Shown piece after piece: positions 1 through 38,628 of a DNA stretch of 38,628 bases. Within the stretch, counting starts at the first letter, position 1. Every line of letters begins with the position of its first letter. The notes beneath the pieces are model-generated. The model was not told the origin of the DNA. It worked only from the letters and a program-made list of their open reading frames with translations, and did no database searches. The stretch is from Candidatus Eiseniibacteriota bacterium. GTDB lineage: Bacteria; Eisenbacteria; RBG-16-71-46; SZUA-252. The stretch is from positions 1 through 38,628 of the forward strand of contig QJVW01000091.1 of NCBI GenBank assembly GCA_003235575.1, read 5' to 3'. Position numbers and translations under genes: made by a program.

Positions 1-1491
1 ACCGCCCGACCCATCCGCCAGGAGGTGAAATCGGCCGGGGCCCTGATGCAGTCGGCCGACGCGCTCATGTACCAGAAGGGAGAGATGGTCCTCGGAATGA
101 TCGAGCAATGGCTCGGTCCCGACGTGTTCCGCCGCGGGATCATCGCCTACCTGAAGAAGCACGAGTGGGGCAGCGCGGTGGAGGACGATCTGTGGAGCGC
201 GCTCGCCGAGGTGTCCGGCCGCGACGTCGGCGCCGTCGGCGCCACGTTCTTCACGCAGCCGGGAATCCCTCTCGTGCGGGTGGAGCGCCTGGAGGGGTCG
301 CGCGTGCGCGTGCGCCAATCGCGCTTCCTGACGTATGGGCTTCGTGACTCCGTGGCGCGTCGGTGGAGGATCCCGATCAGCTTCAAGTACCCCACGGCGC
401 GCGGCGTGATAACGCATACGGCGCTGCTGACGGCCGAGGAGGAGGTCCTGTCGCTTCCCGGCCTGGAAGCGCGCGATGTCTGGATCCATCCGAACGCCGA
501 GGAGACCGGCTACTACCGGTGGACGCTGCCCTCGGAATCGATGGCGCGGCTGGCGAACCATTCAGTGGACGTGCTGACACCCCGCGAGCGGTTCGGATTT
601 CTCCTGAACGCGAACGCGCTCCTGACGGGGGGCGATCTGTCGGGAGTCGACTATCTGCGCCTTCTGGAGGCGTCCGGCCACGATCCCCATCCCGCCGTCC
701 TGCGGGCGGTGGCCGACGGCGTGGCGACCGCCTACGGATACTTCGTGACGGGGGATATCAAGGAATCGTTCGCGGCGTTCGTGCGAAGGACGCTCGAGCC
801 CGCGCTGGACCGGATTGGACTGGAGCCCGTGTCCGATGAGTCCGCTTCCACATCCAGCCTTCGCCCCTCCCTGTTCGGCGCGCTGGCGGAGTGGGGCGAT
901 CGGACGGATCTTCGCGCGTTCGCGCGCCAGGCGACCAAGGACTATCTGCATGGCGGCACGGTCGATCCGTCGATGATTGGTGAGGTGCTTCGGGTTGCCG
1001 CCCTGGACGGCGACGCGGCGCTTTTCGACGCGCTTCAGGAGCGCTTCGAGAAGGGAGGGGTGCCGTCCGAGCGCGGCCGCATCCTCGCCGCGCTGGGCTC
1101 GTTTCAGTCTCCGGATCTGCGCGCGCGCGCCCTGGCCTACAACCTCAGCGGTCCCCTGAAGCCGCAAGAGCACTACGCCATTCCTCGCGCGATGGGCCGC
1201 GTCCCGGAATACGAGGATGAGATCTGGGCGTACGCACAAGACAACTATGCCAAGATCACGGGAATGCTGCCGCCGTTCTACTTGATCTATTACCCATGGA
1301 TGGCCGCCGGATGCTCGGCGGCGCGTCTCGAGGAGGCACGCGCGTTCTTCGCGGACGAAGCGCACAGCCCCCCCGGCACGGAGACCGAGCTGAAGAAAGT
1401 GGACGCCGCGGTAACCCAGTGCATCGGACTTCGGGAACGGGAGGGGGCCGCCGTGGGGGACTACCTTCGGGCGCGGATCACGGCGCCGTAA
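1..1491 (+). CDS. M1-family zinc aminopeptidase, C-terminal part (5' end outside window)
   Basis: The frame is open from base 1, so the gene starts upstream; 496 residues are visible. The first residues (TARPI, then MYQKGEMVL and an LG..F..GI..YL stretch at residues 25-50) match the segment that follows the catalytic HExxH...E site in M1 (gluzincin) peptidases. The zinc site itself is therefore outside the window. Residues about 90-160 look like the beta-sandwich domain, and residues about 180-490 form the alpha-helical, ERAP1-C-like domain that closes over the active site. Family knowledge: these enzymes remove N-terminal residues from peptides. No membrane segment is visible in this part. 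The stop is followed by the terminator of the opposing tRNA. The family call is firm; substrate and cellular location cannot be told from this part. Confidence 0.88.
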   Translation, partial: TARPIRQEVKSAGALMQSADALMYQKGEMVLGMIEQWLGPDVFRRGIIAYLKKHEWGSAVEDDLWSALAEVSGRDVGAVGATFFTQPGIPLVRVERLEGSRVRVRQSRFLTYGLRDSVARRWRIPISFKYPTARGVITHTALLTAEEEVLSLPGLEARDVWIHPNAEETGYYRWTLPSESMARLANHSVDVLTPRERFGFLLNANALLTGGDLSGVDYLRLLEASGHDPHPAVLRAVADGVATAYGYFVTGDIKESFAAFVRRTLEPALDRIGLEPVSDESASTSSLRPSLFGALAEWGDRTDLRAFARQATKDYLHGGTVDPSMIGEVLRVAALDGDAALFDALQERFEKGGVPSERGRILAALGSFQSPDLRARALAYNLSGPLKPQEHYAIPRAMGRVPEYEDEIWAYAQDNYAKITGMLPPFYLIYYPWMAAGCSAARLEEARAFFADEAHSPPGTETELKKVDAAVTQCIGLREREGAAVGDYLRARITAP

Positions 1492-1524
1492 CGCCGCCCC
1501 CGCTACGGACCCGCTTTCGGGGAG

Positions 1525-1552
1525 AAAAAAGGGCCGGGATCGCTCCCGGCCC
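1525..1552 (-). terminator. Rho-independent terminator of the tRNA-fMet gene
   Basis: Read on the minus strand, a perfect 9-bp stem (1531-1539 with 1544-1552, four-base loop) is followed directly by six T residues (A6 at 1525-1530 on the plus strand). It starts 11 nt after the CCA end of the minus-strand tRNA. Confidence 0.8.
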
Positions 1553-1563
1553 TGTCGTGCGTA

Positions 1564-1640
<77 letters not shown>

Positions 1641-1645
1641 ACGAA

Positions 1646-1674
1646 ATAGTGCCGCAGGCCCGCCATCCTGTAAA
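1646..1674 (-). promoter_or_regulatory. Sigma-70-type promoter of tRNA-fMet
   Basis: On the minus strand, TTTACA (1669-1674) and CACTAT (1646-1651) are separated by 17 nt. The -10 box lies 5 nt from the first tRNA base, so transcription would start at or near the mature 5' end. The -35 box matches 5 of 6 consensus bases; the -10 box is weak. Confidence 0.5.
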
Positions 1675-1764
1675 GTCCTTTTCCGATCGCCGTAACGGCG
1701 CATCGAAAGAGGAGAAGCGCGGCTCCAGCCGCGTCATGCAACCCCCAACCGAAAGCCGCGCGTG

Positions 1765-4050
1765 ATGATTGGACGTACGCTGTCGCGATATCGGGTGCTG
1801 GAACGCCTCGGCGGTGGCGGGATGGGCGAAGTCTACCGGGCCCGCGACGAACGGCTTGGGCGCGATGTCGCCCTGAAGATCCTGACCGCGGGCAGCGGCA
1901 CCGACGAGGATCGCGAGCGCATTCGCCGCGAGGCGCAAACGCTATCCCGCCTGAGCCACCCCGGCATCAGCACCGTCTTCGACGTCGAGTCGGTCGACGG
2001 ACTGGAGTTCCTGGTGCTGGAGCTGGTTCAGGGACAGACGCTGCTCGATCGGCTGCGGCACGGGCCGGTGCCGGAACCGTTGGCAAGGGAATGGGGGGCG
2101 CAGATCGCCGAAGCCCTCGGCGCGGCGCACGAGCGCGGGATCATCCATCGCGATTTGAAGCCCGCCAATGTCATGGTGTCGCCGGAGGGACGGATCAAGC
2201 TCCTCGATTTCGGCCTCGCCCTCCGGTGCCCCAGCGAGGTCGAAGCTTGCGACGCGACCGGCGATGCCGAGTCGAATCTCGTCATCGGCACGCTGGCGTA
2301 CATGTCGCCGGAGCAGATGCTGGGGCGGCCCCTCGACGCGCGAAGCGATCTCTACTCCCTGGGCGTCCTCCTGTTCGAACTGACGACGGGCCGGCGTCCC
2401 TTCGACGACTCGCCGGCGACCGCGCTCATCAACCAGGTGCTGAACGGCGAGACGCCCCGCGTGCGCTCGGTCAATCCGGACGTGTCGGAGGCGTTCGACG
2501 ACCAGATTCGCCGCCTGTTGGAACGCGATCCAGGCCGTCGCCCCGAGAACGCCGAGGACGTTCGGCGCGAACTTCTTCGCCTGGGGACCTCGCCCGCCGG
2601 CGGAACGGCTGCCGCGGCGCCGGCGCCACGCGTCGCGGAGCGAGGAGGCGCCGTCGTGGCGTCGATCGCCGTGCTCCCGCTCTCCAATCTCACGAACGAT
2701 CCCGGGCAGGAGTACTTCGCCGACGGCGTGACCGAGGCGATCATCGCGCGCCTCGCCCAGATCCGATCCCTGCGCATCGTGTCCCGGACGTCCATCATGG
2801 GCTACAAGGGTATCCGGCGGCCGCTGGCATCCATCGCCCAGGAGCTGGGCGTGGACGCCGTCGTCGAAGGCGCCGTTTCGCGATTCGGCAACCGCGTGCG
2901 GATCACCGTCCAGTTGGTCGACGCGCGCGAGGACCGAAATCTCTGGGCCCAGTCGTTCGAGCGAGACGTCGCCGAGGTGCTGGAGCTTCAGGCCGAAGTC
3001 GCGCGCGCGATCGCCGAGGAGGTGCGCGCGCAGATCACGCCCCAGGACGCGGAAACGTTGCGCCGCGCGCCGCGCGTCGACGCGGAGGCCTACGAGGAGT
3101 ACCTGCGCGGGCGGTTCCATTGGAACCGGCGGAACGAGGCCGGGCTTCGCAAGGCGATCGAGCACTTCGGGCGATCCATCGCCCTCGACCCCGACTACGC
3201 CTCGGCGTACGCGGGGCTGGCCGACGCCTACGTCACGATGGGCATCTTCAATTTCACCAAGCCCGGCGACGCGTTCGCCCGCGCCCGCGCCGCGGTCGCG
3301 CGGGTGCTGCAACTGGGGGAGGCGACGGCCGAGGCGCTCTTGCCGCTGGCGGCGCTCCAATTCAACGCCGACTGGGATTTCGAGGGGGCCCTCGCGACCT
3401 ACCGCCGCGCGCTCGACCTGGAGCCGAATCTGGCGGACGCGCATCATTGGTACGCCGACGTGCTCTCGGCACTGGGCCGCCACGAGGAGGCGATCGCGGA
3501 GTCCCGCATCGCGCAGCGGCTCGATCCGCTTTCGCTGGCCGTCAACACCGACGTCGGGCTCCAGCTCTTCTACGCGCGCCGTTATGACGAGACGATCGCG
3601 CAGCAAACCCGAACGCTGGAGCTGGACCCCACGTTCGGGCCGGCGCTCCGAAGTCTGGGCGGCGCCTACGAGGAGAAGCACGAATACGACGAGGCGATTC
3701 GGGTCTTCGGACGGGCGCAGGAGCTGGCTACGGAGGATCTATCAGCGCGAGCGCTCCTGGCGCACGCCTACGCGGTCTCGGGGCGGGAGGCGGACGCCCG
3801 GGCCCTTCTTGACGAGCTCGCTGCCGCATCCAAGACGCGGTATGTCGCCCGGTACTCGCTCGCGGCGATTCACGTTGGCCTGGGAGACCATCGCGCGGCC
3901 CTGACGCTCCTCGAGGAGGCATTCCAAGCGCGCGATCGGGGCATGGTCTGGCTTGGCGTGTCCCCGAGATTCGACCCGCTCCGGGCGGAGCCCTCGTTCC
4001 GGGAGTTGCTTGTTCGGCTTCGGCTTGCGCCTTCCGACCCTACCCCGTAA
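1765..4050 (+). CDS. Soluble Ser/Thr protein kinase with TolB-like domain and TPR repeats
   Basis: 761 residues. A PknB-type kinase domain spans about residues 9-265: glycine loop GGGGMGEVY at 16-24, ATP-binding Lys38, catalytic HRDLKPAN at 128-135 (Asp130), DFG at 148-150, and a SPEQ motif as the APE equivalent. Residues about 300-420 match the TolB-like N-terminal domain found after such kinases and in adenylate-cyclase-like regulators (SIAVLPLSNL, then YFADGVTE). From about residue 440 to the end are TPR repeats. No transmembrane segment links kinase and sensor, unlike classical PknB, so the protein is probably cytosolic. ATG 1765 is preferred because family members begin MIG..; GTG 1762 is directly upstream and equally possible. 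No Shine-Dalgarno sequence is seen. The target proteins are unknown. Confidence 0.9.
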   Translation: MIGRTLSRYRVLERLGGGGMGEVYRARDERLGRDVALKILTAGSGTDEDRERIRREAQTLSRLSHPGISTVFDVESVDGLEFLVLELVQGQTLLDRLRHGPVPEPLAREWGAQIAEALGAAHERGIIHRDLKPANVMVSPEGRIKLLDFGLALRCPSEVEACDATGDAESNLVIGTLAYMSPEQMLGRPLDARSDLYSLGVLLFELTTGRRPFDDSPATALINQVLNGETPRVRSVNPDVSEAFDDQIRRLLERDPGRRPENAEDVRRELLRLGTSPAGGTAAAAPAPRVAERGGAVVASIAVLPLSNLTNDPGQEYFADGVTEAIIARLAQIRSLRIVSRTSIMGYKGIRRPLASIAQELGVDAVVEGAVSRFGNRVRITVQLVDAREDRNLWAQSFERDVAEVLELQAEVARAIAEEVRAQITPQDAETLRRAPRVDAEAYEEYLRGRFHWNRRNEAGLRKAIEHFGRSIALDPDYASAYAGLADAYVTMGIFNFTKPGDAFARARAAVARVLQLGEATAEALLPLAALQFNADWDFEGALATYRRALDLEPNLADAHHWYADVLSALGRHEEAIAESRIAQRLDPLSLAVNTDVGLQLFYARRYDETIAQQTRTLELDPTFGPALRSLGGAYEEKHEYDEAIRVFGRAQELATEDLSARALLAHAYAVSGREADARALLDELAAASKTRYVARYSLAAIHVGLGDHRAALTLLEEAFQARDRGMVWLGVSPRFDPLRAEPSFRELLVRLRLAPSDPTP

Positions 4051-4091
4051 CTATAAATGAACAATGCCGTTGAAGGTGCGGTCGTTCGTCC

Positions 4092-4121
4092 TGGACGTTT
4101 GTACAGGCTGTTTTGTATATT
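4092..4121 (+). promoter_or_regulatory. Candidate promoter of the ArsR-SRPBCC operon
   Basis: TGGACG (4092-4097) and TATATT (4116-4121) are 18 nt apart in a locally AT-rich stretch that stands out from its surroundings. Transcription would start near 4128, downstream of the in-frame TTG at 4113, so that TTG cannot be the start codon. TGTACA (4100-4105) lies between the boxes and could be part of an operator for the ArsR-type protein; this is inference. Confidence 0.4.
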
Positions 4122-4160
4122 CAAATTCAACGTAATAACAAAGGAGGAGCTCTGAGAGAT

Positions 4161-4784
4161 TTGAAGCTGGTGCACGGTATCGAGGAAGCGGGGGCGCTTC
4201 TGCATCCGCTGCGGTTGCAGGTGCTGTCGCAGCTGGACATGCCCCGTTCCTGCGCCGAGATCGGCGCGGCGTTGCGGGAGACCCCTCAGAAGATCCACTA
4301 CCACGTGAAGGTCCTAGAACGCGCCGGCCTTGTGGAGAAGGTGGCGGAGCGGCGTGTCCGGGCGCTGGCCGAGGGGCTCTATCGCGCGACGGCCCGCTCC
4401 TACTGGCTCTCCCCGAAGCTCGTGGAGCGAATCGGCGGCCCGCGCCGCGCGCGCGATACGGCCAGCCTGGAGCATCTGCTTGGACTGGCCGAAGAGCTTC
4501 CGATTCATCTCGGCGCGCTGGCGCAGCAGGTCGTCGACGGGCGATCGGTGCCGTCGCTTGGAGTGACGGCGGACGTCGACCTGGCGGACCCGGCGCGCCG
4601 CGCCGCGTTCCTCCGCGACGTCGAGGAATCGATTCGATCGATCGCCGAGCGGTACGGCCGCACCGGGCCCGCGCCGGGCGGCGCGGCCCGCGAGGGCTAT
4701 CGGCTCATGCTGGCCTGCTATCCGCATCCCGATGCCCGGCACGCACCACGCCCATCCACACCTGAAGAGGGAGAACCGCGATGA
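4161..4784 (+). CDS. ArsR-type winged-helix regulator
   Basis: About 207 residues. The N-terminal 90 residues form a winged-helix domain of the ArsR/HTH_20 type (LLHPLRLQVLSQL, then ETPQKIHYHVKVLERAGLVEKV as the recognition region). No metal-binding cysteine cluster of the ArsR/SmtB kind is visible, so the inducer is unlikely to be a metal. The rest has no domain I recognise. A strong AAGGAGG lies at 4141-4147. Possible starts after it are CTG 4152 (4-nt spacing), TTG 4161 (13 nt) and GTG 4170; I chose TTG 4161, but the start is uncertain. The stop overlaps the next gene's start (ATGA), so the two are translationally coupled. ArsR plus SRPBCC is a common regulator/partner pair. Confidence 0.82.
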   Translation: MKLVHGIEEAGALLHPLRLQVLSQLDMPRSCAEIGAALRETPQKIHYHVKVLERAGLVEKVAERRVRALAEGLYRATARSYWLSPKLVERIGGPRRARDTASLEHLLGLAEELPIHLGALAQQVVDGRSVPSLGVTADVDLADPARRAAFLRDVEESIRSIAERYGRTGPAPGGAAREGYRLMLACYPHPDARHAPRPSTPEEGEPR

Positions 4785-5665
4785 GCCACCTCGTCCACGC
4801 GTCGATCGAGATCGACGCCGCGCCCGCCAAGGTATTCCAGGCGCTCACGCGCGCCGAAGACCTTCGTGTCTGGTTCTGCGAACAGGCGGACGTCTCCGCC
4901 TCGGAGCGTCGGTACGATTTCTGGGGGAGGCACACGCCGGAGGTCCCCGATCGCGACGCCGGACGGCATGCGCTCGTCGCGATCGAAGCGCCCCGCCGGC
5001 TTGTCTACGACTGGCCGCTCCGGGGCGGCGTCTCGCGCGTCTCGATGACGGTCGCCCCCTCGGGCGACGGCGTCGCACTGACGGTGCGGCACGAGCTGCC
5101 GCGGGGCCGCGGTCGGTCCGAGGGGGCCCTGACCGATTTCTGGACCGGCTCGCTGGAGCGGCTCAAGGCGTGGGTCGAGAAGGGCGTACGCGGGTACCTG
5201 CCCGCCTACGACGTCGCGCCCGATACCAGCATGCGCCTAGCGACCGAGATCGCCGCGCCGCCGGAGGATGTCTACCGCGCGCTCCTGGAGCCGGCGGCGC
5301 TGGAACAGTGGATCGCGGCGCCGGGGAAGGCGCGTGTCGAGCCGAGCGTGGGCGGGGCCTACGACATCGGGTGGGGCGAGGAAGGCGGTCCCGTGAAGAT
5401 CCTCGCGCTGGAACCGAACCGCACGCTCTCCTACTCCTGGCGCTATCCTCCGGAACCCGAAACCGTCGTGACGTGGTCCCTGGAGGGTTCGGGCGGATCG
5501 ACGCGGCTCACGATCGTCCATTCCGGCTTTTCCGATGCAACACTCCATGGCGCCTACGTCATGGGTTGGGGGTTCTTCCTGGGGCGGATTCGGCTGCTGC
5601 TGGAGGCGAAGCAGGGTCGCACGGCGACGGTCGCCGCCGACGACTACGCGGAGGCGGGCGCCTAG
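4781..5665 (+). CDS. Tandem SRPBCC (AHSA1/START-like) domain protein
   Basis: 294 residues made of two SRPBCC domains: about 1-145 (IEIDAAPAKVFQALT..EDLRVWF) and about 150-290 (TEIAAPPEDVYRALLEPAALEQWI). Each begins with the beta-strand, alpha-helix, W signature of the AHSA1 family. These domains form a deep hydrophobic ligand cavity; the ligand cannot be predicted. It is coupled by an ATGA overlap to the upstream ArsR-type regulator and is probably made under its control. It is cytosolic, with no signal peptide. Its stop codon overlaps that of the convergent ftsB-like gene in the tetranucleotide CTAG (5662-5665), leaving no room for a terminator between them. Confidence 0.85.
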   Translation: MSHLVHASIEIDAAPAKVFQALTRAEDLRVWFCEQADVSASERRYDFWGRHTPEVPDRDAGRHALVAIEAPRRLVYDWPLRGGVSRVSMTVAPSGDGVALTVRHELPRGRGRSEGALTDFWTGSLERLKAWVEKGVRGYLPAYDVAPDTSMRLATEIAAPPEDVYRALLEPAALEQWIAAPGKARVEPSVGGAYDIGWGEEGGPVKILALEPNRTLSYSWRYPPEPETVVTWSLEGSGGSTRLTIVHSGFSDATLHGAYVMGWGFFLGRIRLLLEAKQGRTATVAADDYAEAGA

Positions 5666-6033
5666 GGCAACGAGTCGGCCGGCGTCTCGTCGTAGCGATA
5701 GACGATCTCGCCTTCCTTGACCAGGTGAAAGCGTTCCCGCGCCACGCGTTCCTCGACGAGGGGATCCTTCGCCTGTTCCTTGCGCCGTCGCTCCAGGTCG
5801 TCGACGCGTTCGGCGAGGGCCTCACGCTTGGCGGTCAGGACTTCGTTCTCCTTGCGGAGCGCCGCGACGCGAAAGAGGCCGGTGTCGCTCAGGAGGAACG
5901 AGTAGGCGAGGTAGGCGCTGACCACGCCCAGGCCGATCCACACGTAACGGAGCCGGCGTCGCTCTTCCGGTCTCCGCCGAAGAAACCGAGAGGCCGGAGC
6001 TTCGGTCGGGCTCTGGTGTGGCGATCGGAGCAT
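5662..6033 (-). CDS. ftsB: FtsB/DivIC-type septum formation protein
   Basis: 123 residues: a basic N-terminal cytoplasmic stretch (1-28), one transmembrane helix (about 29-48, YVWIGLGVVSAYLAYSFLL), then a periplasmic coiled coil (about 55-95) rich in K/E/R and leucine, and a short tail (ERFHLVKEGEIVYRY) typical of the family. FtsB/DivIC joins FtsL and FtsQ at the division septum and signals to FtsWI. It lies 28 nt downstream of eno on the same strand; eno-ftsB adjacency is a widely conserved arrangement, which supports the call. It is probably transcribed from the eno promoter. Confidence 0.87.
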   Translation of the reverse strand: MLRSPHQSPTEAPASRFLRRRPEERRRLRYVWIGLGVVSAYLAYSFLLSDTGLFRVAALRKENEVLTAKREALAERVDDLERRRKEQAKDPLVEERVARERFHLVKEGEIVYRYDETPADSLP

Positions 6034-6061
6034 GGTCGGCTTCCTTGCGCCGTTCGCGACG

Positions 6062-7385
<1,324 letters not shown>

Positions 7386-7391
<6 letters not shown>

Positions 7392-7407
7392 GGGAAAAGC
7401 CTTGACG
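7386..7407. repeat. Inverted repeat joining two divergent -35 boxes
   Basis: CGTCAAGG (7386-7393), six bases, CCTTGACG (7400-7407): a perfect 8-bp inverted repeat. Each arm contains the -35 element of one of the divergent promoters, eno to the left and the ECF sigma operon to the right. It may be no more than two consensus boxes back to back, or an operator seen by both. Confidence 0.5.
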
Positions 7408-7430
7408 CACCCCCTCCGGGAGCCTAGGTT
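7402..7430 (+). promoter_or_regulatory. Promoter of the ECF sigma operon
   Basis: TTGACG (7402-7407), 17 nt, TAGGTT (7425-7430). Transcription would begin near 7437, leaving a leader of about 120 nt with a 7-bp hairpin (7450-7456 with 7464-7470), a second hairpin (7493-7498 with 7503-7508) and the leader ORF. It is a housekeeping-type promoter; no clear ECF autoregulated motif was recognised. Confidence 0.5.
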
Positions 7431-7491
7431 GCGCGGCCGAGACACGGAACCCCGCCCACGCGCGGCGGGGCCCCCCCCGGAGGCCCTCACC

Positions 7492-7557
7492 ATGGCGAAA
7501 CTTCGCCACCGACTTGAACGTACAGTGCACGAAGGTTCCGGCGGAGTGCCCCGATAG
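7492..7557 (+). CDS. 21-codon leader ORF abutting the sigma factor start
   Basis: ATG 7492 has a perfect GGAGG (7479-7483) with 8-nt spacing. It encodes 21 residues (MAKLRHRLERTVHEGSGGVPR) and ends at TAG 7555-7557. The very next codon, GTG 7558, is the start of the ECF sigma factor, in the same reading frame. The sigma GTG itself has only a poorly spaced GGAG (7542-7545, 12 nt away). This arrangement suggests termination-reinitiation coupling, or stop-codon readthrough giving an N-terminally extended sigma factor. Its start lies in a 16-base near-palindrome (7493-7508) that could form a small hairpin over the ATG. Translation is inferred from the signals only. Confidence 0.45.
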   Translation: MAKLRHRLERTVHEGSGGVPR

Positions 7558-8127
7558 GTGGGCGGCGACGAGCGGGACCTGGTCCGGCGGTGCCTCGCGA
7601 TGGACGAGCGGGCCTACCGGGAACTGGTGCGTGCGTATCAAGGCCCCGTGGTGAATCTGGCCTGGCGCATCACCGGGAGCGCGGACGACGCGGCGGAGGT
7701 CGCGCAAGAAACCTTCATCCGCGTCCTGCGCTCCCTGAGCACCTACGATCCCGACCGGCCCCTTCGATCGTGGATATTCAAGATCGCGTCCAACTTGTCG
7801 TTGGACGTGATCCGGCGCCGCAAACGCCGGCCGGTGTCGTTCGAGGATCTCTCGAGCGAGGATGGGCCGACGTTCGATCCGGCCGATCCGGGGCCGGGGC
7901 CCGACGAGGGAATGCGGCTCGAGTGGTCCGACGAGCGGTTCGAGGCCCTGATCGCGGAGTTGCCCGAGTACTACCGGGCCATCGTGCACCTGAGGTACCG
8001 GGAGGAAATGCCGTACGACATGATCGCGGAGACGCTCGATATCCCGTTGGGAACCGTGAAGGTGCGCCTTCACCGGGCCCATGAAATGATCCGACGAAAA
8101 CTCATCGCCAGAGGAACGACATCGTGA
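7558..8127 (+). CDS. ECF-type RNA polymerase sigma factor
   Basis: 189 residues. Region 2 is at about 18-85 (YRELVRAYQGPVVNLAWRI, DDAAEVAQETFIRVLRSL, PLRSWIFKIASNLSLDVIRRRKRR), and region 4 is at about 125-185 (LPEYYRAIVHLRYREEMPYDMIAETLDIPLGTVKVRLHRA), the standard two-domain ECF layout. An acidic linker (about 95-115) joins them. GTG 7558 is chosen because the DERDLVRRCLA...DERAY segment before the first internal ATG is conserved in the family. The stop overlaps the GTG of the anti-sigma gene. With the next two genes it forms a sigma / anti-sigma / envelope protein operon, which suggests an envelope stress or surface signal. Confidence 0.93.
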   Translation: MGGDERDLVRRCLAMDERAYRELVRAYQGPVVNLAWRITGSADDAAEVAQETFIRVLRSLSTYDPDRPLRSWIFKIASNLSLDVIRRRKRRPVSFEDLSSEDGPTFDPADPGPGPDEGMRLEWSDERFEALIAELPEYYRAIVHLRYREEMPYDMIAETLDIPLGTVKVRLHRAHEMIRRKLIARGTTS

Positions 8128-8762
8128 AATCGAACCTGACCTGCGACGCCTGCGAACGCGAACTGGTGGCCTACGCCGATGGCGCGCTCCACGCCGCGGT
8201 GGCGCGCGTGATGGAACAGCACCTGGACGACTGTGCTCGCTGCCGGGCGTCCTTGGAGTTCCACCGCGCGATTGCCGGACGCCTCGCCACCCTGCCTGGC
8301 ATTCCGGTGCCGCCGGGGTTGGAGGAGCGCGTGCTGCGCGCGGTGGCGGGACCGCGGCGCGCCGCCCTGCGCTGGAAACGAGCCAGCGCGGCGGCCCTTG
8401 CCGCCTCGTTCGCGGCCACGATCGGGGGCATCGCCTTCTGGCCGCGGCTGGCGGCCCTGTGGGGGCTTCCCGATCCGGCCTCGGCGCTCGCGCGCGGCAT
8501 CGACTCCGGTGTCGAGAGCATGATCGCGATTCCGAAGCGACTCGCCGTCGACGTGGCGTTCTACGAGCCGATCGTACGGCAGGTTTGCCGTTCGTTGGAT
8601 GCACTCGGTTCGGTACCACACGCCGTGCTTCTCTCGCTCCGTTCGCCGGAAGCGCAGGCAGCCGGCGTCATGCTGTTGAGCTTGGGCGTCGCGCTCTATC
8701 TGTTGCTGCGACCGTCCACCAGAAAAGAAGGAGGGATCGGCCATGCGTGCCTGGCGCTTTGA
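8124..8762 (+). CDS. Zinc-finger (zf-HC2) anti-sigma factor, membrane-anchored
   Basis: 212 residues. The N-terminal anti-sigma domain has the HxxxCxxC zinc motif (His33, Cys37, Cys40) preceded by Cys7 and Cys10. A first hydrophobic segment lies at about 88-110, and a second at about 182-198 just before the C-terminus, leaving a stretch of about 75 residues between them. Family knowledge: such ZAS-domain proteins hold the cognate ECF sigma at the membrane until a signal or proteolysis frees it. Its GTG overlaps the sigma stop codon, and its own 3' end overlaps the next gene by 20 nt. Two hydrophobic segments instead of one is a modest departure from the usual layout. Confidence 0.83.
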   Translation: MKSNLTCDACERELVAYADGALHAAVARVMEQHLDDCARCRASLEFHRAIAGRLATLPGIPVPPGLEERVLRAVAGPRRAALRWKRASAAALAASFAATIGGIAFWPRLAALWGLPDPASALARGIDSGVESMIAIPKRLAVDVAFYEPIVRQVCRSLDALGSVPHAVLLSLRSPEAQAAGVMLLSLGVALYLLLRPSTRKEGGIGHACLAL

Positions 8763-10164
8763 TCGTTGGACGCGCATCGCGCGTGACTCGAAGTCGCTTC
8801 GCCTAGCGCTTCCATTGTTCGCCATCGCGATGGTGGTCGCGCTGTTCTCGGTCGCCGCGATCGCCCAAACGTCGTCGGGGGATTCGGCGAAGAGTGACGA
8901 GAGCGGCATCGTCGTCCGCGTGCGCGAGGATCGCACGCGCGCCGAGGTGATCGACAAGGCGAAGGAGAAGGCGGAGCGGGTGCGCGAGCAGGCGGAGCGG
9001 TCCGCGGAGCGCGCGGCCGAAATCGCGGCGCGTGCCGCCCAGGACATGCCCGAGCCGCCCGATCCTCCGGACATCAATTTCTATAGCCACGGCGAAGGGA
9101 ACGATCTGGTTCGATTCGGCGAGGACATCGTCATTCCCGAGGGCAGGGTGGTCGAGGGTGACGTCGTCGCGATCGGCGGGTCGATCACCGTGCTCGGCCG
9201 CGTGCGCGGCGACTGTGTCTCCGTCGGCGGCACGGTCAGCGTCAAGGGCAAGGGCGCGGTCGAAGGCGACGCGGTCAGCCTCGGCGGCGGCGTTTCGTCG
9301 AGCGACAGCGCCACCATCGGCGGCAGCGACGTCTCCGTCGGGAGATTCGACTTTGGCCACATGGGCAAGATGTGGCCGGTGATGGGGGCGGCGGGCGTTC
9401 TCGGTGGGGGTGTCTGGGTGGTCGAGGCCCTGGTCGGGCTTCTCATCACGCTCTTCCTGGCCTGGGTGTCGCTGCTTCTCCTTAGGGAGCGCATCGAGCA
9501 CGGGGCCGCCGCCGTGAACCAGAAGTTCGGCAAGTCGTTCCTGATGGGACTGCTGGGATGGGTCATGCTGGTTCTCGCGGTGCCGGTGGGCGTGGTCGCC
9601 CTCGTCGTGGCCGGCGTGATCGCCATCGTGATCCTCTGCATCACGATCATCGGCATTCCCGTGGCGGTGCTGCTCGCGATCGGACTCGTGATCGCCATCG
9701 TCGCGCTGGTCGTGGCGGTCGTGTACGCGGGCTTCCTGGGGTATCTGACGGGCGCGATGTACCTTGGCCGCAGGCTGCTCGGCGATCGCGTGGCGGCGAA
9801 GCCGCTCTACGCCATCGCGGCCGGCGTCATCCTCATCGTGCTGCTTCGCTTCGCGGGGGATTTGATCGGTACGATCAGCTTCTTCGTCTTCCACCCGGTG
9901 GGCATGGCGTTCGGTTTCGCGGCCGCGCTCCTTTGGTTCCTGGCGGCGACGGCCGGACTTGGAGGGCTCATGGCGGGCGGTCTTGGCCCCGTCACGGTGA
10001 TCGCGGGGGATGCCTCCAGCGGAACGTTCCGGCAGTGGGGGTCATCGTCCTCGAAGGCGCCCCCGGCCGGCGGGCCGACGCCTCCGGAGACGCCGTCCGG
10101 CGGATCACCTCCGCCGCCGGCATCGCCGCCGCCACCGGCGCCGGGACCCCCGGAGACGCCGTAG
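8743..10164 (+). CDS. Bactofilin-like polytopic membrane protein with Pro-rich tail
   Basis: 473 residues. N-terminal signal/anchor at about 20-41; a charged helical stretch at about 55-98 (repeated E/R/A, likely coiled coil); a polymer-forming, bactofilin-like beta-helix at about 120-195 (short turns such as EGDVVAIGGSITVLGRVRGDCVSVGG); four or five transmembrane helices from about 215 to 420; and a Pro/Gly-rich C-terminus with PPPP runs. ATG 8743 follows a good GAAGGAGGG at about 8-nt spacing. It overlaps the anti-sigma gene, so it is coupled to it. The bactofilin-like part may assemble on one face of the membrane; the function is unknown. It could be a sensor for, or a product of, the sigma factor regulon. 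Confidence 0.75.
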   Translation: MRAWRFDRWTRIARDSKSLRLALPLFAIAMVVALFSVAAIAQTSSGDSAKSDESGIVVRVREDRTRAEVIDKAKEKAERVREQAERSAERAAEIAARAAQDMPEPPDPPDINFYSHGEGNDLVRFGEDIVIPEGRVVEGDVVAIGGSITVLGRVRGDCVSVGGTVSVKGKGAVEGDAVSLGGGVSSSDSATIGGSDVSVGRFDFGHMGKMWPVMGAAGVLGGGVWVVEALVGLLITLFLAWVSLLLLRERIEHGAAAVNQKFGKSFLMGLLGWVMLVLAVPVGVVALVVAGVIAIVILCITIIGIPVAVLLAIGLVIAIVALVVAVVYAGFLGYLTGAMYLGRRLLGDRVAAKPLYAIAAGVILIVLLRFAGDLIGTISFFVFHPVGMAFGFAAALLWFLAATAGLGGLMAGGLGPVTVIAGDASSGTFRQWGSSSSKAPPAGGPTPPETPSGGSPPPPASPPPPAPGPPETP

Positions 10165-10175
10165 CGGCAACCGTT

Positions 10176-10200
10176 CGGGCGGGGTCGCCTACCCCGCCCG
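10176..10200 (+). terminator. Strong hairpin downstream of the sigma operon
   Basis: A perfect 10-bp stem (10176-10185 with 10191-10200, five-base loop) starts 12 nt after the stop codon. No T-run follows, so it may act as an RNA-end stabiliser or a weak terminator between two convergent operons. Confidence 0.5.
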
Positions 10201-10213
10201 GCGCACAGCGATC

Positions 10214-10247
10214 GACGCGCCTCGGCCCACGCGGGCCGGGGCGCGTC
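10214..10247. terminator. 15-bp hairpin between convergent genes
   Basis: Stem 10214-10228 with 10233-10247 (one T-G wobble, four-base loop). It lies between the two convergent operons and touches the stop codon of the minus-strand DUF4390 gene (10246-10248). There is no T-run on either side; with the neighbouring hairpin it probably separates the two transcription units. Confidence 0.45.
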
Positions 10248-10950
10248 ACGGTTTGGGGGGCGAAGGCGTGGATTCCCCGGGGAGCGACGCGGGCACGAAC
10301 CGTTCGCTCTTCTCGAACGCGGACCGGTCGCCGAGCCCGGATAGGTTCACCGCCCACCCCATGAGATAGCCCGGCAATCCCCGCTCGGTATCGGCGTCGG
10401 GGTCCGTACCCGCGAGCCAGTCCTCGATGTCGTCGAGATCGTCCGTGGAGAGCGGACGGATCACGACCTTCACCGAGACGTAGTGGGTCGCGGTGGAGTC
10501 GAGCGAGCCGACGACCGCCACCGGAAGGTTCCGGGCGCGAAAGAGCGAGGCGCGTAGTGAATCGAGATCGGGGACGCTGTGGGTGCGCGGCAGAACAGCC
10601 CCGGATCGGATTTGAAACGACTTCGACCAGGGGTCGTAGACGACGCTGTGCTCGCTTCGGTACGCGGTGACGAGCTTGTCGAACCAGAACGCGCGGTGCT
10701 TCCAGACGCCGATTTCGAAGTACACCCGGGCGGGCATGCCGCGCAGCAAGGGTTCCTCGAGCGCCGGCGGGATCGGCCGCTCCACGCGGTAGGTGACGCA
10801 CAGGGACGCGCCGATCCGGCGCACGGGATCGACGACCAGCCCGAGGTCGTCGCCCGCCCACGCCGCGGACGCGGTGAGCAGGACCGCAAGGCCGAGCGCG
10901 GCGGCGGCCGCGCGCGTGGCTCGTCGCCCGCACGCGCAAGCCGCCGTCAT
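10246..10950 (-). CDS. DUF4390 family exported protein
   Basis: 234 residues with a signal peptide (residues about 1-35, ending AWAGDD). The body begins LGLVVDPVRRIGASLCVTYRVERPIPP and continues with a VYFEIGVWKHRAFWFDKLV segment and a regular pattern of beta strands, as in DUF4390. In many Proteobacteria DUF4390 genes stand next to ntrY/ntrX-type genes, as here, so this genomic link is retained. ATG 10950 overlaps the stop of the barrel gene (ATGA), so it is the last gene of the rlmN operon. The molecular function is unknown; a periplasmic role tied to the kinase is inference. Confidence 0.78.
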   Translation of the reverse strand: MTAACACGRRATRAAAAALGLAVLLTASAAWAGDDLGLVVDPVRRIGASLCVTYRVERPIPPALEEPLLRGMPARVYFEIGVWKHRAFWFDKLVTAYRSEHSVVYDPWSKSFQIRSGAVLPRTHSVPDLDSLRASLFRARNLPVAVVGSLDSTATHYVSVKVVIRPLSTDDLDDIEDWLAGTDPDADTERGLPGYLMGWAVNLSGLGDRSAFEKSERFVPASLPGESTPSPPKP

Positions 10951-12170
10951 TCCCAGGTCCCCCCGAGCCGGACCCCTACCAGGAACGGGGCGTCGCTGCG
11001 CTGCAGATTGCGCGCGAGCGTCACCGCCAGCGGTCCCTCGCCGACGCGCAGCCCCACGCCGCCATCCAGCGTCGGCCTCGCGTCGTTCCAGCGGTCCCGG
11101 CCGAACCACGCCGCGCCCCAGTCTAGGAACGCGAACGCATCCAGGTTCTTCCGCGCCCGCAGCGCCCACTCCGCGTTCGCCAGGAAGAGCTGGTCGCCAT
11201 GGAATCGTTTGAAGGGCGTGCCGCGGAGCGTTCCGATCCCGCCCAGATCCCAAACCCGCTGGAGCGGGAGGCTTCCCGATCGGGTGGAGCCGACGATGAC
11301 GCGCAGCCGCGCCGTCTGGCCCCGGCCGACGCGTTGGCGCCAGTTCCCTTGGATTCGGATGCGGGCGTAATCGAAATCGCGGTCGATCGGATCGCCGGAT
11401 CGCTCGTAGCGGACGACGACCCGCGACCCGCCGCGGGCCGGGATCGCCTCCGGTCCGATGCGACCCTCTCCCCATACGAGTCCGTCGTCGCCTCGATCGA
11501 TGGCCGGGTTTTCCCGGAAGCGGTCGTCGTGACCCGTGAGCGCGACGCGGGTCCGCGTGCGAAGGGGGCGCTGCGTCTCCACGACGCCGCCGGCGGACAG
11601 CCCGACGTCGCTACCCGGACGCCACTGCACGTGCGCTTCGAAGCCTTCCGCCTCGTAGTGATCGCGATCGTCGGTGCGCGCCAGCAGGGCGAAGATCGTG
11701 TTCTCCGCCTCGCCCACGATCCACGCGTCCTTGGTCGCCGTCCGGCGATACAGGCTTCCACCGAGGAGGACGCGATGGCGGCGACCGAGGGGGAGATTGC
11801 CCTCGGCCGAGCCAAGCCCCCGCTCGCGCGAGAACGCGTATCCGAACACGGCCTCCAGGAGCGGGCGGCGTTGCAGCTCGTCGTGCACCGCGAGACCCGC
11901 CAGGATCGCCGGTCCATCCGCGCGGTTGTAGCGAAGGCGATAGACGGCGCCCAGCCGCGCCTCTTCCGGAAGTCCGGCCGCGAGCGTCTCCCACTCGGCG
12001 CTGCGCGTCGCCGGCAGCGGCGGTTCGGGGGCCCATCGAGCGGAATCCCCCGCGGCCGGCTCCGCCGCGGCCCGTCCGAACGCCACGCACACGAGCACCG
12101 CCGCGATGGGAACGGCGGCCACGATACGTCGGACGCGGCTACGCGCCGGCCGACTCACGCGCCAGTCCAT
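10947..12170 (-). CDS. Omp85/BamA-like outer-membrane beta-barrel without POTRA domains
   Basis: 407 residues with an N-terminal signal peptide (about 1-37). The C-terminal half has the pattern of the Omp85 barrel: alternating strands, then GIGTLRGTPFKRFHGDQLF, in which the RG motif corresponds to the conserved substrate-loop arginine-glycine of this superfamily, followed by NAEWALRAR and a terminal strand. The N-terminal region is too short for POTRA repeats and also looks like beta strands. The last residues are TWE, not the usual terminal aromatic. ATG 12170 overlaps the preceding regulator gene by 32 nt; GTG 12158 is an alternative start. Its place between an NtrC-type regulator and DUF4390 is unusual. 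Transport or lipid-related function is unknown. Confidence 0.72.
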   Translation of the reverse strand: MDWRVSRPARSRVRRIVAAVPIAAVLVCVAFGRAAAEPAAGDSARWAPEPPLPATRSAEWETLAAGLPEEARLGAVYRLRYNRADGPAILAGLAVHDELQRRPLLEAVFGYAFSRERGLGSAEGNLPLGRRHRVLLGGSLYRRTATKDAWIVGEAENTIFALLARTDDRDHYEAEGFEAHVQWRPGSDVGLSAGGVVETQRPLRTRTRVALTGHDDRFRENPAIDRGDDGLVWGEGRIGPEAIPARGGSRVVVRYERSGDPIDRDFDYARIRIQGNWRQRVGRGQTARLRVIVGSTRSGSLPLQRVWDLGGIGTLRGTPFKRFHGDQLFLANAEWALRARKNLDAFAFLDWGAAWFGRDRWNDARPTLDGGVGLRVGEGPLAVTLARNLQRSDAPFLVGVRLGGTWE

Positions 12171-13500
12171 AGCGCTTGATCTTTCGATGGAGGTACCCTC
12201 GATCCATTCCCAGGCGTCGCGCCGCCTCGCTGACGTTCCAATCGCAATCGCGGAGCGTCGAGAGAATCGTGTCGCGCTCCGCGCGATCGCGCGCCACCTT
12301 GATCTCGCTCGGCGGTCCGCCGTCCGAGTCTCCCGGAAGCGCTTCCTCCACCTCCGTGGACCCGATCGACTCGCCCTCGGTCATGATCAGGAGCCGCTCG
12401 ATCAGGTTGCGCAGCTCGCGGATATTCCCCGGCCATCCGTACCGCGAGAGGCGATCCATCGCCTCCGGCGTGACCGCGCGACGCGGCCGGCCGTGCTCGG
12501 CGCTGTACAGCGCGACGAAGTGCTCCACCAGGAGCCGGACGTCGTCACGCCGCGCGCGGAGGGGCGGCAGGTGGATCGGGACCACGTTCAACCGGTAGAA
12601 GAGATCCTCGCGGAAGCGCGAGGCCTGGATCTCGGCGGCCAGATCCTTGTTCGTGGCGGCGACGACGCGGGCGTCCACCGCGATGGACTTCGTGGATCCC
12701 AGCCGCTCGATCTCCCCGGTCTCGAGGGCGCGCAGGAACTTCGCCTGCGTCTCGAGGCTCATGTCGCCGACCTCGTCGAGAAAGAGCGTGCCGCCGTCCG
12801 CCGCCTCCAGCCGCCCGCGCTTCATCTGCGCGGCCCCGGTGAAGGCGCCCTTCTCGTAGCCGAAGAGCTCGCTCTCGACCAAATCCTTGGGGAGCGCGGC
12901 GCAGTTCATCTTTTCGAACGGCCCCCGCCCGCGCGCGCTCAGGCGGTGAATGGCCCGCGCCACCAGTTCCTTGCCGGTGCCGCTCTCTCCGGTGATCAGC
13001 ACCTTCGCGTCGGTGGGCGCCACCTTGGCGATCTCGGCGCGAATCTGCTCGATGACCTTGCTCTTGCCGATCATCTCGTCGGCGCCGCCGACGCGCTCAC
13101 GGAGACTCGCGTTCTCGCGCTGCAGCGCGCGCAATTCCAGGGCGCGCTCCACCGTCACCTGGAGCCGCTCCGGTCCGAACGGCTTCTCGATGAAATCGGC
13201 GGCCCCCAGCCGGATCGCCTTGACCGCCTCCTCGATGGTTCCGTGCCCCGACAGGAGCACTACCGGCAAATCCGGCGTGCCCGCCTTGGCCTCCTCGAGG
13301 AGCGTGAGGCCGTCCTTGCCGGGAAGCCGAAGGTCCGTGATCAGCAGATCGAGACGCTCGGTCGCGATGAGCTTCTCCGCCGCCTCGGCGCTCGTGGCGG
13401 TCAGGACGTCGTAGTGGCGCTTCAGCGCGCCGGCGATCTCGAGGAGGATCGATGGTTCGTCGTCCACGACGAGAACGCGGATCTTGGGGTTCGGACTCAT
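12139..13500 (-). CDS. NtrC/NtrX-family sigma-54-dependent response regulator
   Basis: 453 residues. Receiver domain 1-120 with acidic pocket Asp13-Asp14, phosphorylation site Asp56 and Lys106. AAA+ domain about 145-375: Walker A GESGTGKE (171-178, Lys177), the sigma-54 contact loop GAFTGA (218-223), and Walker B GGTLFLDEVG. The C-terminal Fis-type helix-turn-helix is NVSEAARRLGMDRGYLHRKI. It is therefore competent to activate sigma-54 promoters. ATG 13500 overlaps the stop of the sensor kinase gene (ATGA), so this is its cognate partner. The NtrX-like assignment rests on the NtrY-like kinase and DUF4390 neighbours. Confidence 0.95.
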   Translation of the reverse strand: MSPNPKIRVLVVDDEPSILLEIAGALKRHYDVLTATSAEAAEKLIATERLDLLITDLRLPGKDGLTLLEEAKAGTPDLPVVLLSGHGTIEEAVKAIRLGAADFIEKPFGPERLQVTVERALELRALQRENASLRERVGGADEMIGKSKVIEQIRAEIAKVAPTDAKVLITGESGTGKELVARAIHRLSARGRGPFEKMNCAALPKDLVESELFGYEKGAFTGAAQMKRGRLEAADGGTLFLDEVGDMSLETQAKFLRALETGEIERLGSTKSIAVDARVVAATNKDLAAEIQASRFREDLFYRLNVVPIHLPPLRARRDDVRLLVEHFVALYSAEHGRPRRAVTPEAMDRLSRYGWPGNIRELRNLIERLLIMTEGESIGSTEVEEALPGDSDGGPPSEIKVARDRAERDTILSTLRDCDWNVSEAARRLGMDRGYLHRKIKRYGLARESAGA

Positions 13501-15074
13501 CGCGTGGGCTGCTCCTTGGGTGTAGTGGCCGCGTCCGGCGGCGCCGCCGGGAGGGTGACGGTCGCGCGCGTTCCGCCCCCGGGGTTCGAGGCGAGCGTGA
13601 AGCGGCCGCCGTGCTGCTCGACGATTCGTTGCACCAACGTCAGGCCCAAGCCGCTCCCGCTCGGTTTCGTGGTGAAGCCGGGGTGACCGGCCCGCTCCAG
13701 CGTGCCGGGGTCCATGCCGGGCCCGTCGTCGGCCACCTCGAGTAGAAGTCCGCCGCCCTCCTCGTCGCGCTGCACGCGAAGCGTGATCGTGCCGCGCCCG
13801 CCCATCGCCTCCATCGCATTCTTGATCAGGTTGACGAGGACGCGCTGAATCTGTCCCGGGTCAGCCCAGGCTACGGGAAGGGAGGCCCCGCTCTCAACGC
13901 GGAATTCCACGGGCGAGCTGCCCCGGTACAGTCGCGCCACATCCTCCGCCAGGGCCCCCACGTCGCAGGCCTGGGGCTTGGGATCCGGCAACTGAGCCAC
14001 CGACGAGAAGGCCGTCGCGAATTCCTGCAGCGAGCGCACCTCGCGAAGAATCGCGTCGGTGCTCTCCGATACGACGTCGGGCCGCGGCCCTTCCGCGCGC
14101 TTCGCTTCCTCCTGAAGGCGCTGGAGCGCGAATTGAATCGGCGTCAGCGGGTTTCGGATCTCGTGCGCCACGGCCCGCGCCACCTCGCGCCATGCCGCCA
14201 GACGCTCCGCCTGGAGCAGCGCGCGGCGCGAAGTCTGGATCTCCTCCACCATGCGATTGAACGCACGGCCGAGGTATCGAACCTCGGCGGTTCCGCCCGG
14301 CGTGACGCGATGCGCCAGATCGCCCTCGGTCACCCGCTCCATTCCCGAGCGCAGTTCCAGAACCGGGCGGGCGACGCCGCGGGAGATGAGAACGGCGAGG
14401 GTGAACGACACCAGGCCGAGGATGATCGTCCAGAGCGCCGCGAAGAGCCAAACCCCTCGCTGGGAGAGCGACGTGTAGATTCCGAGCCGGCGGTACATCG
14501 TGAGGTTCTTCTGCAGCGCCTCGATCTCCGAGGAGACCTCGGGGTCGAGCTGATACCCGGCCAGGATCACGTGCTCGTTGCCGAGCGCCGCGACCCCGCT
14601 GACCTGCCGCGGCACGTCGCTTCCCGAAACGAGCCCGCCCGCGTCCCGCGCCGCCAGGAGCGCCGACCGCTCCGGCGTCGGCAGCGTGATGCGCGGTCCG
14701 AGCCTGGCGCCGAAGAGGCGGACCTCCTCCTCGCCGCCCACGCCGTAGAGACACACGTAGTCGAGCGCGCGTTCGCGCGCCTCCTCGCGCAGCAGGCGCT
14801 CGAGTGCCGCCATGTCCCCGGCCTCCAGCAGCCGGACGGTCTCCGGCGCGAGCGCCATCACCTCGGCATGGTGGCGTGCGTCGCTCCCCAGCCGCTCGAT
14901 GCCCTGGCGGATCACCTCAAGCGACTGCCCCAGCGCCCGTTCGGTTTCCGGATTTCGCAGCGCGGACAGGCTGCGCGCCAGGTACTGCGTCACCGCGTAC
15001 GTGAGGCCCAGGCTCGGAATGAGCGCGACGAGGAAGAAGAGGGCGAGGAGGCGTCCGCGAAGGGTGCGGAACAT
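13497..15074 (-). CDS. NtrY-like sensor histidine kinase
   Basis: 525 residues. Transmembrane helix about 9-30, a periplasmic sensor region about 31-205, a second helix about 213-240, HAMP about 240-293, HisKA with His304 in VAHEIRNPLTPIQFALQRL (the NPLTPIQ wording is typical of NtrY), then an HATPase_c domain with N (LVNLIKNAMEAMGG), G1 (DDGPGMD) and G2 (SGLGLTL) boxes. The frame is open to 15131, but that would overlap rlmN. ATG 15074, directly before the first hydrophobic helix and 14 nt after rlmN, is chosen. It phosphorylates the adjacent regulator by inference; the signal is unknown. No PAS domain is obvious, unlike most NtrY proteins. Confidence 0.92.
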   Translation of the reverse strand: MFRTLRGRLLALFFLVALIPSLGLTYAVTQYLARSLSALRNPETERALGQSLEVIRQGIERLGSDARHHAEVMALAPETVRLLEAGDMAALERLLREEARERALDYVCLYGVGGEEEVRLFGARLGPRITLPTPERSALLAARDAGGLVSGSDVPRQVSGVAALGNEHVILAGYQLDPEVSSEIEALQKNLTMYRRLGIYTSLSQRGVWLFAALWTIILGLVSFTLAVLISRGVARPVLELRSGMERVTEGDLAHRVTPGGTAEVRYLGRAFNRMVEEIQTSRRALLQAERLAAWREVARAVAHEIRNPLTPIQFALQRLQEEAKRAEGPRPDVVSESTDAILREVRSLQEFATAFSSVAQLPDPKPQACDVGALAEDVARLYRGSSPVEFRVESGASLPVAWADPGQIQRVLVNLIKNAMEAMGGRGTITLRVQRDEEGGGLLLEVADDGPGMDPGTLERAGHPGFTTKPSGSGLGLTLVQRIVEQHGGRFTLASNPGGGTRATVTLPAAPPDAATTPKEQPTR

Positions 15075-15088
15075 CGCGCTTCCGCGCG

Positions 15089-16201
15089 CTAGCGCGGAGG
15101 CTCCTCCACGGCGCCGGCGAGCTGGCCGCACGCGGCGCCGATGTCGACCCCCTGGCTGTAGCGGACCGTGACCGCGGCGACGCGCGGCACGAGATACTCG
15201 GAGAACCGGCGGATTCGCTCCTCGGAGGGGCGCCGGAATCGTCCGGGGCCGATCGGGTTGTAGGGGATCACGTTGATCTTGCAGGGGATCTGCGCCACCA
15301 GCCGCGCCAGCTTGGCGGCGTCGCGCACGTTGTCGTTGATCTCCTCGATGAGAATGTATTCGAACGTGACGCGCCGCCCCGTTCGCTGCACATGGTGCTC
15401 CACCGCCTTGATCAGCGCGGAGAGGGGAAACGTGCGGTTCACGGGCATCAGCTTGGAGCGGAGCTCGTCCGAGGCGGCGTGGAGCGAGATCGCCAGCCGG
15501 TAGCGGTGCCCCTCGTCGGCGAGGCGCATGATCTGGGGAACGAGCCCCACCGTCGAGATCGTGATCCGTTTCGGGGGGAGCCCGGCGCCCGTCGGCGGCG
15601 CGCCGGTCAGGTGTCCCAGGGCGCCCATGACCGCGTCGTAGTTTTCGAGCGGCTCGCCCATGCCCATCATCACGACGTTGAACTCGGTGACGCCCGGCGG
15701 CAATTCACGCCGCAGGCGCAGGGCCTGTTCCACGATTTCACCCGCGCTCAGGTTTCGACCGCGGCCCATGCGGCCGGTGGCGCAGAAGCGGCAGGCGAAG
15801 CCGCATCCGTGCTGCGAGGAGAGGCAAAACGTGTAGCGACGCGAGGTCGCCATGTAGACCGCCTCGACGATGCCGCCTTCCGGGATGGCGAGTCCGACCT
15901 TCCGCGTGCGACGATCCGGCGTTTCCCGCCGGGCCACTTCGCGCAGCGAGCCGACGCGGTATCCCTCGGCGAGTTTCGAGCGGAGCGCGTGGGGGAGGTT
16001 CGTCATCGCGGCGATGTCACGCGCCCCCCTTGCGTACAGCCACTCCGCGATCTGGCGACCCCGGTACGGCTTCTCCCCGAGCCCGATCAGGATGCGTTCC
16101 AGCGTGCCCAACGGGAGACCAAGCAGGTCCACCCGTCCGTCGGGTGACTCGTGGCCGCCGCCATTTTGCGACAGGATAATGGGTTCCGGCTTTACAGGCA
16201 T
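15089..16201 (-). CDS. rlmN: Dual-specificity 23S rRNA/tRNA adenine-C2 methyltransferase
   Basis: 370 residues. A radical-SAM enzyme that methylates A2503 of 23S rRNA and A37 of some tRNAs. The cluster motif CxxxCxxC is Cys133, Cys137, Cys140 (GCGFACRFCATG). The GEPLENYD and SLHAASDELRSKLMPVNR segments are typical. The methyl-carrying cysteine is expected in the C-terminal GAACGQL segment and its partner near YTFCLSS. It is the first gene of a five-gene minus-strand operon with ntrY/ntrC-like genes, the barrel and DUF4390. A promoter ends 8 nt before ATG, so the mRNA is nearly leaderless, although AGGGGA lies in that gap. Confidence 0.96.
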   Translation of the reverse strand: MPVKPEPIILSQNGGGHESPDGRVDLLGLPLGTLERILIGLGEKPYRGRQIAEWLYARGARDIAAMTNLPHALRSKLAEGYRVGSLREVARRETPDRRTRKVGLAIPEGGIVEAVYMATSRRYTFCLSSQHGCGFACRFCATGRMGRGRNLSAGEIVEQALRLRRELPPGVTEFNVVMMGMGEPLENYDAVMGALGHLTGAPPTGAGLPPKRITISTVGLVPQIMRLADEGHRYRLAISLHAASDELRSKLMPVNRTFPLSALIKAVEHHVQRTGRRVTFEYILIEEINDNVRDAAKLARLVAQIPCKINVIPYNPIGPGRFRRPSEERIRRFSEYLVPRVAAVTVRYSQGVDIGAACGQLAGAVEEPPR

Positions 16202-16209
16202 CGTCCCCT

Positions 16210-16239
16210 ATGCTACGTTCCGCGCGTTCCCGCCGTCAA
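16210..16239 (-). promoter_or_regulatory. Promoter of the rlmN operon
   Basis: Minus strand: TTGACG (16234-16239), 18 nt, TAGCAT (16210-16215). Eight bases separate the -10 box from ATG 16201, so the predicted leader is about 2 nt. Confidence 0.6.
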
Positions 16240-16347
16240 CCGAATGGGGTGACGGTGCCGAAGTGACATGCGTGAGGACCTACGACCACGCCTACCCCGT
16301 CAAACAACACGGTTCGGATCGGCGCCGTAGATATCGGAACGAATTCC

Positions 16348-17250
16348 GTGCGGCTGCTGGTCGCGGACGTCGATCCCGAGCATCGCCTCCGCACCGCCCA
16401 CCGCATGGGCGAGATTTCCCGCCTCGGCGAAGGCCTCGATCGCACCGGCGCGATCGACGAGCCCGCCATCCTTCGAACCCTTGATTGCCTGGAGCGGTTC
16501 GTCCAGGAGGCCGAGTACAGCGGCGCCACCTATATCCGGGTCGCCGCCACGAGCGCCATGCGTTCCGCGGCGAACGGCGCCGACGTGGCGGGCCGGCTCT
16601 CTGAACGGATCGGGTACCCCGTCGAGATACTTTCCGGGGAGGAGGAGGCCCGGCTGGTCTTCCTGGCCGTCTCCAGCGCCCTCAACGTGAAGACGGGCCG
16701 CACCGTCGTGGTCGATATCGGCGGAGGGAGCACGGAGATCATCGTGGGGGAGGGGGACGAGGGCAGGGAGCTGATCAGCCTTCCCCTTGGGTGCGTTCAC
16801 CTTACCGAGCGCTTCGTTTCCAACGATCCCCCCCGCGAAGACGAGCTTGCCGCCGTACGCGACCACGTACGAGGGGTTTACGCCGATTGCCTGGCCACCT
16901 TCGGTGCGGGCGAGATCAACCGCGCGGTGGGTGTCGGCGGCACGGTGACCGCATTCGGCGCCCTCGACCTCGGCCTCACGAAATACGACCCCTCCCGCAT
17001 CGAGAACCACTTCCTCTCGGCGGATCGCATCTCGTTCATAGAGAAGGAGTTATGTGCGACGCCCCTGGGCGTCCGCCGGGAACTGCCGGGCGTGAGCCGC
17101 GGGCGCGCGGACATCATTCCGGCGGGGTCGGTGATCCTGGCCGAATTCGTAAGCCGTTTTCCCGTCGGGGGACTGCACGTCTCGACCCGAGGACTCCGCT
17201 ACGGGCTGGTGCTGAGCGAAGCGCGAAGAACCATCCCCAGGGCCTCGTGA
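16348..17250 (+). CDS. Ppx/GppA-family exopolyphosphatase (start unresolved)
   Basis: 300 residues from GTG 16348, the size of the short, N-domain-only Ppx proteins. Phosphate-binding motif DIGGGSTE and GVGGTVTAFGAL are clear; these enzymes hydrolyse polyphosphate or pppGpp. The first ATPase-fold motif, normally DIGTNSVRLLVADV, is also present, but its VRIGAVDIGTNS part is encoded at 16312-16347, upstream of the first ATG/GTG/TTG in this frame. The frame is open back to a TGA at 16273 without any canonical start. An ATG at 16268 lies in another frame and ends at TAG 16330. The true start is therefore a rare codon (ATC 16318 or an ACG), or one base is missing in the sequence. The coordinate given is only the first canonical codon. 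Confidence 0.85.
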   Translation: MRLLVADVDPEHRLRTAHRMGEISRLGEGLDRTGAIDEPAILRTLDCLERFVQEAEYSGATYIRVAATSAMRSAANGADVAGRLSERIGYPVEILSGEEEARLVFLAVSSALNVKTGRTVVVDIGGGSTEIIVGEGDEGRELISLPLGCVHLTERFVSNDPPREDELAAVRDHVRGVYADCLATFGAGEINRAVGVGGTVTAFGALDLGLTKYDPSRIENHFLSADRISFIEKELCATPLGVRRELPGVSRGRADIIPAGSVILAEFVSRFPVGGLHVSTRGLRYGLVLSEARRTIPRAS

Positions 17251-17290
17251 AACCACGCCGGCGACGCCCCTCCAAACCCGTCGTTTCTCC

Positions 17291-17319
17291 TTGACGGATC
17301 GCGCAAGTCTTCTTATCCT
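17291..17319 (+). promoter_or_regulatory. Sigma-70-type promoter
   Basis: TTGACG (17291-17296), 17 nt, TATCCT (17314-17319). It would start transcription near 17326 and give about 165 nt of leader before the small exported protein at 17492. I saw no riboswitch or other known element in that leader. Confidence 0.55.
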
Positions 17320-17491
17320 ATTTCACTAGCGGATTCGTTCTTCGGCGGGAACCCGTTCCTCCTACATTGGGACGTCCCTCTTTGGATTTCGGCCATGCGT
17401 CCGGAATCCTGTCTCCCGCGCGAGGAACATCCGTAAGGGAACCGGGAATCGACGGATATGCCGGCGTCGATTCGCCGACAAGGAGCAAGGA

Positions 17492-17818
17492 ATGAGGATC
17501 CGAGACTCAAGACGCATCCTAATTCTAGGGCTCGTCTTCGCCCTGCTCTGCGCCCTCCCGGCTGTCATTCCTTCGTCCGTCGATGCCAAGCCGTACAACT
17601 GGGACCGTGACGATCTCGATCCGAACGCCCCCGCACCGAAACCCCCAAGTGGGGACGGGGACGGCACGATCGTCAAGGCACGGTCGATCGACACGCCCAC
17701 GACGTACGAAGCGTCGGGCACGACGACGCGAGTGATTCGCCAGCGGACGTGGAGCATTTGGAGGACGTACCTGTCGATGGTGCGTTGGGGCTTCGGACTT
17801 CGTTGGGGCGGGTTCTAG
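17492..17818 (+). CDS. Small exported protein of unknown function
   Basis: 108 residues. A clear signal peptide covers about 1-32 (RILILGLVFALLCALPAVI, cleavage after VDA). The mature part of about 76 residues has an acidic/proline stretch (DRDDLDPNAPAPKPP), a middle with many Thr/Ser, and a C-terminal segment with five Trp (RTWSIWRTYLSMVRWGFGLRWGGF). AAGGAG lies 6 nt before ATG. I do not recognise a family. It lies 65 nt upstream of the large sigma-54 activator gene, and a 7-bp hairpin without a T-run (17820-17837) separates them, so they may be partly co-transcribed. Confidence 0.62.
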   Translation: MRIRDSRRILILGLVFALLCALPAVIPSSVDAKPYNWDRDDLDPNAPAPKPPSGDGDGTIVKARSIDTPTTYEASGTTTRVIRQRTWSIWRTYLSMVRWGFGLRWGGF

Positions 17819-17883
17819 TGCGTGCCTAGCGGCACGCTCCGCTCCAAGCAGGTCCAAGCCGATGGCGTCGTTCGAGGGCCGGA

Positions 17884-20800
17884 ATGGACGATCGCAAGAC
17901 AACCCCTAGCGTCGCGAAGAAATCGCGTCGGGCCGCCGCGCCCGACGTAAGCGCGGCGGAGTCTGTGCCGATCGAGGCCGGTGGGCCGAAGGCACAGGAA
18001 CTCGGGGACCTTTATTTCGCCGCGGAGAACTTCGGCGCGGCGTTGGAGTGCTACCGGCGCGCGCTGGAGGCGGAGTCGGCGCGCCCGGATGGCACGAACC
18101 GCGAGACGATGCTGCGTCTCGGAACCCAGATCGTGGAGTGCCTCCGCCATCGCGGCGACGTCGACGAGGCCGTCGATACGCTGCGGGACCTACACCGTCG
18201 CCTGCGCTCGCACGTGCAGAAGGAGCAGATCGGCCGCCTGGCACTGAGTCTGGCGGTCCTGCACTACGAGCGCGGGCGGTACCGCCCCGCGCACCGCGCG
18301 GCGACCCTGGCGTACCGGCTCCTCCGAGACTCCTCCCGCCATCTCGATCTAGGGCGCACCGAAACCGTGCTCGGCATCGTCGCGCTGCGGACGGGCGAGT
18401 GGGAGTCCGCGCGCGAACATTTCGAGAACGTGATCGGAACTTATCGGCGCGCTGGCTATCAGGAGGGCTTGGCGGCCGCGTACAACAACCTGGCGCTCGT
18501 CTACAAGAACCAGGGCCGCTTCAAGGAGAGCACCCGCTATCTCGAGGAGGCGCTGCGTATCGCCGAGCGGTGCGGATTCTTCGTCGACAGCGCGACCTAC
18601 CTTCACAATCTGGGCATCCTGCACGACAAGATGGGCGAGTTCGACCTCGCCGAAGAGCTGTTTCAGCGCGGCTTGACCATCTACACGGAGGTCGGGTATC
18701 ACGCCGGCCGCTGCCGCGCGCTCAACTGCATGGGCATCGTCCGCCGTCGTCGGCACGACTTCGCCACCTCGGAATCGCTGTCACGCCAAGCGCTCGCGAT
18801 CGCCGAGGAGCGCGACTACGCGCGCGAGCGGGTCATCGTCGAGGAAGCTCTGGGCGATCTGGCGGTCGAGCAGGGCGACGCGGAAGCCGCGCGCCGCCAC
18901 TATCGGACGGCCTACGACCTGGCGCAGGAGGTGGCGCCCGATTCCGACCTGACGGTCCAGATCGTTCGGCGCCTGGGCGACCTGGAGCTGAGCCAATCCG
19001 ATCTCGAGGCGGCCGAACGCCACGCGATGCGCGCGCTCGATCTGGCGCGCGAACTGGGCGACCGCGTCGAAGAGGGCTGCGCGCTGCGGCTTCGCGGATT
19101 CCTCCGACTGGAGCAGGGAGACCTGGAAGGCGCCGCCGCCTCGCTTCAGGAGGCGATCGATCTCTTCTCGGCGCTCGGCATCCGCTACGAGCTGGCACGG
19201 CTGCACATTTCCGCGGGCATCGGCTGGCGCCGCCGCGCGCGCCGCGGGAAGGCCCGAGGCGTGCTCGACCGGTCGGTCGCGTGCCTCCGCCGCGCCGTGG
19301 CGGGATTCGAGGGCCTCGTCGTTCCGCACTGGACCGCCCGTGCGCTGCTCGAGCTCGCGCGAAGCGAGCTGCTCCGGGGGCTCTTGGATGAGGCGGTGAT
19401 CCACGCGGATCACGCGACCTCGCTCCTGACCCCGGGCGACGACGCCGAGCTGACCGCCGAAATCGAGGATTTCCGCGCCGAGATCGAGCGCGGACTGATC
19501 GACGGCACCGCCTCGTCGAGCAACGAGTTCGCCGCGTTCGAAGAGGTGCGGGACGTGCTGCGACGCGGAGACGCCGACGGCGCCGTGCAGGACGTTCTGT
19601 CGGTCGTGGCCCGTCGCGCGAACGCGACGCGCGGATTTGTCGTGGCGCCCGCGGCCTCCGGATCACTGGAGGTCGTCGCCGCGCTGGCGATCGCGCCGCG
19701 ATCCGCGCACGAATTGCTGGTGGAGATCGAACGGCGTGTTGGCGCGCCTCGCCTCGCCGCCGCGCCGCTCGTCTGCAGCCGCGCCGGCGCGGACGAGCGA
19801 TTCCGCGACCTGCCGGGGTCCGCGCACATCGGGCCCAGGACGACGATCGCGATGGTGCCGCTACCGCTGCCGTCCGGGCAGCCGGGCTTCCTCTACCTCG
19901 ATCGCGGAGAAGACGGCCCGTACGGCGCATTCAAGCAGCGCGAGATCAACCTGATCGCGGTGCTGGCGAATCACGTCGCCATGTCCATTCTCGAATTGCA
20001 GCGACAGAAGCTGGCGCGTGAGAATACCGCGCTTCGCGGCCGGCTCCTTGGCTCCGCGAACGAGCACGGAATCGTCACGCGAAGCCCCGAACTGCTGGAG
20101 ATCATCTCCCTCTTGGATCGCGTGGGCCCGTCGGATGCCACGATCCTGATCGAGGGCGAGACGGGAAGCGGCAAGGGACTCCTGGCGAGGGCGATTCACG
20201 CCTCGAGCGCGCGCACCGAAAAGCCGCTCATTCAGGTCAACTGCGCGGCGCTTCCGGAGCATCTCCTCGAGAGCGAACTCTTCGGGCACGTCCAGGGAGC
20301 CTTCACCGGCGCGGTGCGCGACAAGGTGGGGCTTTTCGTCGAGGCGAGCGGCGGCACGATCTTCCTCGACGAGGTCGACAAGACCTCGATCACGATCCAG
20401 GGCAAGCTGCTGCAGGTCCTGGATACGAAGGAAGTGCGGCCCGTCGGCGGCAACCGCGGGCAGATCGTGGACGTCCGCGTTCTCTGCGCCACCAACGTCA
20501 ACCTCAAGGCGCGCATCGCGCGCGGCGAGTTCCTCGAGGATCTCTACTACCGGCTGAACGACATCTGCTTCCGGGTGCCGCCGCTTCGTGAGCGGCCGGA
20601 GGACGTCCCGCTCCTCATCGATCACTACGCTCGGCACTACGCGCGGGAGATGGGGAAGGAAATCCGGGGGGTCGATCCCGACCTGGTCGCCGCGTTCGCG
20701 GGCCTCCCCTGGAGAGGAAACGTCCGCGAGTTGGAAAAGGCGATGAAGCGAATGGTCGTGATGGCGAACGACGGGGAGGTTCTGTCGCTTCGGCTCGCGC

Positions 20801-21024
20801 CGCGCGATCTCCTGAACGTCGAAGAGGAGGCGAGCGAAGGTCCCGCCACGCTGCGGGTCGAGGTCGCGAAAGTGGAGCGCCGCGTCATCGCGCAGGCCCT
20901 GGAGCGTCATAACTGGAACAAGGTCCAGGCGGCGAAGGAGCTTTCGCTCAGCTACCCCACCCTGCTCCAGAAAATTAAGACCTTCCGCCTCGATCGCAGG
21001 AACGTGACTCGGCAAAGAGCTTAA
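17884..21024 (+). CDS. TPR-GAF-AAA+-Fis sigma-54-dependent transcriptional activator
   Basis: 1046 residues. TPR repeats run from about 37 to 540 (for example YNNLALVYKNQGRFKES, YLHNLGILHDKMGEFDLAE); a GAF-like domain lies at about 555-700; a short coiled linker follows; the AAA+ domain spans about 720-950 with Walker A GETGSGKG (Lys764), the sigma-54 contact loop GAFTGA (805-810) and Walker B GGTIFLDEVD; a Fis-type helix-turn-helix ends the protein (NKVQAAKELSLSYPTLLQKI). It has no receiver domain, so it is a one-component regulator sensing through TPR and GAF. ATG 17884 follows a weak GGCCGGA. A terminator follows at 21055. Two sigma-54 promoters lie within 0.6 kb downstream and are obvious candidate targets (inference). 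Confidence 0.95.
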   Translation: MDDRKTTPSVAKKSRRAAAPDVSAAESVPIEAGGPKAQELGDLYFAAENFGAALECYRRALEAESARPDGTNRETMLRLGTQIVECLRHRGDVDEAVDTLRDLHRRLRSHVQKEQIGRLALSLAVLHYERGRYRPAHRAATLAYRLLRDSSRHLDLGRTETVLGIVALRTGEWESAREHFENVIGTYRRAGYQEGLAAAYNNLALVYKNQGRFKESTRYLEEALRIAERCGFFVDSATYLHNLGILHDKMGEFDLAEELFQRGLTIYTEVGYHAGRCRALNCMGIVRRRRHDFATSESLSRQALAIAEERDYARERVIVEEALGDLAVEQGDAEAARRHYRTAYDLAQEVAPDSDLTVQIVRRLGDLELSQSDLEAAERHAMRALDLARELGDRVEEGCALRLRGFLRLEQGDLEGAAASLQEAIDLFSALGIRYELARLHISAGIGWRRRARRGKARGVLDRSVACLRRAVAGFEGLVVPHWTARALLELARSELLRGLLDEAVIHADHATSLLTPGDDAELTAEIEDFRAEIERGLIDGTASSSNEFAAFEEVRDVLRRGDADGAVQDVLSVVARRANATRGFVVAPAASGSLEVVAALAIAPRSAHELLVEIERRVGAPRLAAAPLVCSRAGADERFRDLPGSAHIGPRTTIAMVPLPLPSGQPGFLYLDRGEDGPYGAFKQREINLIAVLANHVAMSILELQRQKLARENTALRGRLLGSANEHGIVTRSPELLEIISLLDRVGPSDATILIEGETGSGKGLLARAIHASSARTEKPLIQVNCAALPEHLLESELFGHVQGAFTGAVRDKVGLFVEASGGTIFLDEVDKTSITIQGKLLQVLDTKEVRPVGGNRGQIVDVRVLCATNVNLKARIARGEFLEDLYYRLNDICFRVPPLRERPEDVPLLIDHYARHYAREMGKEIRGVDPDLVAAFAGLPWRGNVRELEKAMKRMVVMANDGEVLSLRLAPRDLLNVEEEASEGPATLRVEVAKVERRVIAQALERHNWNKVQAAKELSLSYPTLLQKIKTFRLDRRNVTRQRA

Positions 21025-21040
21025 AATCCTTCTATAAGAA

Positions 21041-21118
21041 GATTTGATAGTGATAAGCCCATGGACGCCATGGGCTTTCTTGTTTTCGGCGGGGCGACTA
21101 TCAAATCATTGTCAAATC
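21041..21118. repeat. Three TCAAATC motif copies (one inverted)
   Basis: GATTTGATAG (21041-21050) and CTATCAAATC (21098-21107) form a perfect 10-bp inverted repeat around the terminator. A further TCAAATC (21112-21118) follows the second arm exactly 11 bp (one helical turn) after the previous copy. These lie about 140-220 bp upstream of the predicted start of the structured RNA, where sigma-54 activators usually bind. They could instead only extend the terminator stem. Confidence 0.4.
21055..21085 (+). terminator. Rho-independent terminator of the TPR-GAF activator gene
   Basis: A perfect 10-bp stem (21055-21064 with 21068-21077, three-base loop) is followed by a T-rich tract (TCTTGTTTT). 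It begins 31 nt after the stop codon. Confidence 0.8.
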
Positions 21119-21233
21119 CGGCTATAGACGGGCGTTTTCCGGAGTCCTGATCGGATGCATCATGAACGCTGAATATTGTTAATTGACAAGTGTTTACAGC
21201 TAATTTCATGGCCGGCGCAGTTCCCCCCAATCG

Positions 21234-21249
21234 TGGCACGCACCATGCA
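21234..21249 (+). promoter_or_regulatory. Sigma-54 (-24/-12) promoter 1
   Basis: TGGCACGCACCATGCA fits the TGGCAC-N5-TTGCA consensus with the exact GG-N10-GC spacing (GG 21235-21236, GC 21247-21248) and only one mismatch in the conserved blocks. Transcription should begin near 21260, just before the structured RNA. Confidence 0.75.
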
Positions 21250-21259
21250 AAAGTATAGT

Positions 21260-21397
21260 GCCTGGAGGGGGGGACCTCCAACGAGCCCGCAGGTCTAGTC
21301 AGCGTTGGGCCATGGGTTAGCGGCCAAAGAGAGCACCGGCCTCTCTTGAAGACGTGTAACCCGACAGGAGCTGACTAGGCCGGGGCTCAATTTTTTT
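21260..21397 (+). ncRNA. Structured small RNA, sigma-54-driven, no known family
   Basis: About 138 nt with a compact fold seen by hand. 5' hairpin: 21263-21268 with 21275-21280. Long closing stem: 21283-21288 with 21383-21388, then, after a small internal loop, 12 contiguous pairs (21292-21303 with 21370-21381). Inside: GGGTTA 21314-21319 with TAACCC 21357-21362, capped by AAGAGAG 21327-21333 with CTCTCTT 21341-21347 and a seven-base loop containing the palindrome CCGG. The closing stem is followed by AA and T7 (21391-21397), so the RNA ends as an intrinsic terminator. There is no ORF with a ribosome site inside. I considered 6S, SRP RNA, tmRNA, RNase P and common riboswitches and found no match. 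It could be a trans-acting sRNA or a terminated leader of the operon downstream. Confidence 0.6.
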
Positions 21398-21422
21398 CCC
21401 CGCTGCTTCGTCTAACCCGCCT

Positions 21423-21505
21423 CGAAACGATCCTTCGACCTGTGCCCGCCCCGTCACACTGTTCCCGACACACCCACGCTGATCGCGCCCGCCCCGAAAC
21501 GATCC
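21423..21505. repeat. Direct repeat CGAAACGATCC, candidate activator sites
   Basis: Identical 11-mers at 21423-21433 and 21495-21505, 72 bp apart. The first is also part of TCGAA-N7-TTCGA (21422-21438). They lie about 165 and 90 bp upstream of the predicted start of sigma-54 promoter 2, the usual range for enhancer-like activator sites. Binding by the neighbouring activator is inference. Confidence 0.45.
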
Positions 21506-21565
21506 CAAGTCTATATCTTTCATAAATAGAACGTCTTACCGGCCAGTTGAAGCCGCTCGGCGGCG

Positions 21566-21581
21566 TGGCATGTCGCTTGCG
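21566..21581 (+). promoter_or_regulatory. Sigma-54 (-24/-12) promoter 2
   Basis: TGGCATGTCGCTTGCG has exact GG-N10-GC spacing (GG 21567-21568, GC 21579-21580) and an intact TTGC block. Transcription should begin near 21592, about 47 nt before the lipoprotein start. It is the likely promoter of the lipoprotein/DUF4384 genes. Confidence 0.75.
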
Positions 21582-21638
21582 TTATGACCCTATCGAGACA
21601 CCGGCATGCAACACGCTTGGAGGAGGAGGGCACCGACC

Positions 21639-22418
21639 ATGAACGGAATACTTCGAGGAGGCATCGGAGCGGCCGCGTTCCTAGCGATCCTCGCGACGAC
21701 CGGCTGCAAGGATCATGACCGCGTCATCACGGCCGATCCGCCACCCTTCGTGGTGGAGGGAGTCCGCAGCATCACCGGAGACAACGAGGTGACGATTCTC
21801 TGGCGCGCCAACCAGGAGTTCGACATCGCGTACTACGCGATCTACCGGAATAGCGTGGCGCCCACCGGCACCTTTCATCTCATTGGCACGTCTACCGGTA
21901 CGAGCTACGTCGATCACGACGTCGTGAACGGAAACACGTACTATTACGCCGTCTCCGCGGTGGATGACGCCGGCCAGGAGAGCCCCGAGCTCTCGTACGA
22001 GAACGCGTTCGATACGCCGCGTCCCGAGGGCTTCAACGAGACCATGACGAACGCGCTGACGAACGATCCCTCGAGCGGTTGGGACTTCTCAGCGTACAGA
22101 AACCGTGCGTCGCTCGATCCGGGGACGGACGTCTACTACGAATATCAAAACGGGCACTACCTGATCTTCGTGCCCGTCGATACAAAGGTTCAGGACGCAG
22201 GATTCGTCACGCTTCGCGACGTGGACTACGCTCCCCCCGCCGGTTGGTCGGCGGATGGCGTCGTCGAGGCGATCGTCGGCCACTCCTACGTGTTCTACAC
22301 GCGGGACGGCCACTACGCGAAACTGGAGGTCAAGACGCGCGGCACGGGCGGAATCACGTTCGACTGGGCGTACCAGATCGATCCCGACAATCCGGAGCTC
22401 GCGAGGAGAATGCCATGA
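21639..22418 (+). CDS. Exported FN3-domain protein, probable lipoprotein
   Basis: 259 residues. The N-terminus is a short hydrophobic signal followed by ATTGC (Cys23), an imperfect lipobox, so lipidation is likely but not certain. A fibronectin type III-like fold covers about 38-118 (TILWRANQEFDIAYYAIYRN, then GTSYVDHDVVNGNTYYYAVSAVDDAGQES). The rest (about 130-255) has aromatic-rich beta strands and no family I know. The frame is open from ATG 21606, but ATG 21639 has an excellent GGAGGAGGAGGG 8 nt upstream. The stop overlaps the next gene (ATGA). It stands directly behind sigma-54 promoter 2. It is likely a periplasmic or surface protein working with the DUF4384 partner. Confidence 0.75.
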   Translation: MNGILRGGIGAAAFLAILATTGCKDHDRVITADPPPFVVEGVRSITGDNEVTILWRANQEFDIAYYAIYRNSVAPTGTFHLIGTSTGTSYVDHDVVNGNTYYYAVSAVDDAGQESPELSYENAFDTPRPEGFNETMTNALTNDPSSGWDFSAYRNRASLDPGTDVYYEYQNGHYLIFVPVDTKVQDAGFVTLRDVDYAPPAGWSADGVVEAIVGHSYVFYTRDGHYAKLEVKTRGTGGITFDWAYQIDPDNPELARRMP

Positions 22419-23758
22419 AGACCCGCATCGGCGTGGCCGCGATCGTGATCGCGGCCGCGTCCTGGAGCCTCTCTCTGACACCGTCGATCGCCGCCGCGGC
22501 CACCCAGGTGCCCGCGGCCCGCGGTCGGCTCGACGTCGACGTCTGGACGAACAAGGAAGAGGGCGGCGTCTACCACTCGGGCGACAGAATGCAGGTCTTC
22601 TTTCGCGCGAGCCAGGACGCGTACGTATTGATCTACAACATCGACACCGAGGGCTACATCCACCTCATTTACCCGTTCCGGCCCCGCGATCCCGTGCGGA
22701 TTGAAGGCGGAGAGACCTACCGTGTGCCCGCCCGGCAGGACCCGTACGACCTCGTGGCCGAAGGGCCGACCGGCGTCGAATACGTCGTGGCGATCGCGAG
22801 CCCGCTCCCCTTCCAGGATCTGCCATGGTTCCTGGCGCCGGGGCTGGCCGAGGAGTCGCGAGAGGCGTACGAGGAAGGAGACGACCTCGATCAGGGCGTC
22901 GTCGTCGGCGATCCCTACGTGGGCATGGAGCGGCTCCATCGGCGCCTTGTGCCCGAGGGGAGGGAAGACCAGGTCGCTTCCGCCGACACCTATTTCTACA
23001 TCGACCGCCGCGTGGAGTATCCGCGCTACGTCTGCGCCGACTGCCACCACCGCACCTACTGGTTCGATCCGTACGTGGGCCACTGCTCGGTCATCGAAAT
23101 CCGCATCGACGCCACGTGGGCACGGTACGCCCCGCTTCGCGTCCACCGCGCGCGGCCGCGCTACTACTACACGGTTCGCTCCACGGCGCCGACCCGCTAC
23201 CGCAAGTGGAAGAGCCGGTGGTCCTCGCTGGACGGACCGTCGACCCTGCGGTCCAAGTTCGTCCTCGAGCGAGAGCGCCGCTCGCGGGACGTGACGCCGC
23301 GTCGCAAGACGCCGCCGGAGTTCAAGGATTTGCGCCGAAATCGTCCCGGCCGGTTCTGGCAGGGGCGCGACCAGATTCTCAAGGTCCGTGAGCGTCGGGA
23401 GCGGGCGCAGCAGGAGGCGCGCGAACGACGGGACGCCGCGAAGGAGAAGCGCGACCGCAGCAAGGCCAACGTCACCCCGCGCTCCCGGCGCGACAAGGAT
23501 CCTCCGACCCCGCCGGAGGCGCGAAATCGCGAATCGGATCGGTCCCGGGATCGACGGGAGCGGATCGAGAAGCGCCGCCAAGAGTCGCGGGACGAGGAAA
23601 AGAAACGCGAGCGGGAGGTGAAGGAGCGCAAGAAGTCCTCCCGTGGGTCGAGCGGCTCCGGCGATCGATCGGCGAAGGAGAAATCGAAGGAGAAGAAGCA
23701 GCAGTCGGAATCGTCGCGGAATCGGGGTGGTGGCGACCGGTCCGGGCGCGGGCGCTAG
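22415..23758 (+). CDS. Exported DUF4384 protein with long charged tail
   Basis: 447 residues. Signal peptide about 1-28 (IGVAAIVIAAASWSLSLTPSIAAAA). A DUF4384-like domain covers about 38-130 (VYHSGDRMQVFFRASQDAYV, IDTEGYIHLIYP), a fold often fused to kinases and proteases and found in surface proteins. Residues 207-226 hold CADCHH and a later GHC, which could bind zinc; CxxCH would also fit a c-type haem site. From about residue 280 on the chain is dominated by R, K, E, D and S and is probably disordered or a long charged helix. ATG 22415 overlaps the lipoprotein stop and has GAGGAG upstream. The function is unknown. Confidence 0.72.
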   Translation: MKTRIGVAAIVIAAASWSLSLTPSIAAAATQVPAARGRLDVDVWTNKEEGGVYHSGDRMQVFFRASQDAYVLIYNIDTEGYIHLIYPFRPRDPVRIEGGETYRVPARQDPYDLVAEGPTGVEYVVAIASPLPFQDLPWFLAPGLAEESREAYEEGDDLDQGVVVGDPYVGMERLHRRLVPEGREDQVASADTYFYIDRRVEYPRYVCADCHHRTYWFDPYVGHCSVIEIRIDATWARYAPLRVHRARPRYYYTVRSTAPTRYRKWKSRWSSLDGPSTLRSKFVLERERRSRDVTPRRKTPPEFKDLRRNRPGRFWQGRDQILKVRERRERAQQEARERRDAAKEKRDRSKANVTPRSRRDKDPPTPPEARNRESDRSRDRRERIEKRRQESRDEEKKREREVKERKKSSRGSSGSGDRSAKEKSKEKKQQSESSRNRGGGDRSGRGR

Positions 23759-23794
23759 CCCGCCCCGGAGCCGGCGCAGCCATCACGGCTATCG

Positions 23795-23824
23795 TTGACC
23801 CCGCTAGGAGCGCGCGGATACACT
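23795..23824 (+). promoter_or_regulatory. Promoter giving a leaderless M6 protease mRNA
   Basis: TTGACC (23795-23800), 18 nt, TACACT (23819-23824). Only six bases lie between the -10 box and GTG 23831, so transcription would start at the start codon itself. The TTG that could open a longer frame at 23795 is the -35 box. Confidence 0.6.
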
Positions 23825-23830
23825 CGTAGG

Positions 23831-26800
23831 GTGCGAATCCGCGCGCTTCGTTTCGTTACCTTCCTTGTCTTCACCGCGATCGTTCTCGCCGTCGTGCCGC
23901 GGGCTCGCGCCGCGCACCGCGTTCCACCCGTGCCCGGCAAGCAGGGAACGCTGGGTCCGCGCGAGGGCTTCTCCACCGCGAGGATGAGGATCCCGGCCAA
24001 CCCCGGGGTGCTGAATGGCGCGCGCGCTCCGCTGGCGGGGAATGCCGTGCGGCAGGTCCTGGCCATCCGCGTGGCGTTTTCCGATACTCCGATCGACTCC
24101 TCCACCGCGTACTACGAACGCCTGCTCCTCTTCCTCAATCAATTCTGGAGCCAGTCCACCGACGGATTCGTGACCCTCAACCCGACGCTCGTCGACTCGG
24201 TCTTCACGCTGCCCCAGACGATGGCCTACTACGGCGACGACGACCGCTTCCAGGAACGTCTCGTCTACCTGATCCGCGACGTCGTGGCCGTCGCCGATTC
24301 GACCGTCGACTTCCGAAACAAGGATCTCGTCGTGTTTCACGCCGGGCAGGGGCAGGAAGCGGACGTCCTGGACAACAGCCGCGACCAGATCTGGTCGGCG
24401 TTCGTGACCCCCGACGACTTCCAAAAGATCCTTCCCGACCCCACCGGGGCGGTCGGGATTCAAACCAACGACGAAATCTCCCCCGGCGTTTTCTACCGGG
24501 TCACCGAGGCCGCCGAGTTGCCCGAATCGGAGAGCCAGGACGGATATACGTTCGGCATGATGGGCGTCGTCTGCCACGAATACGGCCACCAACTGGGGCT
24601 GCCCGACCTCTACGACACCACGCCCGACGAGGAAGGGAACAACCAGGGATTGGGCGCGTGGGACGTCATGGCCGGCGGGGTGTGGAACTACAACGGGTTC
24701 GTCCCGTCCAAACCCAGCGCCTGGTCCCGCCTCTTCCTGAATGTCGTGGCGCCGGCGCGCGTCCTGTCGGACGGATCCTTCCAACTCTCGCGCCTCGACC
24801 CGCCGGTGGCGCCGCATCCGCGCGCGGTGCAGATTCCGCAGACGCAGACGGAATACCTGCTCCTCGAGAATCGCGACCAAGATCCGAACCGGAACGGCAC
24901 GTTCGACTTCGACGACCAGGACGGCGACGGGCTCTTCGACTTCTACACCGACAGCTACGCCGGCGCGGAGTTCGACTTCTACCTACCGGGCGAAGGGTCC
25001 GGCTCGGGCATCACGATCTATCACGTGGACGAGGCGAAGATCGCCGCCACGCTGACGTCGAACACCGTGAACGGGGACACCCGTCGGAAGGGCGTCGATC
25101 TGGTGGAAGCGGACGGCGTCGAGGACCTCGACGCGCCCCCGACGACGTTGAGCGCCGGCTCCACCGACGACGTCTATCGCGGCGGGTACCGCGACCGGCT
25201 CACGCCCGATACGGTTCCATCGTCGGCGGCCTACGGGGACGTTCGAACCGGGATCTCAGTGACGGCGATTTCCGCGGCGGACAGCGTGATGTCGTTCGAC
25301 GTCTCCATCGAACGAACGCGCCCCGGGTTCCCGAAAGTCGTGAACGGTCGCGTGTTTGGAAACGCCTCGGTCGCCGCGGACATCGACGGCGACGGAACGA
25401 CCGAAATCCTGGTCCCGGTGCAGCGACTGAACAACACCGGGGCGCTCTACGTCTTCCGTGAGGACGGAACGGACTACCTGGACGGCGACGCCATCCCGAC
25501 GCCGTTCGTGACGACGCCCACCACACGCATCGCGTCGAGCCCCTGCGTCGGCGACATCGACGGTGTCGCGGGGAACGAGATCGTATTCCAGACCGCGGAC
25601 GGCGCCTTCTATGCCTTCAAGAGCGACGGGACGGAATTGCGGGACGGAGACAACAATCCCGGCACGCTCGGCGTGCTCGTCGGCGGCGGCGGGTTGCCGA
25701 CGCGGGCGCAGCCGATTCTCGCCGACCTCGATGGTCTGCCCGGTCTGGAGATCGTGGTCGGCTCCACCGCCAATCCCTTGGGCAGCTCGACGCTCACGGT
25801 CATCAAGGCGAGCGGGCCCTCGATCGTGCGTTACTTCCTCCCGATCGCCGGCTCCAGCGAGGCGGCCCCCGTGGCCGCGGACGTCGACGGCGACGGATTC
25901 GCCGAGGTGCTGGTGGCGCACACCGCCGTCCAAGGGGCGGAGGACCTCAGCCTGAACGGTCTGACGATCGCCAATTGGGAGATTCTCACCGACGTCGACC
26001 TTCCCCGCGATCCTTCGTTCTCGGACCTCTACGTCGTCCACGCCGGCGGCCCGTACGGAGCCCCCGTTTGTGCGGATCTGAACCGTGACGGATCGGCGGA
26101 GGTCCTGCTCGCGGACCGCGCGGGAAGATTCCACGCGCTGACCTTCTCGTTCGCGCCGCACATACCGGGCGACCCGCCGTCGATCTACGTCGGCGTCGAG
26201 GAACTGTCCGGGTGGCCCGCGACGATCGCGGGCGGCGGCCGCGCCGTGGAGATCTCGGTCGGGGATCTGGAGCATGACGGGTATCCGGAGATCTTCCAGA
26301 CGGGCGAGGGGACGCGGGTCGCGGCATTTCATTGGAACGGGGCGCCTCGGTCCGGATTTCCGGTCGGCCCGGGCGATCCGCTCGCGCCGGCCGACAGCTC
26401 CGGCGTCTTCGCGCCGCTGATCGCGGACGTCGATGGGGACGGCTTTCTCGACGTGATCGCGATCTTGCCGGACGGCCGCCGGCTCGCCTACCGCCGGGAC
26501 GGCTCCCGGATCGATTCGTTCGGCGAATTGGGGTCCACCGGCCTGTCGGCGCCTCCCATGCTGGCCGATCTCGACGGAGACGGCTCCGCGGAGTGGATCG
26601 AAACCTACGACCTATCGTCCCAGTGCGTCATCCTCGTGCGCGAAACGGAGATCGCGGTCGCATCGGGGACCCTGGCCTGGAACCAGTGGCGCCTCGGCCC
26701 GACGCGCAACGCGGCCGCCGCGAACGGGCCGATCGGGACTCCCGGCGGGACCCGAAATCTCTCGGAGGTGTATGCCTATCCGAACCCTGCCCGGGGCGGG

Positions 26801-27043
26801 ACCACCACGATTCACTACAGGCTCCAGGCCCCGGCGGACCACGTTCAGGTCCAGATTTTCGACGCCGCCGGATCGCTGGTCGCCGAGCCCCCGCTGGATG
26901 CGGCCGACCGAGCCGGTTCCGCGGAGCATGCGGTAGTATGGAACCATGCCGCGATTTCGAGCGGCGTTTATGTCTGTCGCGTTCAAGCGACGTCGGCGGC
27001 CGGTACCGAGGTCGTGGTGACCCGGCTCGCCGTGCTTCGCTAG
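23831..27043 (+). CDS. Secreted M6-family metalloprotease with beta-propeller and type IX-like C-terminal domain
   Basis: 1070 residues from GTG 23831. Signal peptide about 1-28. Peptidase M6 (immune inhibitor A-like) domain about 60-490 with the zinc motif HEYGH at 249-253, followed by LGLPDLYD and a WDVMAGG segment (family Met-turn). Residues about 505-960 hold FG-GAP/VCBS-like repeats with DxDxDG calcium loops (for example ADIDGDGTTEI, ADVDGDGFAEV, ADLDGDGSAEW), likely a beta-propeller. The last 85 residues (VYAYPNPARGGTTTIHYRL ... GVYVCRV) form a FlgD-like/type IX sorting-type Ig domain. No Shine-Dalgarno sequence is seen; the promoter predicts a leaderless mRNA. It is likely surface-attached or secreted, helped by the PorV-family protein encoded next. 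Confidence 0.92.
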   Translation: MRIRALRFVTFLVFTAIVLAVVPRARAAHRVPPVPGKQGTLGPREGFSTARMRIPANPGVLNGARAPLAGNAVRQVLAIRVAFSDTPIDSSTAYYERLLLFLNQFWSQSTDGFVTLNPTLVDSVFTLPQTMAYYGDDDRFQERLVYLIRDVVAVADSTVDFRNKDLVVFHAGQGQEADVLDNSRDQIWSAFVTPDDFQKILPDPTGAVGIQTNDEISPGVFYRVTEAAELPESESQDGYTFGMMGVVCHEYGHQLGLPDLYDTTPDEEGNNQGLGAWDVMAGGVWNYNGFVPSKPSAWSRLFLNVVAPARVLSDGSFQLSRLDPPVAPHPRAVQIPQTQTEYLLLENRDQDPNRNGTFDFDDQDGDGLFDFYTDSYAGAEFDFYLPGEGSGSGITIYHVDEAKIAATLTSNTVNGDTRRKGVDLVEADGVEDLDAPPTTLSAGSTDDVYRGGYRDRLTPDTVPSSAAYGDVRTGISVTAISAADSVMSFDVSIERTRPGFPKVVNGRVFGNASVAADIDGDGTTEILVPVQRLNNTGALYVFREDGTDYLDGDAIPTPFVTTPTTRIASSPCVGDIDGVAGNEIVFQTADGAFYAFKSDGTELRDGDNNPGTLGVLVGGGGLPTRAQPILADLDGLPGLEIVVGSTANPLGSSTLTVIKASGPSIVRYFLPIAGSSEAAPVAADVDGDGFAEVLVAHTAVQGAEDLSLNGLTIANWEILTDVDLPRDPSFSDLYVVHAGGPYGAPVCADLNRDGSAEVLLADRAGRFHALTFSFAPHIPGDPPSIYVGVEELSGWPATIAGGGRAVEISVGDLEHDGYPEIFQTGEGTRVAAFHWNGAPRSGFPVGPGDPLAPADSSGVFAPLIADVDGDGFLDVIAILPDGRRLAYRRDGSRIDSFGELGSTGLSAPPMLADLDGDGSAEWIETYDLSSQCVILVRETEIAVASGTLAWNQWRLGPTRNAAAANGPIGTPGGTRNLSEVYAYPNPARGGTTTIHYRLQAPADHVQVQIFDAAGSLVAEPPLDAADRAGSAEHAVVWNHAAISSGVYVCRVQATSAAGTEVVVTRLAVLR

Positions 27044-27065
27044 CAATTTCGCCCAGGAGATTCCG

Positions 27066-28007
27066 ATGCCCCGCGCCAACCGATCCACCCCGCGCCGGTC
27101 CGCCGGCTTGTTTGCCATCGCGCTCGTCCTGGCGGGATCCCTCGCCGCGGGAAGCGCCCACGCCGCCGTCGGCGAAGCAGGCTTCGCCTTCCTCAAGGTA
27201 GGCGTCGGAGCGCGCGCCATGGGATTGGGCAGCGCGTTCGTCGCCGTCGCCGACGACCCGACCGCGCTTCACTGGAATCCCGCGGGACTCGCGGCGGCGC
27301 ACAAGGGCGTCGCGGTGACCGCCATGCACAACGAGTGGATCGAGGATTTCCGCCAGGAGTACGCGGCGATCTCGGGCCCGGTCGGGCCCGGAACGGCCGG
27401 GGCGTCCTTCACCGGGTTCTATACCTCGGAGCTGGAGCGGCGCGACGATACGGGCGTGCTGATCGGCCATTTCGGCTTCAACGACATCGCCGCGACGCTG
27501 GGCTACGGCGCGACGGTCGCCCGCGGTTTCGACGCCGGCGCGTCGGTGCGCTATATCCGCGAAATGATCGACAGCGAAGACGCGACGTCGGTGGCCATCG
27601 ATCTCGGGGGACGCTACCGCGTGCCCGACACCGGGCTCTCCCTGGGCGCCGCCCTCCAAAACGTGGGAGGCGAGGCGACCTTCGTCTCCGAGTCGTTCCC
27701 GCTGCCTCGCACGATTCGCGCGGGGGCGGCCTACCGGCACGCGCTCGGCGCCAGCGGCAACAGCGCGCTCCTCACGACCGAGTACCGGAAGGCGCGCGGC
27801 GACGACGGAAAGTTCCACGTCGGAGGGGAATTCGGATTTCGCGATTGGCTGGCGCTACGCGCGGGAGCGAAGTTCGGATACGACGATCAGGATCTGAGCT
27901 TCGGGATGGGCGTCGTGCGCGGCGTGATTCGCTTCGATTACGCCATTCTGCCGATCGGTTCGAATCTCGGGTCCAGCCACTTCTTTTCGATCGGGGCGAA
28001 CCTCTAG
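27066..28007 (+). CDS. PorV/PorQ-family outer-membrane protein
   Basis: 313 residues. Signal peptide about 1-34 (AGLFAIALVLAGSLAAGSAHA). The mature start FLKVGVGARAMGLGSAFVAVADDPTALHWNPAGLA is the hallmark of the PorV/PorQ (UPF0164, FadL-like) family, followed by a beta-barrel pattern ending in an aromatic-rich strand. In type IX secretion PorV carries substrates with C-terminal sorting domains from the SprA pore to the attachment complex. It lies 22 nt after the M6 protease gene, with AGGAG at 6-nt spacing, so the two are co-transcribed; the pairing of a sorting-domain protease with a PorV homologue suggests a dedicated export partner. Confidence 0.88.
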   Translation: MPRANRSTPRRSAGLFAIALVLAGSLAAGSAHAAVGEAGFAFLKVGVGARAMGLGSAFVAVADDPTALHWNPAGLAAAHKGVAVTAMHNEWIEDFRQEYAAISGPVGPGTAGASFTGFYTSELERRDDTGVLIGHFGFNDIAATLGYGATVARGFDAGASVRYIREMIDSEDATSVAIDLGGRYRVPDTGLSLGAALQNVGGEATFVSESFPLPRTIRAGAAYRHALGASGNSALLTTEYRKARGDDGKFHVGGEFGFRDWLALRAGAKFGYDDQDLSFGMGVVRGVIRFDYAILPIGSNLGSSHFFSIGANL

Positions 28008-28045
28008 TAGCCGCGAGGCTCGCGACAACGGCGGTTCCTCGATGC

Positions 28046-28795
28046 CTAGGGGGCGGCGAGACCCGGGGCCCGCTCGAGAAGCTCGAACGCTCCACCCTCC
28101 AGCCGCAGGACGCTTCGGCCCTCGATCCAATCTCCCAAGATCAGGAAATCCCGCCCGTCCCCGCGGCGGTGCATCGCGCGGTGGTAGTGACCGAGGATGA
28201 CCGCATCGTACCCCTGCCGGAAGAACGGCCCTCCCAGCGTTTCCTCCAGCTCCGCTTCCGTCCGCGTGCGCCTCGGCGCATGGTGGCGGCTGGTGTGGGA
28301 CGTTCCCGTCGCCAGCGGGATGCCGACATCGGGGTGAACCCACCGGTAGCACCAGCGCGAGAGGGGATGGCGCAGCACCGCCTTCAGCACCTTGTACCCC
28401 GCGTCCCCCGGTCCCAGCCCGTCCCCGTGCGCCAAGAGGATGCGCCGGCCCTGGAGGTGGAGCTCGAGCGGCTGGTCGGTGAACGCCACGTCCAACTCGC
28501 GCCGCAGGTAATCACCGATCCAGAAATCGTGATTTCCGCCGACATACAGGACAGGGAGGCCGTGCCGTCGAAGCTCGCCCAGCGCCATCAGCACGCGCAC
28601 GTACCGCTTGGGAATCGCGTGCCGGTACTCGAACCAGAAGTCGAAGAGGTCCCCATTCACGTAGAGCGCCGACTCCGACGCGCCGACGTGGTCGAAAAAC
28701 GCCAGCAAATCCCGCTCGCGAATTCGGTTCGAGGCTTCGGTTCCGTGGCCCAAGTGGGCGTCGGCGACGAAAAAGGCGACACGTTCTGGCGACAT
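28046..28795 (-). CDS. LpxH-like UDP-2,3-diacylglucosamine diphosphatase (metallophosphatase)
   Basis: 249 residues, a calcineurin-type phosphoesterase with the full metal-binding set: DAH (about 12-14), GDLFDFW, GNHD with FWIGD following, LAHGD, and GHYH near the C-terminus. The FDFWFEYRHAIPK and GNHDFWIGDYL wording is that of LpxH and its relatives, which cleave UDP-2,3-diacylglucosamine to lipid X in lipid A synthesis. No other lipid A gene is nearby, so a related diphosphatase role is possible. ATG 28795 lacks a Shine-Dalgarno sequence; the predicted promoter leaves a leader of about 3 nt. It converges on the PorV-family gene. Confidence 0.83.
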   Translation of the reverse strand: MSPERVAFFVADAHLGHGTEASNRIRERDLLAFFDHVGASESALYVNGDLFDFWFEYRHAIPKRYVRVLMALGELRRHGLPVLYVGGNHDFWIGDYLRRELDVAFTDQPLELHLQGRRILLAHGDGLGPGDAGYKVLKAVLRHPLSRWCYRWVHPDVGIPLATGTSHTSRHHAPRRTRTEAELEETLGGPFFRQGYDAVILGHYHRAMHRRGDGRDFLILGDWIEGRSVLRLEGGAFELLERAPGLAAP

Positions 28796-28804
28796 GGCGC
28801 GTCA

Positions 28805-28832
28805 GTATTAGGGAGCGCGCGGGCCGCCGCAA
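28805..28832 (-). promoter_or_regulatory. Promoter of the lpxH-like gene
   Basis: Minus strand: TTGCGG (28827-28832), 16 nt, TAATAC (28805-28810). Nine bases separate the -10 box from ATG 28795. Confidence 0.45.
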
Positions 28833-28890
28833 GGCAGGAAGGGTCGGCAGGGCTCGCCGGAACCGCTCGCCCGGACGGGGGTACAATCGC

Positions 28891-28919
28891 TTGACAGCGC
28901 TGTTCACCGTTTCTAGAGT
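28891..28919 (+). promoter_or_regulatory. Strong sigma-70-type promoter of the degP-like operon
   Basis: Consensus TTGACA (28891-28896), 17 nt, TAGAGT (28914-28919). Transcription would begin near 28926. The TTG at 28891 that opens a longer frame for the next gene is the -35 box itself. Confidence 0.7.
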
Positions 28920-28953
28920 TCGTGATGCCAACGACTTGCACGGAGACTGTTCC

Positions 28954-29313
28954 ATGACGAACCGACGCGGGATTTGGGGCCGATGGCGGGAGGAAGTTCG
29001 TTCCGTCGCGGACAACACGCGGCGGAGCGCGCGGCGGGCGTTCGACGCCGGGGTGCTCCGCGTGGACCTCGTCTCCTTGCACCGGGAGCGGCGCCGGGCT
29101 CTCGCCGACCTGGGCGAACGCATGCTGACGCTCTGGAACCGGGAGCGGCTCGACGCCGTAGAGCAGGACTCCGAAATGATCCGACTTCGCTCGCGCGTCG
29201 ATGGGATCGATGCGGCCATCGCGGAGAAGGAAGCGGCCAGCCGCCGCCTCCGTGACGCTTCGGCGGAGTCGCCCGTTACACCGGCACGCGCAGGCTCGAC
29301 GCCGGAATCTTGA
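28954..29313 (+). CDS. Small basic coiled-coil protein of unknown function
   Basis: 119 residues, very rich in Arg, Glu and Ala, predicted mostly helical with a coiled-coil character (SLHRERRRALADLGERML, RLRSRVDGIDAAIAEKEAASRRLRD). No signal peptide or membrane segment. ATG 28954 is chosen because it lies downstream of the predicted transcription start and has GGAGA 6 nt upstream. It is followed after 38 nt by the DegP/HtrA-like protease gene and is probably co-transcribed with it. I do not recognise the family. A scaffolding role is only a guess from its composition. Confidence 0.6.
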   Translation: MTNRRGIWGRWREEVRSVADNTRRSARRAFDAGVLRVDLVSLHRERRRALADLGERMLTLWNRERLDAVEQDSEMIRLRSRVDGIDAAIAEKEAASRRLRDASAESPVTPARAGSTPES

Positions 29314-29351
29314 CCCCGGCGGCACCTCACCGCCATCAGGAGAAGGAACCA

Positions 29352-30845
29352 ATGAATCCACGTCAATCCATTCGTGCCGCGAAGGCGCTCCTCATCGCGG
29401 GTTCGCTCATCACGCTGGGCATCGTCTCGGGGTTCATCCTCGCCGGCGGCGGATCGGGCGGAGGCACGGCGACCCTGGCGGCGAAGGAAAGCGCGCCGAC
29501 CACGCCGCTCTCCAGCCCCTTCACCGTCATCGCCGAGCGCACGCTTCCCGCGGTGGTCACCATCGACGTGAAGCGCGACGTCTCGGGCGACGACGGCTCG
29601 GCATTCCGATTCGAGGGCCCCTACGGCGATTTCTTCCGGCGCATGTTCCCGGAATCCCCGCAGATGCCTCGCCGCCACATGAAGGTGCCGAGCAGCGGAT
29701 CGGGGTTCATCATCGATCCGAGCGGCTACGTGCTGACGAACAACCACGTCGTGCGCGACGCCTCGGAGATCACCGTGACGCTCAACAATGAGAAGAAGTT
29801 CAAGGCGACCGTCGTGGGAAACGATCCGGGAACCGACGTGGCCGTCATCAAGATTTCGAACGGCGGCGATCTGCCGACTGTGCCGCTCGGCGATTCCGAC
29901 GAAGTCCGGATCGGCGACTGGGCGATCGCGATCGGCAATGCGCTCGGTGAATTGGACGGCACGTTGACGGTCGGCGTGATCAGCGCCAAGGGACGGAGCA
30001 ATCTCGCCATCGCCGGCGGAGCGCCCTCCTACCAGAATTTCATCCAGACCGACGCGTCGATCAATTTCGGCAACAGCGGTGGTCCTCTGCTGAACATCCG
30101 CGGGGAAGCCATCGCGATCAACACGGCGATCAACCCGAGCGGTTCGGGCATCGGCTTCGCCATTCCGATCAATCTGGCTCGAAACATCTCGAAGCAGCTG
30201 ATCGCGACCGGGAAGGTGACGCGCGGCTACCTGGGCATCCTGCCCCAGGAGCTGACGCCCGAGTTGGCGGAGTCGTGGGGCATTCGGGACCGGAAGGGCG
30301 TCCTGGTCGGCAGCGTTAGCGGCGACACCCCGGCCTCGAAGGCGGGATTCCGCGTGAAGGACATCATCACGGAGTTCGACGGGCGCCGCGTGGACGACGT
30401 GCAGAATTTCCGGCTCCTGGTGGCGGAAACGCCGGTCAACAAGCGCGTCAAGGTCAAGGTGCTGCGTCAGGGCTCGGCGGAGGATCTGTACGTGACGCTC
30501 GCCGAGCGGCCGTCCGACGACGAACTGCGCCGGGCCGTGGAGACGCCGAGCACGTGGCTGGGCGCGGCCGTCGAGACGATCACCAAGGATTTCGCGAGGG
30601 AGCACGGCCTGTCGGAGAACGAGGGCGTGGTCATCGTGGACGTGGCGCAGGGCAGCGCCGCGGATGACGCCGGCCTGCGGCGAGGCGATATCGTCGTCGA
30701 GGTGAACGACGAGGATGTGAAGAACGCCTTCGAGTACAATGCGGCCCTGGAACAGGCGCGAAACAAGAACCCCAAGAAACCGGTGGTGCTCTTGATCAAG
30801 CGAGGCGATGCAACCCAGTTCATCGCGGTTGATCCCGGCGAATAG
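29352..30845 (+). CDS. DegP/HtrA-family periplasmic serine protease (Do type)
   Basis: 497 residues. N-terminal membrane anchor/signal at about 13-34 (LLIAGSLITLGIVSGFILAGG). Trypsin-like domain with catalytic triad His132 (TNNHVV), Asp162 (GTDVAVIKI) and Ser242 (FGNSGGPLLN). Two PDZ domains follow at about 290-380 and 395-490 (GYLGILPQEL, then EGVVIVDVAQGSAADDAGLRRGDIV). This is the layout of DegP/DegQ, which degrade or refold misfolded envelope proteins. ATG 29352 has AGAAGGA upstream with 4-nt spacing; the open frame upstream from 29310 lacks such support. It lies between a coiled-coil protein gene and an amidase gene, with 4 nt to the latter's likely start. Confidence 0.94.
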   Translation: MNPRQSIRAAKALLIAGSLITLGIVSGFILAGGGSGGGTATLAAKESAPTTPLSSPFTVIAERTLPAVVTIDVKRDVSGDDGSAFRFEGPYGDFFRRMFPESPQMPRRHMKVPSSGSGFIIDPSGYVLTNNHVVRDASEITVTLNNEKKFKATVVGNDPGTDVAVIKISNGGDLPTVPLGDSDEVRIGDWAIAIGNALGELDGTLTVGVISAKGRSNLAIAGGAPSYQNFIQTDASINFGNSGGPLLNIRGEAIAINTAINPSGSGIGFAIPINLARNISKQLIATGKVTRGYLGILPQELTPELAESWGIRDRKGVLVGSVSGDTPASKAGFRVKDIITEFDGRRVDDVQNFRLLVAETPVNKRVKVKVLRQGSAEDLYVTLAERPSDDELRRAVETPSTWLGAAVETITKDFAREHGLSENEGVVIVDVAQGSAADDAGLRRGDIVVEVNDEDVKNAFEYNAALEQARNKNPKKPVVLLIKRGDATQFIAVDPGE

Positions 30846-30849
30846 CCGC

Positions 30850-32064
30850 GTGGCGCGCCACGGCGCGCCCACGCGACGACCGCGGCCCGCGTCGCGCCCC
30901 CCGATTCGGGGGGCGCGCACGGGCCTTCTCGCGTTGGCCGCGCTGCTGCTGGGGGCGGGCGTCGCCGGAGCGGCGGAAGCGCCCGAGCTGGCGCGGATCC
31001 GCTACTGGACGGCCCCCGACCATACGAGAATCGTCTTCGACATGACCGGCCCGCCCGGCGAGCCGCGCTTCCGCCTGGCCGACTCGCTGACGTTCGAGGT
31101 GTATCTGCCGGGGGCGCGGAAGTCGCCCGCGCTGACCACGGAGTTCGTGGGCGACAGCCTCGTGGCGGACATCTTCACGGCGGTCTCGGACGCCGGCACC
31201 GCCATTCGCATCGGCCTCAAGAAGAAGGTCACGCCCCTCGCCTTCGTCCTCGCGCCCGCCGACGGGCAGCCCGATCGGGTCGTCGTGGACGTTCCGGCGC
31301 CTGCGGACCCGGCCGCGGAAAAGGCGATCGCCCAGCGGGTGGCGGAGCTGAAGAAATCGAGAAAGCTGATCGTCGCCATCGATGCCGGTCACGGCGGGGA
31401 CGATCCGGGCGCGGTCGGCCACCGCCGGCTACAGGAAGCCGACGTGACCCTGGCGATCGCGAAGAAATTGAAGGCGGAACTCGACCAAGTCCCCGGCATC
31501 TCGGCCGTCCTGACGCGAACGGGCGACTACTTCATTCCGCTGCGCAAGCGCATCGACCTCGCCCGCAAGTACCAGGCGGACGTCATGGTCTCCATTCACT
31601 GCAATGCCAGCCGCAATCGTCGCGCGACCGGGACCGAGGTCTACTTCCTCAGCCTCACCGGCGCCACGGACGAAGCCGCCCGGGCGGTCGCGGAGGCCGA
31701 AAACGCCGCGGACCTCATCGGCGGCGTTCCGCCGGAGACCGGAAACGATCTTCTGTCGATCCTCTTCGATTTGCGTCAAAACGACACAATCCGCCAGAGC
31801 AGCGAGCTGGCGGAGCACCTGATCGACGCCCTCGAGGCGGACACGCGACTCGAGACCCGTGGCGTCAAGCAGGCGGGATTCGTCGTGCTCAAGGCGCCGG
31901 AAATTCCCTCGGTTCTGGTCGAAACCGCATTCATCACGAACGCCCGAGAGGCCGCCATGCTGAAGGACGTCCACTTCCAGAGAAAGATGGCCGAAATGCT
32001 GGCGACCGGGCTCCAGCGGTTCAAGGCCAACCGCGACAAGGCCTTGGGTATCAACTCGAATTGA
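30850..32064 (+). CDS. N-acetylmuramoyl-L-alanine amidase (AmiC type, AMIN + Amidase_3)
   Basis: 404 residues. Arg/Pro-rich N-terminus, then a signal peptide core (GLLALAALLLGAGVAGAAEA). An AMIN-like domain (about 42-155, IRYWTAPDHTRIVFDMTGP) targets septal peptidoglycan. Amidase_3 domain about 170-395: IDAGHGGDDPGAVG (zinc His), EADVTLAIA (zinc Glu), SIHCNAS (zinc His) and VLVETAFITN (catalytic Glu). It splits stem peptides from glycan strands at division. GTG 30850 follows the degP-like stop by 4 nt; ATG 30808 inside degP is an alternative with a weak GAGG. Neither has a strong ribosome site, so the start is uncertain. Confidence 0.92.
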   Translation: MARHGAPTRRPRPASRPPIRGARTGLLALAALLLGAGVAGAAEAPELARIRYWTAPDHTRIVFDMTGPPGEPRFRLADSLTFEVYLPGARKSPALTTEFVGDSLVADIFTAVSDAGTAIRIGLKKKVTPLAFVLAPADGQPDRVVVDVPAPADPAAEKAIAQRVAELKKSRKLIVAIDAGHGGDDPGAVGHRRLQEADVTLAIAKKLKAELDQVPGISAVLTRTGDYFIPLRKRIDLARKYQADVMVSIHCNASRNRRATGTEVYFLSLTGATDEAARAVAEAENAADLIGGVPPETGNDLLSILFDLRQNDTIRQSSELAEHLIDALEADTRLETRGVKQAGFVVLKAPEIPSVLVETAFITNAREAAMLKDVHFQRKMAEMLATGLQRFKANRDKALGINSN

Positions 32065-32140
32065 TCGGACACAACCCGCGACGAGCGGTGTATTCTTGGG
32101 AGAAGTGCTAACCCCGTACCCTGGTCGGAAGGAGAGCAAC

Positions 32141-32686
32141 ATGAAGCAACTGAGGACGTTGGCAGCATTGAGCGCGGTGACCCTCCTCATGGCCACGACG
32201 GCGTGGGCGGGTGGCGCGGCCTGTTCCGTGAAGGGTTCGGAGAGCGCCGCGGCGAAGGGTTGCACGTATTCCGGCTCGAAGATGGCGTCGGCGCACGGCC
32301 CAGACGGAGCGGGCTGCGTCATGAGCGACGGGAGCAGCGCCGAGGCGATGGCAGAGGCGTGCACCGTCGGCAAGAATCAGGCGATCTACTCCTTCGCGGT
32401 GCCGGGCGCCGAGTGCGACGGCTGCGCCCACAGCATTCAGTCGGCCCTCATGCGCCAGGACGGCGTCCACTGCGCCCACGTGGATCTGGAATCGCATGTC
32501 GCGTACGTTCTCGCCGACAAGAAGATGAACAAGAAGACGCTCTCCGGGGTCATCAAGACCGCGGGATTCAAGAACACCTATCGTGGCGAGGGAAAGAAGA
32601 TCCAAGCCGAATTCGCGAAGGCGATGAGCGGATCCCTTGCCAAGAACGGCATGGCCTGTTGCGCCAAGGGCAAGGAACGCATCTAA
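32141..32686 (+). CDS. Exported heavy-metal-associated (HMA) domain protein, Cys-rich
   Basis: 181 residues. Signal peptide about 1-24 (TLAALSAVTLLMATTAWAGG). An HMA-like ferredoxin fold covers about 85-150 with the metal-binding CxxC in GAECDGCAHSIQSAL and the usual GV..V.VDL...AYV..D pattern after it. Extra cysteines lie before it (AACSVKG, KGCTYSG, AGCVMSD) and a C-terminal CC pair near the end (MACCAKG), so the protein may hold several copper- or zinc-type ions in the periplasm. ATG 32141 is preceded by GGAAGGAGAG at good spacing. It lies 76 nt after the amidase gene and ends before a strong terminator. No metal transporter gene is next to it. Confidence 0.82.
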   Translation: MKQLRTLAALSAVTLLMATTAWAGGAACSVKGSESAAAKGCTYSGSKMASAHGPDGAGCVMSDGSSAEAMAEACTVGKNQAIYSFAVPGAECDGCAHSIQSALMRQDGVHCAHVDLESHVAYVLADKKMNKKTLSGVIKTAGFKNTYRGEGKKIQAEFAKAMSGSLAKNGMACCAKGKERI

Positions 32687-32710
32687 CACCGCCGCATCGC
32701 GCAAGCAAGA

Positions 32711-32747
32711 GGGGCCCCCGGCACGCGCCGCGGGGCCCTATTCTTTT
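32711..32747 (+). terminator. Rho-independent terminator after the HMA protein gene
   Basis: An 11-bp stem with one bulged C (32712-32722 with 32727-32738), followed by TATTCTTTT. It overlaps the last codon of the convergent GH3 gene and probably ends the degP-amidase-HMA transcripts. Confidence 0.75.
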
Positions 32748-34273
32748 GGTGCGGTCTTCCGCGCGGCGCGTCGGGTCGGCGCGTCGTCCGGGTGGGGCGC
32801 CGTGAGAAGGCGCGCCAGCGCCCGCCGGGAGGCGGGACCGTTGTCGAACGTCGCGATGAGGGTCCGCACCTCGGACCAATTGTCGCAGGCGTGGGGGTTG
32901 CGCGTCGCCACGGTCACCGTCTCAGGGAATCGCCGCAGCCACGCGAGCGCGGTCTCGGCGGCATCGGGGGAAACGGCGCCTTGCGTCGCGACCATGAGAA
33001 CCGCGCTTCCCGCGATGCGCGTCGGCCACGCCTCGGGATTGGCGGACTGCTCGAAGGCCTCGACCCCCGCCGATCGCAGGAGCGTCACCAGCGGCGTTTT
33101 TCCTTCGGTGCGATCGATCTCCAGCACATCGACCGGAGAACGGAGCGGCAACCCGCCCGCGCCCTGGCGAAGCAGGCGAATCGCGCCCTCGGAAATCCGG
33201 GTCAGTTCCTCCGCCGGGATGCATTGCCGGGCGCTCTGTTCGGCCTCGGCCGACCACCGCGCGGGCCGCGCCGCGCCGCCGGCCCGCAGACGGGCCAGAC
33301 GTCCCAACGACGCCTCGATCCGGTTCGGCGTGAGTCGTCCGGAGCGAAGCGCGTCGCGCAACGCGGACTGGGCCTCCTCCGGGCCCGGCGCCAGCTTGGA
33401 ATAGAGGAGGAGATCGACGCCCGCTTCGATCGCCCGGACGGCGACATCGCCGTAGGAGCCGAGCAGCGTCGCGCCCGCCATCTCCAGCGCGTCCGTCACG
33501 ATCACGCCCGTGAACCCCAACCGCTCGCGAAGCAGTCCCGTCACGATCGCCGGCGAGACCATGGCCGTGCGCGCGGGGTCCGGGTCCAGCGCCGGCACGA
33601 GCAGATGGCCGGTCATCACCATGGGCACCCCCGCCTGGATCGCGCCCTCGAAGGGCTTCAGATCACGTCGGGCCAGCGTCCGCTCGTCGACGGTGATGCG
33701 AGGCAGGGCGACGTGCGAGTCGAGCGACGTGTCCCCATGACCGGGGAAGTGTTTCGCGACCGGGAGCACGCCGACGGACTGAAATCCTTCGATCGCCGCG
33801 CGCACGCACGCCGTCACCTGCGATGGCGTGGTTCCGTAGGAGCGGACGCCGATGACCGGATTGGACGGGTCGGAGTGGATGTCGGCGCACGGCGCGAAGT
33901 CGAGGTTGAAGCCCAGCGCGAGGAGGCGCCGCGCGGTTCTCGCGGCCAGGTCCCGCACCAGCGGCGGCCCGCCCGATGCGGCCACGGCGCGGGCCGACGG
34001 TGGCGTCTCCCAGACGTGGGCGAGGCGGGAGACGGGCCCACCTTCCTCGTCGACGGCCAGCAACGCCGGCATTTCCGGCGTGCCGAGGAGCGCATGGAGC
34101 GCCCTCGTGAGGTGCGCCGCCTCCTCGGCGCCGCGGAAGTTTTCGGAGAAGAGGATGGCCCCCGCGGGCCGAAGGCGGCGGAGGACCGCCTCGGTCTCGC
34201 CGTCGAGATTCGTGCCGGGAACGCCGACGATCATCAATTCGCCGATTCGTTCGATCGCTTCGTCTACGGTCAC
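32738..34273 (-). CDS. Glycoside hydrolase family 3, NagZ-like beta-N-acetylhexosaminidase
   Basis: 511 residues. The (beta/alpha)8 domain (about 1-330) carries the NagZ signature KHFPGHGDTSLDSH with the catalytic His loop, LLAVDEEGGPVSRL, LGFNLDFAPCADI and the nucleophile Asp in GVIVTDALEMAG. A second domain (about 340-510) makes it longer than E. coli NagZ and more like two-domain NagZ proteins of Gram-positives. It would remove GlcNAc from muropeptides. No signal peptide, so probably cytosolic peptidoglycan recycling. GTG 34273 overlaps the rsgA stop (GTGA) and has GAGGAGG at 11-nt spacing; a longer upstream frame is a shadow of rsgA. Confidence 0.88.
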   Translation of the reverse strand: MTVDEAIERIGELMIVGVPGTNLDGETEAVLRRLRPAGAILFSENFRGAEEAAHLTRALHALLGTPEMPALLAVDEEGGPVSRLAHVWETPPSARAVAASGGPPLVRDLAARTARRLLALGFNLDFAPCADIHSDPSNPVIGVRSYGTTPSQVTACVRAAIEGFQSVGVLPVAKHFPGHGDTSLDSHVALPRITVDERTLARRDLKPFEGAIQAGVPMVMTGHLLVPALDPDPARTAMVSPAIVTGLLRERLGFTGVIVTDALEMAGATLLGSYGDVAVRAIEAGVDLLLYSKLAPGPEEAQSALRDALRSGRLTPNRIEASLGRLARLRAGGAARPARWSAEAEQSARQCIPAEELTRISEGAIRLLRQGAGGLPLRSPVDVLEIDRTEGKTPLVTLLRSAGVEAFEQSANPEAWPTRIAGSAVLMVATQGAVSPDAAETALAWLRRFPETVTVATRNPHACDNWSEVRTLIATFDNGPASRRALARLLTAPHPDDAPTRRAARKTAPKE

Positions 34274-35184
34274 AGGACGTCCGCCTCCTCGAGCAATTTG
34301 CGATAGCGCATGTAGACCACGTTCGGCACCGTGCCCCGCTTCAGTCCCTCGAGCACCGTGCACCCCGGCTCCATCCGGTGCGTGCACTCCCGAAACCGGC
34401 AGGGGGGCGACTCGGCGATCTCCCGAAACACCGACGCCACCTCCGAGGCATGCGTCTCGCCCAGGACGACGCTTCGCACGCCCGCGGTGTCGACGAGATA
34501 GCCCCCCTCGGGGAGCGGGTAGAGGCGCGCGCCCGAGGTCGTATGCCGCCCTTTTCCCGATTTCTCGCTCAGCGCGCCCGTCGCGGCCTCGATGTCCGGT
34601 AGAAGCCGTCGCAGGATCGAGGATTTGCCGACCCCCGAATGTCCCACGAGCACGGTGACCTTCCCCACGAGGTGCTCTCGCAGAACGTCGAGCCCGAATC
34701 CCGTCGCGGCGCTGACGCGAATCATCACCAGGGGGATGCAGGCGTCGGCGACGGCGCGCGCGGCCTCCTCCTCCGTTCCCAGGTCCGCCTTGTTCAGCGC
34801 CAGCATCGGCGCGAGGCCACCCCGTCGCGCCAGAAGCGACCATCGATCCACGAGGCCGGGCCGAAACGGCGGCTCACGCAGCGAGGCCACGATGAGCGCC
34901 TGGTCGGCGTTCGACGCGATGATCTGGGTGCGGGCCGCCTCGCCCCGGCCGCCGGCGCACCGCTCGAGCCACGTGACGCGCGGTTCCACGCCCAGAATCC
35001 GCCACGAGCCGGTGTCGGACCGCTCCACATCGACGCGGTCCCCGACCGCCAGCGTGCTCGCGCGCCGGTCCTTCGAGTCGGCCTTGAGCCTTCCAGAGAG
35101 GATCGCTTCGTGCAGAGTCGTGCCGTCCCAGAGAAGCGCGGACCGCCCCAGGACTTGGGCCACGATGAAACGGGGATTTGTCAC
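34270..35184 (-). CDS. rsgA: Ribosome small-subunit-dependent GTPase RsgA
   Basis: 304 residues from GTG 35184. OB-like N-terminal domain, then the circularly permuted GTPase order: G4 NKADL, G1 GHSGVGKSS, G3 DTAGV, and a C-terminal zinc knuckle C-x4-C-x-H-x5-C (CRFRECTHRMEPGC). RsgA helps mature the 30S subunit. The frame is open to 35328, but GTG 35184 (VTNPRFIV) is chosen because a promoter with TATCGT at 35194-35199 lies 9 nt upstream and would give a leader of about 3 nt; ATG 35247 would be upstream of the promoter. The stop overlaps the GH3 start, so both form an operon. Confidence 0.93.
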   Translation of the reverse strand: MTNPRFIVAQVLGRSALLWDGTTLHEAILSGRLKADSKDRRASTLAVGDRVDVERSDTGSWRILGVEPRVTWLERCAGGRGEAARTQIIASNADQALIVASLREPPFRPGLVDRWSLLARRGGLAPMLALNKADLGTEEEAARAVADACIPLVMIRVSAATGFGLDVLREHLVGKVTVLVGHSGVGKSSILRRLLPDIEAATGALSEKSGKGRHTTSGARLYPLPEGGYLVDTAGVRSVVLGETHASEVASVFREIAESPPCRFRECTHRMEPGCTVLEGLKRGTVPNVVYMRYRKLLEEADVL

Positions 35185-35193
35185 TCGTGCGGC

Positions 35194-35222
35194 ACGATAG
35201 CCCAGCCCCAGGCGGGCGGCAA
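35194..35222 (-). promoter_or_regulatory. Promoter of rsgA-GH3
   Basis: Minus strand: TTGCCG (35217-35222), 17 nt, TATCGT (35194-35199). Nine bases separate the -10 box from GTG 35184. Confidence 0.5.
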
Positions 35223-35280
35223 GCAATCCCGGAGACGGCGGTCGCATCGCGCGTGGTCCCGGAGGATCATGCCGACGCAG

Positions 35281-35309
35281 TTGCACGGCGCGTCCGAGGT
35301 CCGTACACT
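35281..35309 (+). promoter_or_regulatory. Promoter giving a leaderless zinc-ribbon TPR mRNA
   Basis: TTGCAC (35281-35286), 17 nt, TACACT (35304-35309). Seven bases, all C, separate the -10 box from ATG 35317, so transcription should begin at or next to the A of ATG. Confidence 0.6.
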
Positions 35310-35316
35310 CCCCCCC

Positions 35317-36117
35317 ATGACTCCACACAATACGTTTTCATGCCCCCGATGCGGGGAACGGCTACCGGCAGGATTGACGCGGTGCGATGCGTGCGGCGCC
35401 TACATCGTCGCGAGCGACGGCGGGGGCGGCGGATCGCAACCGAATCGGACATCGAAGAAGGGCGGCGGTCCCCGTCGCCACGACAACGCCCCTCGCGGCG
35501 GGCGTCACGCCCCCGCGGGAGGGATGCCGCCTTGGGCGTTCCTCCTCGTCGGCCTCATCGTGGGCGGCGCGGTCGGCTACTCGCTGCACGCGGCGGTATC
35601 CCCGCGGGACGACGGCGGAATGCCCCGAGGCCCGGCGGACGTCATGGCCGGCGCGGGCGCCAACGCCGGCGGCGGGATGCCGTCGAACCAGATGCTCCCC
35701 GAAGTCATCGAAGCGATGGCGCGGTACCGCAACGTCCTGGCGGAGGACCCCGGCAACGTCGAGGCGAACATCGGGATCGGGAACATGATGTTCGACTCGA
35801 ACAAGTGGGACAAGGCGATCGAGCACTACACGAAGGCGCTGGAGGGCGATCCGACGAACGCCGACGTGCGCGTGGACCGCGCGATCGCCTACCACACGTT
35901 GGGGGACAACAAGACCGCGCTCGAGGAGATGAAGCGCGTCACGCGGGAGAAGCCCGAGCACCAGAACGCGTGGCTCAACCTCGGCGTCGTGGCGGGCGCC
36001 CTCGGCGATCGCAAGACCAACATCGAGGCGTGGGAACAGTATTTGAAGCTGGCTCCCAACGGCCCCCACTCCGAAGCCATCCGCAAGGAGCTGGCCTCCG
36101 TGCGCTCGGGAGCCTAG
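35317..36117 (+). CDS. Zinc-ribbon, single-TM, TPR-repeat membrane protein
   Basis: 266 residues. A zinc ribbon opens the protein (CPRCGE at 9-14 and CDACGA at 23-28). A Gly/Arg-rich linker follows, then one transmembrane helix (about 75-95, WAFLLVGLIVGGAVGYSLHA), and from about 128 to 255 at least three TPR units (ARYRNVLAEDPGNVEANIGI, AIEHYTKALEGDPTNADVRV, ALEEMKRVTREKPEHQNAWL). The ribbon is likely cytoplasmic and the TPRs periplasmic. There is no Shine-Dalgarno sequence; seven C residues precede ATG and the promoter predicts a leaderless mRNA. The function is unknown; such proteins often scaffold envelope complexes. Confidence 0.8.
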   Translation: MTPHNTFSCPRCGERLPAGLTRCDACGAYIVASDGGGGGSQPNRTSKKGGGPRRHDNAPRGGRHAPAGGMPPWAFLLVGLIVGGAVGYSLHAAVSPRDDGGMPRGPADVMAGAGANAGGGMPSNQMLPEVIEAMARYRNVLAEDPGNVEANIGIGNMMFDSNKWDKAIEHYTKALEGDPTNADVRVDRAIAYHTLGDNKTALEEMKRVTREKPEHQNAWLNLGVVAGALGDRKTNIEAWEQYLKLAPNGPHSEAIRKELASVRSGA

Positions 36118-36133
36118 CGGCCCGTTCCGCGGG

Positions 36134-36814
36134 CTACCCGATCGTTTCGCGGAGCGGCGCCAGCGCGGCGACCAGCGCCCTGCACCCGGCCGAGGCGGCC
36201 TCCCGCGCCGCGCGCCGGAGCGTCGCTTCGTCGTCGATGTCGTACCAAGGCGGCAGGGTCGCGATCGATCGTCCCCGCGCTTTCGCCCGCGCGACGGCCA
36301 CCCGGGCCACCTCGCCCGTGCCCCACGGCGTTTCCCGAAAGAGATCCCCCGCGTCGACCGAGAGCCCGATCAGGTAGTAGCCTCCGTCCTCGGCGGGGCC
36401 GATCACCATGTCGTGCGCGCGGAGGGCGTCGAACGCCTCCGCCAGGCGCGCCGGATCGAGCGTGGGGCTGTCGGCGCCGATGGCCACGATGCGTCCCGCG
36501 CCCTCGGCGCGGAGCCGCGCGAACGCGCCCTCCAGCCGCATCCCGAGATCCCCGTCACCCTGGGGAAGAATGCGCACCACGTCGGCCTCCGCCCGCTGTC
36601 GCAGCGCCTCGTCGGCTTCGCCGTCCAGAAAGAGGGTCCACGCGGCGCCGACGGCCGCGGGGCCGCGTCGCAGGGTATCGAGAAGGCAGGCGCGCGCGAC
36701 CGAGGCCGCCTCGTCGGGCGTGAGCGGGGGCACCAGCCTCGTCTTCACCAGGCCGGCGACCGGCGCCTTGGCGAGGATCGCGCCCGCGGCCATGTCGCGC
36801 GACGGCGCGCTCAT
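36134..36814 (-). CDS. DUF2064 / TIGR04282-type glycosyltransferase-like protein
   Basis: 226 residues with a nucleotide-diphospho-sugar transferase-like fold: N-terminal AAGAILAKAPVAGLVKTRLVPPL (binding loop), an IGADSPTL segment (metal/nucleotide site), IGPAEDGGYYLIGL, and WGTGEVARV near the C-terminus. These match the DUF2064/TIGR04282 family. In some bacteria members sit in arsenosugar gene sets; nothing else from such a pathway is present here, so the substrate is unknown. ATG 36814 overlaps the stop of the glycosylase gene (ATGA), making it the second gene of a two-gene operon. Cytosolic. Confidence 0.82.
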   Translation of the reverse strand: MSAPSRDMAAGAILAKAPVAGLVKTRLVPPLTPDEAASVARACLLDTLRRGPAAVGAAWTLFLDGEADEALRQRAEADVVRILPQGDGDLGMRLEGAFARLRAEGAGRIVAIGADSPTLDPARLAEAFDALRAHDMVIGPAEDGGYYLIGLSVDAGDLFRETPWGTGEVARVAVARAKARGRSIATLPPWYDIDDEATLRRAAREAASAGCRALVAALAPLRETIG

Positions 36815-37704
36815 GCGGACCGCCGGCGTCGCTCGCGTCCGACCGGGCGGGCCGCCGCGAGCGCCGGGAGCGGTCCTCCCGTCCGCCGCAGGTGGAAGAG
36901 AATCTGCTGCAGGTATCCCCGTCCCGGTCCCAGCCGCAACGACCAGCGCTCCAGATCCTCATCCCGCGCGCGGGTGCTCGCGGTCAGTTCCATCGTCGCG
37001 CGGCGGATCCACCGGTCGACGGGATAGGTGTCGAGCCGGTCCAATCCGAAGAGCAAGACGCAGTCGGCGATCTTGGGCCCGACGCCGGGCAGCGTGCGAA
37101 GCGTCGTGCGCGCCTCCTCGATGGGTGCGCGTCGGAGCGCTTCCCACGACCAGTCGCGCGCCGCCACGCGCCGCGCCGCCCCCAGCACGTACGGGGCGCG
37201 AAATCCGATACCGAGCGCGCGCAGATCGCGCTCCTCCGCTCCGGCGAGCGCCGATGGCGAGGGAAAGGCGCGGCGGTCGGTTCCGCGGACGGGATCCCCC
37301 CACGCGGCCGCCATCCCTTCCACGCCTCCCGAAATCTTCCTCACGTTCGACGCGGCGGAGCAGAGAAACGAAGCGAGCGTTTCCCACGGCTCCTGGCGCA
37401 GGAGGCGCAGTCCGAGAAGCGCGGCGAACCCGGGCAACGCCCGCAGCTCCTCCGCCTGAGCCAGAAAGCGCTCGGGCGGCTGGTCCAGGCGGAAATAGCG
37501 GTGCACCACCTCCGCCCCCGGGTCCGCACCGTCGACGTCGACCACCAGACCGCGCGCATCGGTGGATGCCCGCCACAGCGCGCCGCCGACCACGCCGGAC
37601 CACGCGCCTTCCTCCAGCCTCCAGCGAAACGCCTGGCCGCAGGTGAACGTGAGCGAAAGGTCCAGCGGTCCCTCGACAGGGAATCGGTGTCGCGTGCGTG
37701 GCAT
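36811..37704 (-). CDS. 8-oxoguanine DNA glycosylase, OGG1 type
   Basis: 297 residues. OGG-type N-terminal domain (LSLTFTCGQAFRWR at about 16-29, a typical OGG_N segment), then the HhH-GPD domain with the hairpin LPGVGPKIADCV, catalytic Lys211 and catalytic Asp230 in TYPVDRWIRR. The 19-residue spacing equals that of Lys249 and Asp268 in human OGG1. The enzyme excises 8-oxoguanine opposite C and nicks the strand by beta-elimination. AlkA-like activity is less likely given the catalytic lysine. The frame extends upstream, but ATG 37704 (MPRTRHRFP) gives the expected length. No Shine-Dalgarno sequence; a weak promoter lies close upstream. Overlaps the DUF2064 gene. Confidence 0.9.
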   Translation of the reverse strand: MPRTRHRFPVEGPLDLSLTFTCGQAFRWRLEEGAWSGVVGGALWRASTDARGLVVDVDGADPGAEVVHRYFRLDQPPERFLAQAEELRALPGFAALLGLRLLRQEPWETLASFLCSAASNVRKISGGVEGMAAAWGDPVRGTDRRAFPSPSALAGAEERDLRALGIGFRAPYVLGAARRVAARDWSWEALRRAPIEEARTTLRTLPGVGPKIADCVLLFGLDRLDTYPVDRWIRRATMELTASTRARDEDLERWSLRLGPGRGYLQQILFHLRRTGGPLPALAAARPVGRERRRRSA

Positions 37705-37710
37705 CGCCCA

Positions 37711-37740
37711 AGCGTCGCGGTGCGTCCCCCCGCGCGTCAA
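37711..37740 (-). promoter_or_regulatory. Weak candidate promoter of the glycosylase gene
   Basis: Minus strand: TTGACG (37735-37740), 18 nt, GACGCT (37711-37716), 6 nt before ATG 37704. The -35 box is good, the -10 box poor; the spacing matches the other near-leaderless genes here. Confidence 0.3.
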
Positions 37741-37767
37741 GCGCTTCGCGGCGAGCGGGCTCCGGCG

Positions 37768-37797
37768 TTGACCCCTCATTCCGTCGCGTGGGACACT
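37768..37797 (+). promoter_or_regulatory. Candidate promoter of the exported-protein/ybbR operon
   Basis: TTGACC (37768-37773), 18 nt, GACACT (37792-37797). It would give a leader of about 70 nt. The -10 match is only moderate. Confidence 0.4.
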
Positions 37798-37873
37798 GAC
37801 GGCAGCAGCGACGCTCGCGCGCGGCGCCCTCGCCGCCGCGATCCGCCTTGTCCGCCAGGAGCTTCGAGGATCC

Positions 37874-38491
37874 ATGAATCCGAGTGCGTGCCGAACATCG
37901 CCCCCTGCGGGACGCTTCACGACGCCGCGCGCGCGCGCCGTGCTCCCGGCGCTCCTCGTCGCCGTCCTCGGCGCGCTCGCGGTGTCCGCATGGCCGGCCG
38001 CGGGCCGCGCCGCCAGCGTGACGGGGAAGGCCAGCGTGCATCTCGTCCGGTTTCTGGACGAGGTCTCGGAGACCGACCGCGCTCGTTTCGGACCGCTCCA
38101 CGACGTGCGCCTTCGGCTCGAGCGCGGGTTCGTGGTCGTGGTGCGGCGGGGCGGCGATTTCGCGGCGATCCTTCCCATCGAGGCGCGTCCGGGCTCGCCC
38201 GACTCGCTTCAGTACTTCTGGTACCTGGAGCGCGGACCGTTTCTGTGGGTCATTCCCGGCGGTCGGGACCGGGGCGTGCGGGTCGTGCCCGACGGCGGCG
38301 ACGTACGCTTCGGCGATTTCCAACTCCGCTGGGGCCGGGGCGACGACCTGGGATGGATCTACTTTCCGGACGTACCCGAGAATCGCGGGGTCACGTTTTC
38401 CGTGGTGAGCGGCAAATCGGTCGACAGCGTCGATCCGCGCGACACGCGATACTGGATCGAGCTGGGCGGCCGCAACGGTGGAGGCTTCTAG
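37874..38491 (+). CDS. Exported protein of unknown function
   Basis: 205 residues. Basic N-terminus, then a signal peptide core (AVLPALLVAVLGALAVSAWPAAGRAA, cleavage near residue 47). The mature part is beta-rich with many aromatic residues (LQYFWYLERGPFLWVIPGG, GRGDDLGWIYFPD) and alternating hydrophobic strands; no cysteine is left after the signal. I do not recognise a family. ATG 37874 has GAGG 4 nt upstream and AGGAG further up. Six bases separate its stop from the YbbR-domain gene, so the two are probably one operon. Confidence 0.65.
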   Translation: MNPSACRTSPPAGRFTTPRARAVLPALLVAVLGALAVSAWPAAGRAASVTGKASVHLVRFLDEVSETDRARFGPLHDVRLRLERGFVVVVRRGGDFAAILPIEARPGSPDSLQYFWYLERGPFLWVIPGGRDRGVRVVPDGGDVRFGDFQLRWGRGDDLGWIYFPDVPENRGVTFSVVSGKSVDSVDPRDTRYWIELGGRNGGGF

Positions 38492-38497
38492 ATCATC

Positions 38498-38628
38498 ATG
38501 TCGATCGGCGGCGCCCTCGTCGAGTGGCTGCGAAGCCTCTTCTTCGACAACGTCGGTCTCAAGCTCGCGTCCTTCGTGCTGGCGCTCCTCCTCTACGCGC
38601 ACGTCGTCACCGAACAGCCGAAGCAGGA
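38498..38628 (+). CDS. YbbR-domain (CdaR-like) protein, N-terminal part (3' end outside window)
   Basis: Only 43 codons are visible. The N-terminus MSIGGALVEWLRSLFFDN leads into a hydrophobic helix (VGLKLASFVLALLLYAHVV) ending in TEQP, the standard start of YbbR/CdaR proteins: a membrane anchor before periplasmic or extracellular YbbR repeats. In many bacteria ybbR follows cdaA, a diadenylate cyclase gene, whose product it regulates. Here the gene before it encodes an unrelated exported protein. ATG 38498 has GGAGG about 14 nt upstream, a long spacing. The call rests on the anchor region only. Confidence 0.65.
   Translation, partial: MSIGGALVEWLRSLFFDNVGLKLASFVLALLLYAHVVTEQPKQ

Follow-up and report, generated by a model that had tools for sequence, protein, structure and literature searches.

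Qrr and GlmY/GlmZ are small RNAs whose expression depends on sigma-54. Other regulatory RNAs act by titration: CrcZ, whose family is represented in Rfam, titrates Hfq, and RsmY and RsmZ titrate RsmA. In the cbrB-crcZ arrangement, an RpoN-dependent RNA is encoded after its own activator (PMC6292655), and CrcZ serves as a decoy that sequesters a translational repressor (PMC4063720). In the papers searched, neither a noncoding RNA nor sigma-54 was reported for Candidatus Eisenbacteria. The window analysed here, a stretch of 38,628 nucleotides from a member of this phylum, carries a predicted noncoding RNA of ∼138 nt (21260..21397) downstream of a gene for a TPR-GAF-AAA+-Fis activator. Unless stated otherwise, the window features described below lie on the + strand.

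Like CrcZ and CrcY of Pseudomonas and Azotobacter, this RNA appears to be an RpoN-dependent, independent transcription unit placed just after an activator gene, and the long form found in other families of the phylum matches them in length (∼400 nt). Unlike CrcZ and CrcY, it has no sequence match in Rfam scans and no A-rich repeats were seen in it; its activator is of the TPR-GAF rather than the CbrB type, and its function is untested. The best reading, by analogy of arrangement, is an RNA organised like Pseudomonas cbrB-crcZ and unrelated to it in sequence. Qrr and GlmY/GlmZ, which the preliminary description had offered as precedents, likewise place a structured intergenic RNA between a sigma-54 promoter and an intrinsic terminator. 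However, they too show no sequence match, and the RNA here is single copy, is tightly linked to a TPR-GAF activator and has no recognised single-stranded seed. By analogy CrcZ, a sigma-54 RNA whose gene follows that of its activator, is the better precedent. CsrB, RsmY, RsmZ and McaS resemble the RNA in having a GGA-containing sequence in hairpin loops, and the 3′ hairpin of the long form recalls the CsrA consensus. Nonetheless, the RNA here has only one or two such sites, its G-tract loops are longer, Rfam gives no match and no CsrA was detected in the window's genome.

The RNA is preceded by a −24/−12 sigma-54 promoter (21234..21248, TGGCAC-GCACCA-TGC), with a predicted +1 at ∼21260. The pattern TGGCAYN6TGC has only two occurrences in the whole window (21234-21248 and 21566-21580) versus 0.28 expected. 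Segment 21255-21400 has a predicted fold of −65.8 kcal/mol (z = −3.1), and 0 of 200 shuffles were as stable. The predicted transcript ends in a U7 terminator tail (21391..21397), with T-runs at the equivalent place in most homologues from the window's family (f1). A simple terminator scan left this 3′ end unflagged because its stem encloses a long domain, while the scan covers loops of 3-8 nt only. The same scan flagged a separate terminator at 21055-21077, between activator and RNA, where an intrinsic terminator of the activator gene (21055..21085) comprises a 10-pair stem and a T-rich tail. At loci of family f8, such as L065 (G032), L070 (G038) and L064 (G030), terminator-like hairpins after the activator gene and before the RNA promoter have a common loop such as CGAGUUAGC or GGCACUUAGCC, a conservation beyond the need of a plain terminator. 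No ORF longer than 14 aa closes within the window RNA and none is conserved; a coding RNA was rejected for want of a conserved ORF. Rfam gave no match at the gathering threshold on either strand of the window; a relaxed threshold returned only chance matches, at E = 0.49 (outside the RNA) and E = 4.9. A scan of the f8 and f9 loci (E up to 1) likewise gave nothing above the gathering score.

Three nested stems follow a 5′-terminal hairpin. This hairpin, P1 (21264..21281, GGAGG-GGGGGA-CCUCC-AA), is nearly invariant phylum-wide, with a loop of variable length (4-6 G plus A). P3, the closing and terminator stem (21283..21388; strands 21283-21303 and 21370-21388), has 18 pairs, with 99.3% of cells paired and 3 double-change pairs. 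Within it, P4 (21314..21362) joins GGGUUA (21314-21319) to UAACCC (21357-21362) next to an adjacent GC helix. A segment-by-segment comparison revealed two compensatory pairs in GGGUUA/UAACCC, U-A to A-U in genome G005 and U-A to C-G in G002, and helix 4 has 2 double-change pairs. The apical stem P5 (21327..21347, AAGAGAG/CUCUCUU) contributes 4 double-change pairs and presents an invariant loop, CACCGGC (21334-21340), which recurs in family f6 as CCCCGGC. For the eight f1 sequences, RNAalifold predicted 38 pairs, 8 of them with double compensatory changes. Our counting tool found double changes in 9 of the 38, a number that 0 of 500 shuffles reached, versus 3.6 in shuffles. In the f1 alignment 97.4% of cells are paired, versus 28-48% in slid versions. 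P1 lacks any variation and is thus uninformative by covariation; the conserved feature is its sequence. The most conserved part of the RNA is this 5′ hairpin sequence and not the stems.

These results uphold most of what the preliminary description had proposed from the window alone. Its −24/−12 promoter, 138-nt body, 5′ hairpin, 18-pair closing stem and two inner stems are all present, and its statement that no ORF lies inside holds. It had the closing stem run straight into T7; the T7 is there, but an AA intervenes. Two of its claims exposed it to refutation and survived: that the RNA belongs to no recognised family, for which an Rfam match had been named beforehand as the refuting outcome, and that its stems would covary in homologues beside TPR-GAF-Fis activators. 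A −24/−12 promoter at the proper distance from the RNA start, and conserved structure with compensatory changes together with an absence of coding capacity, are criteria for a sigma-54-dependent small RNA, and the noncoding RNA in the window satisfies both. The RNA is real and represents an apparently undescribed family of a known general kind, with strong comparative evidence for structure and promoter.

The RNA extends well beyond the window. A DNA search found homologues in 7 of the 8 other genomes of the window's family (E 3e-23 to 2.5e-42) and, in a second family, f8, matched only the promoter and the 5′ hairpin. The hairpin alone (GGAGGGGGGGACCTCCAA, one mismatch allowed) occurs in 24 of 47 phylum genomes with one match each, and its reversed-pattern control had zero matches. 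At all 24 of these hairpin-only loci a sigma-54 promoter lies 13-15 nt upstream, an event with a chance of 0.3% per random 40-nt stretch. Promoter and hairpin of variable loop length together were found in 38 of the 47 phylum genomes, in single copy each, with 0 matches in the reversed-pattern control and 0 in 338 genomes from outside Candidatus Eisenbacteria. Among the nine phylum genomes that lack this combination, three (f6) carry, at a promoter of this kind, a divergent RNA that the covariance model of the window's family matches at E 2e-7 to 3e-5. Another, G011 of family f4, has the 3′ module of the long form beside the activator; in G007 and G027 a contig end truncates the activator or lies near it; nothing was found in the three f7 genomes. 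A mobile or viral origin was ruled out, the hairpin being absent from viral contigs, single copy and syntenic. The genomes are mostly draft assemblies and their counts are not independent events. The RNA is, by these searches, phylum-wide and single-copy in nearly every sequenced member of Candidatus Eisenbacteria.

Other families carry a 200-400-nt form of the RNA, whose terminator stem contains a second G-loop hairpin. In f8, for example, the RNA extends to such a stem around the hairpin ACA-YUGGGGGA-UGU, and 12 of the 26 pairs in this 3′ domain have double changes (0 of 500 shuffles). This domain covaries well in an f8-only alignment, whereas a mixed-family alignment was misaligned and gave no structure. 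A 13-bp stem in the f8 middle domain is conserved in sequence and has only one covarying pair, which is weak evidence of structure. Within the phylum, GGGGGATGTCCAGGC with no mismatch was found at this RNA locus only. The window RNA has no 3′ G-loop module and looks like a compact form. The f6 RNAs (L088:4344-4469, L091:4806-4939 and L125:3298-3429) also follow a sigma-54 promoter of this kind, with GGGGCUUCCGAAAGUGCGACCUGGGUUGGUCGG in place of the G-loop hairpin, and the long terminator domain in which they end is a different one (GGGAAGCGGCU...AGCCGCUUCCC). None of the three f6 genomes (G013, G016 and G019, one of them a single contig) has CsrA, and f6 is the family in which the RNA lost its G-loops.

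The presumed activator of the RNA (17884..21024) is a sigma-54 activator (bEBP) with Pfam matches to TPR_12, GAF, Sigma54_activat (1e-61) and HTH_8 and a GAFTGA motif in its translation. Relatives of this protein occur in 47 of 47 phylum genomes, and RpoN in 45 of 47, including the window's genome. Of 20 long loci inspected, 19 have the RNA downstream of the activator orthologue on the same strand; at the 20th (L066) the contig edge is reached before the activator. Wherever the flanks can be read, the RNA adjoins this orthologue, and genes for the lipoprotein, the DUF4384 protein and the PorV-like protein usually lie downstream. This synteny supports the claim of the preliminary description that the upstream TPR-GAF activator controls the RNA, though there are no binding data. 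Upstream of the RNA promoters the dyad CAACNNGTTG is enriched, its best match averaging 6.37 of 8 where shuffles reach no more than 5.66; upstream of the second promoter described below, its excess over shuffles is slight (5.79 versus at most 5.67). This dyad emerged across all families and was picked post hoc for the RNA promoter; its match in the window itself is poor, and an exact search upstream of the f1 promoters found nothing above shuffles.

A second sigma-54 promoter (TGGCATGTCGCTTGC, 21566..21580) precedes the first gene of a presumed co-regulated operon. This gene (21639..22418) encodes a lipoprotein, recognised from the lipobox in its translation and from synteny; it has no Pfam match and is fibronectin-III-like by eye. 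In most loci it has a sigma-54 promoter of its own. The rest of the presumed co-regulated block (22079..28007), assigned from domain matches and synteny, comprises a DUF4384 protein of uncertain start (within ORF 22079-23758), an M6-peptidase/FG-GAP protein with a Por_Secre_tail-like end (23795-27043) and a PorV-like UPF0164 protein (27066-28007). The M6-type peptidase with FG-GAP repeats thus adjoins the PorV-like protein (23795-28007), and the pair could represent a cargo of type IX-like secretion with its partner, both controlled by sigma-54. Also nearby, on the − strand (12139-15131), are a second sigma-54 activator of the NtrC response-regulator type and a histidine kinase, whose synteny with the locus is often kept. 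The preliminary description understated the case. It missed the phylum-wide single copy, the sequence conservation of the 5′ hairpin, the long G-loop form, the lipoprotein gene's own sigma-54 promoter and CrcZ as the better precedent.

We consider it highly probable that the RNA is a sigma-54 noncoding RNA under the control of the neighbouring activator. Transcription, and activation by this protein, are inferred without binding or transcript data; the inference of activation rests on the constant linkage, the sigma-54 promoter and the presence of RpoN in nearly all genomes. The separate terminator ahead of the RNA, and the RNA's staying beside the activator where the operon has moved, also count in favour. 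The evidence for control by the neighbouring activator is good, and that for a mode of action is only suggestive. In the scheme we propose, the activator would switch on the RNA from the RNA's own promoter, and the RNA would be made alongside the lipoprotein and secretion operon. The G-rich hairpin loops (GGGGGA at the 5′ end and, in other families, ACA-YUGGGGGA-UGU) would then titrate an RNA-binding protein, and via this decoy the activator may alter translation elsewhere while turning on its surface genes. A decoy for an RNA-binding protein is the likeliest action, although it is inferred and we hold it only tentatively. The invariant G-loops suggest a binding site, and a loop conserved in sequence and variable in length was counted in favour of a decoy, as were the likeness of the 3′ loop to the CsrA consensus and a gene arrangement matching that of cbrB-crcZ, whose RNA is a decoy. 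Counted against it are the lack of a CsrA match in the window's genome and six others with the hairpin, the single G-loop of the window's compact RNA, where decoys usually have repeated sites, and the nature of P1, a very stable GC hairpin, whereas the hairpins that CsrA selects are mostly short (PMC7652899).

The mode of action, though not the identity of the RNA, would be different if it were a trans-acting, base-pairing small RNA in the manner of Qrr or GlmZ, with the G-rich or the CACCGGC apical loop pairing to C-rich or otherwise complementary stretches of target mRNAs. Invariant single-stranded loops carried on variable stems (the P1 loop, and CACCGGC in f1 or CCCCGGC in f6) speak for such pairing, and so does the short independent predicted transcript with a U-tail. 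The RNA is, however, very highly structured and has no long conserved single-stranded seed; no genome-wide target search was made, and base pairing stays a possibility of less than even weight. If titration is the mechanism, CsrA is a candidate partner because the loop of the long form, ACA-YUGGGGGA-UGU, is near the CsrA consensus RUACARGGAUGU (PMC7652899). CsrA is present in 31 of the 38 hairpin-bearing genomes, and its absence from f6 parallels the loss of the G-loops there, although f6 is a single evolutionary event. The loop here is 4 nt longer than the consensus. Several GGA sites would be expected of an RNA of the RsmY/CsrB kind, yet the window form has one G-loop and the long form two. 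Moreover, no CsrA match was found in seven hairpin-bearing genomes, including the window's draft genome, while the RpoN control was missing in only 2 of 38, so that more is lacking than incompleteness alone suggests. Titration of CsrA specifically is accordingly unlikely in our estimate, and the partner is left open.

Two further alternatives were considered. The 5′ hairpin might be a DNA element, either a palindromic protein site or a promoter-proximal pause sequence, with the RNA body serving another role or none. P1 never covaries, is conserved in sequence and not in pairing alone, and begins right after the predicted +1, all of which would suit such an element. Nonetheless, the spacing of its arms differs by 1-2 bp among genomes, which is unusual for a DNA palindrome and disfavours a simple one; the RNA body covaries strongly, and the second sigma-54 promoter has no hairpin. 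We therefore regard a DNA element as very unlikely. Least credible is that the RNA serves the downstream lipoprotein operon as a regulatory leader, of the attenuator or riboswitch type, despite its position between activator and operon and its terminator end. The operon has its own sigma-54 promoter 3′ of the RNA, and where the lipoprotein gene has another location, as in G003 and G004, it keeps that promoter, while RNA and activator are still adjacent. From this we conclude that the RNA forms a unit of its own, tied to the activator, and we reject the leader.

A decoy remains our preferred reading. In its fullest form, which we offer as conjecture, the one or two G-tract loops of a modular phylum-wide RNA class would act as decoys for a post-transcriptional regulator, be it CsrA or a protein not yet known. 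A dedicated TPR-GAF sigma-54 activator, in command of a surface and secretion programme as well, would have these RNAs made on demand. It is unusual for the extreme 5′ end of a transcript to form an 18-nt G-loop hairpin with almost no variation, and this points to a specific binding partner that has yet to be identified. The promoter, predicted start site, covarying stems and invariant loop provide ready handles for tests. Across most families of an uncultured phylum, an apparently undescribed RNA family is found once per genome, at a locus that links a sigma-54 activator with a TPR-GAF sensor, the RNA and a secretion operon. The RNA is probably a regulator whose activation coincides with that of a group of surface and secretion genes.
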